Shown one piece after another: positions 1 to 64,000 of a stretch of 64,000 nucleotides of DNA. Positions within the stretch are counted from its first letter, which is position 1, and every line of letters starts with the position of its first letter. The DNA is from Microbacterium terregens (lineage in GTDB: Bacteria; Pseudomonadota; Alphaproteobacteria; Sphingomonadales; Sphingomonadaceae), in the NCBI RefSeq assembly GCF_027922045.1, contig NZ_BSEX01000015.1:124001-188000 (forward strand), in the 5' to 3' direction. Made by a program: the position numbers and the translations under genes. A model generated the notes under the pieces. It saw only the letters and a program-made list of their open reading frames with translations, ran no database searches and had not been told where the DNA came from.

Positions 1-1393
1 CGATCGTCTCCAGCGTGTCGTTCGCGTTGTAGATGTCCCCGCGGGCATAGGCGGTCAACGTTACCTGCTGTCCCCAGTCCGTGATGCGCCGCAGATCCCA
101 CTGGGCGGATGCAAAGGCGCGTTGGGTATCCTGGCCCTCCTGGCGGAACAGCGCGAGTGAGTTCGCCTGAAGCTGCAGGACACCCCCGGCGATCCCTTCG
201 ATCCGCCGCCGATAGTCGATCGCGGGAAGGGCGATCGGCTGCATCTTCTGGTTGTCCCCGGTGCGCATCGTCTGCACCGCCCAGCCATCGATCGAGAGAT
301 AGCTATTCTCGTCGATCCGCTCGACCTTCAGGTTGTTGCGGAGCCGGTCTTCGCGGGAGATGTCGTACCGACGCAGGAACGTGTCGTCGGTCTGGAGGCG
401 CAGGGACCCGCTCACGCTCCAGTTGGGGTCGAGCTGGAACCTGCCCACCGCGTCGATATAGCCGCGGAAGGAGCGCTCGCTGTTCACCGTCTCCCCACTG
501 TCCAGAACCTCGTCGCTCCGGCGACTATAGGTTCCGTATCCGATCACCCGCAGCGCGCCGGTTTCGGTGAGCTGCCGGTATTCCGCCTCCAGCATCGGCA
601 GAACCGAGGTGAAGATGTGTGGCGTGATGGTGAGGTCGCGGTTCGGCGCGAGTGCGAAGTAATAGGGGACCGCCACCTCGACCCCGTTCACCCGGTCGAT
701 CCGGAACGATGGGGTGAGCACGCCGCCCGCGCTCCCACCACCTACCGAATGGCTGAACGCGGGGAGTGGAATTCCCGGCAGACTGAACAGCTTCAGCTGC
801 GCGCCGGAGTAGCGGATGCGATGATCCGTCGGATTGTAGGTCACCCGGACGGCAGTGATCTGCCACGACGGTTGCTTGGGGCAGCCTTCAGAATTCGTCA
901 CGGCACACGGGCTGTAGGCGGCCTGCTCGACCTGGATCACGCCGCCGGCGTCGCGGCTGCCGCGCTGGGCGGCGATCCGGCCGCCCTCGTCCAGCACGAC
1001 CAGCATGTTCTGGATCAGGCCATCCTTCAACGAGTCGGTCAGCTCGATGCGATCGCCATAGGCGGTGTCACCCTCCGGGTTGGTGACCGCGATGTTCCCC
1101 TCGGCCACGACCTGGCCCGACTTGCGGTTCCAGCTGACACGGTCGGCGCGCAGCCGGTCGCCTTCGCGGAACATCCGCACGTCGCCGGTCGCCGTGACCA
1201 CATCGGCCTCGGTGTCATAGTCGAGCCGGTCCGCGGTGAAGCGGATTTCATCCTCGGAGGCTGGCGCTGCTGCGGCTTCGGGCGGCGGTGGTGGCACCGG
1301 CCGGTCCTGAAGATCCTGCGCCATGGCGGAGGCGCCGCCGAACGCCAGCCAGAACTGCACCGCGCCGGACAGGAGGAGGACGCTACGCTTCAC
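1..1393 (-). CDS. lptD: LPS assembly protein LptD (partial, C-terminus beyond the left edge)
   Basis: Outer-membrane beta-barrel that, with LptE, inserts lipopolysaccharide into the outer leaflet. About 464 N-terminal residues are present and the gene runs off the left edge. It starts at a GTG (1393) immediately preceded by an in-frame TAG, with GGAG about 11 bases upstream. Residues 1-25 look like a signal peptide ending in ASAMAQ. An OstA/LptA-like jellyroll follows (motifs RFTADRLDYD, TATGDVRMF, VVAEGNI, near residues 50-110), then a CAVTNSEGC cysteine pair and the start of the barrel (IRYSGAQLKLF, SFRIDRVNG, VPYYFALAPN). This is the usual LptD order. Divergent from pepA across 175 bases. 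A surA-type gene would be expected downstream but lies outside the window. Confidence 0.93.
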   Translation of the reverse strand, partial: MKRSVLLLSGAVQFWLAFGGASAMAQDLQDRPVPPPPPEAAAAPASEDEIRFTADRLDYDTEADVVTATGDVRMFREGDRLRADRVSWNRKSGQVVAEGNIAVTNPEGDTAYGDRIELTDSLKDGLIQNMLVVLDEGGRIAAQRGSRDAGGVIQVEQAAYSPCAVTNSEGCPKQPSWQITAVRVTYNPTDHRIRYSGAQLKLFSLPGIPLPAFSHSVGGGSAGGVLTPSFRIDRVNGVEVAVPYYFALAPNRDLTITPHIFTSVLPMLEAEYRQLTETGALRVIGYGTYSRRSDEVLDSGETVNSERSFRGYIDAVGRFQLDPNWSVSGSLRLQTDDTFLRRYDISREDRLRNNLKVERIDENSYLSIDGWAVQTMRTGDNQKMQPIALPAIDYRRRIEGIAGGVLQLQANSLALFRQEGQDTQRAFASAQWDLRRITDWGQQVTLTAYARGDIYNANDTLETI

Positions 1394-1568
1394 CTAGAAC
1401 TACTCTCCATGCGGCGGCCGCGGCTCGCGGGGCGATCCATGAACCGGCCCTATCGCATCCGCTTCCGGGAACCGCAATCGCCCTCCAGTCGCTTTGCGTG
1501 CGTGCCGCGCCTGGCCTAAGGGTGCGGCTCGCCGTCCGGCGCCCGATTCCACCACAGGGACATTATCG

Positions 1569-3044
1569 ATGCAGATCCGTTTCATCTCCTCGCGGCCCGC
1601 AGATGCTGCGGCGCTGGTGCTGCCGGTCGGGAAAGCAGGCATTGCTTCGCTCGGCGACGCGGGCCTGGAAAGCGCCACGGCTGCACTGGTGCGGGGAGCG
1701 GCCGAGGGCGGCCGGTTTGATGGCGAACCCGGCACGATCGCCGAGATTTTCGTGCCGCAGGGGAACGGGGCTGCGCGCGTGATCCTGCTCGGCACCGGCA
1801 GCGGCACCGAACAGGACCTCGAGCGCGCCGGCGGCGCCTTGACCGCTCGCTTCCTGGCTGCCGGCATCCCTGCGCTGGTGATCGACCTCTCGACGCTCTC
1901 GGCGACGTCCGGCGCCACCGCCGTTGCGCGGCTGCTCGCCGCAGCGGAGCAGCGGAGCTGGCGCCATGACGTCTATCGGACCCGCATGCCGGCAAGCGCC
2001 CGCCCGACGCTGGAGCGGATCGAGGTGGTAGGCGCCCCGGAAGGGATCGACGCTGCCTGGACGGATGCCAAGGCCCTGACGGATGGCCTGGCGCTCACGC
2101 GCACCCTGGTGAGCGAGCCGCCGAACGTGCTGTACCCGGAGAGCTTCGTCGAGCGCTGCCGTCATCTCGAGGAGCTCGGCGTCGAGATCACCGTGCTTGA
2201 TGAAGCCGCGATGCGGGAGCTGGGCATGGGCGCGCTGCTCGGCGTGAGCCAGGGCTCCGTGCGTGAGGCGCAGTTGCTGGCCATGCGCTGGAACGGAAAG
2301 GGCGAGGGCGACGTCGATGTCGCGTTCGTCGGCAAGGGCGTGACCTTCGACACCGGCGGCATCTCGCTGAAGCCGGGTGCCGGCATGGAAGACATGAAGT
2401 GGGACATGGGCGGCGCGGGTGCCGTGGCAGGCGCCATGAAGGCGCTCGCGCTGCGCAAGGCGAAGGCCAACGTCATCGGCGTGTGCGGCCTGGTCGAGAA
2501 CATGCCCGACGGCAACGCCCAGCGTCCCGGCGACATCGTCACCTCCATGTCCGGCCAGACGATCGAGGTTCTCAACACCGACGCGGAAGGCCGCCTGGTG
2601 CTGTGCGACGCCATCACCTGGGTCCAGCGCACGCACAAGCCGAAGACCATCGTCGACCTGGCGACGCTGACCGGGGCGATGATCATCGCGCTGGGCAACG
2701 AGCATGGCGGCCTGTTCGCCAACGACGACTCGCTCGCCGACGAGCTGCTGGCCGCCGGCAAGGCGACGGGCGACAAGCTGTGGCGGTTCCCGCTGTCGCC
2801 GGCCTATGACAAGCTGATCGACTCGCCGATTGCCGACATGAAGAACATCGGCGGCCGGGGCGCCGGCTCGATCACTGCCGCGCAGTTCATCGGCCGCTTC
2901 GTCGAGCCGGAGGTCCGTTGGGCCCACCTCGACATCGCGGGCATGGTCTGGGCCGACAAGCCGGGCGTGGCCTGGGACAAGGGGGCGACCGGATATGGCG
3001 TCCGCGTGCTCGACCGCTTCGTGCGCGACCAGTTCGAAGGCTGA
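1569..3044 (+). CDS. pepA: Leucyl aminopeptidase (M17 family)
   Basis: Cytosolic metallo-aminopeptidase that removes N-terminal residues from peptides; 491 residues, normal for the family. The C-terminal catalytic domain carries the two-metal signature: GKGVTFDTGG with K256 and the metal-binding aspartate near residue 261, and NTDAEGRL at residues 336-343. The ATG at 1569 is chosen because the protein then begins MQIRFISS, as in relatives; upstream in-frame codons give a non-homologous extension. It is followed 18 bases later by holC, the pepA-holC order common in proteobacteria, so the two are probably co-transcribed. Confidence 0.96.
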   Translation: MQIRFISSRPADAAALVLPVGKAGIASLGDAGLESATAALVRGAAEGGRFDGEPGTIAEIFVPQGNGAARVILLGTGSGTEQDLERAGGALTARFLAAGIPALVIDLSTLSATSGATAVARLLAAAEQRSWRHDVYRTRMPASARPTLERIEVVGAPEGIDAAWTDAKALTDGLALTRTLVSEPPNVLYPESFVERCRHLEELGVEITVLDEAAMRELGMGALLGVSQGSVREAQLLAMRWNGKGEGDVDVAFVGKGVTFDTGGISLKPGAGMEDMKWDMGGAGAVAGAMKALALRKAKANVIGVCGLVENMPDGNAQRPGDIVTSMSGQTIEVLNTDAEGRLVLCDAITWVQRTHKPKTIVDLATLTGAMIIALGNEHGGLFANDDSLADELLAAGKATGDKLWRFPLSPAYDKLIDSPIADMKNIGGRGAGSITAAQFIGRFVEPEVRWAHLDIAGMVWADKPGVAWDKGATGYGVRVLDRFVRDQFEG

Positions 3045-3062
3045 TCGCGACGCGCCACCGCC

Positions 3063-3503
3063 ATGCAGGTCGACTTCTACCATCTCACCCAGCTTCCGCT
3101 CGAGCGTGCGTTGCCGCGCATCGCCGAGCGGGTGGTGGCGGGGGGCGGTCGCCTGCTGGTGGTGGCCGAGCATGAAGAGGCGCGGCAGGCGCTGGACCGG
3201 TGCCTGTGGGCCTATGCGCCCGAAAGCTTCTTGCCGCACGCGCAGGCGGGAACGCCCAGCGACGCTCGCCAGCCGGTGCTGATTGCGGGCGACATCCAGC
3301 CCACGAACGGCGCCCGCAACATCGCGATTGCGGACGGCCTATGGCGCGACGGCGCGCTGGCGTTCGAGCGAGCCTTCCACTTTTTCGACGACGAACGGAT
3401 CGTGGAGGCTCGCCAGGCATGGCGTACGCTTGGCGACCGGCCCGACGTCTCGCGCCGGTACTGGAAGCAGGGCGAGAGCGGCCGCTGGGAACAGGCGGCC
3501 TGA
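3063..3503 (+). CDS. holC: DNA polymerase III subunit chi
   Basis: Accessory subunit of the clamp-loader complex that links polymerase III to single-stranded-DNA-binding protein. It has 146 residues, close to the usual 140-150. Recognisable family segments are VDFYHLTQLPLERALPRI at the start, RLLVVAEHEE, LDRCLWAYAPESFLPH and ARNIAIADGLW. It starts at ATG 3063, 18 bases after the pepA stop, and is probably translated from the same transcript. ndk follows 96 bases later. Confidence 0.93.
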   Translation: MQVDFYHLTQLPLERALPRIAERVVAGGGRLLVVAEHEEARQALDRCLWAYAPESFLPHAQAGTPSDARQPVLIAGDIQPTNGARNIAIADGLWRDGALAFERAFHFFDDERIVEARQAWRTLGDRPDVSRRYWKQGESGRWEQAA

Positions 3504-3599
3504 CCTGCTCCCTGGGTGCTCCGGCTTGCATCAAAGCGGCATGAAGACTAGGGAGCCGCGACTTTCCAACAAGCCATCATCTCAAGGAGCCGTACGGCC

Positions 3600-4022
3600 A
3601 TGGCCGCGACCCGCACGTTTTCGATCATCAAGCCCGACGCAACCCGCCGCAACCTGACGGGCGCCGTCACCAAGATGCTGGAGGAAGCCGGCCTGCGCGT
3701 CGTCGCGTCCAAGCGCATCCAGATGACCAAGGAACAGGCCGAGGGCTTCTACGCGGTGCACAGCGAGCGCCCGTTCTTCAACGACCTGGTCTCCTTCATG
3801 ATCTCCGGCCCGGTGGTCGTGCAGGTGCTCGAGGGTGAGGACGCCGTGAAGCGCAACCGCGACATCATGGGCGCGACCAACCCTGCGAACGCCGAGCCGG
3901 GCACGATCCGCAAGGAGCTGGCCGAGTCGATCGAAGCGAACTCGGTCCACGGTTCGGATTCGGAAGAGAACGCCGCGATCGAGATCGCCTACTTCTTCAA
4001 GCCGGAAGAAATCGTCGGCTGA
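3600..4022 (+). CDS. ndk: Nucleoside diphosphate kinase
   Basis: Transfers the gamma phosphate of ATP to nucleoside diphosphates through a phospho-histidine, balancing NTP and dNTP pools. It has 140 residues, the standard length. Motifs are TFSIIKPDA at the N-terminus and the active-site SVHGSDS near residue 117. A clear AAGGAG ribosome site lies about 10 bases before the ATG at 3600. A strong intrinsic terminator follows the stop, so ndk is the last gene of its transcript or a single-gene unit. Confidence 0.97.
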
Positions 4023-4063
4023 TCGGGACGCCGCCCGCATGGGCGGCGATCCAGCGGAATTGA

Positions 4064-4100
4064 GGGCGCGGCTCCGAAAGGAGCTGCGCCCTATTTCTTT
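4064..4100 (+). terminator. Intrinsic terminator after ndk
   Basis: Arms GGGCGCGGCTCC and GGAGCTGCGCCC (12 pairs with one G-U) close a GAAA tetraloop and are followed by TATTTCTTT. A second GC-rich 8-bp hairpin without a T tract lies just upstream at 4029-4048. The 3' arm overlaps the stop codon of the convergent gene ending at 4091. Confidence 0.85.
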
Positions 4101-4720
4101 GTGGGAATGGCCAGGCGGCGCCGTTCCGCCGTCCAAAGCCGTTCGAGCAGCGCAGCCGAGTTGCTCCCAGGATGCCGCTGCTTCAGCGCCACCCCCTGCA
4201 GCTTCAGCGTCCTGCCACTGAGCAGGCGCCCCTCCGTCGCGAAAACCAGCTCATAGATGGCGCTGTCCTCGCGCTGGACGTCTGCGTCCCAATAGTGGCT
4301 GTCGATGCGGATGGGCAGGCGCCCCTGGATGGTATCGGCGCCGCCATCGGTGAGCTTGAGCACCGGCTCCGCGATCCAGTCCGCGTCTATCCGGGTATCC
4401 AGCACGCCGTCCTTCGACGGCACTTTGAGCGAAGGCGGGAATTGAACCTCGATCCGCTCGATCCTGTGGTTCGCATCGCTCAGTTCCAGGCTGCTTCCGT
4501 CGCTTCCCGGGGTTCCGACAAGCGTCACGAGCTGGGCGACATGTGCCTTGGCATCCGCGGCCGCCCGCTGGCGTGCCACCTCTTCCTCGCGCTCGATCTG
4601 GCTGTCCTTGCGCAGCGAGACGTTGTTCCAGAGCGTCAGCGCCGAAATGACCAGAGCCACGACGCCGACGATCTCCGCCAACGTCAACCAGCGCCAGCGC
4701 TTGCGTGGCTTCTCGCTCAT
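4091..4720 (-). CDS. Uncharacterised membrane-anchored protein
   Basis: 209 residues from ATG 4720 (MSEKPRKRWRW); a longer frame upstream lacks any conserved look. A basic N-terminus precedes one transmembrane segment at about residues 14-34 (IVGVVALVISALTLW), then a short charged, probably coiled stretch (KDSQIEREEEVARQRAAAD) and a beta-rich C-terminal region of about 150 residues. The predicted topology is a small cytoplasmic tail with the C-terminus in the periplasm. It lies 10 bases downstream of purN and may be read through from purMN. I recognise no family. Confidence 0.7.
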   Translation of the reverse strand: MSEKPRKRWRWLTLAEIVGVVALVISALTLWNNVSLRKDSQIEREEEVARQRAAADAKAHVAQLVTLVGTPGSDGSSLELSDANHRIERIEVQFPPSLKVPSKDGVLDTRIDADWIAEPVLKLTDGGADTIQGRLPIRIDSHYWDADVQREDSAIYELVFATEGRLLSGRTLKLQGVALKQRHPGSNSAALLERLWTAERRRLAIPTKK

Positions 4721-4730
4721 CCCAGGTCGC

Positions 4731-5579
4731 TCATCGTCCGCCGGCCTCCAGCAATGCCTGGGGCGCAGACAGCTCCCAGCCCCGAGCGATCGCGTCACCG
4801 ATCACCGTCCAATCGGCATCCTCGGTGAGTGTGAGCGTGCGCCAGCCGCTCTCGCTGCGGGTCGCAAGGGCGCCGTCGCCGGTAATCCGCGCAAAGACAG
4901 TCCCGTCGACAGAGAAGCTCGACGTGTCGCCTTCGTTTTCCTCCTCCGCTTCGGGAAGGGCGAGCGCGACGCTGCGGACGCGGGCAAGGGGGGTGTCGGC
5001 CATGCTGCGTACGAACTCCGCCAGGATCCGTGGGTACAGTCGATGTTCTTCTACCAGCACCCGTGCGGCAAGTGCCTCGGCAGTATCGCCGAGGTTGACG
5101 GGTACTTCGGCCTGACCAAGCACGGTGCCGGCATCGAGCTCCTCGGTGACCAGGTGCACCGAGCAGCCGGCGACCGCGTCGCGCGCCTCGATCGCCCGGA
5201 CATGCGTGTCCAGCCCTTTGTACTTCGGCAGCAGCGAGGGGTGGATGTTGAGGATGCGTCCCGCCCAACGCTCCACAAACGCCGGGGACAGGAGGCGCAT
5301 ATAGCCGGCCAGCGCGATCAACTCGACGCCGGCATTCCGAAGTGCGGCGTCGATGCCGGCTTCATACTCGGCCTTCGGCATCCCCTTCGGGCTCTGCGCG
5401 AAGGTCGCCACGCCCTGTTCGGCTGCCCAGGCGAGGCCGGCCGCTTCGGGTTTGTCGCTCGCCACCAGCGCGACCTCGAACGGGCAATCCGGGGCGTGGG
5501 CCGCCTCTACCAGCGCTGCCATGTTGGAGCCGCGGCCCGAGATGAGGATGCCGAGCTTGCGGCGGACGTTATCAGCCAA
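4731..5579 (-). CDS. purN: Phosphoribosylglycinamide formyltransferase with extra C-terminal MmcQ/YjbR-like domain
   Basis: Third step of de novo purine synthesis: formyl transfer from 10-formyl-THF to GAR. Residues 1-193 form a complete PurN (ISGRGSNM at 13-20; [12 protein letters not shown] with N111 and H113; D149 in ELDAGT). Ordinary PurN stops near 200, but this protein continues to 282. Residues 194-282 ([35 protein letters not shown]) resemble the MmcQ/YjbR DNA-binding-like fold. The likely start is TTG 5579, overlapping the purM stop; upstream in-frame sequence lies inside purM and looks non-homologous. PurN identity is certain; the tail assignment is by pattern only. Confidence 0.9.
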
Positions 5580-6678
5580 GGTGGGTCGCCGTCCACGCAC
5601 TGCGCCCACTCCAGGTGCCGGCGCTTCCGACCACCGTGCAACCACAGTCACCCGCTTCGACCGTGCCGATGCGGAAGACTTGCTCGCCCGCCTCTTCCAT
5701 CGCCGCCGCGACACTGTCCGCCTCTTGCGCTGCGACGAGCACGGCCATGCCGATGCCGCAGTTGAAGGTCCGTGCCATCTCTTCCGGCTCGATCGCGCCC
5801 TGCGCCTGGAGGAACGCCATCAGGCGAGGCTGTTCCCAGCAATCGGCGTCGACGCGGGCGTGGCAGCCTTCGGGCAGCACGCGGGGGATGTTCTCGAGCA
5901 GGCCCCCGCCGGTGATGTGGGCCAGGCCGTGGATTCGCTCTTCACGCAGCAGCGGCAGCAGGCTCTTCACATAGATTTTGGTCGGCGCCATCAATGCGTC
6001 GATCAGGAGGCGATCCTGGTCGAAGAGGGCGGGCCGATCGAGCTTCCAGCCCTTGTCGGCAGCCAAACGGCGAACCAGCGAGAACCCGTTCGAGTGAACG
6101 CCGGAGGAGGCGAGCCCCAGGATCACGTCGCCGACCTGGACACGGCCCTTGGTAAGCAATTGCTCGCGCTCGACCGCGCCGACGCAGAAGCCCGCAAGGT
6201 CATAGTCGCCCGCGGCATACATGCCCGGCATCTCCGCCGTCTCGCCACCGATCAGCGCGCAGCCTGCCTGCCGACAGCCTTCTGCGATCGAGGCGATCAC
6301 GCGCTCGGCAACCTCGGGCTCCAGCTTGCCGCTGGCGTAGTAGTCGAGGAAGAACAGCGGCTCGGCGCCCTGGACGATCAGGTCGTTGGCGCACATCGCC
6401 ACCAGGTCGATGCCGACGCCATCATGGGCGTTGTGCTCGATCGCGAGCTTCAGCTTCGTGCCGACACCATCGTTCGCTGCCACCAAGAGCGGATCCTTGA
6501 ATCCGGCCGCCTTGGGATCGAAGATGCCGCCGAACCCGCCCAGATCGGCGTCGGCCCCGCTGCGGCGGGTCGAGCGCGCCAGCGGCGCGATGGCCCGTAC
6601 CAGGGCATTGCCCGCGGCGATCGAAACGCCGGCTCCGGCGTAGGTATAGGGCGTCGCGCCCGCATCTTCGGTGCTCAT
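5572..6678 (-). CDS. purM: Phosphoribosylformylglycinamidine cyclo-ligase (AIR synthetase)
   Basis: Fifth step of purine synthesis: ATP-dependent closure of the imidazole ring of FGAM to AIR. 368 residues, the standard length. Family segments include [16 protein letters not shown] at the start, [70 protein letters not shown] and [15 protein letters not shown]. It starts at ATG 6678, divergent from the DUF2066 gene across 61 bases, and its stop overlaps the purN start by eight bases, indicating translational coupling. Confidence 0.97.
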
Positions 6679-6739
6679 GGGCGACCGACTAGCCATATCC
6701 TGCTTGGATTTCCACGCCCGCTTCGTCAAAAGGCGGCCG

Positions 6740-8005
6740 ATGCCTTGCTTGCGCTTTTCCCGAACTCTGCGTGCCGGCCTGTTGGTGGCGCTGCTTGCTA
6801 CCGGCGGTACCGTGATCGCGCAGATCGAGGACAGCGGCCGCGGGGTCGCGCCGATCGCAAGTTCCGGTAGTTTCGAGGTTTCCGGCGTTTCCGTCGATGT
6901 AGCCGGCCCCAATGCCGAAGCCGCGAGAACCGCAGGCTGGCGGCTGGCGCAGCGCAAGGGCTGGGACATTTTGTCCCGACGCCTGACGGGTCGTGCGGGC
7001 TCGCTTTCCGATTCGGCGCTCGACTCGCTGGTGAGCGGGATCGTCATCGAAAATGAGCAGATCGGACCGAACCGCTACGTCGCAAAGCTGGGGGTGCTGT
7101 TCAATCGTGGGCGCGCGGGCTCCATCCTCGGCGTCGCCGGGGAGACGCTCCGCTCGCCCGCGTTGCTGGTCGTGCCGCTTCAGGAATCGGGGGGCGCGGC
7201 GACGGTGTTCGAGCGCGCCACGCCCTGGCAGGAGGCGTGGGCACGGTTCCGCACCGGCAACAGCGTCATCGACTATGTCCGGCTGACCGGCACCGGCCCC
7301 GACGCGTTGCTGGTGAACGGCGGCCAGGTAAGCCGCCGCGGCCGTGGGTGGTGGCGCACTATCCTCGATCAATATGGCGCAGCCGACGTCCTGGTGCCGC
7401 AGGTGAAGCTGCGGCGCCAATGGCCGGGCGGTCCGGTGATCGCCGACTTCTCCGCAGGCTATGGTCCCGACCATCATGTGCTCACCCGGTTCACCCTGCG
7501 GGTCGAGCGGACTGACGCACTGCCGGCGCTGCTGGATGAGGGCGTCCGCCGGATCGATGCGGCCTATCAGCAGGCGCTCCGCCAAGGCGCCTTGCGCACC
7601 GATGCAGCGCTCAGTGCACCGCCGCCGGGCCAACCACTTCCGACCGTGAACGTACCCGCGCCTGGGGCGGCGGACCTGGGACCGGAGGTCGCCACGACCA
7701 CGCCGGAGGGTCGCACGACGCTTTCGATCCAGTTCGATACGCCCGGCGTCGCTGCGCTCGCATCGTCGGAAGCTTCGGTCCGCGCGATCGCCGGCGTCCG
7801 TTCCGCCGTCACCACCAGTCTCGCGCTGGGTGGCGTGTCCGTGATGCGGGTCGTCTTTGACGGCGATCCCGCCGTGCTTTCTGCAGCCTTGCAGGCGCGC
7901 GGCTGGCAGGTGACGCAGGGCGGGGGCGTGCTGCGCATCCGCCGGGCCGCCGGCACCCCTTCGCCCACTCCCTCGGCCGCACCGGCGGCACCGACCGGCG
8001 GATGA
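6740..8005 (+). CDS. DUF2066-type exported protein
   Basis: 421 residues from ATG 6740 ([19 protein letters not shown]); an upstream ATG at 6671 in the same frame would bury the signal peptide. The hydrophobic N-terminus ending near GGTVIAQ predicts export. The body resembles the DUF2066 family of unknown function ([59 protein letters not shown]). The C-terminal part ([22 protein letters not shown]) looks like a separate alpha/beta domain. Its stop overlaps the hdaA start by four bases (ATGA), an arrangement also seen in other alphaproteobacteria. Confidence 0.75.
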
Positions 8006-8643
8006 TGCAGCTCGACCTGCCGCTGGGTCAGCCGGTGGGCGCGCGGGCGGACGAGTTTCTGGTGAGCGACATCAACGCGCACGCCGTCCAGCACCTGGAA
8101 CATTGGGGCACCTGGCCCGTGATGGCCGCGCTGTTGGTCGGCCCCCGCAAGTCCGGTCGCTCCTTGCTGTCTCGGCTCTTCGCACTGCGCACCGGTGGGA
8201 CCGTCATCGATGATGCCGAACGCCAGAGCGAGGTCGACATCTTCCATGCGTGGAACCGTGCGCAGGCCGAACGACGACCGTTGCTGGTCGTCGCGGACGC
8301 GCCGCCCCCCGCCTGGGACGTTCGCCTGCCGGATCTCCGGTCGCGGATCGGCGCAACACCGGTGTTGACGCTGGGGCTTCCCGACGCGCGGCTCGTGGCC
8401 TCGCTGCTCGACTATCTGTTCGAGCGACGGGAGCTCGTCGCAGGACCGGGATTGATCGACTGGATCACGCGCCGGGTGGAACGGAGCTACATCAGCATCC
8501 TCGGCGTTGTCGAAGCGCTGGAGGAAGATGCGATGGTTCGACAGAACCGTCGCCTTTCCATCACGACGGCGCGGCCAGTCCTGACCAATGCGGGGCTGGT
8601 GCCGAACGCGCCGCCAGCAGGCGCGGAACAAGAGGGAGCTTGA
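8002..8643 (+). CDS. hdaA: HdaA-type DnaA regulatory inactivator
   Basis: DnaA-related AAA+ protein that, with the sliding clamp, promotes DnaA-ATP hydrolysis after initiation. 213 residues. The N-terminal QLDLPLG (residues 3-9) is a clamp-binding motif of the Hda type. The P-loop position reads GPRKSGRS, so the usual lysine is arginine. Later segments ([37 protein letters not shown]) match the DnaA domain III helical lid. The start codon could be 8002 or 8005 (ATGATG). Coupled to the DUF2066 gene and followed at once by ppk1. Confidence 0.8.
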
Positions 8644-8645
8644 AG

Positions 8646-10769
8646 GTGACGGAAACCGGCCAAGGATATTTCAATCGCGAACTCTCCTGGCTGGCGTTCA
8701 ATCGGCGGGTGCTGGAGGAGGCCTGCAACCCGGCGCATCCGCTGCTCGAACGGCTGCGGTTCCTCTCGATCTCCGCGAGCAACCTGGACGAGTTCTTCAT
8801 GGTGCGCGTTGCCGGCCTGAAGGGCCAGGTGATGCAGGGCGTCGAACTCAAGTCCATCGACGGCCTCACACCCGCGCAACAGCTTGCCGCGATCGTCGAG
8901 GATGCGGCAGCACTGGTGGCGAGCCAGCAGCGGATCTGGGATGACCTCGCGGAAGCGCTCGGGGAGGCGGGCATCTTCGTCCTCGAAAGCGACGCCATTG
9001 CGGGCGAGGCGGAGGCGTGGCTCCGTCGCCATTTCCAGGAACAGCTGTTCCCGATGATCACGCCCCAGGCGTTGGATCCGGCCCACCCGTTCCCGTTCAT
9101 CCCGAACCAGGGTTTGAGCGTGATCTTCGACCTCGTCCGCATTGCCGATGGCGTGCGGGTGCGGGAACTGGTCCTTCTACCGGCGGCGGCTCCGCGCTTC
9201 GTCCGTCTGCCCGGCACGCCAGCGCGATACGTCGCGATAGAAACGTTGATCAAGCGCTTCTCTTCGCTGCTTTTTCCCGGATACGAAGTTCGGGCTTCGG
9301 CCGATTTCCGCGTGCTGCGCGACAGCGATATCGAGCTGGAGGAAGAGGCGGAGGATCTGGTTCTCTATTTCCGCTCCGCGATCAAGCGGCGCCGGCGCGG
9401 ACGTGTCATCCGGCTGGAGGTCGAAAGCGGGATCAGCGACGGCCTGCTCAGCGTGCTCAAGGAGGAACTCGGCGGCAGCGATGCGCTGCTCATTGAGAAG
9501 AGTGGCTTCCTGGGTCTCGGCGATCTCTCGCTCCTGGTCGAGGAAGATCGCCCGGAGCTCAAGTTTCCGCCGTTCAGTCCGCGGTTTCCTGAGCGTATCC
9601 GGGAATTCGGTGGAGACTGTTTCGCGGCGATCCGGGCGAAGGACATTGTCGTTCATCACCCTTACGAGACCTTCGATGTGGTTCTCGCCTTTCTGAAGCA
9701 GGCGGCTGCCGACCCGGACGTCCTCGCGATCAAGCAAACGCTCTATCGGGCGGGCAAGCAATCTGCCGTCGTCAGCGCCCTGATTGCGGCGGCGGAGGCG
9801 GGTAAGTCCGTGACCGCGGTGGTGGAGCTCAAGGCGCGGTTCGACGAGGAGCAGAACCTCTATTGGGCATCGGCGCTCGAGCGGGCTGGCGTCCAGGTCG
9901 TCTACGGCTTCATCGACTGGAAGACGCACGCGAAGATCTCGATGGTCGTGCGGCGCGAGGACGGCGGGGTGCGGACCTACTGCCATTTCGGCACCGGCAA
10001 CTACCATCCGGTCACCGCGCGCATCTACACGGATCTGAGCTTCTTCACGGCGGATCCAATGATCGGGCGCGATGCCGTGCAGGTGTTCAACTATATCACC
10101 GGCTATGTGGAGCCTGCGCATCTGGAGCGGCTCGCGATCTCGCCGCGCAACCTGCGCGATCGCCTCATCGAGCTGATCGAGGAAGAGATCTGCCATGCAA
10201 AGGCGGGTCGGGAGGGGGCGATCTGGGCGAAGATGAACTCGCTGGTCGATCCGAGGGTGATCGACAAACTATACGAGGCGAGTTGCGCCGGGGTGCAGAT
10301 CGAGTTGGTGATCCGCGGCATCTGCTGCCTGCGGCCGCGGGTTCCAGGCATGTCGGAGAATATCCGCGTCAAGTCGATAGTGGGCCGCTTTCTGGAGCAC
10401 AGCCGCATCTGGGCCTTCGGCAACGGCAGCGCCCTGCCCAATGACGAGGCGTTGCTGTTCATTTCGTCGGCCGACTGGATGCCGCGCAATTTCGACCGGC
10501 GGGTGGAATATCTGCTGCCGATCACCAACCCCACCGTGCACGAGCAGGTGCTCGATCAGGTGCTGCTCGCCAACCTGATCGACGAGGAGCAAAGCTGGGA
10601 ATTGGGGCCGGACGGCAGCTACAAGCGGGTGGAAGTGGATGGCCCGGGCTTCAACCTGCACCGCTATTTCATGACCAATCCTTCGTTGTCCGGACGTGGG
10701 GCGGCGCTCGACGACACCATGCCCCAGGAGCTTTCGCTCCGACAGCATCTCACCGAACAGGACGGTTGA
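8646..10769 (+). CDS. ppk1: Polyphosphate kinase 1
   Basis: Reversible synthesis of polyphosphate from ATP through a phospho-histidine. 707 residues, the usual size. The N-terminus [19 protein letters not shown] is diagnostic. The autophosphorylated histidine is H428 in WKTHAKIS, and the second active-site histidine is H585 in FLEHSRIW. It starts at GTG 8646 with AGGGAG about eight bases before it; a TTG at 8640 is in frame. It follows hdaA by two bases and precedes ppx by three, so hdaA-ppk1-ppx form one unit. Confidence 0.97.
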
Positions 10770-10772
10770 CCC

Positions 10773-12302
10773 ATGGCGCTGCTTTCTCTCCTTCGCGCGC
10801 CTGCGCCGCTGCCTGCCGCGCCCGTGACCGCGCGGAACGCGATCATCGACATCGGCTCGAACTCCGTTCGCCTGGTCGTCTACAACGGGCCGCCACGATT
10901 GCCCTCCGTGCTCTTCAACGAGAAAGTGTTGGCCGGCCTGGGCGGCTCCCTCAGCCGCACCGGGAGCATCGATCGAAAGGCGATGGCGATGGCGGCAACG
11001 GCCCTCGCGCGCTTTGCCTGGCTGACGCGGGAGATGGCGGTTCCGGAAGTCCGCACCGTCGCCACTGCCGCGGTCCGCGATGCGAGCAACGGGTCCGACC
11101 TGATCGCGTTGGCCGCGGCGGAAGGCCTTGAGGTCGAGATCCTGCCCGGCGAAGCGGAAGCGATCGGAGCGGGGTACGGCGTGCTGTCTGCGTTTCCCGA
11201 CGCCGACGGCATCGTGGGCGACCTGGGCGGCGGTAGCCTCGAACTGGTCCGGGTCTCCGGCGGAGAGGTGCGCGAGCGGGCATCTTTCCCCTTGGGGGTC
11301 CTGCGGATCGCCGCCATCCGCGAGAAGGGAAAGGACGCCTTGGCGCGCCACATCGCGGGGGTGTTGAAGAACAGCGGCTGGGCGGGGCGGGGGTCGGGGC
11401 TGCCCTTCTACCTCGTCGGAGGATCTTGGCGCGGGCTCACCCAATGGGACATGCACCTGACGCGATATCCGCTGCCGATCGTCAACGGCTATGCCATGTC
11501 TGCGGCGCGCATCCGCACGCTGGGGGCGATGTTGACGACCGCCAGCAAGCAGGACCTGAAGGCCGTCCCCAACCTGTCCTCGGGCCGGATCCCCACCCTA
11601 GGGGACGCAGCCGCGCTGCTCTCAGAGGTGCTGTCGGGCCTAGGCAGCGAACGCACCGTGACGTCCTCCTTCGGTCTTCGCGAGGGGTTGCTCTACCAGG
11701 CGCTCGATCCGGAAGCGCGGCGAGAGGATCCGCTGCTGGCGGCTGCACGTGAGGAAGGTCGCCGGCTCTCGCGGTTCGAAGAACATGGCGACCTGCTGAA
11801 CCAGTGGATCGCACCGCTGTTCGCCGACGAGCCCGCGGATCTGGCACGGCTCCGCCACGCCGCATGCCTCCTTGCCGATGTCGGTTGGCATGCCAACCCG
11901 GACTTCCGCGCCGAACGCGGCGTGGAAATCGCGCTGCATGGCCAGTGGGTGGCGATCGATCCGGCTGGCCGCGCGCTGGTGGCGCAAGCGCTGCATACCG
12001 CGCTGGGGGGCGGAAGCGATTCGCCGGCACCGCTTCCGACGCTCGCCCGGTCCGAGATGCTGGACACGGCGCGGCGGTGGGGGCTCGCAATCCGGCTGGG
12101 TCAGCGATTGAGCGGCGGTCTGGGAGCGCCGCTCAACCGAACGCGTCTGGAACGCGCCGGCCGTGCCATTCTCCTGCGCTACGCGCCGGTGGATGCTGCC
12201 TTGTACGGTGAGGCCGTCGAAAAGCGCCACCGAGCGCTTGCCGCGGCCTTCGGACTGGAAGCCGCGGCAGGGAGCGCCGTCAGCCGCAGCGGAAGCGGGT
12301 GA
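10773..12302 (+). CDS. ppx: Exopolyphosphatase (Ppx/GppA family)
   Basis: Releases terminal phosphate from polyphosphate, opposing Ppk1; the family also includes (p)ppGpp-pentaphosphate phosphatases. 509 residues. The actin-fold phosphate loops are visible: IIDIGSNSVRLVVY near residue 25, VATAAVRDASNG, GEAEAIGAGYG and VGDLGGGSLELV. The C-terminal half is the helical HD-like domain (LLADVGWHANP). It starts at ATG 10773, three bases after the ppk1 stop. Its last 23 bases overlap the convergent I78 lipoprotein gene. Confidence 0.93.
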   Translation: MALLSLLRAPAPLPAAPVTARNAIIDIGSNSVRLVVYNGPPRLPSVLFNEKVLAGLGGSLSRTGSIDRKAMAMAATALARFAWLTREMAVPEVRTVATAAVRDASNGSDLIALAAAEGLEVEILPGEAEAIGAGYGVLSAFPDADGIVGDLGGGSLELVRVSGGEVRERASFPLGVLRIAAIREKGKDALARHIAGVLKNSGWAGRGSGLPFYLVGGSWRGLTQWDMHLTRYPLPIVNGYAMSAARIRTLGAMLTTASKQDLKAVPNLSSGRIPTLGDAAALLSEVLSGLGSERTVTSSFGLREGLLYQALDPEARREDPLLAAAREEGRRLSRFEEHGDLLNQWIAPLFADEPADLARLRHAACLLADVGWHANPDFRAERGVEIALHGQWVAIDPAGRALVAQALHTALGGGSDSPAPLPTLARSEMLDTARRWGLAIRLGQRLSGGLGAPLNRTRLERAGRAILLRYAPVDAALYGEAVEKRHRALAAAFGLEAAAGSAVSRSGSG

Positions 12303-12585
12303 CCTTGTCGCCTGCGTCGATGTCGACGTTGAGGCGGTCGGGCCTGAAATCCATGGTCACTGCACTGTCGGGAGCGATCCACCGCATCGCGCGCGCTCCG
12401 GAACGGCGCAGCGCTTCCGCCGCCAGGTCGGAGCTTGCGGGCGAGCCGACCAGGTCGGCCAGGGGCTCGACCTTGCACAGACCCTCGCCGAGGGTACCTG
12501 TCTCGGGCGGGGCCGACGGCTCCTGCGTCGCGACGGTAGGCGTGCAGCCGGCAAGCGCCACCAGCGGAAAAAGATACCGGATCAT
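12280..12585 (-). CDS. Small lipoprotein of the I78 peptidase-inhibitor family
   Basis: 101 residues with a signal peptide and lipobox (LVALAGC), so probably anchored to a membrane on the periplasmic side. The mature part has the I78 pattern: a cysteine (GLCKVEPL), LVGSPASSDLAAEALRRSGA, then RWIAPDSAVTMDFRPDRLNV and a C-terminal RFRCG, with two cysteines that could pair. Known members inhibit secreted proteases. The ATG overlaps the rnd stop (ATGA), so it is translated with rnd although no functional link is apparent. The family call rests on the conserved C-terminal pattern. Confidence 0.75.
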   Translation of the reverse strand: MIRYLFPLVALAGCTPTVATQEPSAPPETGTLGEGLCKVEPLADLVGSPASSDLAAEALRRSGARAMRWIAPDSAVTMDFRPDRLNVDIDAGDKVTRFRCG

Positions 12586-13757
12586 TCTGCAGTCTCCGTC
12601 AACGTCATCTTGAGCTTGCCGCCTCCGACCGAGAACGCCATGCGGCCCTCCACCAGCGCGAGGGCGTCGCGCCCGAACTCTTCATAGCGCCATCCCTGGA
12701 GAATAGGCAGCTTGTCCCGCTGTCCCGCCGCCAGCGCTTCGAGCTCGTCGGAACGGGCGAGCAGGCGGGCGGCGACGTTGATGTCGCGGGCACGGATCTT
12801 CAGGAGCAGCTTGAGGAGGTCGGCGACGAGTGCCCCTTCCTTGCCCAGCGAGGGCCCGCGTTCGTCGCGAGCAGGCATCTCGGACGCGGGAAGCGGCGTC
12901 GCATCCGCCAGCGCCGCCATCAGCCGGCCGCCGATGTCGTTCCCGGCCCAGGTCGCCGAGAGGCCGCGCACCTTGGCGAGGTCCGCCTGCTTCTTCGGCG
13001 GATTGCCGGCCAAATCGGCGATGGTCTCGTCCTTGACGATGCGGCCGCGCGGCAGGTCCTTGCCCTGTGCTTCGAGTTCGCGCCAGCGGGCCAGCGCCTT
13101 CAGCCGGCCGAGCACCTCGGGCTTGCGGCTGTTGATGCGGATGCGCTGCCAGGCGAGATCGGGATCGTTGAAATAGTTGGACGGGTTCCCGATCCGCTCC
13201 ATCTCCTCGTCGAGCCAGTCGCCGCGCCCCGTCTTGCGGAGGCGGTTGAGCATCTTGGGAAAGATCTTGGACAGGTGCGTCACGTCGGCGATGGCATAAT
13301 CGAGCTGCCGGCTGTCGAGCGGACGGCGGCTCCAGTCGGTGAAGCGCGCGCCCTTGTCGACGGTGATGCCGAGATAGGCGTCGACGAGATTGGAGTAGCC
13401 GACCTGCTCGCCTTGGCCGAGCGCCATCGCCGCGACCTGCGTGTCGAACAGCGGGTGGGGCGTCTTGCCGGTCAGGTTATAGACGATCTCCAGATCCTGG
13501 CCGCCGGCATGGAAGACCTTCAGCACGTCCTCGTTCTCGACCAGCAGGTCGAGCAGGGGCTTGAGGTCGATGCCCGGCGCCATCGGGTCGATCGCGGCGG
13601 CTTCCTTGTCGTCGGCGATCTGGATCAGGCACAGCTCTGGGTAATAGCTGTTCTCGCGCATGAACTCGGTGTCGACGCAGACATAGTCGGCAGTGGCGAG
13701 GCGCGCACAGAGATCGGCAAGGGCGGCGCTGTCGGTGATCAACGGATGGATGTGCAT
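12582..13757 (-). CDS. rnd: Ribonuclease D
   Basis: 3'-5' exoribonuclease acting in tRNA and stable RNA 3' processing. 391 residues. The DEDD exonuclease domain occupies roughly residues 1-175: DTEFMRENSYYPELCLIQ (first acidic pair), VFHAGGQDLEIVYNL and DWSRRPLDSRQLDYAIADV. HRDC-type helical domains follow (WRELEAQGKDLPRGRIVKDETIADLA). It begins at ATG 13757 (MHIHPLITD); the longer frame upstream is not conserved. Divergent from aspS across 166 bases. Confidence 0.93.
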   Translation of the reverse strand: MHIHPLITDSAALADLCARLATADYVCVDTEFMRENSYYPELCLIQIADDKEAAAIDPMAPGIDLKPLLDLLVENEDVLKVFHAGGQDLEIVYNLTGKTPHPLFDTQVAAMALGQGEQVGYSNLVDAYLGITVDKGARFTDWSRRPLDSRQLDYAIADVTHLSKIFPKMLNRLRKTGRGDWLDEEMERIGNPSNYFNDPDLAWQRIRINSRKPEVLGRLKALARWRELEAQGKDLPRGRIVKDETIADLAGNPPKKQADLAKVRGLSATWAGNDIGGRLMAALADATPLPASEMPARDERGPSLGKEGALVADLLKLLLKIRARDINVAARLLARSDELEALAAGQRDKLPILQGWRYEEFGRDALALVEGRMAFSVGGGKLKMTLTETAE

Positions 13758-13849
13758 CGCATGCCCATAGGCGGTGCTGCGGGTTGACAAAAGGGGGATG
13801 GGGAGGGAAGCGGCGGGCCTGCCTTTCCTCGCCGGTTCAGCATGGGCCG

Positions 13850-13920
13850 GGGATTTCGCGTTGAGAGCGTCGTGCTTGCGAAATCCCGGCTCCCGCTGGG
13901 CGGCGCAATCTAGAGATTGC
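13850..13920. promoter_or_regulatory. Inverted repeats in the aspS leader
   Basis: Two inverted repeats lie in the rnd-aspS gap. The first pairs GGGATTTCGC (13850-13859) with GCGAAATCCC (13878-13887) around an 18-base loop. The second is GCAATCT-AG-AGATTGC (13905-13920), ending three bases before the aspS ATG. The second hairpin covers the place where a ribosome site should be, and no good Shine-Dalgarno is visible. They could be RNA control elements or protein sites. Confidence 0.4.
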
Positions 13921-13923
13921 ACT

Positions 13924-15753
13924 ATGCACGCCTATCGTACGCACAACTGCAGCCAGCTGGACGCCGACAACGACGGCCAGGAAGTCCGCCTGTCGGGTTG
14001 GGTGCACAGGAAGCGCGACCACGGCGGCGTGCTCTTCATCGACCTGCGCGACCATTACGGCATCACCCAGATCGTCGCGGACAGCGATTCGCCGGCGCTG
14101 CCGACGCTCGAGTCGCTGCGCGCGGAATCGGTCGTGACCATCGACGGCGTGGTGAAACGCCGCAGCGAGGCGACGGTCAACCCGAACCTCGCCACCGGCG
14201 AGATCGAGGTGTTCGCGCGCGCCGTGACCGTCCAGTCGATGGCGCAGGAGCTGCCGATGCCGGTGGCGGGCGACGCGGAATATCCCGAGGACATCCGCCT
14301 GCGCTATCGCTTCCTCGACCTGCGTCGCGAGAAGGTGCACGCCAACATCATGCTGCGCGCGCAGGTGATCGCGTCGCTTCGCCGTCGCATGATCGACCAG
14401 GGCTTCACCGAGTTCCAGACGCCGATCCTGACCGCTTCGTCACCGGAAGGCGCCCGCGACTATCTGGTGCCGAGCCGCGTCCACCCGGGCAAGTTCTACG
14501 CGCTTCCGCAGGCGCCGCAAATGTTCAAGCAGCTGCTGATGGTCGCGGGCTTCGATCGCTATTTCCAGATCGCGCCCTGCTTCCGCGACGAGGATGCCCG
14601 CGCCGACCGTTCGCCGGGTGAGTTCTACCAGCTCGACTTCGAGATGAGCTACGTCACGCAGGACGACGTATTCGCCGCGATCGAGCCGGTGCTGCACGGC
14701 GTGTTCGAGGAGTTCGCCGACTGGCAGGGCAAGGGCCGCACCGTCAGCGCGCTGCCGTTCAAGCGCATTCCGTACCGCGAATCGATGCTGAAGTACGGCA
14801 ACGACAAGCCCGACTTACGCAACCCACTGATCATCACCGACGTGTCCGAGCTGTTCCAGGGCTCCGGCTTCGGCCGCTTCGCGTCAATCGTGGAAGCGGG
14901 CGACGTAGTGCGCGCGGTGCCGGCACCGGGCACGGCCGAGAAGAGCCGCAAGTTCTTCGACGACATGAACAGCTGGGCCCAGTCCGAGGGCTTTGCTGGC
15001 CTCGGCTATGCCACCCGCAAGGGCGGCGAGTGGGGCGGCCCGATCGCCAAGAACCACGGTGAGGAAGGCATGGCCAAGATCGCCGAGGCGCTGGGCCTCG
15101 GCCCGGACGACGGCGTGTTCTTCGCCGCCGGCAAGGAGGCGCAGGCCGCCAAGCTGGCAGGCATCGCCCGCACCCGTGTGGCGGATCAGCTCGGCCTGAT
15201 CGACGACAGCCGCTTCGAATTCTGCTGGATCGTCGACTTCCCGATGTTCGAGTATGACGAGGACGCGAAGAAGGTCGACTTCAGCCACAATCCCTTCTCG
15301 ATGCCGCAGGGCGAGCTGGAGGCGCTGGAGAGCAAGGACCCGCTCGACATCCTGGCCTACCAGTACGACATCGTCTGCAACGGCATCGAGCTGTCGTCGG
15401 GCGCGATCCGGAACCACCGTCCGGAAATCATGTACAAGGCGTTCGAGATCGCCGGCTATTCGCAGGCGGACGTCGACGCGAACTTCGCGGGCATGATCAA
15501 CGCGTTCAAGTATGGCGCGCCCCCGCACGGCGGCTCGGCACCGGGCGTCGACCGCATCGTGATGCTGCTGGCGGACGAGCCGAACATCCGCGAGGTCATC
15601 ACCTTCCCGATGACGCAGAAGGCCGAGGACCTGATGATGGGCGCGCCGAGCTTCGTCTCGAACAAGCAGCTGCGCGAGCTCAACATCCGGGTGACCGCCG
15701 ACACGGCGAAGAAGGACACCGCCGAAGCCGTGGCGCCAAGCGCGGCAGGCTGA
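13924..15753 (+). CDS. aspS: Aspartyl-tRNA synthetase
   Basis: Class II synthetase charging tRNA-Asp, possibly also tRNA-Asn in bacteria lacking AsnRS. 609 residues. The N-terminal OB-fold anticodon domain is visible ([23 protein letters not shown]), then motif 2 ([24 protein letters not shown]), the bacterial GAD insertion, and motif 3 ([19 protein letters not shown]). The start is ATG 13924 ([12 protein letters not shown]); in-frame codons further upstream fall in the leader inverted repeats and give no homology. A terminator follows. Confidence 0.97.
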
Positions 15754-15760
15754 TGCCGAG

Positions 15761-15792
15761 CCCGCTGGCGCGTATGGCGCGCTGGCGGGTTT
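15761..15792 (+). terminator. Intrinsic terminator after aspS
   Basis: Arms CCCGCTGGCGCG and CGCGCTGGCGGG form 12 pairs (two G-U) with a TATGG loop, followed by TTT. Located eight bases after the aspS stop. Confidence 0.65.
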
Positions 15793-15828
15793 GCGGAACG
15801 GCACGGGGGCTCGCGCGCTTGTAGCGGC

Positions 15829-16602
15829 ATGACCCTCTGCCTTTCCGATCACGAGACCGGCGCCAAATACCACGGCGACTATGACGAGGATCTGAAGGCG
15901 CTTCAGAAGCGGCTACAGCATATCCAGGTCGCGCACATCGTGCATGGCCGCTCCGCTATCGTCATGTTCGAAGGTTGGGATGCTGCGGGCAAGGGTGGGA
16001 TCATCCAGCGGCTGACCGCCCGCTGGGACCCTCGGCACTTCCAGGTCTACCCTGTCGCGGCTCCGACCGACGAAGAGCGCGCCCGCCATTTCCTTTGGCG
16101 GTTCTGGCGGGATCTTCCGCCGGCGGGCTCGATCGCGCTGTTCGATCGCAGCTGGTATGGACGCGTACTGGTGGAACGGGTGGAGAGGCTCGCTACCTGC
16201 GACGCATGGCAGCGTGCCTATGGCGAGATCAATGCGTTCGAGGCGCAGCAGATCGCATCCGGCACCACGCTGGTGAAGCTGTTCGTGCATGTGACGCAGG
16301 AGGAGCAGGACGAGCGGCTGCGCGCGCGGATCGAGGATCCCTGGAAACGCTGGAAAACCGGGCCGGATGATTTCCACAATCGCAGCCGGCGCGCGGACTA
16401 TCTGGAGGCGATGGCGGAAATGTTCGCCCGCACCGACACGCCGCAGGCGCCGTGGATCGCGATCGATGGAAACAACAAAAAAGCCGCCCGGATCGCGGCA
16501 CTCACCGCGATCGCCGAGCGACTGGAAAGGGCGGTCCCAATGGACCCGCCGCCGCTGACCGGCGAGTTGGCCACCCTCAGGGACCAACTCGCCGGCGGTT
16601 AG
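15829..16602 (+). CDS. ppk2: Polyphosphate kinase 2 family protein
   Basis: P-loop kinase of the PPK2 family, which moves phosphate between polyphosphate and nucleotides. 257 residues, a single domain. Walker A is GWDAAGKGG at residues 49-57 with K55; Walker B and lid elements are ALFDRSWYGRVLVERV; other family marks are RWDPRHFQVYPVAAPTDEE and HFLWRFWRDLPP. The DRSWYGR and PTDEE pattern is closer to AMP-phosphorylating (class II-like) members than to class I, but specificity cannot be settled by eye. It lies 5 kb from ppk1-ppx. Confidence 0.88.
   Translation: MTLCLSDHETGAKYHGDYDEDLKALQKRLQHIQVAHIVHGRSAIVMFEGWDAAGKGGIIQRLTARWDPRHFQVYPVAAPTDEERARHFLWRFWRDLPPAGSIALFDRSWYGRVLVERVERLATCDAWQRAYGEINAFEAQQIASGTTLVKLFVHVTQEEQDERLRARIEDPWKRWKTGPDDFHNRSRRADYLEAMAEMFARTDTPQAPWIAIDGNNKKAARIAALTAIAERLERAVPMDPPPLTGELATLRDQLAGG
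16559..16595. terminator. Hairpin between convergent ppk2 and carbonic anhydrase genes
   Basis: A perfect 12-bp stem (CCGGCGAGTTGG with CCAACTCGCCGG, 13-base loop) lies inside the last codons of ppk2, and 11 bases beyond the stop of the convergent carbonic anhydrase gene. No long T tract on either side; it probably acts as a shared termination or 3'-end stabilising structure. Confidence 0.45.
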
Positions 16603-16605
16603 CGA

Positions 16606-17226
16606 TTAGGCTGCCGAGAAGACGTCGTTCTCGTCGCGGACGCGCAGCTTGCCGTCTGCGATCGCGAACACTGCGCCATGAATGCTCAGGCGGCCGTCTT
16701 CGACCCGTTCCTTGACGAACGGGAAGGTCATCAGATTGGCCATGGAGACGCGGACGCCTTCCTGCTCCAGCGCGGCCTGGCCCTCAGGGCCGTCACCATA
16801 TTGCGCGAGAACGCGGTCGCGCGCTTCGTCGAGGAGGTCGATCCAGTGAGCGACAAAGCCGCCTTCGCCGGGCGCAGCATGCTCCAGGCTACGGGTCAGC
16901 GCTGCGTTGACGCCGCCGCAGGCACCGTGGCCCATGACGAGGATTTCTTCGACTTCGAGCTTGGTCACGGCGAATTCGAGTGCCGCGGAAACGCCGTGGC
17001 GGCCGCCGCCGACTTCGAACGGCGGCACCAGGTTCGCCACGTTGCGGACCACGAACACTTCGCCGGGGCGGGTGCCGAACACGGTCGCCGGATCGACTCG
17101 GCTGTCCGAGCAGGCGATGATCATCACCCGCGGGGACTGGCCAGTCTTGAGCTCCGCCCAGCGCTCGCGTTCTTCCTGCCATTCACCGCCGCGGAAGCGG
17201 TAATAGCCTTCGATGAGGTCGGTCAT
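16606..17226 (-). CDS. can: Beta-class carbonic anhydrase
   Basis: Zinc enzyme interconverting CO2 and bicarbonate. 206 residues from ATG 17226 (MTDLIEGYYRF); an ATG nine bases upstream (17235) is equally possible. The zinc ligands and catalytic dyad are visible: CSDSRVDP near residue 42 and HGACGGV near residue 102. Other family segments are EVFVVRNVANLVPP and SAALEFAVTKLEVEEILVMGH. Single gene, convergent with ppk2 and divergent from lipA. Cytoplasmic; no signal peptide. Confidence 0.95.
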   Translation of the reverse strand: MTDLIEGYYRFRGGEWQEERERWAELKTGQSPRVMIIACSDSRVDPATVFGTRPGEVFVVRNVANLVPPFEVGGGRHGVSAALEFAVTKLEVEEILVMGHGACGGVNAALTRSLEHAAPGEGGFVAHWIDLLDEARDRVLAQYGDGPEGQAALEQEGVRVSMANLMTFPFVKERVEDGRLSIHGAVFAIADGKLRVRDENDVFSAA

Positions 17227-17375
17227 GCGTGTCATAGGGATCCGACTATCAAAGCCCGCGCGGCGAGGCGAGTAACAAACGATTTCTGCGCGCAGCCTTT
17301 CGCGTGCGCCCAATGCAAGCCCGCTTGCGGCGCTCGGCGGTTGTGGGAGCGCCCCGCGAGCGCTATCTGGCGCCC

Positions 17376-18302
17376 ATGAACGAGATGACGCCGCTCGCCC
17401 GCCCGCCCCGCGAACGCAAGCCCGACTGGATCCGCGTCAAGGCGCCGACATCGGCCGGTTTCGCCGCGACGCGCGCGCTGATGCGGTCCAAGAGCCTGAC
17501 GACCGTTTGCGAGGAAGCGGCGTGCCCGAACATCGGCGAATGCTGGTCGAAGAAGCACGCGACGGTGATGATCCTGGGCGACACCTGCACCCGGGCGTGT
17601 GCCTTCTGCAACGTGAAGACCGGCATGCCGCGCGCCGTCGATCCGATGGAGCCGCAGAACGTTGCCGATGCCGCCGCGCAGATGGGGCTGAACCACATCG
17701 TCATCACCTCAGTCGATCGCGACGACCTGCCGGACGGTGGTGCGAAGCAGTTCGTGAAGGTGATCGAGGCGATCCGCAACGCGAATCCCACCACGACCAT
17801 CGAGATCCTGACGCCGGACTTCCGCAACAAGCATGAGGCGGCGGTCGAGGCGATCGTTGCCGCGCGGCCGGACGTCTATAACCACAATCTGGAGACGGTG
17901 CCGCGGCTTTATCCGACGATCCGCCCGGGCGCGCGCTACTACGCGTCGCTGCGGCTGCTGGAGAGCGTCAAGAAGCTCGATCCGTCGATCTTCACCAAGT
18001 CCGGCGTGATGCTGGGCCTGGGTGAGGAGCGCCTGGAGGTACACCAGGTGATGGACGACATGCGTTCGGCCGACATCGATTTTCTGACGATGGGTCAGTA
18101 CCTCCAGCCGACGCCGCGCCATGCAAAGGTGGCTGAGTTCGTGACGCCAAAGGCGTTCGATGCCTATGCGGCGATTGCGCGCGCGAAGGGATTCCTGCTG
18201 GTCGCTTCCTCGCCGCTCACGCGGTCCAGCTATCACGCGGGCGACGACTTCGAGAAGATGCGCGCCGCGCGGGACGCGAAGCTCGGCGTGGCGCGGGGCT
18301 GA
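17376..18302 (+). CDS. lipA: Lipoyl synthase
   Basis: Radical SAM enzyme that inserts two sulfurs into octanoyl groups on lipoyl domains. 308 residues. The auxiliary cluster cysteines are in [14 protein letters not shown], the radical SAM cluster is CTRACAFC, and [15 protein letters not shown] and GLGEERLEV are typical. The start is ATG 17376 ([18 protein letters not shown]). The RatA-type gene follows after five bases, a pairing common in alphaproteobacteria. Confidence 0.97.
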
Positions 18303-18307
18303 ACGCT

Positions 18308-18805
18308 ATGCCGCGCCACTCCGAAACGCGCCATCTGCCCTACACGCCGGAACAGATGTTCGAACTCGTCGCCGACGTTGGTCGCTACGGCGAGTTCCTG
18401 CCCTGGGTTAGCGCGACGCGTGTTCGATCGAACAGCGAGAGCGAGATGGTCGCCGACATGGTCGTCGGCTTCAAGGGCCTGCGTGAGACCTTCACCTCGA
18501 AGGTTTCCAAGGAGCGGCCGGCGCATATCCGCGTCGACTATCTCGATGGGCCGTTGAAGTATCTGAACAACGACTGGAAATTCCGGTCGGACGGGCAGGG
18601 CGGCACGCTGGTCGATTTCTGCGTCGATTTTGCGTTCAAGAACCGTATGTTCGAGCTTCTCGCCGGCCAGGTCTTCGATCGTGCGCTTCGCAAGATGATC
18701 GGCGCCTTTGAGGAACGCGCCGCCGTGCTTTACGGGGCGGGGGGCAGTTCCTCCTCCAGCCCAACGCCCGGCAGCAGCAGCTCAAGCGCCCACAGCGCTG
18801 CCTGA
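18308..18805 (+). CDS. RatA/COQ10-family START-domain protein
   Basis: 165 residues. Residues 1-140 match the polyketide-cyclase-like SRPBCC fold of the RatA/COQ10 family (RHLPYTPEQMFELVADVGRYGEFLPWV, FKGLRETFTSKV, LDGPLKYLNNDWKF, VDFAFKNRMFELLAG). Bacterial members are annotated either as ubiquinone-binding COQ10-type proteins or as RatA ribosome-association toxins; the sequence does not decide between them. The last 22 residues are a low-complexity Ser/Gly tail (GSSSSSPTPGSSSSSAHSAA), encoded where the gene overlaps the convergent CinA gene by 76 bases. Downstream of lipA, probably co-transcribed. Confidence 0.85.
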   Translation: MPRHSETRHLPYTPEQMFELVADVGRYGEFLPWVSATRVRSNSESEMVADMVVGFKGLRETFTSKVSKERPAHIRVDYLDGPLKYLNNDWKFRSDGQGGTLVDFCVDFAFKNRMFELLAGQVFDRALRKMIGAFEERAAVLYGAGGSSSSSPTPGSSSSSAHSAA

Positions 18806-19266
18806 AGCCGCACGTCCCCGCGGTCTGCCGCGGCGAAATGGCGCGAGTCGGCCATTACGTGTTGGGGATCGCCGCCGCGCTCGGCGCGCGCGAACACCAC
18901 TGTTCCCACCGGCTTCTTCTCCGTTCCGCCGCCGGGACCGGCGACACCGGTGATCGCCACGCCGACATCGGCGTCGGTCACTTCGATCAGTCCCTGTGCC
19001 ATGCTCCAGGCGGTCGCGATCGACACGGCGCCGAACGTCTCCAGAACGTCGGTGCTGACGTTCAGCACCTTCGCCTTCAGTTCGTTGGAATAGGTAACCA
19101 GCCCGCCCTCGAACACTTCGGAGGAGCCGGGAATGGCGGTGATCGCAGCCGAGACGAGACCGCCGGTGCAGCTTTCCGCAACGGCAATGCGACGACCGGC
19201 GGCGCGGTTTTCCTCGACCACGCGGCGCGCGGCCTCAACGAGCGGGGAGGGGAGAATGGTGTCCAT
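18730..19266 (-). CDS. CinA C-terminal domain protein (nicotinamide-nucleotide amidohydrolase)
   Basis: 178 residues consisting only of the CinA-C (PncC-type) domain, which deamidates NMN for NAD recycling. Family segments are AVAESCTGGLVSAAITAIPGSS, FEGGLVTYSNELK, TDADVGVAITGVAGPGGGTEKKPVG. It starts at ATG 19266, four bases after the preceding exported-protein gene. Its 3' end overlaps the RatA-type gene by 76 bases on the other strand. Confidence 0.92.
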   Translation of the reverse strand: MDTILPSPLVEAARRVVEENRAAGRRIAVAESCTGGLVSAAITAIPGSSEVFEGGLVTYSNELKAKVLNVSTDVLETFGAVSIATAWSMAQGLIEVTDADVGVAITGVAGPGGGTEKKPVGTVVFARAERGGDPQHVMADSRHFAAADRGDVRLQAALWALELLLPGVGLEEELPPAP

Positions 19267-19270
19267 CTTC

Positions 19271-19789
19271 TTATTCCTTGCCCGCCGGGCAGACCGGCAG
19301 GCGCATCATCGGGCGCGGGCTTGCGGCGTCGGCCTGCGCAAACAGCACGAGCAGTGCGGCGGTGTTCCGAGCGGGGAGCGGCTGCACCAGCGTCAGCGCC
19401 CGTTCTACGGTGGGGCAGTCCTTCGCCTTCAGGTCGCCCGTGACGAGGGGTGCGACCAGCGCTCCGATCATCGGCTTGGCAAAGGCGGAGTCTAGCATCT
19501 GGCTCACGTCCGGACCAGCGATCTTGAGCAGCGCTTTGCGAGCCTCCGGCCACGCACGCTCGGACTCCGCTTCATATTTCGAGAGGAGCGCACCGCTCGT
19601 CTGCCGCAGCAGGGCCGTTGCCGGCAACGCGGCCGCGCAACGCTGCCCCGTTTGTCGGATCAGGTCGGGAGCGACGAACAGCACCAGCGCCTCCGCTTCG
19701 GTGCGGGTGACACAGGCGTTGGTCTGCGCCTGCGCGGTCCCTGCCGTCGCGAGTAGCGCAGCCAGCGCCGCTGAGAAAAAGGGCTTCAT
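19271..19789 (-). CDS. Exported protein of unknown function
   Basis: 172 residues from ATG 19789 (MKPFFSAALAALLATAGTAQAQ), a clear signal peptide with cleavage near AQA. The mature part is alpha-helical in character and has four cysteines (NACVTRTEAE, GQRCAAALP, AKDCPTVE, RLPVCPAG) that could form two periplasmic disulfides. The ATG overlaps the ispDF stop (ATGA), and the CinA-C gene follows at four bases, so ispDF, this gene and the CinA gene form one operon. I recognise no named family. Confidence 0.75.
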   Translation of the reverse strand: MKPFFSAALAALLATAGTAQAQTNACVTRTEAEALVLFVAPDLIRQTGQRCAAALPATALLRQTSGALLSKYEAESERAWPEARKALLKIAGPDVSQMLDSAFAKPMIGALVAPLVTGDLKAKDCPTVERALTLVQPLPARNTAALLVLFAQADAASPRPMMRLPVCPAGKE

Positions 19790-20946
19790 CCTGCCTCCGG
19801 GATCCGGACGGTGGCGATCGCCTGAGCGGCGATGCCCTCGCCGCGGCCGGTGAAGCCCAGCCGCTCCGTGGTGGTTGCCTTGATGCTCACCTGGTCCTCG
19901 GAAAGCACCAGCAGGTCTGCGATCCGGGTGCGGATCGCCTCGCGATGCGGTCCGATCTTCGGAGCCTCGCAGATCAGCGTCAGGTCGACGAAGTCGATGA
20001 TCCCGCCCTTCGCGCGGATCAGGTCGGCGGCATGAACCAGGAAACGGTCGGATGCAGCGCCCTTCCACTGCGGGTCGCTGGGCGGAAAGTGCGTGCCGAT
20101 GTCACCGGCGCCGATCGTCCCCAGCAGCGCGTCGGTGAGGGCATGGAGCCCCACGTCTGCGTCGCTGTGGCCGGAGAGGCCGCGGTCATGCGGGATCCGG
20201 ATGCCGCCGAGCCACAGTTCCTCGCCCGCCTCGAGTCGGTGGACGTCGTAGCCGGTGGCGCTGCGGACGCGGAAGCGCGCCGCAGCGCGCGCTTCCGCCG
20301 CGGCGAAGTCGCCGGGGTAGGTGACTTTCTCGAGCATGATATCTCCCATCACCGGCACGACTTGGCCTCCGGCAGCGCGCAGCAGTTGTGCGTCATCTGT
20401 CGGCTCCGCCTCCGCAACCCAGCCGCGGTGCGCCGCGAGAATAGCGGAAAACGCGAATGCCTGCGGCGTCTGGACACGCACCAGTTCTTCGCGGGGTACG
20501 ACCTCGCCAAGCCCATCGCCCACGGCCCGTGCGACGGTGTCCGCCACCGGCAGCACCGGCACCGCCCCCGGCGCAGCATCCAGCGCGCTCAGCAGCCGAT
20601 CGATGACGTCGGCGTTCAGAAACGGACGCGCCGCATCGTGGATCAGCACCCGGTCGGCGCCCCCCGTCGCTGCGATTGCCTCCAAACCTGCGAGCACCGA
20701 CAGACGGCGCGTGGCGCCGCCTGCGACGTGGGGCACCGGGCCGAGAGCGGCTTCCAGGGCCTCGGCCTGATCGGCACCCGTCACCACCAGAACGTGATCG
20801 ATGGCAGGGTGGCCGGCGAGGGCGGCATGGCTGTGCGCCACCATCGGCCGACCGGCGACCGATGCGAATTGCTTGGGAAGCGCGCTGCCGGACCGTTCGC
20901 CACGACCTGCGGCGACGATCAGCGCGACCGTGCGATGGCCGTTCAT
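19786..20946 (-). CDS. ispDF: Bifunctional IspD/IspF (MEP pathway)
   Basis: Fusion of two non-consecutive isoprenoid enzymes: MEP cytidylyltransferase (IspD) in residues 1 to about 225 (ALIVAAGRGERSGSALPKQF, LIHDAARPF, AEPTDDAQLLRAAG) and 2-C-methyl-erythritol 2,4-cyclodiphosphate synthase (IspF) in about 226-386 (TGYDVHRLEAGEELWLGG, LSGHSDADVGLHALTDALLG, FPPSDPQWKGA). 386 residues. The start is ATG 20946 (MNGHRTVALIVAAG). IspDF fusions are established in alphaproteobacteria, where they may channel substrate with IspE. Confidence 0.97.
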   Translation of the reverse strand: MNGHRTVALIVAAGRGERSGSALPKQFASVAGRPMVAHSHAALAGHPAIDHVLVVTGADQAEALEAALGPVPHVAGGATRRLSVLAGLEAIAATGGADRVLIHDAARPFLNADVIDRLLSALDAAPGAVPVLPVADTVARAVGDGLGEVVPREELVRVQTPQAFAFSAILAAHRGWVAEAEPTDDAQLLRAAGGQVVPVMGDIMLEKVTYPGDFAAAEARAAARFRVRSATGYDVHRLEAGEELWLGGIRIPHDRGLSGHSDADVGLHALTDALLGTIGAGDIGTHFPPSDPQWKGAASDRFLVHAADLIRAKGGIIDFVDLTLICEAPKIGPHREAIRTRIADLLVLSEDQVSIKATTTERLGFTGRGEGIAAQAIATVRIPEAG

Positions 20947-21038
20947 GCGGCGCCGGTTAGCGCAAGCGGCTGCGCGCCGCCAGCCTTGCCTAGTGCGGCC
21001 CAGTCGCGTACAGGCTGCCCGTTTTTCAGGCACATCCG

Positions 21039-22037
21039 ATGCAGACCCTCGCTCCTATCCAGATCGGTCCCGTGACCGTCTCCGCGCCGGTGATCCTCGC
21101 GCCCATGACGGGCGTGACCGATCTGCCGTTCCGACGCATCGTGCGCCGTTACGGCTCCGGTCTCAACGTCACCGAGATGATCGCCAGCCAGGCGGCCATT
21201 CGCGAGACTCGCCAGTCGATCCAGAAGGCAGCGTGGGACCCGGCCGAAGAGCCGGTGTCGATGCAGCTGGTCGGCTGCACGCCCGCGGAGATGGCCGAAG
21301 CCGCGAAGCTCAGCGAGGAGCGGGGCGCGGCGATCATCGACATCAACATGGGCTGCCCGGTTCGCAAGGTGACGAACGGCGACGCCGGATCGGCGTTGAT
21401 GCGCGACCTGAAGCTTGCCGCGGCCTTGATCGACGCGACGGTGAAGGCGGTGAAGCTGCCCGTCACGGTCAAGATGCGGATGGGTTGGGACCACAGCAGC
21501 CTCAACGCGCCCGAACTCGCCCGGATCGCCCAGGATCTCGGCGCGCGGATGGTGACGGTCCACGGCCGCACTCGCAACCAGATGTACAAGGGCGAGGCGG
21601 ACTGGGCGTTCATCCGCAGCGTGAAGGACGCCGTGTCGATCCCGGTGATCGCGAATGGCGACATCTGCTCGGTTGAGGATGCGCGGAAGGCGCTCGACCA
21701 GTCCGGCGCCGATGGCGTGATGATCGGTCGCGGCGCCTATGGGCGCCCGTGGCTCCTTCGGCAGGTGATGGACGCGCTGACGGACGGAACCGAGCGCGCA
21801 GAGCCGACGCTCGACGAGCAATATCTCCTGATTGCAGAGCATTACGAGATGATGCTGGAGCATTATGGCACTGAAGTGGGTGTGAACATGATGCGCAAGC
21901 ACATCGGGTGGTACACGCGCGGCCTGCATGGGTCCGCCGAGTTCCGCAACAAGGTGAACCAAGAGGCGGATCCGGCCGTCGTCCGGCGGATGCTGGCCGA
22001 GTTCTACGCCCCTTGGCGCTCGCGCGCGGCTGCTTGA
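21039..22037 (+). CDS. dusB: tRNA-dihydrouridine synthase B
   Basis: FMN enzyme reducing uridine in the tRNA D-loop. 332 residues. The N-terminal [22 protein letters not shown] and the catalytic cysteine in [10 protein letters not shown] (C106) are diagnostic, with [17 protein letters not shown] and VIANGDICS for phosphate/FMN binding. It heads the dusB-ntrB-ntrC cluster (nifR3-ntrBC of other alphaproteobacteria). The stop overlaps the ntrB start. Confidence 0.97.
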
Positions 22038-23140
22038 GCCGTATCGACGTGGCAAGCGGCACTGCCGCCCCTTCCATGGCAGAGCCGGAGGCGGCGGAGT
22101 GGTTCGCGGCGCTGCCGGTCGCGGCGCTGGTGGTGCGGCCGGATGGAACCGTCGCGCATGCGAACAGCGCCTGCGAGAGCCTGCTCAACCATTCGGAACG
22201 TGCGATGCGGGGCCAGCTGGTCGATCTGCTTGTCCGGCTCCCGAGCGGGCCGGCGGCCCGACGGGACGGGCACGGGTTCGCAGCATATGACGTCGAGCTG
22301 GTGCTCGATCGTATAGGACCGGTGCGTGCGGATTATGTCGAGGGAGCACTGCCGGAGCAGCCGGGTTGGCGTATCATTACGATCCATCCGGAGGGGGCGT
22401 CCCGCCGCTTCGCCAGCGCGGGCGACCGAGGCGGAGCCCGCGCCGCAATCGGCGCCGCGGCGATGCTCGCGCACGAGATCAAGAATCCGCTTTCCGGGAT
22501 CCGGGGCGCCGCGCAGTTGCTTGCGCAGGTGGGGCAGGAGGACGAGCGGCGGGAACTTACCAGCCTGATCACGGCGGAGGTCGACCGAGTCGCCGCGCTG
22601 ATCGACCGGATGGAGGACTTCACCGACCAGCGGCCCCGGACCCTCGAAGCGCGCAACATCTACCCGCTGATCGCGCATGCGCGGCAGATCGCAGCTGCGG
22701 GCTTTGCGAGCAGCATCCTCATCGAGGAGCGGTTCGATCCCTCGCTTCCCGATGTGCTGCTCGAGAGCGACGCCTTCGTGCAGTTGTTGCTCAACCTCCT
22801 CAAGAACGCTGCCGAGGCACTGGGCGAGACGGCGGCACCCCGGATCACGTTGGCGACGGCCTACCGGCATGGCGTTTCGGTGAGCAGTGGACGCGGCAAA
22901 GCCCGCCGGCCACTGCCGATCGAGTTGTGCGTAATCGATAACGGTCCTGGCGCTCCTCCCGATCTGGCGGAGCATCTGTTCGAACCCTTTGTGTCCGGGA
23001 AGCGGGAGGGACGTGGACTCGGGCTGCCGCTGGTCGAGAAGCTGGTCGGCGAGCTTGGAGGCGTGATCCGTTACGCCCGCGAAGGAGAGCCGCCCTCCAC
23101 CGTCTTTCGTATCCTCTTGCCGAGAGCACCCGACGCATGA
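22034..23140 (+). CDS. ntrB: Nitrogen regulation sensor kinase NtrB
   Basis: Cytosolic histidine kinase/phosphatase for NtrC. 368 residues if TTG 22034, which overlaps the dusB stop (TTGA), is used; GTG 22049 and ATG 22076 are alternatives. Order: N-terminal PAS ([20 protein letters not shown]), HisKA with H147 in [15 protein letters not shown], and HATPase ([36 protein letters not shown]). No membrane segment. The ntrC start overlaps its stop (ATGA). Regulation by PII proteins is expected from the family. Confidence 0.93.
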
Positions 23141-24579
23141 TCGACGCCTCCGTTCTGGTCGTGGACGACGACGCGAGCATTCGCACCGTCATCGCGCAGG
23201 CGCTGCGGCGCGACGGCTACCGCGTCTCGGCCGCCGCCTCCCTGACGCAGCTTCGAGCGGAAATCGGGGCGGCGCTACCGGACGTGCTGATCACCGACGT
23301 CGTGCTGCCAGACGGGGACGGGCTGGAGATGGCGACCAAGCTGCGGGCCGAGCACCCGGCCCTGCCGATCATCGTGCTCTCTGCACAGAATACGCTGACG
23401 ACCGCGGTGCGGGCGAACGAGGCCGGCGCCTTCGACTATCTTCCCAAGCCCTTCGACCTGGACGTTCTCGGAATGGCGGTAAAGGCGGCGCTCGCTCGGC
23501 GTACCAGCGCACCCGCGGATCCGGGCGAGGCGATCGACGCCAATCTCCCGCTGATCGGGCGCTCGCCCGCGATGCAGGACGTATATCGCGTGATCGCCCG
23601 GGTGGTGTCCAGCGACCTGACGGTGCTGATCTCTGGCGAGTCGGGAACGGGCAAGGAGCTGGTGGCCCGCGCCCTGCACGACCTCGGCCCGCGACGTCGG
23701 GCTCCCTTCATCGCGCTCAACATGGCGGCGATCCCGCGGGAGCTTATCGAAGCGGAGCTGTTTGGGCACGAGCGAGGCGCCTTCACCGGCGCTGCCCAGC
23801 GTGTCGCCGGCAAGTTCGAGCGGGCCGCGGGCGGTACGCTGTTCCTCGACGAGATCGGCGACATGCCGATGGAGGCGCAGACGCGCCTCCTGCGCGTGCT
23901 GCAATCGGGTGAGTTCACGACGGTGGGCGGTGCCCGGACCATCCGCGCGGACGTTCGCATCGTGGCGGCAACCAACCGGGATCTCGCGTCCCTGGTCCAG
24001 GCGAATGCGTTTCGCGAAGACTTGTTCTATCGTCTGAACGTGGTGCCGGTTGCCCTGCCGGCGCTCCGCGAGCGGCGGCAGGATATCGCGCTGCTTGCCC
24101 GGCATTTCCTGAACCGCGCAGCTGACGAAGGGCTTCCGCGGCGGTCCCTCTCCGCGGATGCGGTCGCGGCGCTGGATGGGCATGACTGGCCGGGAAACGT
24201 TCGTGAGCTCGAGAACCTGATGCGGCGCTGCGCGGTCCTGGGACGGGACGAGCGGATCAGCGCCGACGAACTCCGCGGTTCCTTCGGCGACGGTTCGCGC
24301 AGCCTTGCGCCTGCCGAGGGGGAAGGCGCGATCGACGGGGCGGTTCGCGCCTTTCTCCGGCGCCTCGCCAACGATAACCCGCAGGCGTTGGACGACGGCA
24401 CCCTCTACGACCGGGTTATTGCGGAGGTTGAGCGTCCGTTGATCGAGGCGATGCTGGAGCGGCACGGCAACAACCAGTTGCGGGCTGCGCGGGCGCTGGG
24501 CATCAACCGCAACACGCTGCGCAAGCGCCTGGATGACCTGGCGATCGAGCCGGGAATGGTCCGAACGCTCCCCCGCTGA
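23137..24579 (+). CDS. ntrC: Nitrogen regulation response regulator NtrC
   Basis: Sigma-54-dependent activator. 480 residues. The receiver domain (VVDDDASIRTV) has D54 in ITDVVLPDGDG. The AAA+ domain has Walker A GESGTGKE, an intact GAFTGA loop (GHERGAFTGAAQ), Walker B GTLFLDEIGDMP and an arginine-finger region. The C-terminal Fis-type HTH is RAARALGINRNTLRKRL. All parts needed for sigma-54 activation are present, in contrast to NtrX downstream. Confidence 0.96.
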   Translation: MIDASVLVVDDDASIRTVIAQALRRDGYRVSAAASLTQLRAEIGAALPDVLITDVVLPDGDGLEMATKLRAEHPALPIIVLSAQNTLTTAVRANEAGAFDYLPKPFDLDVLGMAVKAALARRTSAPADPGEAIDANLPLIGRSPAMQDVYRVIARVVSSDLTVLISGESGTGKELVARALHDLGPRRRAPFIALNMAAIPRELIEAELFGHERGAFTGAAQRVAGKFERAAGGTLFLDEIGDMPMEAQTRLLRVLQSGEFTTVGGARTIRADVRIVAATNRDLASLVQANAFREDLFYRLNVVPVALPALRERRQDIALLARHFLNRAADEGLPRRSLSADAVAALDGHDWPGNVRELENLMRRCAVLGRDERISADELRGSFGDGSRSLAPAEGEGAIDGAVRAFLRRLANDNPQALDDGTLYDRVIAEVERPLIEAMLERHGNNQLRAARALGINRNTLRKRLDDLAIEPGMVRTLPR

Positions 24580-24591
24580 GCAGCCTCCATC

Positions 24592-24618
24592 CGTCCGACA
24601 CGGACGATTATGTGTTTT
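24592..24618 (+). terminator. Possible weak terminator between ntrC and ntrY
   Basis: A 6-bp stem (CGTCCG-ACA-CGGACG) followed by the T-rich ATTATGTGTTTT, 13 bases after the ntrC stop and 33 before ntrY. It may separate the ntrBC and ntrYX transcripts. The stem is short. Confidence 0.4.
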
Positions 24619-24650
24619 CTCGGCAACAGTAACGTTGTACGCCATGGCGG

Positions 24651-26900
24651 ATGGTCAATGGCGCGAGGATGGAGAACAGGCGGAGCTTCACGCTCCCGAC
24701 GCGCTTCGTTCCAGCCATAGAGTTCGGCGTTCTGGCAATCGCCATCGCGGTGGGTGTCGGCAGCTACTTCGTGCTGTCCGGAGGAGAGCGGCAGCATCTG
24801 CTCACCCCTCCGGTGATGGCGCTGCTCCTCGTCTCCAACCTGCTGCCTTGCATGGCGCTGCTGGTGTTGTTGGGGCGTCGCGCGGCCAAGAAGCGCGCAG
24901 CGTCGATCGGGGGCGGCGGCGCGCTGCACGTGCGCCTCGTCGCGATGTTCTCGCTGCTGGCAAGCGTCCCCATGTTGCTGGTCACCATCTTCGCATCGCT
25001 GCTGTTCCAGACGGGCGTGGAGTTCTGGTTCTCCGACCAGGCGCGCAGCATGCTGGTCGATGCCCGCGCGCTGACGCAGGAAAGCTACCGGCAGATCCTC
25101 AGCTACGTTCGCAACGAAGTCGTGACCATGGCGGGTGACCTCGGCCCGGTCCTCCGGGAGTATCCGACGGACCAGCTGGAGGTGCAGCAATTCTTTGCGC
25201 AACAGGCCTATTACCGGAACCTGTCGGAAGCGGTCATCTTCTCCATCTCTCCCAAAGGAGAACTCCAGACACAGCTCTTCTACAACCCCACGGATCGCGA
25301 TCTCTCGACGGAGTTCGACATGAGCCGGGTCCGCGCGCTGTCGAACAGCGACGCCATCACGGACATCAAGAACGGTCGATCGCGGTCCGTCACTCGCATC
25401 CCCGGCGTCGACAACCTGTACCTGTACGGCGGGCGCGAGTGGGACATGACCAAATACCTGGCCTTGTCCGGTCGTGCGGAGACGATGCTGAAGAGTTACC
25501 AGGCATTTCTCGGCCGATCCGGCTCGATCCAGTTGCGGTTCAATATCTCGCTGTTTGTCATCTCACTGATGATCGTGGGGCTCGCGGTGTGGGTGGCGCT
25601 GGTCGTGGCGGATCGCCTCGTGCGTCCCGTGGGCGAATTGGTGCAAGCCGCAGACCGGGTCGCCGGGGGCGACCTGACCGCTCGGGTCGCCATTCCGCGG
25701 CGGATGGACGAGATCGGCACCCTCGCAACCGCCTTCAACCTGATGACCCAGCGGCTGAACGAGCAGACGAGCGCGTTGGTGAAGGCGAACGAACAGATCG
25801 ACAGCCGACGCGCCCTCATCGAGGCGGTGATGTCCGGCGTCAGCGCCGGCGTCATCTCGGTCGGGCCCGATCGCGCCATCCGTGTGATCAACGCCTCTGC
25901 TGCCAATCTGCTGGGCGTCGATGCGGCAGCGGCAGTCGGAAAACCGCTTGCTGCCGTGGCTGCCGAACTCGATGCGACGCTCGCAGGGGACGCCCGAGAG
26001 GCGATCGTCCAACTGCAGGCGCGGGGAGAGGCGAAGACGCTGGCCGTCAAGATCACGCGGGACGACGGCAGCTTCATCCTGACCTTCGACGACATCACCC
26101 AGCAGTTGCTGGACCAGCGGCGCGCCGCCTGGTCGGACGTGGCGCGCCGCATCGCGCATGAGATCAAGAACCCGCTCACCCCGATCCAGCTCGCCGCCGA
26201 GCGGCTCAAGCGGCGATATGGCCGGCAGATCGAGAATGACGACGGCACCTTCGCAAAGCTGACCGATACGATCGTGCGGCAGGTGGGCGATCTGCGTCGG
26301 ATGGTCGACGAGTTCTCGTCCTTTGCCCGCATGCCCAAGCCCGTCTTCCATGAAGAGTCGATGCTCGACATTGCGCGCCAGGCTGTGTTCCTGCACGAGG
26401 TTGCGCATCCCGACATCACCTTCACCCTCGTCGCGGAGGATGGCCTTCCGCCTGTCGTCTGCGACCGCCGCCAGTTCGGCCAGGCGCTCACCAACATCGT
26501 CAAGAATGCTGTCGAAGCAGTTGAGGGGCGGCCAGAAAATGCGCCCAAGGGAGAAATTTGCGTCAGCCTCCAGGAAATCGGCGCTGGTCAGCTACAGCTG
26601 ACGGTTAGCGACAACGGGATCGGCCTTCCGGTGGAGCGGGATCGGATCGTCGAGCCGTACATGACCACGCGTGCACGGGGCACCGGCCTTGGCCTCGCCA
26701 TCGTCAAGAAGATCGTCGAGGAGCATTTTGGCAACATCAGCTTCGGCGATCGGCCCGGGGGCGGCACGGTCGTCACCATTACACTCGACCTGAACGTCCT
26801 TGCAGCACTGGAGGGAGAGGGGGCAGCTTCCGGCTACACCGGCCCCGAAGAATCTCAACGCCAGGCAATGCTTACCCGTAACGGAACACTCCGCTCATGA
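24651..26900 (+). CDS. ntrY: Membrane sensor histidine kinase NtrY
   Basis: 749 residues. N-terminal transmembrane segments near residues 20-40, 48-68 and 90-115 precede a periplasmic sensor region of about 180 residues. A further segment (LFVISLMIVGLAVWVALVVA) is followed by HAMP (RLVRPVGELVQAADRVAGGDLTARV), PAS (VMSGVSAGVISVGPDRAIRVIN), HisKA with H503 in [20 protein letters not shown], and HATPase (NIVKNAVEAVEG, VSDNGIGLP, GTGLGLAIVKK). Start ATG 24651; ATG 24669 is possible. Coupled to ntrX by ATGA. The NtrYX family responds to nitrogen, redox or envelope signals. Confidence 0.93.
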   Translation: MVNGARMENRRSFTLPTRFVPAIEFGVLAIAIAVGVGSYFVLSGGERQHLLTPPVMALLLVSNLLPCMALLVLLGRRAAKKRAASIGGGGALHVRLVAMFSLLASVPMLLVTIFASLLFQTGVEFWFSDQARSMLVDARALTQESYRQILSYVRNEVVTMAGDLGPVLREYPTDQLEVQQFFAQQAYYRNLSEAVIFSISPKGELQTQLFYNPTDRDLSTEFDMSRVRALSNSDAITDIKNGRSRSVTRIPGVDNLYLYGGREWDMTKYLALSGRAETMLKSYQAFLGRSGSIQLRFNISLFVISLMIVGLAVWVALVVADRLVRPVGELVQAADRVAGGDLTARVAIPRRMDEIGTLATAFNLMTQRLNEQTSALVKANEQIDSRRALIEAVMSGVSAGVISVGPDRAIRVINASAANLLGVDAAAAVGKPLAAVAAELDATLAGDAREAIVQLQARGEAKTLAVKITRDDGSFILTFDDITQQLLDQRRAAWSDVARRIAHEIKNPLTPIQLAAERLKRRYGRQIENDDGTFAKLTDTIVRQVGDLRRMVDEFSSFARMPKPVFHEESMLDIARQAVFLHEVAHPDITFTLVAEDGLPPVVCDRRQFGQALTNIVKNAVEAVEGRPENAPKGEICVSLQEIGAGQLQLTVSDNGIGLPVERDRIVEPYMTTRARGTGLGLAIVKKIVEEHFGNISFGDRPGGGTVVTITLDLNVLAALEGEGAASGYTGPEESQRQAMLTRNGTLRS

Positions 26901-28279
26901 AGCTCGATATCCTTGTCGTCGATGACGAAACCGACATCCGCGATCTCGTCTCCGGTGTGCTGGAAGACGAGGGCTATGAAACGCGGGGTGCTGCCGACAG
27001 CGATGCAGCGCTGGAGGCGATTGCCGCAAGGCGTCCGTCACTGGTGCTGCTCGACGTATGGCTGCAGGGTTCGCGACTGGATGGGCTCGAACTGCTCGAC
27101 GTCATCAAAGAGCGGGACCCGACGCTTCCCGTGCTGGTGATCTCCGGTCACGGCAACATCGACACTGCGGTGGCGGCGATCCGTCGCGGTGCGGTCGACT
27201 TCATCGAGAAGCCGTTCGAGGCAGAGCGCCTGCTGTTCCTGGTAGAACGCGCGACCGAAACCGAGCGGCTGCGCCGCGAGGTCGCCTCGCTCCGCGCATC
27301 GGCAGGTCGTGAGGACGACCTGACCGGCAGTTCGGCGGCGATCAATACCGTACGGGCGACGCTCAAGCGCGTGGCCTCCACCGGCAGCCGCGTGCTCATC
27401 ACCGGCGGCCCCGGCATCGGCAAGGAAGTCGCGGCCCGCCTGCTTCATGGCTGGAGCCAGCGCGCCGCTGCGCCCTTTGTGATCGTGAGCGCGGCGCGGA
27501 TGACGCCCGAGCGCGTGGAAGAAGAGTTGTTCGGGGTGGAGGAGGGGGGCGAGCTCGTTCGCCCGGGCCTGCTCGAACAGGCGCATGGCGGCACCCTGTT
27601 CCTGGACGAGATCGCGGACATGCCGATCACGACCCAGGCCCGCATCCTGCGGGTGCTGACCGATCAGAGCTTCACACGCGTCGGGGGCCAGCGCGTCGTC
27701 AAGGTGGACGTGCGGGTCGTCTCCGCTACCGCGCGGAACCTGCAGGACGAGATCGCGGAGGGCCGTTTCCGCGAAGACCTCTACTACCGCCTCAACGTCG
27801 TTCCGGTGGTGATCCCGGCGCTTACCGAGCGCCGCGAGGACATACCGGCGCTGGTGGAGCATTTCGTCGCGCATTACGCCTCCGAGCGGCGGGTGCCGAC
27901 ACCGGAGATCGCTCCCGATGCGATGGTGGCGCTGCAATCCTATGAGTGGCCGGGCAACGTCCGCCAGTTGCGCAATGTCGTCGAGCGCACCGTGATCCTT
28001 GCGCCTGGCAACCGCATCGGCCGGATCGACGTGGACCTGCTTCCTCCGGAAGTGCTCGGTACGCCCGGCGAGGGGAGCGGCGGATTGGGTGCCAATGCCA
28101 TCATGGGGGCGCCACTCCGCGAGGCCCGGGAGTCGTTCGAGCGGGAATATCTGCGGGTGCAGATCCGGCGTTTCTCAGGGAACATCTCGCGCACTGCGAG
28201 CTTCATCGGCATGGAGCGTTCCGCGCTTCACCGGAAACTGAAGTTGCTTGGGATCACCGAAACCCGCGGCGACGAGTAG
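26897..28279 (+). CDS. ntrX: Response regulator NtrX, lacking the GAFTGA motif
   Basis: 460 residues; partner of NtrY. The receiver domain (VVDDETDIRDLV) has D53 in LLDVWLQGS, and its DVWL signature is typical of NtrX. The AAA+ domain keeps a P-loop (GGPGIGKE) and Walker B (GTLFLDEIADMP), but the L1 loop reads LFGVEEGGELVRPG where NtrC has GAFTGA. A Fis-type HTH closes the protein (ISRTASFIGMERSALHRKL). Without GAFTGA it is unlikely to remodel sigma-54 holoenzyme; DNA binding with another sigma factor is the likelier mode. Identity is secure from order and context. Confidence 0.93.
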   Translation: MKLDILVVDDETDIRDLVSGVLEDEGYETRGAADSDAALEAIAARRPSLVLLDVWLQGSRLDGLELLDVIKERDPTLPVLVISGHGNIDTAVAAIRRGAVDFIEKPFEAERLLFLVERATETERLRREVASLRASAGREDDLTGSSAAINTVRATLKRVASTGSRVLITGGPGIGKEVAARLLHGWSQRAAAPFVIVSAARMTPERVEEELFGVEEGGELVRPGLLEQAHGGTLFLDEIADMPITTQARILRVLTDQSFTRVGGQRVVKVDVRVVSATARNLQDEIAEGRFREDLYYRLNVVPVVIPALTERREDIPALVEHFVAHYASERRVPTPEIAPDAMVALQSYEWPGNVRQLRNVVERTVILAPGNRIGRIDVDLLPPEVLGTPGEGSGGLGANAIMGAPLREARESFEREYLRVQIRRFSGNISRTASFIGMERSALHRKLKLLGITETRGDE

Positions 28280-28376
28280 CATGGTGGACGCGGCCGCTTC
28301 CGCGTCCTAAGTCAGCCCCGCACCGTCGCGGGGACGGGGCAATGCGGGAGAACCCGCCAAAAACAAAGGGCAGGAC

Positions 28377-28868
28377 ATGGCCGAGAAGCAGAGCTCGCTC
28401 CAGGATCTCTTCCTCAACGCGCTTCGGCGTTCCAAGACACCAGTAACGATGTTCCTCGTGAAGGGCGTGAAGCTGCAGGGCATCGTCACGTGGTTCGATA
28501 ATTTTTCGGTGCTGCTGCGGCGCGACGGACAGTCGCAGCTGATCTACAAGCACGCCATTTCCACCATCATGCCCGCAGGGCAGGTCGATCTTGACCCGAT
28601 CGTGGCTGCCGCGGCGGAGCAAAGCTCGCGCAATGCGCTGCTTCAGGAAATTTTCCTGAACGCGGTTCGGAAGAACCACGAGAGCGTCACCATGTTCCTG
28701 GTCAACGGCGTGATGCTGCAGGGGCAGATCGCCGCTTTCGACCTCTTCTGCATGCTGCTGCAGCGCGACGGTGTTTCGCAGCTGGTCTACAAGCATGCCG
28801 TGTCGACGATCCAGCCGGCGCATCCGCTCAACTTGGCCGAGGAACAGGCCGGATCGGACGCAGATTGA
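28377..28868 (+). CDS. hfq: RNA chaperone Hfq, tandem double-domain form
   Basis: Sm-like RNA chaperone for small-RNA regulation. Ordinary Hfq is 70-100 residues with one domain; this is 163 residues with two full Hfq domains. Domain 1 (about 8-66) has [24 protein letters not shown] and YKHAIST (57-59 YKH). Domain 2 (about 89-147) has [24 protein letters not shown] and YKHAVST (138-140). About 37 of 59 aligned positions are identical. Domain 2 has D to E at the Q-D position (E91) and R-K instead of R-R on the rim. An Ala-rich linker joins them. Upstream of hflX, as is usual for hfq. Confidence 0.95.
28398..28817 (+). repeat. In-frame tandem duplication of the Hfq domain within hfq
   Basis: Codons 8-66 (28398-28574) and 89-147 (28641-28817) encode homologous Hfq domains at a constant offset of 81 codons (243 bases), with no indels between aligned positions. 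The copies have diverged, so this is an old duplication and not an assembly artefact. Confidence 0.9.
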
Positions 28869-30151
28869 GCGGCGGGTTCGAACGCGACGTCGAGGAGTTT
28901 TCGCGCGGCGCGCGTGCGCTGATCGTGCTCCCGGACATGGGTGGATCGGCGCGCGATGCGGACGCTCGTCTCGCGGAAACGGCGGGGCTCGCGCTGGCGA
29001 TCGGGGTCGAAGTGCAGGAGCGCGTGGCGCTGCGCGTACGACAACCCCGCGCCGCCACGCTGATCGGCAGTGGGCAGGTCGACGCGCTCGCCGAGACGGT
29101 CCGCGACCAGGACCTGCAGCTCGCGGTATTTGATGCCGCGCTGACGCCGATCCAGCAGCGGAACCTGGAGAAGGGCCTTGGCTGCAAGGTCATCGATCGC
29201 ACCGGCCTGATCCTGGAGATCTTCGGCGAACGTGCGCGCACGGCCGAGGGACGCCTGCAGGTGGAGCTCGCCCACCTGGACTATCAGGCCGGCCGCCTGG
29301 TCCGCAGCTGGACCCACCTCGAGCGGCAGCGGGGCGGCTTCGGCTTCCTGGGCGGCCCTGGTGAGACGCAGATCGAGGCCGACCGCCGCTTGATCCGCGA
29401 CCGCATGGCGCGGCTGCGGCGCGAGCTCGAGAGCGTGTCGCGCACCCGCGGGCTGCACCGGGATCGCCGGCAACGGGCGCCTTGGCCGGTCGTCGCGCTG
29501 GTCGGCTATACCAACGCCGGCAAGTCTACGCTGTTCAACCGGCTGACCGGCGCGGAGGTGATGGCAGAGAACCTGCTGTTCGCGACGCTCGATCCCACGC
29601 TTCGGCAAATCTCGCTGCCGGGCGTGGACAAGGTGATCCTGTCGGACACAGTGGGCTTTGTCTCGGAGCTGCCGACCCAACTCGTTGCGGCGTTCAAGGC
29701 GACCCTGGAAGAGGTCGTTTCGGCCGACCTGCTCGTCCATGTCCGCGACATCGCGCACCCGGACACCCAGGCTCAGGCGGACGATGTCGAGGCGGTGCTC
29801 TCCGAGATCGGCGTGGACGAAACCACGCCCAGGATCGAAGCCTGGAACAAGCTGGACCTTCTGGAGCCCGACGACCGCACGGAGCTTGAAGGCGAGGCGT
29901 CGCGCCGCGACGATGTCGTCGCAATCTCAGCGCTGACCGGGGAGGGGGTGGACGCGCTCCTTCGCACCATCGCCGATCGCCTGACCCAAGGACATCGGCG
30001 CTATCGCATCGCCCTCGCCCCGGAAGACGGCGCCAGCGCGGCGTGGCTGCACGCCCATGGCGAGGTCATCGACCATTGGATGGAGGGTTCGAGCGCCTTG
30101 TACGATGTCCGCATGGCTCCAGCGGACTATGAGCGGTTCCTCACACGCTGA
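28865..30151 (+). CDS. hflX: GTPase HflX
   Basis: Ribosome-associated GTPase involved in splitting stalled or heat-damaged 70S ribosomes. 428 residues from TTG 28865, which overlaps the hfq stop (TTGA). The N-terminal HflX domain is visible ([74 protein letters not shown]). The G domain has G1 [10 protein letters not shown]3 [13 protein letters not shown] and G4 NKLD. A gene-end inverted repeat may terminate transcription. Confidence 0.96.
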
Positions 30152-30161
30152 GTGAGGAACC
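30135..30161. terminator. Inverted repeat at the hflX/mazG convergence
   Basis: A perfect 10-bp stem (GGTTCCTCAC with GTGAGGAACC, seven-base loop) spans the hflX stop codon, eight bases from the convergent mazG stop. No T tract follows; a two-way terminator or 3'-end stabiliser is plausible. Confidence 0.45.
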
Positions 30162-30168
30162 GTCTCAC

Positions 30169-30915
30169 TTACGAGCGCTCAGCGGTCTTGGCCGCGGCCC
30201 AGAGCGCTTCCTTTTCGTCCAAGGTCAGTTCGGGAAACGACGGTCCCGCATGTGCTTCCATGGCGGCGAAGCGGCGCTCGAACTTGGCATTGGCGCTCCG
30301 TAACGCTGCCTCGGGATCAACGTCGAGGTGCCGGGCCCAGTTCACGACGGCGAAGAGCAGGTCGCCGACTTCCTCTTCCAATTCCGTCGGCGGAGCACCT
30401 TCAATTTCAAGCAGTTCCTCGTCGATCTTCGCACGGGGACCGCTCGCATCCAGCCAGTCGAAGCCGACGCGTGCGGCCCGCTTCTGGAGCTTTTCGGCGC
30501 GGCTGAGCGCCGGCAGGCCGAGCGCAACGCCACCCAGCGCGCCGCCACTTTCGTTCGTGGTCTTTGCGCCGCGCTCCGCAGCCTTGATCGCTTCCCAGCC
30601 GGGGCTCGCCGTGGCGTCGCCGAAGATATGCGGATGACGGCGCTCCATCTTGTCGCTGATCGCCTCAACCACGTCCGGCAAGGCGAACTGGCCGGCTTCC
30701 TCGGCAATGCGGCTGTGGAACACCACCTGCAGCAGCAGATCGCCGAGTTCTTCCTTTAGGTCCGGGATGTCGCCGCGGGCGATTGCGTCGGCAACTTCAT
30801 AGGCTTCTTCGATCGTGTACGGCGCAATCGTGGCGAAGGTCTGAGCGCGATCCCATTCGCAGCCATGCTCAGGATCGCGCAGACGTACCATGATCCTGAC
30901 CAACCGATCGATCAT
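30169..30915 (-). CDS. mazG: Nucleoside triphosphate pyrophosphohydrolase MazG
   Basis: Hydrolyses NTPs and dNTPs to monophosphates, a housecleaning enzyme that also lowers ppGpp levels in some bacteria. 248 residues from ATG 30915. Two MazG domains: the first with LRDPEHGCEWDRAQTFATIAPYTIEEAYEV and EELGDLLLQVVFHS (EExxE...ExxD pattern), the second with ELEEEVGDLLFAVVNWARHL. It is the last gene of the minus-strand run starting at mltB, separated from the small membrane protein gene by 45 bases. Confidence 0.95.
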   Translation of the reverse strand: MIDRLVRIMVRLRDPEHGCEWDRAQTFATIAPYTIEEAYEVADAIARGDIPDLKEELGDLLLQVVFHSRIAEEAGQFALPDVVEAISDKMERRHPHIFGDATASPGWEAIKAAERGAKTTNESGGALGGVALGLPALSRAEKLQKRAARVGFDWLDASGPRAKIDEELLEIEGAPPTELEEEVGDLLFAVVNWARHLDVDPEAALRSANAKFERRFAAMEAHAGPSFPELTLDEKEALWAAAKTAERS

Positions 30916-30960
30916 CAAAACGACCCCACTTCCAAGAATACATCAGATCGGTAATCTGCA

Positions 30961-31215
30961 TTATGTTAACGCGCGGCCGAATATAGAACGAGTAGCTGCG
31001 CTACCGAAGCCCGTGCTGCCCTCATTCTCCTCAGCCGTACCACTGAGATAGTGCACGCTCACCACAGCCAGAACGATCAGTGCGCCGATAAGCAGCCACG
31101 CCAGCAACGAGCGGAGGATCGTACCTCTGCTCGGCCGGCGGGCGATCAGCGCGGACACAGCAAGCACGAGCGCTCCGATGCTCCAGAGCAGCTGGGCGCT
31201 GCTCTCTAGGCTCAC
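30961..31215 (-). CDS. Small two-helix membrane protein
   Basis: 84 residues from GTG 31215, overlapping the stop of the upstream metallo-hydrolase gene (GTGA). Two hydrophobic segments (LLWSIGALVLAVSALIA and LLAWLLIGALIVLAVVSV) flank a basic loop (RRPSRGT); a short polar tail follows. The two-helix part resembles the membrane anchor in front of TIGR02281-type aspartic proteases in this order, but no protease domain follows, so it may be a remnant or an independent small protein. The coupled start supports real translation. Confidence 0.6.
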   Translation of the reverse strand: MSLESSAQLLWSIGALVLAVSALIARRPSRGTILRSLLAWLLIGALIVLAVVSVHYLSGTAEENEGSTGFGSAATRSIFGRALT

Positions 31216-31976
31216 GCGGCCAGTTCCAAGCCGTCGAAGCCCGGTTCGACGTGCGCAGGCAGGCGGGATCGAAGTGTCTGATAGTCCAGGCTGTGGTCCA
31301 TGTGGATCAACACCGATCGTGGATCGCCGCACGCCTTTATCAGCGCCAGCGCCTCGTCCACCGTCGGGTGCGTCGGATGCGGTGCATCGCGGAGCGCATC
31401 GACGACCATCAGGTCGCACCCTCGGTAAAGCGCAAGCATCGCGTCTGTCACTTCGTTGAAGTCCGTCGCGTAAACAACGGAACGACCACCACTTTCGAAA
31501 CGCAGTCCCGCGGACCGGATCGCCCCATGCGGCTGATCAGTCACGGAAACGTCGATGTCGCCGATCCGCAGCCGGTCCGGAAGCTCCTGCGCGTCGACCG
31601 TCGCCCGGTAGCCATTGCGGCCGAAGAAGACGTAGCCGAAGCGTTCCCGCAGCACGGCCAGTGTCTCAGGACGGGCATAGCCGCGTACCGGCTGTCCGCG
31701 CAGATGGAATAGCTGCCGCAGGTCGTCGATGCCGTGGCAGTGATCGGCATGGTCGTGGGTCCAGAGCACCGCATCCACGTCTGCTACCCCGGCGTCGAGC
31801 AATTGCTGCCGCATGTCGGGGCCGGTATCGATCAGGATGCGCGTGGTGGCCGTCTCGATCAGTGCCGACACGCGTGTGCGCCGGTTACGGGGATCGGTCG
31901 GATCGCATGCTCCCCAGTCTCCGCCAAGCCGCGGCACGCCCGACGAAGTGCCGGAGCCCAGGATGCGGATCTTCAC
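31212..31976 (-). CDS. Metallo-beta-lactamase-fold hydrolase (PhnP-like)
   Basis: 254 residues from GTG 31976, overlapping the tatD stop (GTGA). Metal ligands are visible: THDHADH near residue 77, a later D in YATDFNEV, and IHMDHS near the C-terminus. The start IRILGSGTSSGVPRLGGDWGAC and the DPRNRRTR segment match PhnP-like phosphodiesterases. In this context (metG-tatD-MBL, found across alphaproteobacteria) it is probably a general nucleotide or RNA phosphodiesterase; the substrate is unknown. Confidence 0.9.
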   Translation of the reverse strand: MKIRILGSGTSSGVPRLGGDWGACDPTDPRNRRTRVSALIETATTRILIDTGPDMRQQLLDAGVADVDAVLWTHDHADHCHGIDDLRQLFHLRGQPVRGYARPETLAVLRERFGYVFFGRNGYRATVDAQELPDRLRIGDIDVSVTDQPHGAIRSAGLRFESGGRSVVYATDFNEVTDAMLALYRGCDLMVVDALRDAPHPTHPTVDEALALIKACGDPRSVLIHMDHSLDYQTLRSRLPAHVEPGFDGLELAA

Positions 31977-32752
31977 GCGATCGTTTTCGCAAACAGCGCG
32001 TGGAAGTTCGCGCGGGTGGCATCCGCCAGCCCCTCGACATCCTCCCCGCGCAATTCCGCAAGGAAGCGGCAGGTGTCCGCGACATAGGCGGGCTCGCCGG
32101 GGCGTCCGCGATGCGGCACCGGAGCCAGGAACGGCGCGTCGGTCTCCACCAGCAGGCGCTCGCGGGGCAGCCAGCGCGCCGTTTCCTGGAGATCCCGGGC
32201 GTTCTTGAACGTTACGATGCCGGAGATGGAGATGTAGAAGCCGAGATCGAGCGCCTGGCGCGCGAACTCGGCAGTGCCGGTGAAGCAATGGATCACGCCG
32301 GGGAAGCTCCCCTTCCCCAGCTCTTCCTTCAGGATCGCCGCAGTGTCATCCTCGGCATCCCGCGTGTGCACCACCACCGGAAGACCGGTTTGCCGGCAGG
32401 CAGCGAGATGGCTGCGGAAGCTCGCTTGCTGCCGGGCGCGATCGGAATGCTCATAGTAGTAATCCAGCCCGGTCTCCCCAATGCCGACGACGCGAGGATG
32501 GGCGGCACGGGCGACGAGCCGCTCGGTATCGACATCGGGGTAGCTGTCCGCTTCGTTCGGGTGGATGCCGATCGTCGCCCAGACGTCCGGCTCACGCTCT
32601 GCGGTGCCGATCACTGCGTCCCACTCGTTCTCTCGGGTCGAGATGTTGAGCATCGCCACCACGCCAGCGTCCCGCGCGCGCGCCAGCACCTCCGGCTGCT
32701 GCTCGAAGACGCCCTTGTAGTTCAGGTGGCAGTGGCTGTCGGCGAGCCTCAT
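31973..32752 (-). CDS. tatD: TatD family metal-dependent hydrolase
   Basis: TIM-barrel nuclease/hydrolase of the amidohydrolase superfamily; members have 3'-5' DNA exonuclease or D-aminoacyl-tRNA deacylase activity. 259 residues. Metal-site elements are DSHCHLNY at residues 5-12, GIGETGLDYYY, VVHTRDAEDD, GVIHCFTGT and VETDAPFLAP. ATG 32752 overlaps the metG stop, so it is translationally coupled to metG, the conserved metG-tatD arrangement. Confidence 0.95.
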   Translation of the reverse strand: MRLADSHCHLNYKGVFEQQPEVLARARDAGVVAMLNISTRENEWDAVIGTAEREPDVWATIGIHPNEADSYPDVDTERLVARAAHPRVVGIGETGLDYYYEHSDRARQQASFRSHLAACRQTGLPVVVHTRDAEDDTAAILKEELGKGSFPGVIHCFTGTAEFARQALDLGFYISISGIVTFKNARDLQETARWLPRERLLVETDAPFLAPVPHRGRPGEPAYVADTCRFLAELRGEDVEGLADATRANFHALFAKTIA

Positions 32753-34305
32753 GCGGAAACCGCAGCCTCTTCCAGCGCGAGCCGCGGGAAGATCGGCGCG
32801 GGCGGAGCAATGCGGAAGCCTGCATCCACCGCACGGATGTACCAATCGGAGTCAGCGAGCGCGCCATGATCGCGCGCATCTTGGCCCAACTGGTCGAGCA
32901 CACGACCGGCTGAGGTGGGGATCACTGGCCATACCAGGATCGCGAGATCGCGGATGGCCCGCACCAGCGTTCCAAGCACGGCATGCATCCGCTCTGGGTC
33001 AGTCTTGCGCAGCGACCAGGGCGCCTGTGCGTCGATATACTGGTTGCAGGCAAACACCCCCCGCATCCAGCTTTCCAGCGCCTGACCCAAGGAAAGGGCG
33101 GCGAACTCTTCGCGGAATGCGGCGCCTGCCTCCGCAACCTGGGCGAGCAAAGCATCGTCGGCGGGGTCACTCCGGCCGGGCAACGGCAGCACACCATCCA
33201 GGTTCTTGGCGATAAACGACAAGGTGCGCTGGGCGAGGTTCCCGAAGCTGTTCGCGAGATCGGCGTTGGCACGCGTGACGATCGCCTCGTCCGAAAAGGT
33301 CCCGTCCTGGCCGAAGCTGATGTCGCGCAGCAGGAAGTATCGCAGCGCATCGACACCATACAGCCCCGCAAGGGCCATGGGGTCGATGACGTTGCCGGTC
33401 GACTTGGACATTTTCTCCCCGCGGTTGAGGAGGAAGCCATGGCCGAATACCTGCCGCGGCAGCGCGAGCTTGGCAGACATCAGGAAGGCAGGCCAGTAGA
33501 CCGCATGGAACCGGACAATGTCCTTTCCGATCAGGTGCAGATCGGCGGGCCAGAAGCGCGCCATGTCCCCACCATCCGGATAGCCGGCGCCCGTGAGGTA
33601 ATTGGTCAGTGCATCGACCCAGACGTACATGACGTGACCGGGGCTACCCGGCACCGGCACGCCCCAGTCGAAGCTGGTACGCGATACCGACAAGTCGGCA
33701 AGCCCTCCCTCGACGAAGCGCAGCACCTCGTTGCGCCGGCTTTCGGGCTGGATGAACTCCGGATGCGCCGCATAGAAATCGAGCAGCGGCTGCTGGTACT
33801 TGGAAAGCCGGAAAAACCAAGTCTCCTCGGCGGTCCACTCGACAGGGGTCCCCTGCGGCGAAAGGCGAACGCCCCCTTCCCCTTCGGTCAGTTCCTTCTC
33901 TTCGTAGAAGGCCTCGTCGCGAACGGAGTACCAGCCCTCGTAGCGCGACAGGTAGAGGTCGCCGGCATCGGCCATTGCCTGCCAGATCGCCTGGCTGGCC
34001 GCATAGTGCGCCGGCTCCACGGTCCGGATGAAGCGATCATAGGAGATGTCAAGCTTGTCCGCCATCTCGTGGAAATAGCTCGACATTTCGTCGGCAAGCG
34101 CGCGCACTTCCATGCCCCGCTTGCGTGCGGTCTGCACCATCTTGAGGCCGTGCTCGTCGGTCCCGGTCTGGAAGCGGACATCGCGACCCGCCTGGCGGTG
34201 AAAACGCGCGATCGCGTCAGCGGCGATCATCTCATAGGCATGGCCGATGTGCGGCTTGCCGTTGGGATAATGGATCGCGGTGGTGATGTAATAGGGCTCG
34301 GCCAT
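32749..34305 (-). CDS. metG: Methionyl-tRNA synthetase
   Basis: Class I synthetase. 518 residues, the shorter form lacking the C-terminal tRNA-binding extension. The HIGH motif appears as HIGHAYEM, with ITTAIHYPNGKPHIGH at the N-terminus; the KMSKS loop is GEKMSKSTGNVIDP. No zinc-knuckle cysteines are seen in the connective region, consistent with the type that does not bind zinc. It lies nine bases after holB and overlaps tatD. Confidence 0.97.
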   Translation of the reverse strand: MAEPYYITTAIHYPNGKPHIGHAYEMIAADAIARFHRQAGRDVRFQTGTDEHGLKMVQTARKRGMEVRALADEMSSYFHEMADKLDISYDRFIRTVEPAHYAASQAIWQAMADAGDLYLSRYEGWYSVRDEAFYEEKELTEGEGGVRLSPQGTPVEWTAEETWFFRLSKYQQPLLDFYAAHPEFIQPESRRNEVLRFVEGGLADLSVSRTSFDWGVPVPGSPGHVMYVWVDALTNYLTGAGYPDGGDMARFWPADLHLIGKDIVRFHAVYWPAFLMSAKLALPRQVFGHGFLLNRGEKMSKSTGNVIDPMALAGLYGVDALRYFLLRDISFGQDGTFSDEAIVTRANADLANSFGNLAQRTLSFIAKNLDGVLPLPGRSDPADDALLAQVAEAGAAFREEFAALSLGQALESWMRGVFACNQYIDAQAPWSLRKTDPERMHAVLGTLVRAIRDLAILVWPVIPTSAGRVLDQLGQDARDHGALADSDWYIRAVDAGFRIAPPAPIFPRLALEEAAVSA

Positions 34306-34314
34306 GCCGTTTCC

Positions 34315-35325
34315 CTAGTGCATCGCTCCGCGCGATTGAAGCCCGTCCTGCTCTGCAAGACGCGCAAGAATTCCGCCCATCTCGAACACCGTTGCCTGCG
34401 CGTCGAGCGACAGCCCCGGTGCTGCCGCCGCGAGGGCGCGCGCCGCCTCATAGGCGCCCAGCGCCGTGTGCAAGGCGACGCCACTGCGCTCACGCGCTCT
34501 GGCAGCGATGAAGCTCGGTGCGCGCTCCAGGAACGCTTCATACCGGTGCTGCGCGGCCTTGCCGCCGAGTGCCTTGGCGAGCTTACCGCGCAGCGCGTTG
34601 CTTGGATCGCCGTCGCGGGCGATCGCCGCCATAGCGCGCTCTAGGGCCGCGACGTCGAGGCCAGCGAAGGCCAGCGCGCGACCGGGCGATCCTTCGCCCC
34701 CGCGGACCAGCGCGTCGCATTCGACATCGCTCACGTCTGGCATCGCTTCCCGGACGACGGTCCCCACCTCCGCATCCGAAAGCCGCTCGAAGCGCAGCAT
34801 CCGGCAGCGCGAGCGGATCGTCGGGAGCAGTCGGCCGGGTGCATGGCTGACGAGCAGGAAGATCGTGCCGGCGGGCGGCTCCTCAAGGTTCTTCAGCAGC
34901 GCGTTGGCAGCTGCGGTCTCCAGGTCGTCGATCGCGTCGATCAGCACCACGCGTCGTTCGGAGAGCGACGGCTTGGTCGCGAACATCGGCTGGAGTGCGC
35001 GCACCTGCGCGATCGGGATGCTGCGGGCGAGATTCTCGTCGGGCTTTGCCGGGTCCTTTGGCTGGCGGGCCATCTCGCGATAGTCCGGGTGAGACCCCGC
35101 CGCGATCAGTGCCGCGGTTCGGTCCTCCTCGGAAAGCGCGCCCCCGCGGACCGGCACCCGGGGATCGACCGCATGCGCAAGCAGGCGGCTCGCCGCCACG
35201 CGGGCGAAGCTCGCCTTCCCCACCCCCTCCGGCCCCGCCAGGAGCCAGGCGTGGTGCAGCCCGCCCCGCTCTGCCGCCGTGAAGAAGGCGTCGTGCGCGG
35301 CCCGATTCCCGACGAGTTCGATCAT
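34315..35325 (-). CDS. holB: DNA polymerase III subunit delta prime
   Basis: Clamp-loader AAA+ subunit. 336 residues. N-terminal MIELVGNRAAHDAFFTAAERGGLHHAWLLAGPEGVGKA (degenerate P-loop, as is usual for delta prime), then RRVVLIDAIDDLETAAANALLKNLEEPPAGTIFLLVSHAPGRLLPTIRSRC, the SRC motif of the family. The ATG overlaps the tmk stop (ATGA); tmk-holB coupling is widespread in bacteria. Its stop is nine bases from metG. Confidence 0.95.
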   Translation of the reverse strand: MIELVGNRAAHDAFFTAAERGGLHHAWLLAGPEGVGKASFARVAASRLLAHAVDPRVPVRGGALSEEDRTAALIAAGSHPDYREMARQPKDPAKPDENLARSIPIAQVRALQPMFATKPSLSERRVVLIDAIDDLETAAANALLKNLEEPPAGTIFLLVSHAPGRLLPTIRSRCRMLRFERLSDAEVGTVVREAMPDVSDVECDALVRGGEGSPGRALAFAGLDVAALERAMAAIARDGDPSNALRGKLAKALGGKAAQHRYEAFLERAPSFIAARARERSGVALHTALGAYEAARALAAAAPGLSLDAQATVFEMGGILARLAEQDGLQSRGAMH

Positions 35326-35945
35326 GGCAGGACGTCGGCGAGCGCACCCATCAGGCGGGCCGTCACGGCTTCGGGCGTGCCCGTCGCGTCGACACGGCGG
35401 ACACGCGCGGCTTCACCGTCGGCGATCCGTTCGAAGGCCGCCGCGACTTGGGCGTGGAACTCAGGTCCCCTGGCACCGAAGCGATCCGCGACGCCACGGT
35501 CCCGGACGAGCGCACGCTCCTCCCCTGCCCCTTCGGGCAGCGACAGCAGCAGGGTTCGATCCGGGAGCAGCCCCTTCGATCCGAAGGCATGCAGCGCGAG
35601 GATCGCCGCATCGTCGATCCCCTGCCCGCCCTGATAGGCGCGGGTGCTATCGATATATCGGTCGCACAACACCCACTGCCCCGCCTCGAGCGCGGGTCGG
35701 ATGCGCTTCTCGACATGATCTGCCCGCGCCGCAGCAAACAAGAGTGCCTCGGCATGCGGGCTCCAGCGCGTCACCTCGCCCTGCATCAGCAGGCCACGGA
35801 TGGCTTCCGCGCCCTCGCTGCCGCCCGGCTCGCGCGTGACCACGACGTGCAGGCCCCGCGCCTCCAACGCGGCAGCCAGGCGGGCGGTCTGGGTCGACTT
35901 GCCGACGCCCTCGCCGCCCTCCAACGAGATGAACAGGCCGCTCAA
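35322..35945 (-). CDS. tmk: Thymidylate kinase
   Basis: dTMP to dTDP. 207 residues from TTG 35945, overlapping the dacA stop (TTGA). An ATG at 35975 is in frame but lies inside dacA and adds a non-homologous leader. P-loop FISLEGGEGVGKSTQ, DR motif TREPGG, DRYIDSTRAYQGG and the LID region (RDRGVADRFGARG) fit the family. The TTG start with four-base overlap means translation depends on ribosomes finishing dacA. Confidence 0.94.
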   Translation of the reverse strand: MSGLFISLEGGEGVGKSTQTARLAAALEARGLHVVVTREPGGSEGAEAIRGLLMQGEVTRWSPHAEALLFAAARADHVEKRIRPALEAGQWVLCDRYIDSTRAYQGGQGIDDAAILALHAFGSKGLLPDRTLLLSLPEGAGEERALVRDRGVADRFGARGPEFHAQVAAAFERIADGEAARVRRVDATGTPEAVTARLMGALADVLP

Positions 35946-37111
35946 GCGCCGAACAGCGCCATCAGGCCCGCCCAAGCGCGACCGAAGAAGCCGGCTTCGT
36001 CCACGTCCTTCTCGGCCACCAGCGGCAGGCGCTGCGGCTCCATGCCGGGCGAGGAGATGACGAGATCGGCGATATGCTGGCCGGCCTTGATCGGCGCCTT
36101 GATCGGCCCCTGATACACGACCGTGCCCGCGAGCTCGGTAGCGGCGCCCGCCGGAACCGTGACGGTCAGGTCGCGCGGCGCGACGAGGCCAACCGTGCTG
36201 CTATCCCCCAGCTGGACATCGGCGGTTTCGACCAGCTTGCCCTTCTTCGCGATGGGCCGGGCACGCCATGCACGAAAGCCCCACTCCATGAAGCGGACCG
36301 ATTCGGAAATGCGCTGGTTGAAGCTCGTGAGGCCCGCCAGCACCATCACCAGGCGCCGGCCATTCTGTTCGGCCGAACCAGTGAAACCGTAGCCGGCTTC
36401 CTCGGTGTGACCGGTCTTCAGGCCGTCGGCGCCGGCGACGCGCCCAAGCAGCGGGTCACGGTTCGCCTGGGTGATGTCGCTGCCCGCGCCCAGCGTCTTG
36501 CCCCAGGTGAAGCTCTCCAGCGAATAGAAGCGCTTGTAGAGGTCCGGGAACTTCTGGATCGTCGCGGAAGCAAGAGTCGCCAGATCCCGCGCGCTGACAT
36601 AGGTTCGGCCTTCATCCGGCCAGCCGTTGGAGGTGCCGAAGTGGCTGTTGGTCAGCCCCAGCTCCTTGGCGCGCTGGTTCATCAGGCTCGTGAACGCCTC
36701 TTCGGTTCCCGCGACACCTTCGGCCAGGACCACGCAAGCATCGTTGCCGGACAGGGTGATGATCCCTTTCAGCAAGTCGTCGACGCTGACCTGCTCGTTC
36801 ACCGACAGGAACATGGTCGAGCCCGCAGCCGGGCCGTGCCAGCGCTGCCAGGTTTCGGGGCGCACCTGGAACTTCTGGTCGAGCTTCAACTCGCCCTTCT
36901 TGATGAGGTCGAACGCCACATAGGCGGTCATCATCTTGGCCATGGACGCCGGCGGCATGCGGCGGTCGGCATCCTTGGCATAAAGGATCGCGCCCGATGA
37001 CAGGTCCTGAATGTAGGCGACGGGCGCGGGAGTCTCGAACGGGGGCGCAGCAGCGACCGACGGCGTGACGGCGACGGCGGAAAGCAGGACGGCGGTAAGC
37101 AGCTTCTTCAT
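35942..37111 (-). CDS. dacA: D-alanyl-D-alanine carboxypeptidase (penicillin-binding protein 5/6 family)
   Basis: Trims the terminal D-Ala from peptidoglycan stem peptides. 389 residues with a signal peptide (MKKLLTAVLLSAVAVTPSVAAAP). The three penicillin-binding motifs are present: S56-M-A-K59, SGN in LSGNDACV, and KTG in DGLKTGHTEEAGYG. The C-terminal PBP5-type domain ends in a region that could form the amphipathic membrane anchor (AGFFGRAWAGLMALFG). Between the SPOR lipoprotein gene and tmk. Confidence 0.96.
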   Translation of the reverse strand: MKKLLTAVLLSAVAVTPSVAAAPPFETPAPVAYIQDLSSGAILYAKDADRRMPPASMAKMMTAYVAFDLIKKGELKLDQKFQVRPETWQRWHGPAAGSTMFLSVNEQVSVDDLLKGIITLSGNDACVVLAEGVAGTEEAFTSLMNQRAKELGLTNSHFGTSNGWPDEGRTYVSARDLATLASATIQKFPDLYKRFYSLESFTWGKTLGAGSDITQANRDPLLGRVAGADGLKTGHTEEAGYGFTGSAEQNGRRLVMVLAGLTSFNQRISESVRFMEWGFRAWRARPIAKKGKLVETADVQLGDSSTVGLVAPRDLTVTVPAGAATELAGTVVYQGPIKAPIKAGQHIADLVISSPGMEPQRLPLVAEKDVDEAGFFGRAWAGLMALFGA

Positions 37112-37132
37112 CGTAGGGTCCAGGGCCTTAGG

Positions 37133-38008
37133 TCAGTCGTTGCGAATAACTTTTGCGTCACCATAGCCGCGCGCGGCGGCTTGCGCACGCCCGCGTTCGG
37201 CAGCGGCGGTCGTGGGATATGGCCCCATGCGTACACGGACCAGCGCCCCCGTACGTCGCGTGAAGCCGCCCAGCTCGCGCGCCAGCGCCTCGGCGCGGGT
37301 CGCGTTCGACAGCGCCGCCACCTGAACGGCCCAGGCGCCGGTCGCGGGCACGCTGGAGGCGGGTGCAGGTGGCGGAGCAACCGGCGCTGCGGGCAGCGGC
37401 GAAACCCGGCTCGGCGGCAGTTCGACGGTCTCGATCGGCTTGGGCCCAGGACGCGATGGCGGTTGTGAGGATATCGGCGCCTGAGCCACCGCGCCGATCG
37501 CCGGCGTGGATCCCGCGGCCGGCACCGGCGGAAGACGCTTGCGCAACGCCGCCAGCAGCACCTGTGGCGCATCCATCCGCGTCAGGCTCCCTCCTTCGGC
37601 TGCGGCACGCTCGTAGGCTGGCGGCACGACCTCCCTCACCCGCACGGCTACCGGCGCCGATCCGACGCCGAGCGCTTGTGCAGCAACCGGCGAGAGGGCC
37701 AAGACATATCCCGGAGCGACCGGGGCGTTCCGGCCAACCTTCATCACCGTCGTGCGGCCGCCGTCGAGCAGCGTGAGCTCGACAAAGCTGCCCGCAGCGA
37801 GCGTCGGATGGACGACGAACACGCCGCCGTCGACATCCGGCGCGGCCGTCGTATTCGCCCAGCCCACAGCATCGTAGCGAGCCTCGGAGGTCGACGGCGT
37901 GGCAGGGAACGTGGGGTCGCTTGGGGGCTGCTGCGGCGCGGGCGGCAGCGTGTTCGCCGCGCACCCCGCCAGCAGCAGCACTCCGAACGCGCTAGCGTGC
38001 GACTTCAT
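37133..38008 (-). CDS. SPOR-domain lipoprotein, RlpA-like
   Basis: 291 residues. Signal peptide with lipobox (LLLAGCAA). A central region (DVDGGVFVVHPTLAAGSFVELTLL, VGRNAPVAPGYVLALSPVAAQALGV) resembles a degenerate RlpA double-psi barrel. A Pro/Ala-rich spacer leads to a C-terminal SPOR domain (WAVQVAALSNATRAEALARELGG, VRVRMGPYPTTAAAERGRAQAAARG) that binds denuded septal peptidoglycan. It overlaps the mltB 3' end by 17 bases and precedes dacA, so it belongs to a cell-wall operon. Whether the barrel is a lytic transglycosylase is uncertain. Confidence 0.85.
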   Translation of the reverse strand: MKSHASAFGVLLLAGCAANTLPPAPQQPPSDPTFPATPSTSEARYDAVGWANTTAAPDVDGGVFVVHPTLAAGSFVELTLLDGGRTTVMKVGRNAPVAPGYVLALSPVAAQALGVGSAPVAVRVREVVPPAYERAAAEGGSLTRMDAPQVLLAALRKRLPPVPAAGSTPAIGAVAQAPISSQPPSRPGPKPIETVELPPSRVSPLPAAPVAPPPAPASSVPATGAWAVQVAALSNATRAEALARELGGFTRRTGALVRVRMGPYPTTAAAERGRAQAAARGYGDAKVIRND

Positions 38009-39014
38009 CGGCCAGCAGCCCCACCGACAGCGCGTAGAAGTTCGAGCAGTTGTAATCCAGGATCACCCGGTAGTTCCCGGTCAGGAGATAGGCGGTGTTC
38101 CCCGGCCCGTCCGGTTCGAGAAGAGTCGCCTGGATGGTGTCGTCCGGCCAGCGGCCGGATTGCGGAACGACGCCCAGGCGCCGCCACTCGGCCATGCTCC
38201 GCCAGCGCGTGTGCCGCTCATGCACGCGGGGGCACCGCGGCGACCGCGTCGGCGAGGTGAGCGACCCCCGGTTCAGGTTGGCGGGAACGTTCACCGCGAC
38301 ACCCCAGGGCTGTCCGGGGCGCCAGCCGGCATTGACGAAGTAGTTGCCGATCGAGGCCAGGGCATCGGCTGCGCTGGTCCAGATGTTTGCCCGGCCGTCA
38401 CCGTCGCCGTCGCGTGCGAGGCGAAGGTAGATCGACGGCAGGAACTGTGGGTACCCGGTCGCCCCTGCCCAGCTGCCCTTCAGGCTGTCGCGCGGAACCC
38501 CCCGGTCGACCATCTTCATGGTCGCGATCAATTCCGGCTCAAACAGCGCGCGACGACGCCCCTCATAGGCGAGGGTCGCGAGCGAGCGCGGCAGGTCGAA
38601 GTTGCCCGTGTAGCCGCCGTAGTTGGTCTCATGGCCCCAGATCGCGACCATGATCGATTCGGGGACGCCGGTCTCCTGCTCGATCCGCATCAGCTTCGGG
38701 CGCTGTGCGCGATACGCCTCGCGCCCGCGGTTGATGCGGGCGGCGTCGACATGACGGGCCTTGTACGGAGCAAAGGCGGGAACACTATTGCTGGTCCCAC
38801 CGGGTTGACCGCGATCCAGTTCCACGACCCGCGGGTTGTACGTAAGCCCGTTCAGGACGGCGCTGATCGCGCGCTCGCTCACACCCTGGGAACGTGCTTT
38901 GGCTGCCACTCCCTGAAGATAGGCCTGGAACCCCGCCTCGTCCTGGGCTGCCGCCGAACCGCTGATCGACATCATCGCCGCAAGGGCGAGCAGCCCCTTG
39001 CCCCATCTACGCAT
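37992..39014 (-). CDS. mltB: Lytic murein transglycosylase, MltB family
   Basis: Cleaves the glycan strand of peptidoglycan. 340 residues from ATG 39014 (MRRWGKGLLAL), with a signal peptide ending near SAAAQ and no lipobox, so probably soluble in the periplasm. The catalytic glutamate is in IWGHETNYGGYTGNF; other marks are LTYNPRVVELDR, GSWAGATGYPQFLPS, IWTSAADALASIGNYF and YRVILDYNCSNFYALSV. First gene of the long minus-strand run. Lies 115 bases from the divergent tRNA-Ser. Confidence 0.94.
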   Translation of the reverse strand: MRRWGKGLLALAAMMSISGSAAAQDEAGFQAYLQGVAAKARSQGVSERAISAVLNGLTYNPRVVELDRGQPGGTSNSVPAFAPYKARHVDAARINRGREAYRAQRPKLMRIEQETGVPESIMVAIWGHETNYGGYTGNFDLPRSLATLAYEGRRRALFEPELIATMKMVDRGVPRDSLKGSWAGATGYPQFLPSIYLRLARDGDGDGRANIWTSAADALASIGNYFVNAGWRPGQPWGVAVNVPANLNRGSLTSPTRSPRCPRVHERHTRWRSMAEWRRLGVVPQSGRWPDDTIQATLLEPDGPGNTAYLLTGNYRVILDYNCSNFYALSVGLLADEVAR

Positions 39015-39128
39015 ACTCGGCTCCCGCACGTGAAGCGGCTCTGTGCCACAGCGGAGAGGCCGCGCGAAACCCCTAAGCGTCGAGAGGCTTGCACAAACCC
39101 GACCAGCCGCCGTAAGCGCGCTGTGTGC

Positions 39129-39218
<90 letters not shown>

Positions 39219-39274
39219 CGATGTACGGCGGCAACAATCCGGAGGGCGCGCGAAACGCCGCAACTGCCATCCGG

Positions 39275-39293
39275 TTCCACGGGCGTGGAAATT
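39275..39293 (+). terminator. Possible terminator after tRNA-Ser
   Basis: Stem TTCCAC-GGGC-GTGGAA followed by ATTTC, 57 bases after the tRNA end and 45 before the GGDEF gene. A short stem with a weak T tract. Confidence 0.4.
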
Positions 39294-39337
39294 TCATCTC
39301 GATTGCGCTATTGCAGCCTTTAGGGGGCTGTATCGAG

Positions 39338-40498
39338 ATGCAATTGGACCTTCTCACCCTTTACGGTCTGGCGATCGGCACGCTGCTCGTCGGTGCGGGG
39401 ATGACCCTTTGGGAGCGACAGGCTCGGGTGGAGCGGTCTGCCGAACTCGGCACCTGGGCTGCGGGGTACGCGGTTCTGGCGGTCGGGTGCGGGCTCGCGA
39501 TCGGGCGAACCCACCTCCCGGGTGCTACAGGCTGGGCCCTCAGCAACCTCGTCATCCTGTCCGGATATCTGCTGATCCTGAACGGCGTTGGGCGACTGGA
39601 GGGGCATCGCTACGCGCGCCGATCGGTGGCGCTTCTGCTGTTCGTCGCCGTCGCATGGGCAGGCGTCGGTTCCGGCGCCCGATCGATCTTCTGGAACTAT
39701 TGCTCCGCGCTGCCGATTGCCCTGGTCTGCGGGCTGACCGCATGGCGGCTCGCGCGCAGCCACACGCTGCGGTCACTCCGATCGCTCCCCATTCCCGTCG
39801 CGATCGCAGGAGGACATGGTCTCTTCTACGCGTTCCGAGCGCTCGTCCTCCCGGTGCTGGCGGGCATCTATGGCGACGACATCCTGCCGTCGCTGGCGGA
39901 AGCGACTCTATACGAGGGCGTGCTCTACTCGGTCGCGATGCCCATGGCGCTGCTGGCGCTCGTCCGCGAAGAGGCGCAGGGCAAGCTCCTTGCGATCTCG
40001 CGCACCGACTTTCTCACGGGGCTCGGCAACCGACAGCGCTTCTTTGAGGACGGGGCTGTCATGCTCACCGACAGCACGTGCGCCTCGCTGCTCGCGTTCG
40101 ACCTGGACCACTTCAAGTCGATCAATGATCGATACGGTCACGCTGCCGGGGACGAGGTCCTCAAATCCTTCGCCGCGATCGCGCAGGAAACGATCGGGAG
40201 CACGACCCTGCTGGTGCGGTTGGGCGGCGAGGAATTTGCGGCGCTGCTGCCGGGACAGAATGGCAGTCGGGCAAGCGAGATCGGCGAAGCGGTAGCGCGA
40301 CGCTTTGCCGGCACCGTCCATGGCGAGAGCGGCAACATCCGTGCCACGGTGAGCGTCGGACTGGCGGAACTGGGCGCCGACGGCGTGGACCTGCCCAGCC
40401 TGCTCTCCGCCGCGGACCGCGCGCTCTATTCGGCCAAGGCCTTGGGTCGGAACCGGATCGAGTTCGCCCGGCCACTTCCGCTTCTCGCCAGCGCCTGA
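39338..40498 (+). CDS. Membrane-bound diguanylate cyclase (GGDEF domain)
   Basis: 386 residues. Residues 1 to about 215 hold six or seven transmembrane helices (YGLAIGTLLVGAGMTLW, LGTWAAGYAVLAVGCGLA, LSNLVILSGYLLIL and others), a sensor of unknown ligand. The C-terminal GGDEF domain has RTDFLTGLGNRQRF, FDLDHFKSINDRYGHAAGDEVL and an active-site GGEEF (RLGGEEFAALLPG), so it should make cyclic di-GMP. The RxxD inhibitory site is absent five residues before GGEEF, so product inhibition is probably weak. The start is ATG 39338; upstream frame overlaps the tRNA. Confidence 0.92.
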   Translation: MQLDLLTLYGLAIGTLLVGAGMTLWERQARVERSAELGTWAAGYAVLAVGCGLAIGRTHLPGATGWALSNLVILSGYLLILNGVGRLEGHRYARRSVALLLFVAVAWAGVGSGARSIFWNYCSALPIALVCGLTAWRLARSHTLRSLRSLPIPVAIAGGHGLFYAFRALVLPVLAGIYGDDILPSLAEATLYEGVLYSVAMPMALLALVREEAQGKLLAISRTDFLTGLGNRQRFFEDGAVMLTDSTCASLLAFDLDHFKSINDRYGHAAGDEVLKSFAAIAQETIGSTTLLVRLGGEEFAALLPGQNGSRASEIGEAVARRFAGTVHGESGNIRATVSVGLAELGADGVDLPSLLSAADRALYSAKALGRNRIEFARPLPLLASA

Positions 40499-40616
40499 CG
40501 CGATCGTCGGCGTCGGTGGCGGGTTCCAATGCTTTCCGGCACCATACTCGCCCCAGGTCCAGGGAACCTCTCCTTCCTCCCGCGCGCTTTGAAGGCGCAA
40601 CCGAGAGGAGACGCCC

Positions 40617-41135
40617 ATGGCAACTGTCAATGAGATCATCCGTCCGCTGTTCATCACCGGCCTGCGCGACGTGCACGCAGTCGAGCATCAGGCTCTGGCG
40701 CTGATCGACCGCCAGCTCGATCGTCTCGCGCATTATCCCGAGATCGAAGCCCGGCTGCGCAGCCACCGGGCCGAGACCGAGCAGCAGATCTCCCGCGTCG
40801 AGCAGATCCTTGCCGATCTCGGAGAAAGCCATTCCAACCTGAAGGACCTGGGACTCAGCATCTCCGGCAATCTGGCAGCGCTCAGCCATACGGTGGCTGG
40901 CGACGAGATCATCAAGAACAGCTTTGCGAACTTCGCGTTCGAGAACTTCGAAATCGCAAGCTACACCGGTCTTATCACCCTGGCCGAAGACGGCGGGTTT
41001 GGCAGCGTCACCGCGCTGCTCGAGCAGTCGCTGGCTGAAGAGCAGTCGATGGCTTCGTTCGTGATCGGCGGTATCCCGAAGGTGATGCGCACCTTTGTCG
41101 ACCTTCGCGCTGCCGGCGAGGACGCCAGCCACTAA
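40617..41135 (+). CDS. DUF892 (YciE/YciF-type) ferritin-like protein
   Basis: 172 residues. An all-helical four-helix-bundle protein of the ferritin-like superfamily: LFITGLRDVHAVEHQALALIDRQLDRLAHYPEIEARLRSH, ETEQQISRVEQIL, FENFEIASYTGLITLAE and EQSLAEEQSMASFV. Conserved E/H positions (VEH, HRAETEQ, FENFEIAS, EEQ) could bind a di-metal centre. Family members are induced by stress; the function is not established. A good AGAGGAG ribosome site precedes the ATG. Confidence 0.88.
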   Translation: MATVNEIIRPLFITGLRDVHAVEHQALALIDRQLDRLAHYPEIEARLRSHRAETEQQISRVEQILADLGESHSNLKDLGLSISGNLAALSHTVAGDEIIKNSFANFAFENFEIASYTGLITLAEDGGFGSVTALLEQSLAEEQSMASFVIGGIPKVMRTFVDLRAAGEDASH

Positions 41136-41173
41136 GACTCGCCCCTGCGCCTACCGATCCGAAGGACTTCATC

Positions 41174-41356
41174 ATGCCCGTGCCGCCCGATCCTCGAAAA
41201 GGACCGCCCCTCCGGCGCCTCGCGATCATCCTGCTGATCATCGCGGCGATCTGGGCGATCATCTTCGTGGGGTACAACATCCACCACGCGAAGCAGATGA
41301 GCAAGGAAGGACCTTCGGGCCAGATCGCGCCTTCGAATACAGCGCAAGCGCAATAG
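41174..41356 (+). CDS. Small single-pass membrane protein
   Basis: 60 residues. A proline/basic N-terminus (PPDPRKGPPLRR) is followed by one hydrophobic helix (LAIILLIIAAIWAIIFVGY) and a polar tail. A GAAGGA ribosome site lies about eight bases before the ATG. It is 38 bases after the DUF892 gene and ahead of a strong hairpin, so probably the second gene of that stress unit. No family recognised. Confidence 0.65.
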   Translation: MPVPPDPRKGPPLRRLAIILLIIAAIWAIIFVGYNIHHAKQMSKEGPSGQIAPSNTAQAQ

Positions 41357-41363
41357 CATGCCA

Positions 41364-41400
41364 CGCGTGCCGGCTCCCTCCACCGAGGGTCCGGCACGCG
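41364..41400. terminator. Strong hairpin between the small membrane protein and pncB
   Basis: Outer stem CGCGTGCCGG / CCGGCACGCG (10 perfect pairs) and inner stem CCCTC-CACC-GAGGG. Located between convergent genes (stops at 41356 and 41420); no T tract, so possibly a shared terminator. Confidence 0.6.
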
Positions 41401-41419
41401 AACGGCTCAGCGCCCCAGC

Positions 41420-42724
41420 CTAGACCTCCACCGCGCTCGCGACGCGGTCCGCCCCGCCGAACACTCGGAGGTAGCGCGCGATTTCGTCCGGTTCGCCGGT
41501 CGCCTTCTCGGGATTGTCGGACAGCTTCACCGCGGGGCGCCCGTTTACTCGCGTGACCTTGCACACCAGCGAGATCGGCTCGAGCCCGTGGGCGCCATCG
41601 GGATCGCAATCCCGGAAATCGTTGGTAAGGTTGGTGCCCCAGCCAAAGCTCATCCGCACGCGGCCGTGGAAGTGGCCGTAGACCTGCTCGATGGTGTCCA
41701 CGTCCATGCCGTCCGAGAAGATCAGCAACTTGCTGCGCGGATCGACGCCTTGGCGTTGCCACCAGACGATGATCTGCTCCCCGGCCGCGATCGGGGGTGC
41801 GCTATCGGGGCGGAAGCCTGTCCAGTCCGCTACCCAGGCGGGTGCGTTCGCCAGAAACGCCGTCGTTCCGAACGCGTCCGGCAATGCCACCAGCAGGTTG
41901 CCCCCGTAATGCTGCCGCCATTGCTCCAGCACGCGATAGGGCGCTCCGGCGAGTTCCGCATCGCTATTCGACAACGCCGCCTCCACCATGGGAAGCTCGT
42001 GCGCATTGGTCCCGATCGCCTCAAGGTCGGCATCCATCGCCAGCAACACGTTGGACGTGCCGATGAAACGGTCGCCGAGTCCCTCCTTGAGAGCGTCGAC
42101 GCACCAGCGTTGCCAAAGGAAACCATGACGGCGGCGGGTCCCGAAATCGGAAAGAACCAGATCGGGGAGCGCGCGCAGCCGCTCGACCTTCTGCCAGAGC
42201 TTCGCCTTGGCGCGCGCATAGAGCACGTCGAGTGCAAACCGCCCCCTGTCGCGCATGGCCGCGCGTGCGCGTAGCTCGTTGATGATGGTCAGCGCCGGGA
42301 TTTCCCACATCGTGGTGTGGGTCCAAGGGCCTTCGAAATGCAGCGCATACTGGCCGTCGTGCTTCTCCAGCACATAGGGCGGCAGCTGGAACTCGGCGAG
42401 CCAGCGGATGAAATCCGGGCTGAACATCCGTGCCGTGCCATAGAAGCTGTTGCCCGCCAGCCAGATCAACTCCTTCTTCGCGAAGCGAATGGTGCGAGCA
42501 TGGTCGAGCTGCGCGCGCAGCTCCCCTTCGTCGATCACCTCCGCGAGGCGCACCGAGTGGGTGCGATTGATTACGGAAAAGGTCGCGTCGACGTCCGGGT
42601 GCACGTGCCGGATCATCTGCAGCATCAGCAGCTTGTAGAAGTCCGTGTCGAGCAGGCTGCGGACGATCGGGTCGAGCCGAAAATTATGGTCGTACGTGCG
42701 GGTTGCGATGTCCGTGACGACCAT
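41420..42724 (-). CDS. pncB: Nicotinate phosphoribosyltransferase
   Basis: Nicotinate to NaMN in the NAD salvage pathway. 434 residues from ATG 42724 ([35 protein letters not shown]); a longer frame upstream is unconserved. Family marks are [67 protein letters not shown]. Stands alone, 138 bases after araD1 and transcribed in the same direction. Confidence 0.96.
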
Positions 42725-42824
42725 CGAAGGATCCTGTGCAAGGGCGCGACTAATACCGCGCGGGCTGCATCCCTCGTCGCTGCTGACCGCCCGGACTGCA
42801 AGCCCTTTGGGCAATCGGCAGTGG

Positions 42825-42856
42825 CTGCCCGGCCCCGCGATGGCGCGGCCGGGCAG
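42825..42856 (-). terminator. Hairpin after araD1
   Basis: A perfect 10-bp stem (CTGCCCGGCC / GGCCGGGCAG) lies just beyond the araD1 stop on its strand. GC-rich with no clear T tract; probably ends the KGSADH-araD1 transcript before pncB. Confidence 0.5.
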
Positions 42857-42862
42857 GCTGGA

Positions 42863-43855
42863 TCAGAGTGCGCGAACGGTCACCGGCGCCTCGGCGTCGC
42901 GGGCGAGCGGGTTGCGCAGCGGCAGCGTGAACGGCGCCGCTTCGATCTCGAACACGTCGCCGGTTTCCGTTTTCACGCCATCGGTGAACGACAGCGTGGC
43001 CGTCCCGAAGAAGTGGATGTGGATGTCGCCGGGGCGGCGGAACAGCGCATATTTGAAGTGATGCGCCTCCAGGTTCGCCAGGCTGTGGGACATGTTGTCC
43101 TCACCCGACAGGAACGGCTTTTCCCAAAGGACCTCGCCGTTGCGGAGAATGCGGCTGCTGCCGCGCACGTCCGACGGCGGCGTGCCGACGACGATCTCCG
43201 GCCCAAGCGACGCCTGGCGCAGCTTCGAGTGCGCGAGCCACAGGTAGTTATGGCGCTCGGTCACGTGGTCGCTGAACTCGTTGGCGAGGCAGAGACCCAG
43301 GCGGAACGGCGTACCGTCCGGGCCGATCAGGTAAATGCCGGCAAGCTCTGGCTCTTCGCCGCCGTCCTGAGCGAAGGCAGGCATGGACAGCGGGGCGCCC
43401 GGGGCGACCAGCTGCGATCCGTCGCCCTTGTAGAACCACTCCGGCTGCTGGCCGACTTGGCCTGCTGCGGGCTTGCCGCCCTCGACGCCTTCCAGGAACA
43501 TCCGCATGGAGTCCGTTTGCTTTTCGACGGCGGCCGCCTCGCGGTGCATCTTGTCGCGCCCTTCGGCCGAGCCGAGGTGCGTGAGGCCGGTGCCCGTCAT
43601 CACGACGTGCGCCGGATCCTCATGGTCGATCGGCGCGATCAGGTGACCGGTCTCAAACTCCGCGGCGAGGTCGACGGTAGCCCCCTCCCCGCATGCGGCG
43701 ACCGCATCCGCCAGGCTGGTGCCATCGGCGATGGCGCGGGCGGCGAGCGCCCGCACACTATCGACCCCCGGCACGAATGCCGCCCGGTCACCCTGGGCCG
43801 CGATCACCGATCGCGTGCCGTCCGGCGCCCGATGCTGCAACAAACGCAACGTCAT
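42863..43855 (-). CDS. araD1: 2-keto-3-deoxypentonate dehydratase, GguC/AraD1/XylX type
   Basis: 330 residues of the fumarylacetoacetase-like fold (GguC/AraD1 group). Expected reaction: 2-keto-3-deoxy-arabonate or -xylonate to alpha-ketoglutaric semialdehyde. Segments are TGTGLTHLGSAEGRDKMH, PEWFYKGDG, GGEEPELAGIYLIG, LCLANEFSDHVTERHNYLWLAHSKLRQ and FFGTATLSF; metal-binding acidic residues sit in GGEEPE and the NEFSDH region. It lies 48 bases after the KGSADH gene, which would use its product. Substrate stereochemistry is not readable from sequence. Confidence 0.85.
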   Translation of the reverse strand: MTLRLLQHRAPDGTRSVIAAQGDRAAFVPGVDSVRALAARAIADGTSLADAVAACGEGATVDLAAEFETGHLIAPIDHEDPAHVVMTGTGLTHLGSAEGRDKMHREAAAVEKQTDSMRMFLEGVEGGKPAAGQVGQQPEWFYKGDGSQLVAPGAPLSMPAFAQDGGEEPELAGIYLIGPDGTPFRLGLCLANEFSDHVTERHNYLWLAHSKLRQASLGPEIVVGTPPSDVRGSSRILRNGEVLWEKPFLSGEDNMSHSLANLEAHHFKYALFRRPGDIHIHFFGTATLSFTDGVKTETGDVFEIEAAPFTLPLRNPLARDAEAPVTVRAL

Positions 43856-43903
43856 CCTAATTCCTCCCCAGTTGAACGCCGCGCTTGCGGTCGCCGGGAT
43901 TGA

Positions 43904-45469
43904 TCAATCGTTGTGGAGCTGGCCGTCGATCAGACGCGGCAGGCCCGCCTGCGCTCCGTCGCGCAGATCTGCCGGCAGCAGCTCCGGCAGCAGGTTCTGG
44001 TACGACACCGGCCGCAGGAAGCGGTCGATCGCAAGGCTGCCGACCGAAGTGGTGCGACCGTCGGAGGTCGACGGGAACGGCCCTCCATGGACCATCGCAT
44101 GCGTCACTTCGACGCCCGTCGGCCAACCGTTGGCGAGGATGCGGCCTGCCTTGCGCTCAAGCACCGGCACCATGCGCGCGGCAAGCGCCGCGTCGCCGGC
44201 ATCCATGTGCAGCGTAGCGGTCAGCTGACCCTCGGAAGCAACCAGGACCTGGCGGAGCTCTTCTTCGTTGCGGCAGCGCACCAAGATCGACGAGGCGCCG
44301 AACACCTCATGCCCCAGCGCCTTGTCGGCCAGGAATGCCTCCGCCGTGGTCGAGAAGAACGCGGCCTGACCCTGGGTCACGCCCTCGCCAACCTTGCCCC
44401 GCGCGACCGTCTCGACCTGCGCATGCGATGCAAGGTTCTCGACGCCCTCGGAGTAGGCCTTGTGGATGCCGGGCGTCAGCATGGTGCTGGCGCCTGCCTC
44501 AACGAGCGCGGTCTTCGCCGCTTCAACGAATGCATCGAGCCCTTCGCCTTCGATCGCCAGCACCAGGCCCGGGTTCGTGCAGAACTGACCAGCGCCCATC
44601 GTCAGCGAGCCGACAAAGGCGGTGCCCAGCGCCGCGCCGCGCGCCTTCAGCGCTTCCGGCATCAGCAGAACGGGGTTGATGCTCGACATCTCGGCATAGA
44701 CCGGGATCGGCACTTCACGCGCCTGCGCCAGCTTCATCAGCGCCAGGCCACCGCCACGCGAGCCGGTGAAGCCCACTGCGGTGATGCGCGGGTCCTGCAC
44801 CAGCTGTGACCCGAGCTCGTTGCCGGGGCCGACGAGGTGCGAGAACACGCCTTCCGGCAGGCCGGAGGCGGCGACCGCGCGGCGGATTGCCTCTGCGACC
44901 AACGCGCCCGTCGCCGGATGTGCCGGGTGGCCCTTCACAACGACCGGACAACCGGCGGCAAGCGCTGAGGCGGTGTCGCCACCAGCGGTCGAGAACGCGA
45001 GCGGGAAGTTCGAGGCACCGAACACCGCGACCGGGCCGAGCGGGATCATGCGCAGGCGCAGGTCCGGGCGCGGCAGCGGCTGACGATCCGGAAGCGCCGG
45101 ATCGATGCGCAGGCCGAGCCAGCCACCCTTGCGGACGACGCCGGCGAACATCTTGAGCTGGCCGACGGTGCGGCCGCGCTCACCCTCCAGGCGCGCACGC
45201 GGCAGGCCGCTCTCGCGCATCGCGGTCTCGATCAGTTCGTCGCCGATCGTCAGGATCTCTTCGCCGATCTTTTCCAGAAACGCGGCGCGCGTCTCACGGT
45301 CTGTCGAGCGATACGCGTCGAACGCCGCTTCTGCCGCGGCGCAGGCCGCGTCCACGTCGGCCGGACCATGAACGGCAAAAAGCTCTCCAAAGGGTTCGCC
45401 CGTGTCGGCCGAGATCGAGCGAAAGCCGGCGTCACTCGCCCGGTTCAGGGTTGCGGTGTCGTTGGTCAT
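43904..45469 (-). CDS. Aldehyde dehydrogenase, alpha-ketoglutaric semialdehyde dehydrogenase type
   Basis: NAD(P)+-dependent oxidation of alpha-ketoglutaric semialdehyde to 2-oxoglutarate, the last step of oxidative pentose catabolism. 521 residues. Rossmann and active-site marks are [62 protein letters not shown] (general-base glutamate) and GQFCTNPG (catalytic cysteine). This KGHPAHP type is the NADP-preferring KGSADH-III class. First gene of a two-gene unit with araD1, divergent from the GntR gene with a candidate operator in between. Confidence 0.9.
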
Positions 45470-45483
45470 GGGGTGGCTCCTTA

Positions 45484-45499
45484 TTTACTCGGACATATT
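45484..45499. promoter_or_regulatory. Candidate GntR (FadR-type) operator, site 1
   Basis: On the minus strand this reads AATATGTCCGAGTAAA, close to the FadR-subfamily half-site pattern TNGTNNNACNA with two mismatches. It lies 15 bases upstream of the KGSADH start codon and 74 bases upstream of the regulator gene. A near-identical core (TGTCCGA, then C or G, then TA) occurs upstream of the transporter and galM at 47778. Confidence 0.55.
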
Positions 45500-45572
45500 A
45501 AAGCGGTGCCGGCTTGGCAATCGTTCGTTCGGCATTCAAAACGCGACCACAGCCTTAGCGGGGGAGATAGGG

Positions 45573-46331
45573 ATGACCAATGCGAAGGGCGAGGCTGATG
45601 CGCCGGAGAGCGGAAAGACGCCGGCGCGACAGCCGCGCGGCACCGGGCGCCGGCTGCGCGGCGCGATCGCACACAAGCTGGGCCTCGCGATCGTCTCGGG
45701 CGAATATGCGCCGGGGGACACCCTTTCGGGGGAGATCGCCTTCTCGGAGGCGCTGGACGTTTCCCGCAGCGCCTATCGCGAGGCGGTGCAGGTCCTGACG
45801 GCAAAGGGGCTGGTAGAGAGCCGCCCCAAGGCGGGCACCCGCGTTCTGCCGCGCAACCGCTGGAACCTCCTCGATCCGGATGTCGTCGCCTGGGCTTTCG
45901 CAGGCAGTCCGGACATCCAGTTCATCCGCAGCCTGTTCGAACTGCGGGCGATCGTCGAGCCCGCAGCTGCACGCCTGGCGGCCGAACGGCGCGACCGCGC
46001 CGACCTGAAGGCAATGAAGGACGCGTTGGCGGCCATGCGGCGGCACACGCTGGCGACGGAAGCTGGCTTGGCCGCAGACCGCGAATTTCACGACGCGATC
46101 CTCCGCGCCACGCGGAACGACGCGCTGGTCGTGCTGAGCGCCAGCATCGGGGCGGCGGTGAACTGGACCACCCAGTTCAAGCAACGCTCCCGCGCCCTGC
46201 CCCGCGATCCCCTGCCCGATCACATCCGCGTCTATGACGGCATTGCGGCTGGCGATGCGGAGGCAGCCGGTGCGGCGATGCGCGCATTGGTCGACCTGGC
46301 GCTCGAGGATACGCGCCACGCCATGGAGTGA
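45573..46331 (+). CDS. FadR-family GntR transcriptional regulator
   Basis: 252 residues from ATG 45573 with a GGGGGAGATAGGG ribosome region just before it. The N-terminal winged HTH is visible (HKLGLAIVSGEYAPGDTLSGEIAFSEALDVSRSAYREAVQVLTAKGLVESRPKAGTRVLPR). The C-terminal all-helical FCD ligand domain has metal-binding D/H positions (ELRAIVEPAAARLAAERR, AADREFHDAI, DHIRVYDGIAAGDAEAA). It lies between the KGSADH operon and the transporter, so it most likely represses the pathway and is released by a sugar-acid intermediate. Confidence 0.9.
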   Translation: MTNAKGEADAPESGKTPARQPRGTGRRLRGAIAHKLGLAIVSGEYAPGDTLSGEIAFSEALDVSRSAYREAVQVLTAKGLVESRPKAGTRVLPRNRWNLLDPDVVAWAFAGSPDIQFIRSLFELRAIVEPAAARLAAERRDRADLKAMKDALAAMRRHTLATEAGLAADREFHDAILRATRNDALVVLSASIGAAVNWTTQFKQRSRALPRDPLPDHIRVYDGIAAGDAEAAGAAMRALVDLALEDTRHAME

Positions 46332-46335
46332 TACG

Positions 46336-46367
46336 AAAAGGGCGCCCCGCGGTAGCGGAGGCGCCCT
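46336..46367 (-). terminator. Intrinsic terminator between gntR and the sugar transporter
   Basis: Stem AGGGCGCC-CCGC-GGTA-GCGG-A-GGCGCCCT (12 pairs with one bulge). On the minus strand it is followed by TTTTCG, so it terminates the transporter gene; it may also stop gntR transcripts from the other side. Confidence 0.7.
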
Positions 46368-46388
46368 CGTCGTGCCGTGCCGGCGAGA

Positions 46389-47699
46389 TTACCCGATCAC
46401 CTCGGGCTCCGGCAGCGCGTGCGTCGGCTTGGAGCCCCACAGCGCGTAGAACAGGATGTAGAGTTCGCAGGCGGCGGTCAGCAGGAACGAGGTCTGCAGC
46501 CCGACAGTGTCGGCCAGCCAGCCCTGCACCACCACCAGCGCACCGCCGGCGATCGCCATGATGAGCAGGCCCGAGCCTTCCTCGGTGAGCGGACCCAGGC
46601 CCTTGATGCCCAGCGTGAAGATCGTCGGGAACATGATCGAGTGGAACAGGCCCACTGCGATCAGCGACCACATCGCCGCATGGCCGCTGGTGAAGGTCGC
46701 AAGCAGCATCACGATGAACGCGCCGACCGCGAAGAATGCCAAAACTTTGTCGGCGGGCACCTTCTGCATGACGAAGCTGCCGACGAAGCGGCCGATCATC
46801 ATGCCGCCCCACAGCAGCGCCAGGTAGCGCGATGCCTGCTCGTGCGTGATTGCGGCGATGTCCGGCTGCGAGACGAAGTTGATGAACAGGTTGGCGACGC
46901 CGATTTCTGCGATCAGGTAGATGAAGATCGCCGGCACACCCCAGACGAGGTTCCGGTGCTTCCAAAGCGACATGCCGCGCCGCTCCTCGCGCGAGACGCG
47001 CTGGGTAGCCTGGCCGATCGCGGGGAGCGGGAAGCGGGCGATGACCACGGCAAGCACCACCAGCACTGCCGCGACGATCAGATACGGCAGGATCACCGAC
47101 TGCGCATCGGCATAGCGCTCAGCTGCCGTGAGCGTCACGCCGGCTTCTGCCGTGCCGCCCTTCGAACGGCCCAGGATCAGATAGCCTGCGAACAGCGGCG
47201 CGAGCGTGGTGCCGAGCGAGTTGAACGCCTGCACCAGATTGAGGCGCGAGGAGCCGGTTTCCGGCGGGCCGATGACCGCGACATACGGGTTCGCCGCTAC
47301 CTGGAGCAGCGTGATTCCGCTGGCGATGATGAACAGCGCGGTGAGCACGACGCCGTAGGACGGCAGTCGCGCTGCCGGCACCATCAGCAGCGCACCGGCT
47401 GCCATGATGACGAGCCCGGTCACGATCGACTTCTGATAGCCGATCCGCTCGATCAGCTTCGCCGAAGGGATGGAGGCCACGAAATACGCGATGAACCAGA
47501 CCGACTCGATCAGCGTGGTCTGCGTGTAATCAAGTTCGAACACGCTCCTGAGATGCGGCAGGAGGGTGTTGTTGATGACGGTGATGAAGCCCCACATGAA
47601 GAAGAGGCTGGCAAGCAGCGTCAACGCGGGCTTGTAGCTTCCACCGGGCGCATGGTGCGCACCTGTCGAAGCGACGGAAGAAGTTGGCGGCAACGCCAT
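46389..47699 (-). CDS. Sugar MFS transporter, FucP/GluP family
   Basis: 436 residues from ATG 47699 with AGGAG about ten bases upstream. Twelve predicted transmembrane helices. The family pattern FFMWGFITVINNTLLPHLRSVFELDYTQTTLIESVWFIAYFVASIPSAKLIERIGYQKSIVTGL, and later VQAFNSLGTTLAPLF and GGGALVVVQGWLADTVG-type segments, identify the FucP/GluP sugar:proton symporters. Some members take up fucose, arabinose, glucose or galactose. Divergent from galM with a candidate operator in the gap; probably brings in the sugar handled by this locus. Confidence 0.9.
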   Translation of the reverse strand: MALPPTSSVASTGAHHAPGGSYKPALTLLASLFFMWGFITVINNTLLPHLRSVFELDYTQTTLIESVWFIAYFVASIPSAKLIERIGYQKSIVTGLVIMAAGALLMVPAARLPSYGVVLTALFIIASGITLLQVAANPYVAVIGPPETGSSRLNLVQAFNSLGTTLAPLFAGYLILGRSKGGTAEAGVTLTAAERYADAQSVILPYLIVAAVLVVLAVVIARFPLPAIGQATQRVSREERRGMSLWKHRNLVWGVPAIFIYLIAEIGVANLFINFVSQPDIAAITHEQASRYLALLWGGMMIGRFVGSFVMQKVPADKVLAFFAVGAFIVMLLATFTSGHAAMWSLIAVGLFHSIMFPTIFTLGIKGLGPLTEEGSGLLIMAIAGGALVVVQGWLADTVGLQTSFLLTAACELYILFYALWGSKPTHALPEPEVIG

Positions 47700-47777
47700 G
47701 CATCCTGTCTCCTGTGTGGAAGCCGAAGCGGTCGCGCTGTTCGCCAGCATCTGCTGCGCGGCTTGCCCTGGTGAATT

Positions 47778-47789
47778 TTGTCCGACTAT
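47778..47789. promoter_or_regulatory. Candidate GntR (FadR-type) operator, site 2
   Basis: TTGTCCGACTAT: its first 11 bases match the FadR-subfamily pattern TNGTNNNACNA exactly. Located between the divergent transporter (start 47699) and galM (start 47838). It shares its core with the site upstream of the KGSADH gene, so one regulator may control both divergent promoter pairs. Confidence 0.6.
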
Positions 47790-47837
47790 ATAGCCCCGAA
47801 AGGCGCGTCAACGGCGTCGATACACAAGGATAGGACG

Positions 47838-48992
47838 ATGCGGAAGGTGGGCAGCGATGGAGTTGTTCTGGCGCTGGTGGCGGCGGCCACGACAGCGCTG
47901 ACGGCGGGGACGGCATCCGCGGCGGAGGTGCAGCGTTCCGCGGCCGGAACGCTGAAGGACGGCACTGCGGTTGAAGCGATCACGCTCGTGGGCGCCAACG
48001 GCGTTTCCGCGCGCGTGCTGACCTATGGTGCGACGCTGCAGTCGCTGATCGCCCCCGACCGCGACGGCAACAAGGCGGACGTGGTGCTCGGCTACGACGA
48101 CCTCGCCGACTATGTCGATCATCCGAACTATTTCGGCGTCACCGTGGGCCGTTACGCCAACCGCATCGCCGGCGGCACGTTCACACTGGACGGCAAGAAG
48201 TTCCAGCTGCCGCTCAACGACAAGACCAACTCGCTGCACGGCGGCGGCAAGGGCTTCGACAAGCAGGTCTGGCGCGTCGTTTCCGTGAAGAACGGGCCGG
48301 TGGCGAGCGTCGTGCTGGCGCATCGCAGCCCGGACGGCGATTCCGGCTACCCCGGGCAGTTCGACGTGACCGTCACCTATTCGCTGGATGACAAGGGTTC
48401 GCTGACGATCGCCTTCGAGGGCAAGACCAGCAAGCCGACCATCGTCAACATGACCAACCACGCCATCTTCAACCTGGCCGGGGAAGGCTCGGCGATGGGT
48501 GCGACCGGGCACCGCCTGACCGTTCCTGCGGCGACCTATACGCCCGTCGATGCCAAGCTGATCCCCACCGGCGAGCGTCGGCCGGTCGCGGGTACGGTGT
48601 TCGACTTCCGCAGCCCGCGCGTGGTGGCCGACGGAATCCGGGACGGCCATGACCAGCAGATCCGCTACGGCCAGGGCTACGACCACAACTTCGCCCTCGA
48701 CAAGGGGCTGACTGCCAAGCCCGAACTCGCCGCGCGCTTGGAAGACCCGCAGTCGGGTCGCGTGCTCGAAGTGCTGACCACCGAGCCTGGGGTCCAATTC
48801 TACACGGGCAACTTCCTTGACGGCACCTATTTGGGCAAGAAGGGTCACCTGTATCGCATGGGGGATGGGATCGCCCTGGAGCCGCAGAAGTTTCCGGACG
48901 CGCCCAACCACCCCGACTTTGTTTCCGCCCGAGTGGATCCAGGCAAGCCGTACCGGCATGTCATGATCTATCGCCTTTCCACGACTCGCTGA
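47838..48992 (+). CDS. galM: Aldose 1-epimerase (mutarotase), exported
   Basis: Interconverts alpha and beta anomers of an aldose. 384 residues from ATG 47838 with AGGA in the ribosome region. A signal peptide ([20 protein letters not shown]) sends it to the periplasm. Active-site marks are [46 protein letters not shown] (acid histidine) and [18 protein letters not shown] (base glutamate). It is 13 bases upstream of the pentonate dehydratase gene, so probably prepares incoming pentose or hexose for oxidation. Confidence 0.92.
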
Positions 48993-49005
48993 CCGGACAC
49001 CTCCC

Positions 49006-50802
49006 ATGACCGCCACCCCGACCAACAAGCTTCGCTCGCGCGCCTGGTTCGATAATCCCGAGAATATCGACATGACGGCGCTCTACATCGAGCGGTACAT
49101 GAACTTCGGCCTCAGCCAGGCCGAGCTCCAGTCGGGCAAGCCGATCATCGGCATCGCCCAGACCGGCAGCGACCTTTCCCCCTGCAACCGCCACCACCTG
49201 GTGCTGGCGGAGCGCCTGCGCGAAGGCATTCGCGAAGCCGGCGGCATCGCCCTCGAATTCCCGGTTCACCCGATCCAGGAAACCGGCAAGCGCCCGACTG
49301 CCGGTCTCGACCGCAACCTTGCGTACATGGCGCTGGTCGAGGTGCTGTACGGCTATCCGCTCGACGCCGTCGTGCTGACGATCGGCTGCGACAAGACGAC
49401 GCCTGCCTGCCTGATGGCGGCGGCGACCGTGAACATCCCCGCGATCGCGCTGTCGGTCGGCCCGATGCTCAACGGCTGGCACAAGGGCGAGCGCACCGGC
49501 TCGGGCACCATCGTGTGGAAGGCGCGCCAGATGCTCGCGGCCGGCGAGATCGACAACGCGGGCTTCATCAAGCTGGTCGCGTCGTCGGCACCGTCGACGG
49601 GCTACTGCAACACCATGGGCACCGCGACGACGATGAACTCGCTCGCCGAGGCACTCGGCATGCAGCTTCCGGGCTCGGCCGCGATCCCGGCGCCGTACCG
49701 TGATCGCCAGGAAGTGGCGTACGAAACGGGCAAGCGCATCGTCGAGATGGTGGCCGAGGATCTGAAGCCGTCCGACGTGATGACGCGCGAGGCGTTCCTG
49801 AACGCGATCGTCGTCAACTCGGCGATCGGCGGCTCGACCAACGCGCCGATCCATCTCGCCGCACTCGCCCGCCACATGGGCGTGGAGCTCGACATCCGCG
49901 ATTGGCAGGAGCACGGCCACAAGGTGCCGCTGCTCGTGAACCTGCAGCCGGCGGGCGAATATCTGGGCGAGGATTATTATCGCGCAGGCGGCGTCCCGGC
50001 AGTGGTCTCGCAGCTGATGGACCAGGGCCTGATCCATGAGGACGTCATGACCGTGAACGGCAAGACGATCGGTGAGAACTGCCGTGGCGTCGAGATCGAG
50101 GACGAAAAGGTCATTCGTCCGTTCAACCAGCCGCTGAAGGAAGAAGCCGGCTTCATCGTCCTTTCGGGCAACCTGTTCGACGCGGCGATCATGAAGACCA
50201 GCGTCATCAGCGAGGAGTTCCGCGAGCGCTATCTCTCGAACCCGAACGATCCGAACGCCTTCGAAGGCCCGGCAGTCGTGTTCGACGGGCCGGAGGACTA
50301 TCACCACCGCATCGACGATCCGTCCGTGAACATCACGGCGGAGACGCTGATGTTCATGCGCGGCGCCGGCCCGATCGGCTATCCTGGTGCGGCCGAGGTC
50401 GTGAACATGCGTCCGCCGGCGTATCTGATCCGCGAGGGCATCCATGCCCTCCCCTGCATCGGCGACGGTCGTCAGTCCGGCACCAGCGGCAGCCCCTCGA
50501 TCCTGAACGCCTCGCCCGAGGCGGCGGCGATGGGCGGCCTGGCCCTCATCCAGACCGGTGATCGCGTCCGCATCGACCTCAACAAGGGGACGGCCGACGT
50601 GCTGATCTCGGACGAGGAACTCGCGGAGCGTCGTCGCAAGCTCGAGGCGGAGGGCGGGTACCAGTACCCGGCTTCGCAGACGCCGTGGCAGGAAATCCAG
50701 CGTTCGGTGGTCGGCCAGATGAACACCGGCGCGATCCTGGAGGGGGCCGAGAAGTACCAGCGCATCGCGCAGACCATGGGCCTGCCGCGCGACAACCACT
50801 AA
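49006..50802 (+). CDS. xylD: Pentonate dehydratase (xylonate/arabonate dehydratase, IlvD/EDD family)
   Basis: 598 residues. The order and wording of conserved blocks closely follow Caulobacter XylD as I recall it: [86 protein letters not shown]. Iron-sulfur cluster cysteines are C60 (SPCN), C128 (GCDK) and C201 (YCNTMG). Dehydrates xylonate or arabonate to 2-keto-3-deoxypentonate, the substrate for AraD1. Co-transcribed with galM. D-xylonate versus L-arabonate preference is undecided, and ilvD itself is unlikely given the RDWFDNP-type N-terminus. Confidence 0.9.
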
Positions 50803-50809
50803 GCGCAAC

Positions 50810-50861
50810 GGCATGGCGGGGGTGGCATCGCGGGACGATGCCGCTACACCCCCGCCATGCC
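50810..50861 (+). promoter_or_regulatory. Large hairpin spanning the bioF start codon
   Basis: Arms GGCATGGCGGGGGTG (50810-50824) and CACCCCCGCCATGCC (50847-50861) pair perfectly over 15 bp; an inner stem GCATCG/CGATGC adds six. The bioF ATG (50857-50859) lies in the 3' arm and no Shine-Dalgarno is visible. It begins seven bases after the xylD stop. It could be a terminator of galM-xylD, a translation-blocking element for bioF, or both. Confidence 0.6.
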
Positions 50862-51981
50862 GAGCTTTGCAGCACATCGCGCCGATCTGGCGCAGCTGGC
50901 GGACCAGCATCGTATCCGCCGGCTCCTGCCCCGTCAGGGCACCGACTTCGCCTCCAACGATTATCTCGCGCTCGCTTCCGCGCCTCGCCTGCGGAATGCT
51001 GTCGCGGCCGCGCTCGCCGAGGGCGTAGCGGTCGGTTCGGGTGGGTCGCGGCTCCTTCGCGGCAACTCCGACGAGCACGAAGCGCTGGAGGCCGAGGCGG
51101 CCGCCTTCTTCGGCAGCGAGGCTTCCCTCTACTTTGCGAGCGGCTTTGCCGCCAACGCGGCGCTCTTCGCGACGCTCCCTCAACGCGGCGACCTGGTGGT
51201 CTATGATGCGCTGGTACACGCGAGCGCGCATGAAGGGATGCGGCTCGGCCGCGCCACCTGCGTCGCGGCCGAACACAACCAGGTCGATGCCTTCGAGGCG
51301 GCCATCCGCCAGTGGCGCAAGGGCGGCGGGACCGGGACGCCCTGGATCGCGGTGGAGAGCCTCTACAGCATGGACGGCGACCGGGCGCCGCTGGCGGCGC
51401 TCGCGAAGCTGGCTGACGCGCAGGATGCGATCCTGCTGATCGACGAGGCGCATGCGACCGGCGTCTTCGGCACTGCCGGGCGGGGTCTCGCCGAAGACCT
51501 GGAAGGTCGCGGCAACGTCGTGACCCTGCGCACCTGCGGGAAGGCGATAGGGTGCGAAGGCGCGCTCGTCTGCGGGCCGAGGATCGTACGCGACTTTCTG
51601 ATCAATCGCGGCCGCGGGTTCATTTTCTCCACCGCCCCCTCCCCGCTGATGGCGCGTGCCGTTCGGGAGAGTCTGCATATCCTCGCCGATGAGCCGAACC
51701 GACGCGAACGGCTGCACGACCTGGTTTGCCACGCGGAACGTGCACTTGCACCCGCAGGCGTCCAGCCGACCGGCTCGCAGATCCTCCCTCTGGTGATCGG
51801 GGACGATGCCGCGACCATGCGGGCAGCCGAAGCGTTGCAAGCCGATGGTTTCGACGTGCGCGGCATCCGCCCGCCTACGGTGCCGCGCGGCACTTCGCGC
51901 CTCCGCCTGTCCCTCACCCTCAATGTCACGACCGAGGATGTGGACCGGCTGGCCGCGCTGCTGCAGGAGGTCGTGCCATGA
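50857..51981 (+). CDS. bioF: 8-amino-7-oxononanoate synthase
   Basis: PLP enzyme joining pimeloyl-ACP or -CoA and alanine in biotin synthesis. 374 residues. Family marks are GTDFASNDYLALAS, GSGGSRLLRGNSDEHEALEAEAA, VESLYSMDGDRAPL, LLIDEAHATGVFGTAGRGL and the PLP lysine in TCGKAIGCEGALVCG. The only sensible start is ATG 50857, inside the 3' arm of a long hairpin. Overlaps bioD by four bases. Confidence 0.95.
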   Translation: MPSFAAHRADLAQLADQHRIRRLLPRQGTDFASNDYLALASAPRLRNAVAAALAEGVAVGSGGSRLLRGNSDEHEALEAEAAAFFGSEASLYFASGFAANAALFATLPQRGDLVVYDALVHASAHEGMRLGRATCVAAEHNQVDAFEAAIRQWRKGGGTGTPWIAVESLYSMDGDRAPLAALAKLADAQDAILLIDEAHATGVFGTAGRGLAEDLEGRGNVVTLRTCGKAIGCEGALVCGPRIVRDFLINRGRGFIFSTAPSPLMARAVRESLHILADEPNRRERLHDLVCHAERALAPAGVQPTGSQILPLVIGDDAATMRAAEALQADGFDVRGIRPPTVPRGTSRLRLSLTLNVTTEDVDRLAALLQEVVP

Positions 51982-52601
51982 GCAAGACCATCATCGTCAC
52001 GGGTACCGACACCGACATCGGCAAGACCGTATTCGCCGCCGGCCTCGCTGCGGCGCTTGGCGCACGCTATTGGAAACCCGTCCAGTCGGGGCTGCTGGAC
52101 GGCACCGATGCCGCCCGAGTCGAAACGCTGGGCGTGCCCAGGACGCACATCCTTCCCGAGGCCTACCGGCTGGCCACCCCCTGCTCCCCCCATCTCGCCG
52201 CGGAAATCGACGGAGTGTCGATCGAGGTGGACAGGCTCGCACTGCCGGCGGGCGACGATGCGCTCGTCGTCGAAGGTGCGGGCGGCGTGCTTGTCCCCGT
52301 CACGCGAACCATGCTGTTCGCCGATGTCTTCGCCCGCTGGAACCAGCCGGTCGTGCTGGTCGCCCGCACGGGCCTCGGCACCATCAATCACAGCCTCTTG
52401 TCGATCGAAGCCCTGCGGGCGCGCGGCGTACCGATCCTGGGCGTCGCCTTCATCGGGGAGCCGGTCGGGGACAGCGAGGCCACTGTGGCCGAGATCGGTC
52501 AGGTTCGTCGCCTCGGCCGCCTTCCCGGGCTGGATCCGCTGAATGCGGAGACGCTGGCGGCCGCCTTCCACAGCAACTTCGATCTGGAGATCTTCCGGTG
52601 A
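51978..52601 (+). CDS. bioD: Dethiobiotin synthetase
   Basis: ATP-dependent ring closure of DAPA to dethiobiotin. 207 residues from ATG 51978, overlapping the bioF stop (ATGA), with AGGAGG seven bases upstream. P-loop VTGTDTDIGKT at residues 7-17, substrate segments YWKPVQSG, VVEGAGGVLVP and VARTGLGTINHSLL. Overlaps bioA by four bases. Confidence 0.96.
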   Translation: MSKTIIVTGTDTDIGKTVFAAGLAAALGARYWKPVQSGLLDGTDAARVETLGVPRTHILPEAYRLATPCSPHLAAEIDGVSIEVDRLALPAGDDALVVEGAGGVLVPVTRTMLFADVFARWNQPVVLVARTGLGTINHSLLSIEALRARGVPILGVAFIGEPVGDSEATVAEIGQVRRLGRLPGLDPLNAETLAAAFHSNFDLEIFR

Positions 52602-53845
52602 CGACCTCGGCCGTGTGGCACCCCTTCACCCAGCATGGGCTCGGCGAGCCCATCCCGCTGGTGACCCGTGCAGAGGGGGCGGCGCTTCATACCGCCGATG
52701 GCCGCCGCATCGTGGATGCAATCTCCTCCTGGTGGGTCACGACGCACGGCCATGCCCATCCGCGGATCATCGCCGCGATCCGGGACCAGGCGGAGAAACT
52801 CGACCAGATCATCTTCGCCGGATGGACGCACGAACCGGCGGAGGCAGTCGCCCAGGGCCTGCGCGACATCATGCCGCGCGAACTGACCCGGGTATTCTTC
52901 TCGGACTCGGGCTCCACCAGCGTCGAGGTGGCGCTCAAGATGGCGCTCGGCTATTGGCGAGAACACGACCCGGCCCGGCATCGGATCCTCGTCCTCGAAC
53001 ATGGCTACCACGGCGATACTATCGGCGCGATGTCGGTGGGCGCCCGTGGCGTGTTCAACAGCGCCTACGAGCCGCTGCTGTTCGACGTGGGCACCATCCC
53101 CTTTCCCGTGCCGGGTGGCGAGCAGGCAAGTCTCGACATCTTGGAGCAGGCCTGTGCCGCCGGGGCAGCGGCGTTCATCGTCGAGCCGTTGGTGCTGGGC
53201 GCTGGCGGCATGCACTTCTACGCCCCTTCCACGCTCCGGGAGATGCGCGCCATCTGTGCGCGACACGGCGTGCTGTTCGTGGCGGACGAGGTGATGACCG
53301 GCTGGGGAAGGACCGGAACGTTGCTGGCGTGCGAGCAGGCCGGTGTGGTGCCCGATATCCTCTGCCTGTCGAAAGGGCTGACCGGGGGCGCCATTCCCCT
53401 TGCCGTCACCATGGCCACCGAGCCGATCTTCCAGGCGCACTATGGTCCGGATCGCGGGAAGATGTTCTTCCACTCTTCCAGCTATACCGCCAATCCGATC
53501 GCCTGCGCGGCGGCCCGTGCCAATCTGGCGATCTGGGCGGAAGAACCGGTAGCCGAGCGCATCGTGTCGCTCGGGAAGCGTCAACAGGCTCGGCTCGACG
53601 CGCTGTCGGGCCTCCGCAATGTTCGGGGTTGCCGGCGAAGCGGCACCATCACGGCGCTCGAGATCGCGGGAGAGGACGGCTACTTGTCGGCGCTCGCTCC
53701 ACGCCTGCTCGCCCATTTCCGGGACAGGGACCTGCTGCTCAGACCGCTTGGCAACACGGTCTACGTGATGCCGCCCTACTGCATCGAAGACGCCGACCTC
53801 GACCGCATCTACGCCGCCATCGCCGAGGCCTGCGAAGCTCTCTGA
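52598..53845 (+). CDS. bioA: Adenosylmethionine-8-amino-7-oxononanoate transaminase
   Basis: KAPA to DAPA using SAM as amino donor. 415 residues from GTG 52598, overlapping the bioD stop (GTGA). Marks are VWHPFTQHG, WWVTTHGHAHPRI, FSDSGSTSVEVALKMALGYW, LEHGYHGDTIGAMSVG, FVADEVMTGWGRTGT and the PLP lysine in CLSKGLTGGAIPL. The last bio gene here; bioB and bioC/bioH are not in the window. Confidence 0.96.
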   Translation: MTTSAVWHPFTQHGLGEPIPLVTRAEGAALHTADGRRIVDAISSWWVTTHGHAHPRIIAAIRDQAEKLDQIIFAGWTHEPAEAVAQGLRDIMPRELTRVFFSDSGSTSVEVALKMALGYWREHDPARHRILVLEHGYHGDTIGAMSVGARGVFNSAYEPLLFDVGTIPFPVPGGEQASLDILEQACAAGAAAFIVEPLVLGAGGMHFYAPSTLREMRAICARHGVLFVADEVMTGWGRTGTLLACEQAGVVPDILCLSKGLTGGAIPLAVTMATEPIFQAHYGPDRGKMFFHSSSYTANPIACAAARANLAIWAEEPVAERIVSLGKRQQARLDALSGLRNVRGCRRSGTITALEIAGEDGYLSALAPRLLAHFRDRDLLLRPLGNTVYVMPPYCIEDADLDRIYAAIAEACEAL

Positions 53846-53924
53846 CGGATCGTCTCGCGTCCGTAACCGTTAAGCGACCATCAGCCCGGCACCGGCCGGT
53901 GTACGAAACGGGAGCGCCGGTGCA

Positions 53925-55532
53925 GTGAAGGCCAGTTGGGCGAGATCGATCGGAGCAGGCGCCATAGGTCTGGGCCTGCTTTGGTGGATCAACCGCCTCC
54001 CGCCCAATCCGAAAAACTCGAGCTCGCGGATCATCGCCGATGTTGCCGACACGGCGCTGGCCCGCGGTGCGGCGAAAGAGAGCGCGAGCCATCCGGGTGC
54101 CTCCGGGATCAAACTGCTCGCCGATGCGCGGGAAGCCTTTGCCGCGCGTGTCGCCCTCGCCCGGGCGGCCGAGCGCAGCCTCGATCTGCAATACTACATC
54201 TGGCACGGTGATCGTTCGGGAACGCTGCTGCTGGAAGCGGTCCATGCCGCGGCAGAGCGCGGGGTGCGGGTGCGACTGCTTCTCGACGACAACGGCATTT
54301 CGGGGCTCGACGCAGTGCTGGCGGCCCTGGACGCACATCCCAACATCGAGGTCCGGCTGTTCAACCCGTTCCGAATCCGCTGGCCGAAGCCGATTGGCTA
54401 CATAACCGAGTTCCCCCGGCTCAACCGGCGGATGCACAACAAGAGCTTCACCGCCGATAACAGCGTCACCATCGTCGGCGGGCGCAACATCGGCGACGAG
54501 TATTTCGGCGCGGCCGATGGCGGCTTGTTCGCCGATCTGGACGCACTGGCGATCGGTCCGATCGTCGCCGAGGTTTCCGACGACTTCGATCGCTACTGGT
54601 GCTGCGGCTCCTCCTACCCCGCGGCCCGCATTCTCCCCGGCGTGCGGAGGGATCAGCGACGACGCCTGCGCAAGCGCGCGTCGATCGTCGAGCGTGATCC
54701 TTCGGCGAAGCGCTATGTCCAGGCGTTGCGCGACCTGCCGCTTGTGCACCAGCTGGTGGAGGGTCGCCTTGCGCTTGAGTGGGCGGAGGTTCGGATGCTC
54801 AGCGACGATCCCGCCAAGGCTCTCGGCAGCGTGCACGAGCGGGCTCTCCTGAGCGAGAAGCTGAGCGCCGCGCTAGAGACCGCAAAGAGCGAGCTCGGCC
54901 TCATCTCCAGCTATTTCGTACCCGGCCGCCGCGGGTGTCGCACCTTCGGCAAGCTTGCGGGGGAAGGCGTGGCCGTATCGGTGCTTACCAACGCTTATGA
55001 GGCGACCGACGTGGGCATCGTTCATGCTGGCTATGCCCCGTACCGCAAACGGCTGCTGCAGGCGGGCGTTCGCTTGTTCGAGATGCGGCGGGAAGCCCGC
55101 GCGGCGCCGCGTCGGCGGGAACGCCGCCGCGGCGTCCGGCTGGGTGTCGCCAGTAATTTCAGGGGCTCCGGGACCGGCTCAACCGCAGCGCTCCGCTCGG
55201 GCGCGTCGACGCTGCACGCAAAGACGTTCACCGTCGATCGCGAGCGCCTGTTCATCGGTTCGTTCAACCTCGATCCTCGCTCCGTCGCGCTGAACACGGA
55301 ACTCGGTTTCATCATCGAAAGCCCCGTCCTCGCCGCACAAGTGGCGGACGTGTTCGCCGATCAGGTGGCACACCTCGCCTACGAGGTGCGGATCGGACCG
55401 GACGGCGAACTCATCTGGATCGAGGAGAACGGAGGCGAGCGGCGCGTGCATCATCAGGAGCCTGGCATGCGGCTGATCCCGCGCCTTGCCCTTGCCGCTG
55501 CCGCCAAGCTGCCGATTGAATGGCTCCTTTGA
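53925..55532 (+). CDS. Phospholipase D / cardiolipin synthase-family protein
   Basis: 535 residues from GTG 53925 with GGAG about ten bases upstream. An N-terminal membrane or signal segment (AGAIGLGLLWWINRLPP) is followed by two PLD catalytic HKD motifs: H171 in MHNKSFTADNSVTIVGGRNIGDEYF and H431 in LHAKTFTVDRERLFIGSFNLDPRS. This spacing and the GGRNIGDEYF block are typical of cardiolipin-synthase-like PLDs. An Arg-rich stretch (AAPRRRERRRGVR) lies before the second motif. Phospholipid transphosphatidylation at the membrane is likely; the exact substrate is unknown. Stands alone. Confidence 0.9.
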   Translation: MKASWARSIGAGAIGLGLLWWINRLPPNPKNSSSRIIADVADTALARGAAKESASHPGASGIKLLADAREAFAARVALARAAERSLDLQYYIWHGDRSGTLLLEAVHAAAERGVRVRLLLDDNGISGLDAVLAALDAHPNIEVRLFNPFRIRWPKPIGYITEFPRLNRRMHNKSFTADNSVTIVGGRNIGDEYFGAADGGLFADLDALAIGPIVAEVSDDFDRYWCCGSSYPAARILPGVRRDQRRRLRKRASIVERDPSAKRYVQALRDLPLVHQLVEGRLALEWAEVRMLSDDPAKALGSVHERALLSEKLSAALETAKSELGLISSYFVPGRRGCRTFGKLAGEGVAVSVLTNAYEATDVGIVHAGYAPYRKRLLQAGVRLFEMRREARAAPRRRERRRGVRLGVASNFRGSGTGSTAALRSGASTLHAKTFTVDRERLFIGSFNLDPRSVALNTELGFIIESPVLAAQVADVFADQVAHLAYEVRIGPDGELIWIEENGGERRVHHQEPGMRLIPRLALAAAAKLPIEWLL

Positions 55533-55613
55533 ACGCGTTTGTCCGCGCGGCTTCGTGGCAATCAGGCCGAGGGCGCCTAGAACTTCCGGCGAGTTGACGA
55601 AGAAGGTTTGTGA

Positions 55614-57236
55614 ATGCTGGTGATCAAGAGGCTCCTGGCCGCCCTGCTGTTGACGATGGTGGTGTGTGCGCCCGCCCAGGCGCAGGAGACCGCCGGCAAC
55701 ACCACGACGCCCGCAGTGCTCGCCGACACCTATGGGCGCGAGACGCCGCGATCGGCAGTGACCGGGCTGGTGAAGGCGCTCGGCGAGCAGGACTACGCCC
55801 GCGCAGCCAACTACTTCGAATTGGCGCCTCCCAAGACGCCGCGTGCGGCCGCTGCTGCCTCTGATCTGGCGCGGCGCCTCCAGTCAGCGCTCGACAGCGG
55901 TGGGTCGCTGCTCCCCTTCGCCGTGCTCTCGAACGAAGCCACGGGCCGTATCGACGATACGCTGGCTCCTGAACAAGAGCAGGTCGGCACGCTCAAGTTC
56001 GGGGAGAAAGAGGAGCCTATCCTCCTTGTCCGCGGAGATGTGGGGGAAGGTCAGCAACTCTGGCGGATCTCCACCCAGACCATCAAGGTGCTGCGCGCCC
56101 ACGCTCCGGAGCCCGCGGCGCCCGCTCAGACGGAGAGCATCACCGACACGAGCGTCGCCGGCGCGCCGCTCGTCGACTGGGGGCTGCTGCTGGGGCTTGC
56201 CGCCATCAGTTTCGTCGGCCTTCGTCTTCTTGCCAGTCTCATCCTGCTCGGCATCGGCCGTGTGGTTCGGGATCGCGAGCAGAGCCCCACGTTCCGCTTC
56301 TCGCACGCGGCCCTTCCGCCGCTCAGCCTCTTTCTCGCGGTCGTGGGCTTCTACGTCTACGCGGACTCGCTCCCCGTCTCGATCGTCGCCCGACAGACGC
56401 TGCTGCGATACGCCGGCATCATTGCCTGGGTAGCACTTGCGTGGTTCGCCCTGCGCTTCGTCGACGCCATCAGCCGGTTGATCATCGCGCGGATGCAGCG
56501 GTCGCAGCGGCGGCAGGCGGTTTCCGTCATCACCCTTCTGCGCCGCTCGGCAAAGGTGCTGCTCCTCGCGCTCGCGATCGTCGCCATTCTGGATACGCTC
56601 GGCATCGACGTGACCACCGGCATCGCCGCGCTCGGGATCGGCGGTATCGCCCTCGCCCTGGGCGCGCAGAAGACTATCGAGAATTTGGTGGGCAGCGTCA
56701 CCGTGATCGTCGACCGGCCCGTCCAGGTCGGAGACTTCTGCAAGGTCGGCGATGTGCTCGGTACGGTCGAAGATGTCGGCATGCGCTCCACACGCATCCG
56801 CACCAACGACCGCACGGTGGTGACGATCCCCAACGGCAACTTCGCCTCGCTCCAGATCGAGAACTTCGCGACGCGCGACCGCTATCTCTTCGCCCCGGTG
56901 ATCGCGCTCGAGTACGGCATCTCAGCCGCCAAGCTCCGCGAAGGCATTGCGATCATCGAAGGGGTGCTGAAGGAGCATGCCCAGATCGACCAGGACGGCG
57001 CACGCGCCAATCTGGCGGCGTTCGGCGAGAGTGCGGTCAACGTGGAGATCTTCTCCTACATCACCGTGCTCGATGCCGTGGAGGCAATCCACATCAAGCA
57101 GGATCTCTTGCTCACGATCATGGAGCGGCTCGAGAAGGCGGGCATCAGCCTCGCCGTTCCAACTCGCGCGCTACATCTTCCTGAAGCGTTGAAGATCACC
57201 CGCGCTCCGGCCGGGTCCAAGGAGCTAAATAACTAG
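55614..57236 (+). CDS. Mechanosensitive channel of the MscS family
   Basis: 540 residues. A signal peptide (LLAALLLTMVVCAPAQAQ) and a periplasmic N-terminal region of about 160 residues precede several transmembrane helices. The pore helix is visible (TTGIAALGIGGIALALGAQKTIENLVGSVTVIVDRPVQVGDFC), followed by the beta domain (GTVEDVGMRSTRIRTNDRTVVTIPNGNFASLQIENF) and the alpha/beta C-terminal cage (DGARANLAAFGESAVNVEIFSYI). Releases solutes on hypo-osmotic shock. Longer than E. coli MscS because of the periplasmic part. Ribosome site weak. Confidence 0.93.
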   Translation: MLVIKRLLAALLLTMVVCAPAQAQETAGNTTTPAVLADTYGRETPRSAVTGLVKALGEQDYARAANYFELAPPKTPRAAAAASDLARRLQSALDSGGSLLPFAVLSNEATGRIDDTLAPEQEQVGTLKFGEKEEPILLVRGDVGEGQQLWRISTQTIKVLRAHAPEPAAPAQTESITDTSVAGAPLVDWGLLLGLAAISFVGLRLLASLILLGIGRVVRDREQSPTFRFSHAALPPLSLFLAVVGFYVYADSLPVSIVARQTLLRYAGIIAWVALAWFALRFVDAISRLIIARMQRSQRRQAVSVITLLRRSAKVLLLALAIVAILDTLGIDVTTGIAALGIGGIALALGAQKTIENLVGSVTVIVDRPVQVGDFCKVGDVLGTVEDVGMRSTRIRTNDRTVVTIPNGNFASLQIENFATRDRYLFAPVIALEYGISAAKLREGIAIIEGVLKEHAQIDQDGARANLAAFGESAVNVEIFSYITVLDAVEAIHIKQDLLLTIMERLEKAGISLAVPTRALHLPEALKITRAPAGSKELNN

Positions 57237-57329
57237 GAACGGGTAAGAAACGATCCCGAGGGCTCGCATCCGGCGTCCCGCTGCGCTAGGGGAGCAACAC
57301 GGTGGCAGGATGGTCCTCCACGCGGAACC

Positions 57330-59123
57330 ATGCTGCCGCCTATGCCGCCTTCCAAGCTGACCCGCTTCTTCGAGCAGTTTCTCTTCTTCTCGATCCGACG
57401 CCCGCTGCCGCCGGTGGTGCAGTTCGCGATTGCTACCGCGGCGATCGTGCTGGTGACGTTGGTGCGGGTGCTTTTCGTCACCGTGCTGCTGCCGTGGCTC
57501 TTGTTCATGCCGGCGATCCTGCTGCTGGCGCTGGCCTTCGGCCGCAACGTCGGCTTGTACGCAACCCTCCTTTCGGCGGTCCTGGCAGGATGGTCGATCG
57601 CGGGGCCGAGCGGCTTCCTGGGCCTTAATCCTCTTCAATGGATCGCCTCCGGCGCTTTCCTGGTGGTGGGGGTCGGCATCGTACTTCTTGCGTCCGAGCT
57701 GCGCGCGTCCTTCGCGCGAGTTGATCATCTGATGCAGGAGGCGCAGTCCGCACGCGACGAACTCGCCGCGCGCGAAGCCTTTCTTTCCGGCGTTCTTTCC
57801 AGCTCGGGCGACTGCATCGTGGTGCTCGACCGCGAGGCGAACGTCCTCTTCGTCACGGAGAACGGCCGCCGAGCCCTGGGGTTGAGCGAAGAAGCGGATC
57901 TCCGCGGGACACCATGGCGGATGCTTTGGCAGGAGGTGGACGGCAATCGTGCTTCCGGCGCGATCGCCGCAGCCTCCGAAGGTCATGAGACGAACTTCGC
58001 TGCCCCGGCACGGATCGGGGACGGTTCGCTGCGCTGGTGGGATGTTTCGGTCCGCCCGATCCTGCAGGACGGAAACTCGAGCGGCCAGGTGCTGCTGGTC
58101 GTGCGCGACATCACGGCGAAGCGTGCGAGCGAGCGCGAGCGCAATCGGCTGGCTCGCGTGGTGGAGAACAGCGCGGACTTCATCGGCGTGGCGTCGCTCG
58201 ACCAGCGGGTGGAATTCCTGAACCCAGCCGGTTGCGACATGGTCGGCCTCTCGCCCGAAACGGTGGGCGAGACCCGGATGCTCGACTACATCTGGCCGGC
58301 GGACGTCGAGCGACTGGTGGAAGAGGTTCTTCCAGCGATCCGGGACGCGGGCAGCTGGAGCGGAGAAATGAACCTGCGTCATTTCCGCACCGGTGAACGC
58401 ATCCCGGTCCACTACCTCGGCTTTCGCGTCCAGGAACAGGACGGCAGTCTGATCGGCTATGGTGCCGTGATGCGGGACTTCAGTGAAATCGAGCGGGCGC
58501 GGTTCCAGCAGCGTCTGCTCAACAACGAGTTGAGCCACCGGCTCAAGAACGTCCTGACCATGGTCCAGGCGATCGCCGCCCAGTCGATCCGGCAGGCCGA
58601 GACGCTCGAGGACGCGGGAGAAGCAGTGAGTGCCCGCCTGGTGGCCCTGGGACGTGCGACGGATATCCTGACCGCGACCTCCTGGCAGACCGCGGAGCTC
58701 CACGCCCTCGTCGCGACGGTGCTGAGGCCGCATGGCGCTCTCAGCCGTCGGATCAAGGTCGATGGTCCGAGTGTCGCGGTCAATCCACGGGCTGCCTTGG
58801 CACTCGCGCTCGCGATCCACGAACTCACCACCAATGCGATCAAATATGGGGCACTTTCGAACGAAACCGGCGAAGTGGCGCTAAAATGGTGGATTGCGGA
58901 CGGACCGATCCCCGACCATCCGCGTTTGCTGCTGACCTGGCGTGAAACGGGAGGGCCGGATGTCACGCCTCCTCCCCGAAGAGGTTTTGGTTCTGTAATG
59001 ATCGAGCGATCGCTGAAGGCCTATTTCCGAGCTCATGTGACGCTGGACTTTGCGCCCGAGGGCGTTGCTCTCACGCTCGACGCGCCGCTTGCCGATGCGA
59101 TTGCGACGGATCGGGCGGACTGA
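57330..59123 (+). CDS. HWE-family sensor histidine kinase with DUF4118-like membrane region and PAS domains
   Basis: 597 residues. An N-terminal membrane unit (about 30-125, four helices, DUF4118/KdpD-like) precedes a short coil (ARVDHLMQEAQSARDELAAREAF), two PAS domains (SSGDCIVVLDREANVLFV; NSADFIGVASLDQRVEFLNPAG), and an HWE kinase core with H403 in NNELSHRLKNVLTMVQAIAAQ. ATPase elements are LALAIHELTTNAIKYGALS and RGFGSVMIERSLKAYF. HWE kinases in alphaproteobacteria often feed the general stress response, but no PhyR/NepR/EcfG is here; the adjacent regulator is the evident partner. Confidence 0.92.
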   Translation: MLPPMPPSKLTRFFEQFLFFSIRRPLPPVVQFAIATAAIVLVTLVRVLFVTVLLPWLLFMPAILLLALAFGRNVGLYATLLSAVLAGWSIAGPSGFLGLNPLQWIASGAFLVVGVGIVLLASELRASFARVDHLMQEAQSARDELAAREAFLSGVLSSSGDCIVVLDREANVLFVTENGRRALGLSEEADLRGTPWRMLWQEVDGNRASGAIAAASEGHETNFAAPARIGDGSLRWWDVSVRPILQDGNSSGQVLLVVRDITAKRASERERNRLARVVENSADFIGVASLDQRVEFLNPAGCDMVGLSPETVGETRMLDYIWPADVERLVEEVLPAIRDAGSWSGEMNLRHFRTGERIPVHYLGFRVQEQDGSLIGYGAVMRDFSEIERARFQQRLLNNELSHRLKNVLTMVQAIAAQSIRQAETLEDAGEAVSARLVALGRATDILTATSWQTAELHALVATVLRPHGALSRRIKVDGPSVAVNPRAALALALAIHELTTNAIKYGALSNETGEVALKWWIADGPIPDHPRLLLTWRETGGPDVTPPPRRGFGSVMIERSLKAYFRAHVTLDFAPEGVALTLDAPLADAIATDRAD

Positions 59124-59497
59124 TGGGGCAGCGCGCGCCGATCAATCCACGAACGATCCTCATCGTAGAGGATGAAGTGCTTTTCCGGCTCGAACTGGCC
59201 GATCTGTTCGAAGCCTCCGGTTACCGCGTCCTTGAGGCTGGCGACGCCGATGAGGCGATCGCGGTTCTTGACGAAGATCCCTCCATTTCGATCGTGCTCA
59301 CTGACATTCAGATGCCGGGGTCGATGGACGGCCTGCGTCTTGCCCACCATGTTCGCGAGCGATACCCGCCGGTGTCACTGGTAATCGCCTCAGGAGCATT
59401 ACGCCCCAGCGCTTCGGAACTGCCCGAGCGCAGCCTGTACCTGACCAAGCCGTTCAACCCGTTCCAGCTCCTGCGGCAGCTGAACGCCGCGGCCTAA
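59123..59497 (+). CDS. Single-domain response regulator
   Basis: 124 residues: a receiver domain only. Acidic pocket IVEDEVLFRLELADLFEASGYRVLEAGDADEA, phospho-acceptor D61 in LTDIQMPGSMDG, and K in LYLTKPFNPFQLLRQL. The ATG overlaps the kinase stop (TGATG), so the two are coupled. With no output domain it may relay phosphate or feed back on the kinase. Ends by overlapping the convergent marR gene by four bases. Confidence 0.93.
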   Translation: MGQRAPINPRTILIVEDEVLFRLELADLFEASGYRVLEAGDADEAIAVLDEDPSISIVLTDIQMPGSMDGLRLAHHVRERYPPVSLVIASGALRPSASELPERSLYLTKPFNPFQLLRQLNAAA

Positions 59498-59997
59498 GCC
59501 TTCGGCGCTGCCTTTGCGGGTCCGGGTCGCTCGTCCAAGCCGCCCTGCGCCTCCAGTGCATCCGCTACCCGGTCGAGCTTTGCCAGCGCGCGCCGGAATT
59601 GGGATCTCTCCTCCGCGTCCAAGGCCCCGAAGATCGCCTGATCGAGGCGCGATCGCAGCGGTTCTGCCGCCGCGATAGCCGCCTCTCCAGCCGCCGTCAG
59701 GGAAACGCGCTTCACGCGACCATCGGCCGAATCCGGGGTGCGTCGAACCAGTCCGTCCCGTTCCAGCGCGGCGATCGCCTCGCTGACGGTACGTGGCGAG
59801 TGCCCGAAGACGCTGGCGATGTCGGCGGCACGGGCGCTGTTGTGTTCGCACCGGAGGTACATCAGCAGCTTCATCCGCGCGAGGGAGACGCCCTGCTCTG
59901 CCAGGTGCGCGTCGGCGATCCGCCGCAAGCGGAGGAACAAGCGACCAAAGTCGCTGACGAGGCTGTCGGTGTCCGGCACTTTGTGAGGGCCCTCCAT
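59494..59997 (-). CDS. MarR-family transcriptional regulator
   Basis: 167 residues from ATG 59997 (MEGPHKVPDTD); an in-frame ATG at 60021 is possible. The winged HTH is visible (RMKLLMYLRCEHNSARAADIASVFGHSPRTVSEAIAALERDGLVRRTPDSADGRVKRVSLTAAGEAA). Divergent from the efflux operon across 70 bases, the usual place for its repressor; it would be released by a substrate drug or phenolic compound. Confidence 0.92.
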   Translation of the reverse strand: MEGPHKVPDTDSLVSDFGRLFLRLRRIADAHLAEQGVSLARMKLLMYLRCEHNSARAADIASVFGHSPRTVSEAIAALERDGLVRRTPDSADGRVKRVSLTAAGEAAIAAAEPLRSRLDQAIFGALDAEERSQFRRALAKLDRVADALEAQGGLDERPGPAKAAPKA

Positions 59998-60013
59998 AAA
60001 GAGGCTTGCTTTG

Positions 60014-60026
60014 CGCTGCAACAGCG
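60014..60026. promoter_or_regulatory. Candidate MarR operator
   Basis: A 13-base palindrome CGCTG-CAA-CAGCG lies in the 70-base gap between the divergent marR and emrA genes, 17 bases from the marR ATG. Short arms and position only; no -10/-35 boxes are clear. Confidence 0.35.
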
Positions 60027-60067
60027 AGCAGGTCCCCGCGTCAGTTTAGGATAGCCAGGGCAGGTAT

Positions 60068-61255
60068 ATGGCCGACCGACACGAGCAGCCGACCGATGCG
60101 CCGCAGGACGCGGGCCGTGAGGACGAGCAGAACGAGAGCAGTCCTCCATCTCCCCGCAAGAAGCGCATGATCCGCATCATCCTGATCATTATCCTCGGGA
60201 TCGTGCTGGTGGGCGGGCTGCTGTGGTTCATCCAGTATCGCAGTGTCGGTCGCTTCATGCAGAGCACGGATGACGCCTATATTCAGGCCGATGCCGTGAT
60301 CGTTTCGCCCAAGGTCGCAGGCTATGTGGAGCGGGTGTTCGTCGCCGATAACCAGCAGGTCCGTGCTGGCCAGCCGCTGCTCCAGATCGATCCCGGCGAT
60401 TATCGGGCGCGAGCCCAGCAGTTCCAGGCGCAGATCGACGTGGCCGAAGCCAATGCGGAGGGCGTCCGCGCACAAATCCGCGAGCAGGACGCCGCGATCG
60501 AGCGTGCGCAGGCGGAAGTTGCCGCCGCTCGTACCCGCGCCGGCTTCGCCAATGCCGAGGTCGCGCGATATCGGCCGCTTGCTGCCAGCGGGGCGGAAAG
60601 CCGCGAACGTTTGGCGCAGTTGGAGAACGAAGCGCGTCAGGCCAATGCGCAGCTCGCCAGCGCCGAGGCGGCCCTGAGCAGTGCCCGCCGCCGCGTCGGC
60701 ACACTGAACGCGCAGGTCGCCCAGGCCTTGTCGCAGGGAAATGCCGCGCGTGCGCAGCTCGAGAGCGCGCAGGGCGACGTGGGATCGACGTTGATCCGGG
60801 CGAGCATCGACGGCCGCATCGGCGACAAGACCGTGCGGGTCGGCCAGTATCTGCAGCCTGCAACCCGAACCATGTCGATCGTGCCCACGACGCAACTCTA
60901 TGTGGAGGCGAACTTCAAGGAGACTCAGCTCGGACTGATGCGCGTCGGCCAGCCCGTGAAGCTTGAGGTCGATGCGCTCCCGGGCGTCGAGATCCACGGC
61001 CGGGTTGAGAGCGTGTCCCCCGGTACCGGAGCGCAGTTCTCCGTGCTGCCGCCGCAGAACGCCACGGGCAACTTCACCAAGATCGTTCAGCGCGTGCCGG
61101 TGCGCATCGCGATCGATGCCGGTCCCGAGACCCTAAAGCTGCTGGTTCCTGGCATGTCGGTGAGCCCCACCGTCGACACCCGCTCTGCGCGTGACGCGCG
61201 GGACCGGATCAAGCAGGAGCAGGAACGCTACAACGAGCAGCGGGGCCATGACTAA
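60068..61255 (+). CDS. emrA: EmrA/HlyD-type efflux periplasmic adaptor
   Basis: 395 residues. A charged cytoplasmic tail, one transmembrane helix (IIRLI-type; IILIIILGIVLVGGLLWFIQY, residues 37-57), then DDAYIQADAVIVSPKVAGYVERVFVADNQQVRAGQPLLQIDPGDY (barrel-sandwich half), a long helical hairpin (QIREQDAAIERAQAEVAAARTRAG ... RLAQLENEARQANAQLASAEAAL), and the second half with VGQYLQPATRTMSIV and YVEANFKETQL. Connects EmrB to the outer-membrane channel. First gene of the efflux operon; emrB overlaps by eight bases. Confidence 0.93.
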   Translation: MADRHEQPTDAPQDAGREDEQNESSPPSPRKKRMIRIILIIILGIVLVGGLLWFIQYRSVGRFMQSTDDAYIQADAVIVSPKVAGYVERVFVADNQQVRAGQPLLQIDPGDYRARAQQFQAQIDVAEANAEGVRAQIREQDAAIERAQAEVAAARTRAGFANAEVARYRPLAASGAESRERLAQLENEARQANAQLASAEAALSSARRRVGTLNAQVAQALSQGNAARAQLESAQGDVGSTLIRASIDGRIGDKTVRVGQYLQPATRTMSIVPTTQLYVEANFKETQLGLMRVGQPVKLEVDALPGVEIHGRVESVSPGTGAQFSVLPPQNATGNFTKIVQRVPVRIAIDAGPETLKLLVPGMSVSPTVDTRSARDARDRIKQEQERYNEQRGHD

Positions 61256-62804
61256 GCCTGCCGCCGCTGCCGGAGGCGCCCCGGCGAAGGCGGACGCCGC
61301 TGCGTGGCTGGCGGTGTTCGCCGGCAGCCTTGGCGCGCTTATGGCGACCCTGGACATCTCCATCGTCAACTCGGCGCTTCCGACCATTCAAGGGGAGATC
61401 GGCGCCAGCGGGACCGAGGGAACCTGGATCGCGACCTCCTATCTGGTGGCGGAGATCATCATCATCCCGCTGTCCGCCTGGCTGGAGCGGGTGCTGGGGC
61501 TGCGGACGCTGCTGCTCCTCGCGGCGGTGCTGTTCACCGCATTCTCGATGCTGTGCGGCATCTCCACCAACCTGACCATGATGATCATCGGTCGAGCCGG
61601 CCAAGGCATCACCGGCGGTGCGCTCATTCCTACGGCGATGACCATCATCGCCACGCGGCTTCCGCCCCACCAGCAGCCGATCGGCACCGCGATGTTCGGT
61701 GTCACCGCCATCCTGGGTCCGGTGCTCGGGCCGCTGATCGGTGGCTGGCTGACGGAAAGCATCAGCTGGCACTACGCCTTCTTTCTGAACCTGCCGGTGG
61801 GCGTCTTGCTCGTAACGCTGCTGCTGATCGGCCTTCCGCATCAGAAGGCGCACCTCGCCGACCTCCTCCGCGCCGACTGGCTCGGCATCATCGGCCTGGC
61901 CCTGGGCCTTGGCGGTCTCACCGTCGTGCTGGAGGAAGGGCAGCGGGAGCAGTGGTTCCAGTCCAGCGAGATCCTCCAGCTGACGGCCGTCTCGATCCTC
62001 GGCTTCGTCCTCCTGTTCGCGGGCCAGTTCCTGGCCAAGCGACCGGTGATCCGGTTGCGCCTCCTGCTGGACCGCCAGTTCGGCAGCGTAGCCCTGATGG
62101 GCGTCGTCATCGGGATGGTGATCTACGGGACTTCCTACGTGATCCCCCAGTTCCTGGCGGCGATCGCCGACTATAATGCCCTCCAGTCAGGAAAGATCGT
62201 GCTGCTGTCGGGTATCCCAAGCATGATCCTGATGCCGTTCACGCCCTTCATGATCCGGCACATCGACATCCGCATCGCGGTAGCCGCCGGTCTGGCGATC
62301 CTGGCAGCCAGCTGCTGGATCGACACCGCGCTTACCGCGGAGTCCACCGGAAGCGCGTTCGTCGACTCGCAGCTGCTGCGGGGCGTGGGTACCATCCTCG
62401 GCTTCCTGTTCCTGAACCAGGCAGCCGTGTCGTCAGTGAGCCCGCAATATGCCGGCGACGCCGCGGGCATCTTCAACGCCGCGCGCAACATCGGCGGCTC
62501 GCTGGCGCTTGCTGCCATCGCGACCCTCCAGGATCAGCGGAACTGGCTTCACATGCGCCGCATCGAGGAGACGTTCAACGCCAACTCGGTCGACGTGCAA
62601 AGCTACCTCGCCGGCCTCGGCCAGGCGCTGGGCAGCCCCGACGCCGCCCTGCGCACGGTCGCCCAGACGATCCAGCGCGACGCTCTGGTCATGACGTACA
62701 ACGACCTGTTCTGGCTCCTCGCGGTCGGCATTCTGTTCGTCATGCCGCTGGTCCTGTTCCTCCGCCCGCTTCCCAAGGGCGTTTCCCTTGCCGCTGGTCA
62801 CTAG
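61248..62804 (+). CDS. emrB: EmrB-type DHA2 family MFS multidrug transporter
   Basis: 518 residues from ATG 61248, overlapping the emrA end by eight bases. Fourteen predicted transmembrane helices, as in the DHA2 family. Motifs are GALMATLDISIVNSALPTIQGEIGASGTEGTWIATSYLVAE (DHA2 motif), RAGQGITGGALIPTAMTI, and motif C FGVTAILGPVLGPLIGGWLTESISWHYAFFLNLPVG. Proton-driven export of hydrophobic toxins with EmrA and the outer-membrane factor. Confidence 0.94.
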   Translation: MTKPAAAAGGAPAKADAAAWLAVFAGSLGALMATLDISIVNSALPTIQGEIGASGTEGTWIATSYLVAEIIIIPLSAWLERVLGLRTLLLLAAVLFTAFSMLCGISTNLTMMIIGRAGQGITGGALIPTAMTIIATRLPPHQQPIGTAMFGVTAILGPVLGPLIGGWLTESISWHYAFFLNLPVGVLLVTLLLIGLPHQKAHLADLLRADWLGIIGLALGLGGLTVVLEEGQREQWFQSSEILQLTAVSILGFVLLFAGQFLAKRPVIRLRLLLDRQFGSVALMGVVIGMVIYGTSYVIPQFLAAIADYNALQSGKIVLLSGIPSMILMPFTPFMIRHIDIRIAVAAGLAILAASCWIDTALTAESTGSAFVDSQLLRGVGTILGFLFLNQAAVSSVSPQYAGDAAGIFNAARNIGGSLALAAIATLQDQRNWLHMRRIEETFNANSVDVQSYLAGLGQALGSPDAALRTVAQTIQRDALVMTYNDLFWLLAVGILFVMPLVLFLRPLPKGVSLAAGH

Positions 62805-62814
62805 AGGCTCGCTC

Positions 62815-64000
62815 ATGCGCACCCTGCCCCTTCTCGCCCTTCCCCTGTCGCTCGCCGCCTGCACCATGGGGCCTGATTATGCAGGCCCGCCCGCCACGCC
62901 GTCGCGTGTTCCCGGCGCGGGGTTCGTCCGGGCGACGGATGCGGTGCAGGCCGCGGCCGTGCCCGGCGTCGCGAACTGGTGGACGGCACTCCGTGATCCG
63001 CAGCTCGATGCGCTCGAGCAGCGCGCGCTTGCGGCCAATCCGTCCATCGCCGTCGCCCAGGCCCGCGTCCGTCAGGCTCGTGGTGCACTGCGCCTCGAGC
63101 GCGCGAACCGCCTGCCGAGCGCCAACGCCAGCGGCAGCTACCTGCATGCCGAGCTCCCCGGCATTGACCTGGGTTCGCTGACCGACGGCTCCGGCGACAG
63201 CGAAACCCCCGACACGGGCGCGGGCGAAGGCATCGCCGATGGGGACAGCATCGGCGTCGACTTCTTCAATCTGGGATTCGACGCGAGCTGGGAAATCGAT
63301 CTGTTCGGCCGCCGGCGCCGCACGGTAGAAGCGGCGCGCGCGGCCGCGGAGGGTGCCGAAGCAAATCTGGCGGATGCTCAGGTTCAGCTTACCGCCGAGG
63401 TGGCGCAGGCCTATGTCGCGCTGCGGGACCGCCAGGCGCGCGTTGCGCTGTCCCAGCGGTCCTCCGAGATGCTGCGCCGGATCCTCGGCCTGACCGAAGA
63501 GCGCTACGCCCGCGGCACCGTTTCGGCGCTCGACGTCGAGCGCCTCCGCCTTCAGGTCGAGAACACCGATGCCGAGCTCGTGCCGCTCAACGCGGAAATG
63601 GCGAGCTATTTGAACGCGCTTGCCGTTCTGGTCGGCGAGGCTCCGGGCGCGCTGGACGATGCCTTGAAGGCTCCTGCCCCCATCCCGCTGGTGCCGGCAC
63701 AGGTTGCGGTGGGCGACCCGACGTCGCTGCTCCAACGCCGCCCCGACATTCGCGCTGCGGAGCGCCAGCTTGCATCGCGCACCGCGCGGGTGGGAGTCGC
63801 GGAGGCAGCACGCTTCCCGAGCCTGAACCTCCAGGGCATGCTCGGCCTAGGCGGCACCTCCATCGCCGACGTCGTCGATCCGGACAATCTGCTCACCCTC
63901 GCGAGCCCGATGCTCCAGTGGAACCTGCTGGATTTCGGCCGGGGACGCGCACGCGTCGAACAGGCTGAGGGCGAGCGCGACGAGGCGGAGGCAAGCTACC
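62815..64000 (+). CDS. NodT-type outer-membrane factor lipoprotein (partial, C-terminus beyond the right edge)
   Basis: 395 N-terminal residues. Signal peptide with a lipobox at residues 13-16 (LAAC), then TMGPDYAGPP, the standard start of NodT outer-membrane efflux lipoproteins. Two TolC-type repeats are visible: WWTALRDPQLDALEQRALAANPSIAVAQARVRQARG and LLQRRPDIRAAERQLASRTARVGVAEAARFPSLNLQG, with WEIDLFGRRRRTVEAARAAAEGAEA and WNLLDFGRGRARVEQAEGERDEAEA helices. A Gly/Asp-rich insert (TDGSGDSETPDTGAGEGIADGD) sits in the first extracellular loop. Ten bases after emrB, so the third operon member. Confidence 0.93.
   Translation, partial: MRTLPLLALPLSLAACTMGPDYAGPPATPSRVPGAGFVRATDAVQAAAVPGVANWWTALRDPQLDALEQRALAANPSIAVAQARVRQARGALRLERANRLPSANASGSYLHAELPGIDLGSLTDGSGDSETPDTGAGEGIADGDSIGVDFFNLGFDASWEIDLFGRRRRTVEAARAAAEGAEANLADAQVQLTAEVAQAYVALRDRQARVALSQRSSEMLRRILGLTEERYARGTVSALDVERLRLQVENTDAELVPLNAEMASYLNALAVLVGEAPGALDDALKAPAPIPLVPAQVAVGDPTSLLQRRPDIRAAERQLASRTARVGVAEAARFPSLNLQGMLGLGGTSIADVVDPDNLLTLASPMLQWNLLDFGRGRARVEQAEGERDEAEASY

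What the first reader, a model, noticed from the sequence alone, without database searches (positions are those of the whole stretch)
28377..28868. Hfq made of two fused Hfq domains, with the second diverged at RNA-binding positions
The gene encodes two full Hfq domains at a constant 81-residue offset (about 37 of 59 positions identical). Standard Hfq is a homohexamer of one domain per chain, so this form would have to assemble as a trimer of doubles or a two-layer structure. Both domains keep the YKH motif (57-59, 138-140), but the second has E at the Q-D position (E91), RK in place of RR on the rim, and M for K in the KLQG strand. The ring would then carry two kinds of RNA sites in alternation. 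I recall that double-Hfq frames were noted in Novosphingobium, so it may be a lineage trait; its biochemistry appears little explored.
Basis: partly seen in the sequence, partly recalled or inferred. Interest (0 to 1): 0.75.

Follow-up and report, generated by a model that had tools for sequence, protein, structure and literature searches.

The report
Two-domain Hfq with unequal halves
This bacterium makes its main RNA-handling protein, Hfq, as two fused copies that have drifted apart in a regular way, so the six-part ring is probably built from three unequal pairs; the fusion was already known, but the fixed differences between its halves look new and testable.

Summary
Window 28377-28868 (+) is one 163-aa frame with two complete Hfq domains, offset 81, 37 of 59 positions identical. 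The architecture is known: NCBIfam has a two-domain Hfq model that this protein passes, and a 2010 Zymomonas paper reports it, mentions six other Sphingomonadales species, and asks whether three chains make the ring (PMC2877685, passages). Added here: (1) the fusion appears to have arisen once inside one family; in a tree of the neighbouring gene hflX the 88 tandem rows form one clade and the 56 single-domain rows fall outside. (2) The halves differ in a fixed way over 96 tandem and 149 single-domain rows. Domain 1 gained a lysine at distal-face position 28 (96/96); domain 2 lost the lysine at 31 (94 Met, 2 Ala) and mostly the Asn at proximal position 41 (Leu 89/96); its rim patch is decayed in many genera; the acidic tail sits only on domain 2. 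(3) Domain 2 keeps its ring and pore residues and is under purifying selection. Most likely a ring of three chains with alternating unlike RNA sites; assembly is untested.

The parts
28377..28868 (+). hfq gene, two fused Hfq domains, 163 aa
28398..28574 (+). domain 1 (residues 8-66): full set of proximal, distal and rim residues, plus an extra lysine K29 (E. coli position 28) at 28461-28463
28575..28640 (+). linker (residues 67-88, 22 aa) between Pro66 of domain 1 and Leu89 of domain 2; the equivalent linker is 20-22 aa in 89 of 94 measurable tandem proteins (of 96); helix 73-80 in the model
28641..28817 (+). domain 2 (residues 89-147): ring and pore residues kept; M113 at distal position 31 (28713-28715), L123 at proximal position 41 (28743-28745), A120 at 38, Q146 at 63
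28818..28865 (+). C-terminal tail (residues 148-163), acidic end; the only acidic tail per chain
26897..28279 (+). ntrX, upstream neighbour; ntrX-hfq-hflX order seen in 92 of 96 tandem loci (of the other 4, ntrX not found in 3 and hflX in 1; loci are short)
28865..30151 (+). hflX GTPase, downstream neighbour; a TTG start would overlap the hfq stop codon

Best explanation
This is the cell's Hfq, made as a covalent dimer. A single in-frame tandem duplication of hfq, at the ntrX-hfq-hflX locus in an ancestor of the core sphingomonads, joined the C-terminus of one copy to the N-terminal helix of the next by a near-neutral linker that is now 20-22 residues in nearly all relatives (sequence shows the linker; the event is inferred from the tree). 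Three chains most likely close a six-domain ring in which domains 1 and 2 alternate (inferred). The two domains then split the work: domain 1 keeps the whole basic rim patch used for RNA annealing and holds two distal-face lysines (28 and 31); domain 2 keeps the proximal U-pocket residues Q8, F42, K56 and H57 and the ring-forming residues but has no distal lysine, has a leucine for the Asn/Gln at 41, has a rim patch that decays in many genera, and carries the only acidic tail. The ring would thus have threefold, not sixfold, symmetry of RNA sites, with three full rim patches matched to three acidic tails that can cover them (inferred from the Caulobacter structure, in which a tail docks on the neighbouring subunit's rim).
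For: Two Pfam Hfq domains and the two-domain NCBIfam model NF010691 at 286.9 bits, cut-off 270. One origin: hflX tree, tandem 88 rows one clade, 1 change, SH-aLRT 96 (quick method, no bootstrap); all domain-2 rows used form one clade, 100 (48 of 96 rows). In the family survey 388 of 397 genomes had an Hfq match: 339 with two matches (one of these, G028, has two separate single genes), 47 with one, 2 with more than two (counted by me from the rows; that the two matches are one frame was checked in 80 of 80 genomes). Outside the family, 77 of 83 genomes of the order had a match, all single but for one extra fragment in G014. In the class only the 5 family members drawn pass the two-domain cut-off (5 of 385; next best 147 bits). 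Fixed residue split in 96+96 domain rows against 149 single rows. Mean net charge at rim 16+17+19: single 3, domain 1 3, domain 2 0.47; at distal 28+31: 1, 2, 0 (93 tandem rows, genus g86 left out). Domain 2 is under purifying selection: mean dN/dS 0.113 against 0.035 for domain 1 (78 pairs of 13 same-genus genes). AlphaFold2 model: pLDDT 89.3, pTM 0.85, both domains with helix and five strands; best PDB matches are Hfq chains, Caulobacter 6gwk first. Residue roles: rim N13, R16, R17, F39 and proximal Q8, Q41, F42, K56, H57 (PMC4337610, passages); R16A and K31A lower the count of sRNA-mRNA chimeras in E. coli (PMC12262471, passages); the acidic tip of one Caulobacter subunit contacts the rim of the adjacent one (PMC6561178, passages).
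Against: No oligomeric state has been measured in what I read and none was computed: the model is one chain, and its coordinates could not be inspected, so 'neighbours in one ring' rests on pTM and on retained ring residues. The rim decay is a family trend, not universal: 41 of 96 domain-2 rows are still basic at position 17, and the window's own domain 2 keeps N13, R16, K17 and F39. Three rows of one genus (g86) have strongly diverged in both domains, so the split can be relaxed. Domain-1 rows do not form a clean clade in the short domain tree (2 changes). K31A alone is said to have had only mild effects on regulation in an earlier E. coli study (PMC12262471). The roles of positions 28, 38 and 63 are not established by anything I read.
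Confidence: 0.65

Rival explanations
1. Domain 2 is mainly a ring filler: it completes the hexamer but no longer binds RNA, and domain 1 does all the work.
For: Domain 2 departs from 12 of 38 positions that are nearly invariant in single-domain Hfq, domain 1 from 3; rim, distal 31 and proximal 41 positions are among them.
Against: Q8, K56 and H57 are kept in 96 of 96 domain-2 rows and F42 in 93 (Y in 3); those are pore RNA contacts in E. coli (PMC4337610, passages). dN/dS 0.113. Several replacements are themselves nearly fixed (M31 94, L41 89, Q63 94 of 96), which points to new use rather than drift.
Confidence: 0.2
2. Two-layer assembly: six chains, with a ring of domains 1 stacked on a ring of domains 2.
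For: A linker of about 20 residues could span two layers (inference). Both domains keep the ring-forming residues.
Against: The AlphaFold2 chain has pTM 0.85, which is hard to reach if the two domains have no fixed placement. The linker length is held to 20-22 residues in 89 of 94 measured. A ring of six domains 2 would carry an almost neutral rim on average.
Confidence: 0.12
3. Domain 2 was not duplicated in place but came from another lineage's hfq and was joined to the resident gene. (Compatible with the main reading of how it works.)
For: Domain 2 is almost equally far from single-domain Hfq of the same family (mean identity 0.652) and of other families of the order (0.647).
Against: Domain 2 shares Met at position 24 (92 of 96) with single-domain Hfq of its own family (36 of 37), where other families of the order have Val (32 of 33). 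The locus and order ntrX-hfq-hflX are the same in single-domain and tandem members of the family.
Confidence: 0.07
4. The fused frame is an assembly error or is cut into two proteins in the cell.
For: None found for an error; some relatives have a possible start codon in the linker.
Against: 80 of 80 relatives in 76 genera carry it without a stop. Zymomonas Hfq is listed at 161 aa and its GST fusion was expressed and recovered on glutathione columns (PMC4004385, passages); I did not see the gels.
Confidence: 0.01

Closest known systems
Zymomonas mobilis Hfq (ZMO0347; ZZ6_0899, 161 aa)
   Same: Two Sm-like domains in one chain; reported with six other Sphingomonadales species; the authors ask whether three chains would make the ring (PMC2877685, passages). 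The hfq mutant is less tolerant of pretreatment inhibitors (same paper).
   Different: Nothing in kind; the window's gene is another member. The passages I read give no domain-by-domain residue split, origin or assembly data.
NCBIfam NF010691 / PRK14091 (two-domain Hfq)
   Same: Matched over 16-175 of 176 at 286.9 bits, above its cut-off of 270.
   Different: The model's description is simply 'RNA chaperone Hfq'; it says nothing on unequal halves.
Caulobacter crescentus Hfq (PDB 6gwk)
   Same: Best-scoring solved chain for domain 1; short tail with an acidic tip; hexamer (PMC6561178, passages).
   Different: One domain per chain, six equal sites and six tails.
E. coli Hfq
   Same: Same fold; Q8, F42, Y55, K56, H57 kept in both domains of the window protein.
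   Different: One domain; N28 and K31 in every subunit; R16 R17 R19 rim; longer tail.
Eukaryotic Sm/LSm rings (recalled)
   Same: A ring of related but specialised Sm subunits.
   Different: Those are seven separate proteins; here one gene gives two subunit types by fusion. Recalled, not compared here.

Membership tests
Hfq (Pfam PF17209) | Hfq domain above the curated cut-off | tested here: met
   two stretches, 193.3 bits in total against a cut-off of 27
Hfq (Pfam PF17209) | N-terminal helix plus five-stranded Sm barrel | tested here: met
   both domains in the AlphaFold2 model; Hfq chains are the top PDB matches, but these cover mainly residues 4-75, domain 1
Hfq (Pfam PF17209) | Sm2 YKH motif | tested here: met
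   57-59 and 138-140
Hfq (Pfam PF17209) | one domain per chain | tested here: not met
   two domains in one frame; hence filed as the two-domain form, not as standard Hfq
Hfq (Pfam PF17209) | hexameric ring | not testable with these tools
   no multimer prediction or coordinates available; the chain alone has pTM 0.85
Two-domain Hfq (NCBIfam NF010691, sphingomonad type) | full-length match above the equivalog cut-off | tested here: met
   286.9 bits, cut-off 270, positions 16-175 of 176
Two-domain Hfq (NCBIfam NF010691, sphingomonad type) | hfq locus between ntrX and hflX | tested here: met
   neighbours named; same order in 92 of 96 tandem loci
Two-domain Hfq (NCBIfam NF010691, sphingomonad type) | K28/K31 in domain 1 and N28/M31 in domain 2 (a mark found here, not part of the published definition) | tested here: met
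   window residues K29, K32, N110, M113
Two-domain Hfq (NCBIfam NF010691, sphingomonad type) | RNA chaperone activity | not tested
   only genetics and expression work in Zymomonas, in papers of which I read passages

The most novel reading that the evidence does not exclude
Sphingomonads run all Hfq-dependent regulation on a naturally threefold-symmetric Hfq: alternating subunits, one with the annealing rim and a doubled distal lysine cluster, the other with the U-pocket and the acidic tail that covers its neighbour's rim. It would be a bacterial case of a homomeric Sm ring turned into an obligate hetero-ring by one gene fusion and then kept, as far as sampled, throughout the clade.
Probability: 0.5. 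Interest if true: 0.65.

Novelty: new member of a known kind. Interest (0 to 1): 0.48.

Why it matters
How many of Hfq's six equal sites are needed at each face is hard to ask, because every subunit is the same. Here evolution has marked the two halves of each pair separately, so changes can be made in three of six positions of one ring. The coordinated exchange (K28 in 96/96 domain-1 rows, M31 in 94/96 domain-2 rows, from 77 genera) gives a precise prediction. It also warns that E. coli rules for Hfq motifs may not carry over to sphingomonads, a large group of soil, water and pollutant-degrading bacteria that includes Zymomonas.

Tried and rejected
Tried and led nowhere: the window's own assembly is not held, so the survey is centred on the nearest held genome, G001. 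The paper that I recall as an early survey of Hfq (Sun and others 2002) is not held. A search for work on mixed or linked Hfq hexamers gave nothing on point by title (15 of 579 papers listed). Foldseek and VIA-align rows cover one domain at a time, so they say nothing on the placement of the two. The model's coordinates are not in the Python box. The domain tree has only 61 columns and cannot date the duplication.

Considered and rejected: E91 and RK as functional marks. Secondary loss of domain 2 as the origin of the family's single-domain genera: all 37 single-domain rows of the family keep N28, and those in the hflX tree lie outside the tandem clade. Gene conversion between the halves: the domain-2 rows used form one clade. 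Three-domain Hfq as a further step: five proteins of 241-248 aa, among the best 120 listed of 7998 scored, look so, but all are on contigs of 791-1621 bases and by eye their middle domains are chimeras of domains 1 and 2, so assembly loops are likely.

Weak points: the 149 single-domain rows hold at least four repeats of a genome (L051, L052, L061 and L067 match L021, L022, L236 and L241 by identical hflX or contig length), and one row (L244, a tandem fragment at a contig end) was left out. The 96 tandem rows include 13 of the window's own genus. For the hflX tree 5 loci were dropped for a short or missing hflX, 23 near-copies were thinned, and only 7 of the 80 loci L051-L130 were used; the tool warned of long branches (L060, L003, L066) and of open forks. 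Two genomes with one match in tandem genera (G013, G405) and the 9 genomes without a match were not looked into. Genera g84 and g96 show two matches but were not checked for one frame. The match lists are capped.

Full report
What is there. The frame at 28377-28868 (+) encodes 163 residues. Comparing it with itself, an offset of 81 gives 40 identities and the next best offset 19; residues 8-66 and 89-147 share 37 of 59 positions. Both halves are Hfq domains by Pfam (193.3 bits in total, two stretches). The whole protein passes NCBIfam NF010691, a two-domain Hfq model (286.9 bits, cut-off 270). Upstream lie ntrC and ntrX (both above NCBIfam cut-offs) with a sensor histidine kinase between them that passes no cut-off; downstream lies hflX (above the cut-off) ('ntrY' for the kinase would be my inference). 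This is the usual hfq locus: ntrX upstream and hflX downstream in 35 of 37 single-domain loci of the same family and in 70 of 80 loci counted as other alphaproteobacteria, one of which is in fact L244, a tandem fragment. In the 33 loci of other families of the order, hflX is downstream in all 33 but ntrX was found in only 1; those loci are about 3.2 kb, so ntrX may lie further off or elsewhere.

What is already known. The BMC Microbiology paper of 2010 on Zymomonas mobilis (PMC2877685, passages) says that ZMO0347 has two Sm-like domains, that six other species, also Sphingomonadales, share this, and that it should be tested whether only three proteins form the ring. A Burkholderia paper says in passing that Novosphingobium aromaticivorans has two hfq-like copies (PMC3474761, passages). 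Zymomonas Hfq of 161 aa has been expressed as a GST fusion and recovered on glutathione columns (PMC4004385, passages) and detected by FLAG blots (PMC5770649, passages). So the architecture and the trimer question are not new. I found no paper on the unequal halves; the searches were Hfq with Novosphingobium (13 papers), Zymomonas (20 of 68 listed), Sphingomonadales (6), phrases for tandem, double or fused Hfq (5), Sphingomonas or Sm domain (20 of 83 listed), a list of sphingomonad genera (15 of 302 listed) and Sphingomonadaceae (5). The library holds open-licence papers only.

Where the fusion occurs. In the nearest family, 388 of 397 genomes have an Hfq match: 339 show two, 47 one, 2 more than two, and 9 none (the split was counted by me from the rows). 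One of the 339 (G028) has two separate single-domain genes. Of the 47, one (G405) is a fragmented assembly in a tandem genus; the other 46 fall in 14 genera, which with G028's makes 15 single-domain genera. In a second search with the whole protein, 80 of 80 chosen genomes from 76 genera carried one unbroken tandem frame; with the window's own genus that is 77 genera. In a draw of 147 genomes from the order, 83 lie outside the family; 77 of these have a match, all single, but for one genome with a second short fragment on another contig. In a draw of 385 from the class, 319 match and 5 pass the two-domain cut-off, all in the family; the next best scores 147 bits. In an hflX tree of 144 rows the 88 tandem rows form one clade (SH-aLRT 96) and the 56 single-domain rows lie outside, so one change explains the whole pattern (quick method, no bootstrap). 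Since the single-domain relatives lie outside and keep N28, the simplest history is one gain and no loss among the sampled rows.

How the halves differ. I aligned 96 domain-1, 96 domain-2 and 149 single-domain rows and used E. coli numbers. Distal face: position 28 is K in 96/96 domain-1 rows, N in 96/96 domain-2 rows and N in 149/149 single rows. Position 31 is K (93) or R (3) in domain 1, M (94) or A (2) in domain 2, and K in 149/149 single rows. Thus the two basic residues per pair of subunits are kept in number but both sit on domain 1. Proximal face: position 41 is N in 93 domain-1 rows and 148 of 149 single rows, but L in 89 domain-2 rows; Q8, K56 and H57 are kept in 96/96 domain-2 rows. 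Rim: N13, R16 and F39 are unchanged in domain 1 (96/96 each). In domain 2, N13 remains in 19, R16 in 71, F39 in 42 (Y in 50), and position 17 is acidic in 45 and basic in 41. Positions 38 and 63, W and M in all 149 single rows, are A (82) and Q (94) in domain 2. Of 38 positions nearly invariant in single-domain Hfq, domain 1 departs at 3 and domain 2 at 12 (genus g86 left out).

Linker and tail. Between Pro64 of domain 1 and Leu7 of domain 2 (E. coli numbers) there are 20-22 residues in 89 of 94 rows that could be measured (of 96), near neutral on average; the end of the chain has three or more acidic residues in its last ten in 91 of 96 rows. So each chain has one acidic tail for two domains.

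Is domain 2 working? Yes, by selection: mean dN/dS in the window's genus is 0.113 for domain 2 and 0.035 for domain 1 (78 pairs). Domain 2 is also its own clade (100, 48 of 96 rows), while domain-1 rows need two changes in that short tree; so I see no sign that the halves are being evened out by gene conversion.

Structure. AlphaFold2 with a 95-row alignment of tandem proteins gives pLDDT 89.3 and pTM 0.85, helix and five strands in each half, and a helix at 73-80 in the linker. A pTM that high suggests that the model places the two halves confidently with respect to each other. That they are ring neighbours is my inference; the tools did not let me inspect the model's coordinates or fold three chains.

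How it most likely works. In E. coli, U-rich tails bind Q8, Q41, F42, K56 and H57 at the proximal face, and the rim uses N13, R16, R17 and F39 (PMC4337610, passages). R16A and K31A reduce sRNA-mRNA chimera counts, though K31A was earlier reported to be mild in regulation assays (PMC12262471, passages). In Caulobacter the acidic tip of one subunit lies on the basic rim of its neighbour (PMC6561178, passages), and in E. coli the tip competes with RNA for that rim (PMC5606850, passages). Put together with the residue split, an alternating ring would have three full rims on domains 1 and three tails on domains 2 next to them. The tail that domain 1 once had is now the linker, and the rim on domain 2, which that tail would have covered, has been free to decay. 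This last link is inference.

What speaks against. The window's own domain 2 keeps R16, K17, N13 and F39, so its rim is less changed than in many relatives. One genus (g86, L233-L235) has a strongly diverged tandem protein. I read of no assembly or RNA-binding data. A two-layer arrangement cannot be excluded by sequence. In 34 of 96 tandem genes an ATG lies in the linker, so a separate domain-2 product is not excluded there.

Verdict. A real, well-conserved, already described two-domain Hfq. What this adds is evidence for a single origin and a fixed, complementary split of RNA-binding residues, which turn a curiosity into a testable case of a ring that has lost its sixfold symmetry.

Noticed in passing
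P0001-P0005: Five proteins of 241-248 aa carry three Hfq domains, the middle one by eye a chimera of domains 1 and 2; all lie on contigs of 791-1621 bases. Assembly loops or unequal crossing-over.
   Followed up: partly
L233, L234, L235 (genus g86): A genus with strongly diverged tandem Hfq (42-48% identity to the window protein); L234 and L235 have YKQ for YKH in domain 1. Relaxed or altered Hfq function.
   Followed up: partly
L083: Sphingobium faniae carries the tandem form, a named example.
   Followed up: no
G028 (L241); L067: Two single-domain Hfq matches, at 50958 and 2859890 of one 2,880,809-base contig, the same length as the Hankyongella ginsenosidimutans record; a repeat or an overlapping end of the assembly.
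   Followed up: no
window 28865-28868: The hfq stop TGA overlaps a possible TTG start of hflX, which would allow coupled translation.
   Followed up: no
plasmid records: hfq-like genes on very large plasmid records of Azospirillum, Paracoccus, Shinella and Sinorhizobium, and a full-length match (81.6% identity) on an 880-kb Sphingomonas parapaucimobilis record.
   Followed up: no
P0066; L068: A record named Nostoc sp. 3335mG has a protein 84% identical to the tandem Hfq, and a Marinimicrobia bin has an alphaproteobacterial-type Hfq; probably contamination.
   Followed up: no
G014:C82:5520-5633: A second, short Hfq fragment (38 positions) on a separate contig of a single-domain genome.
   Followed up: no
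window 39129-39218: tRNA-Ser (TGA anticodon), the only RNA family match listed in the window at the gathering threshold.
   Followed up: no
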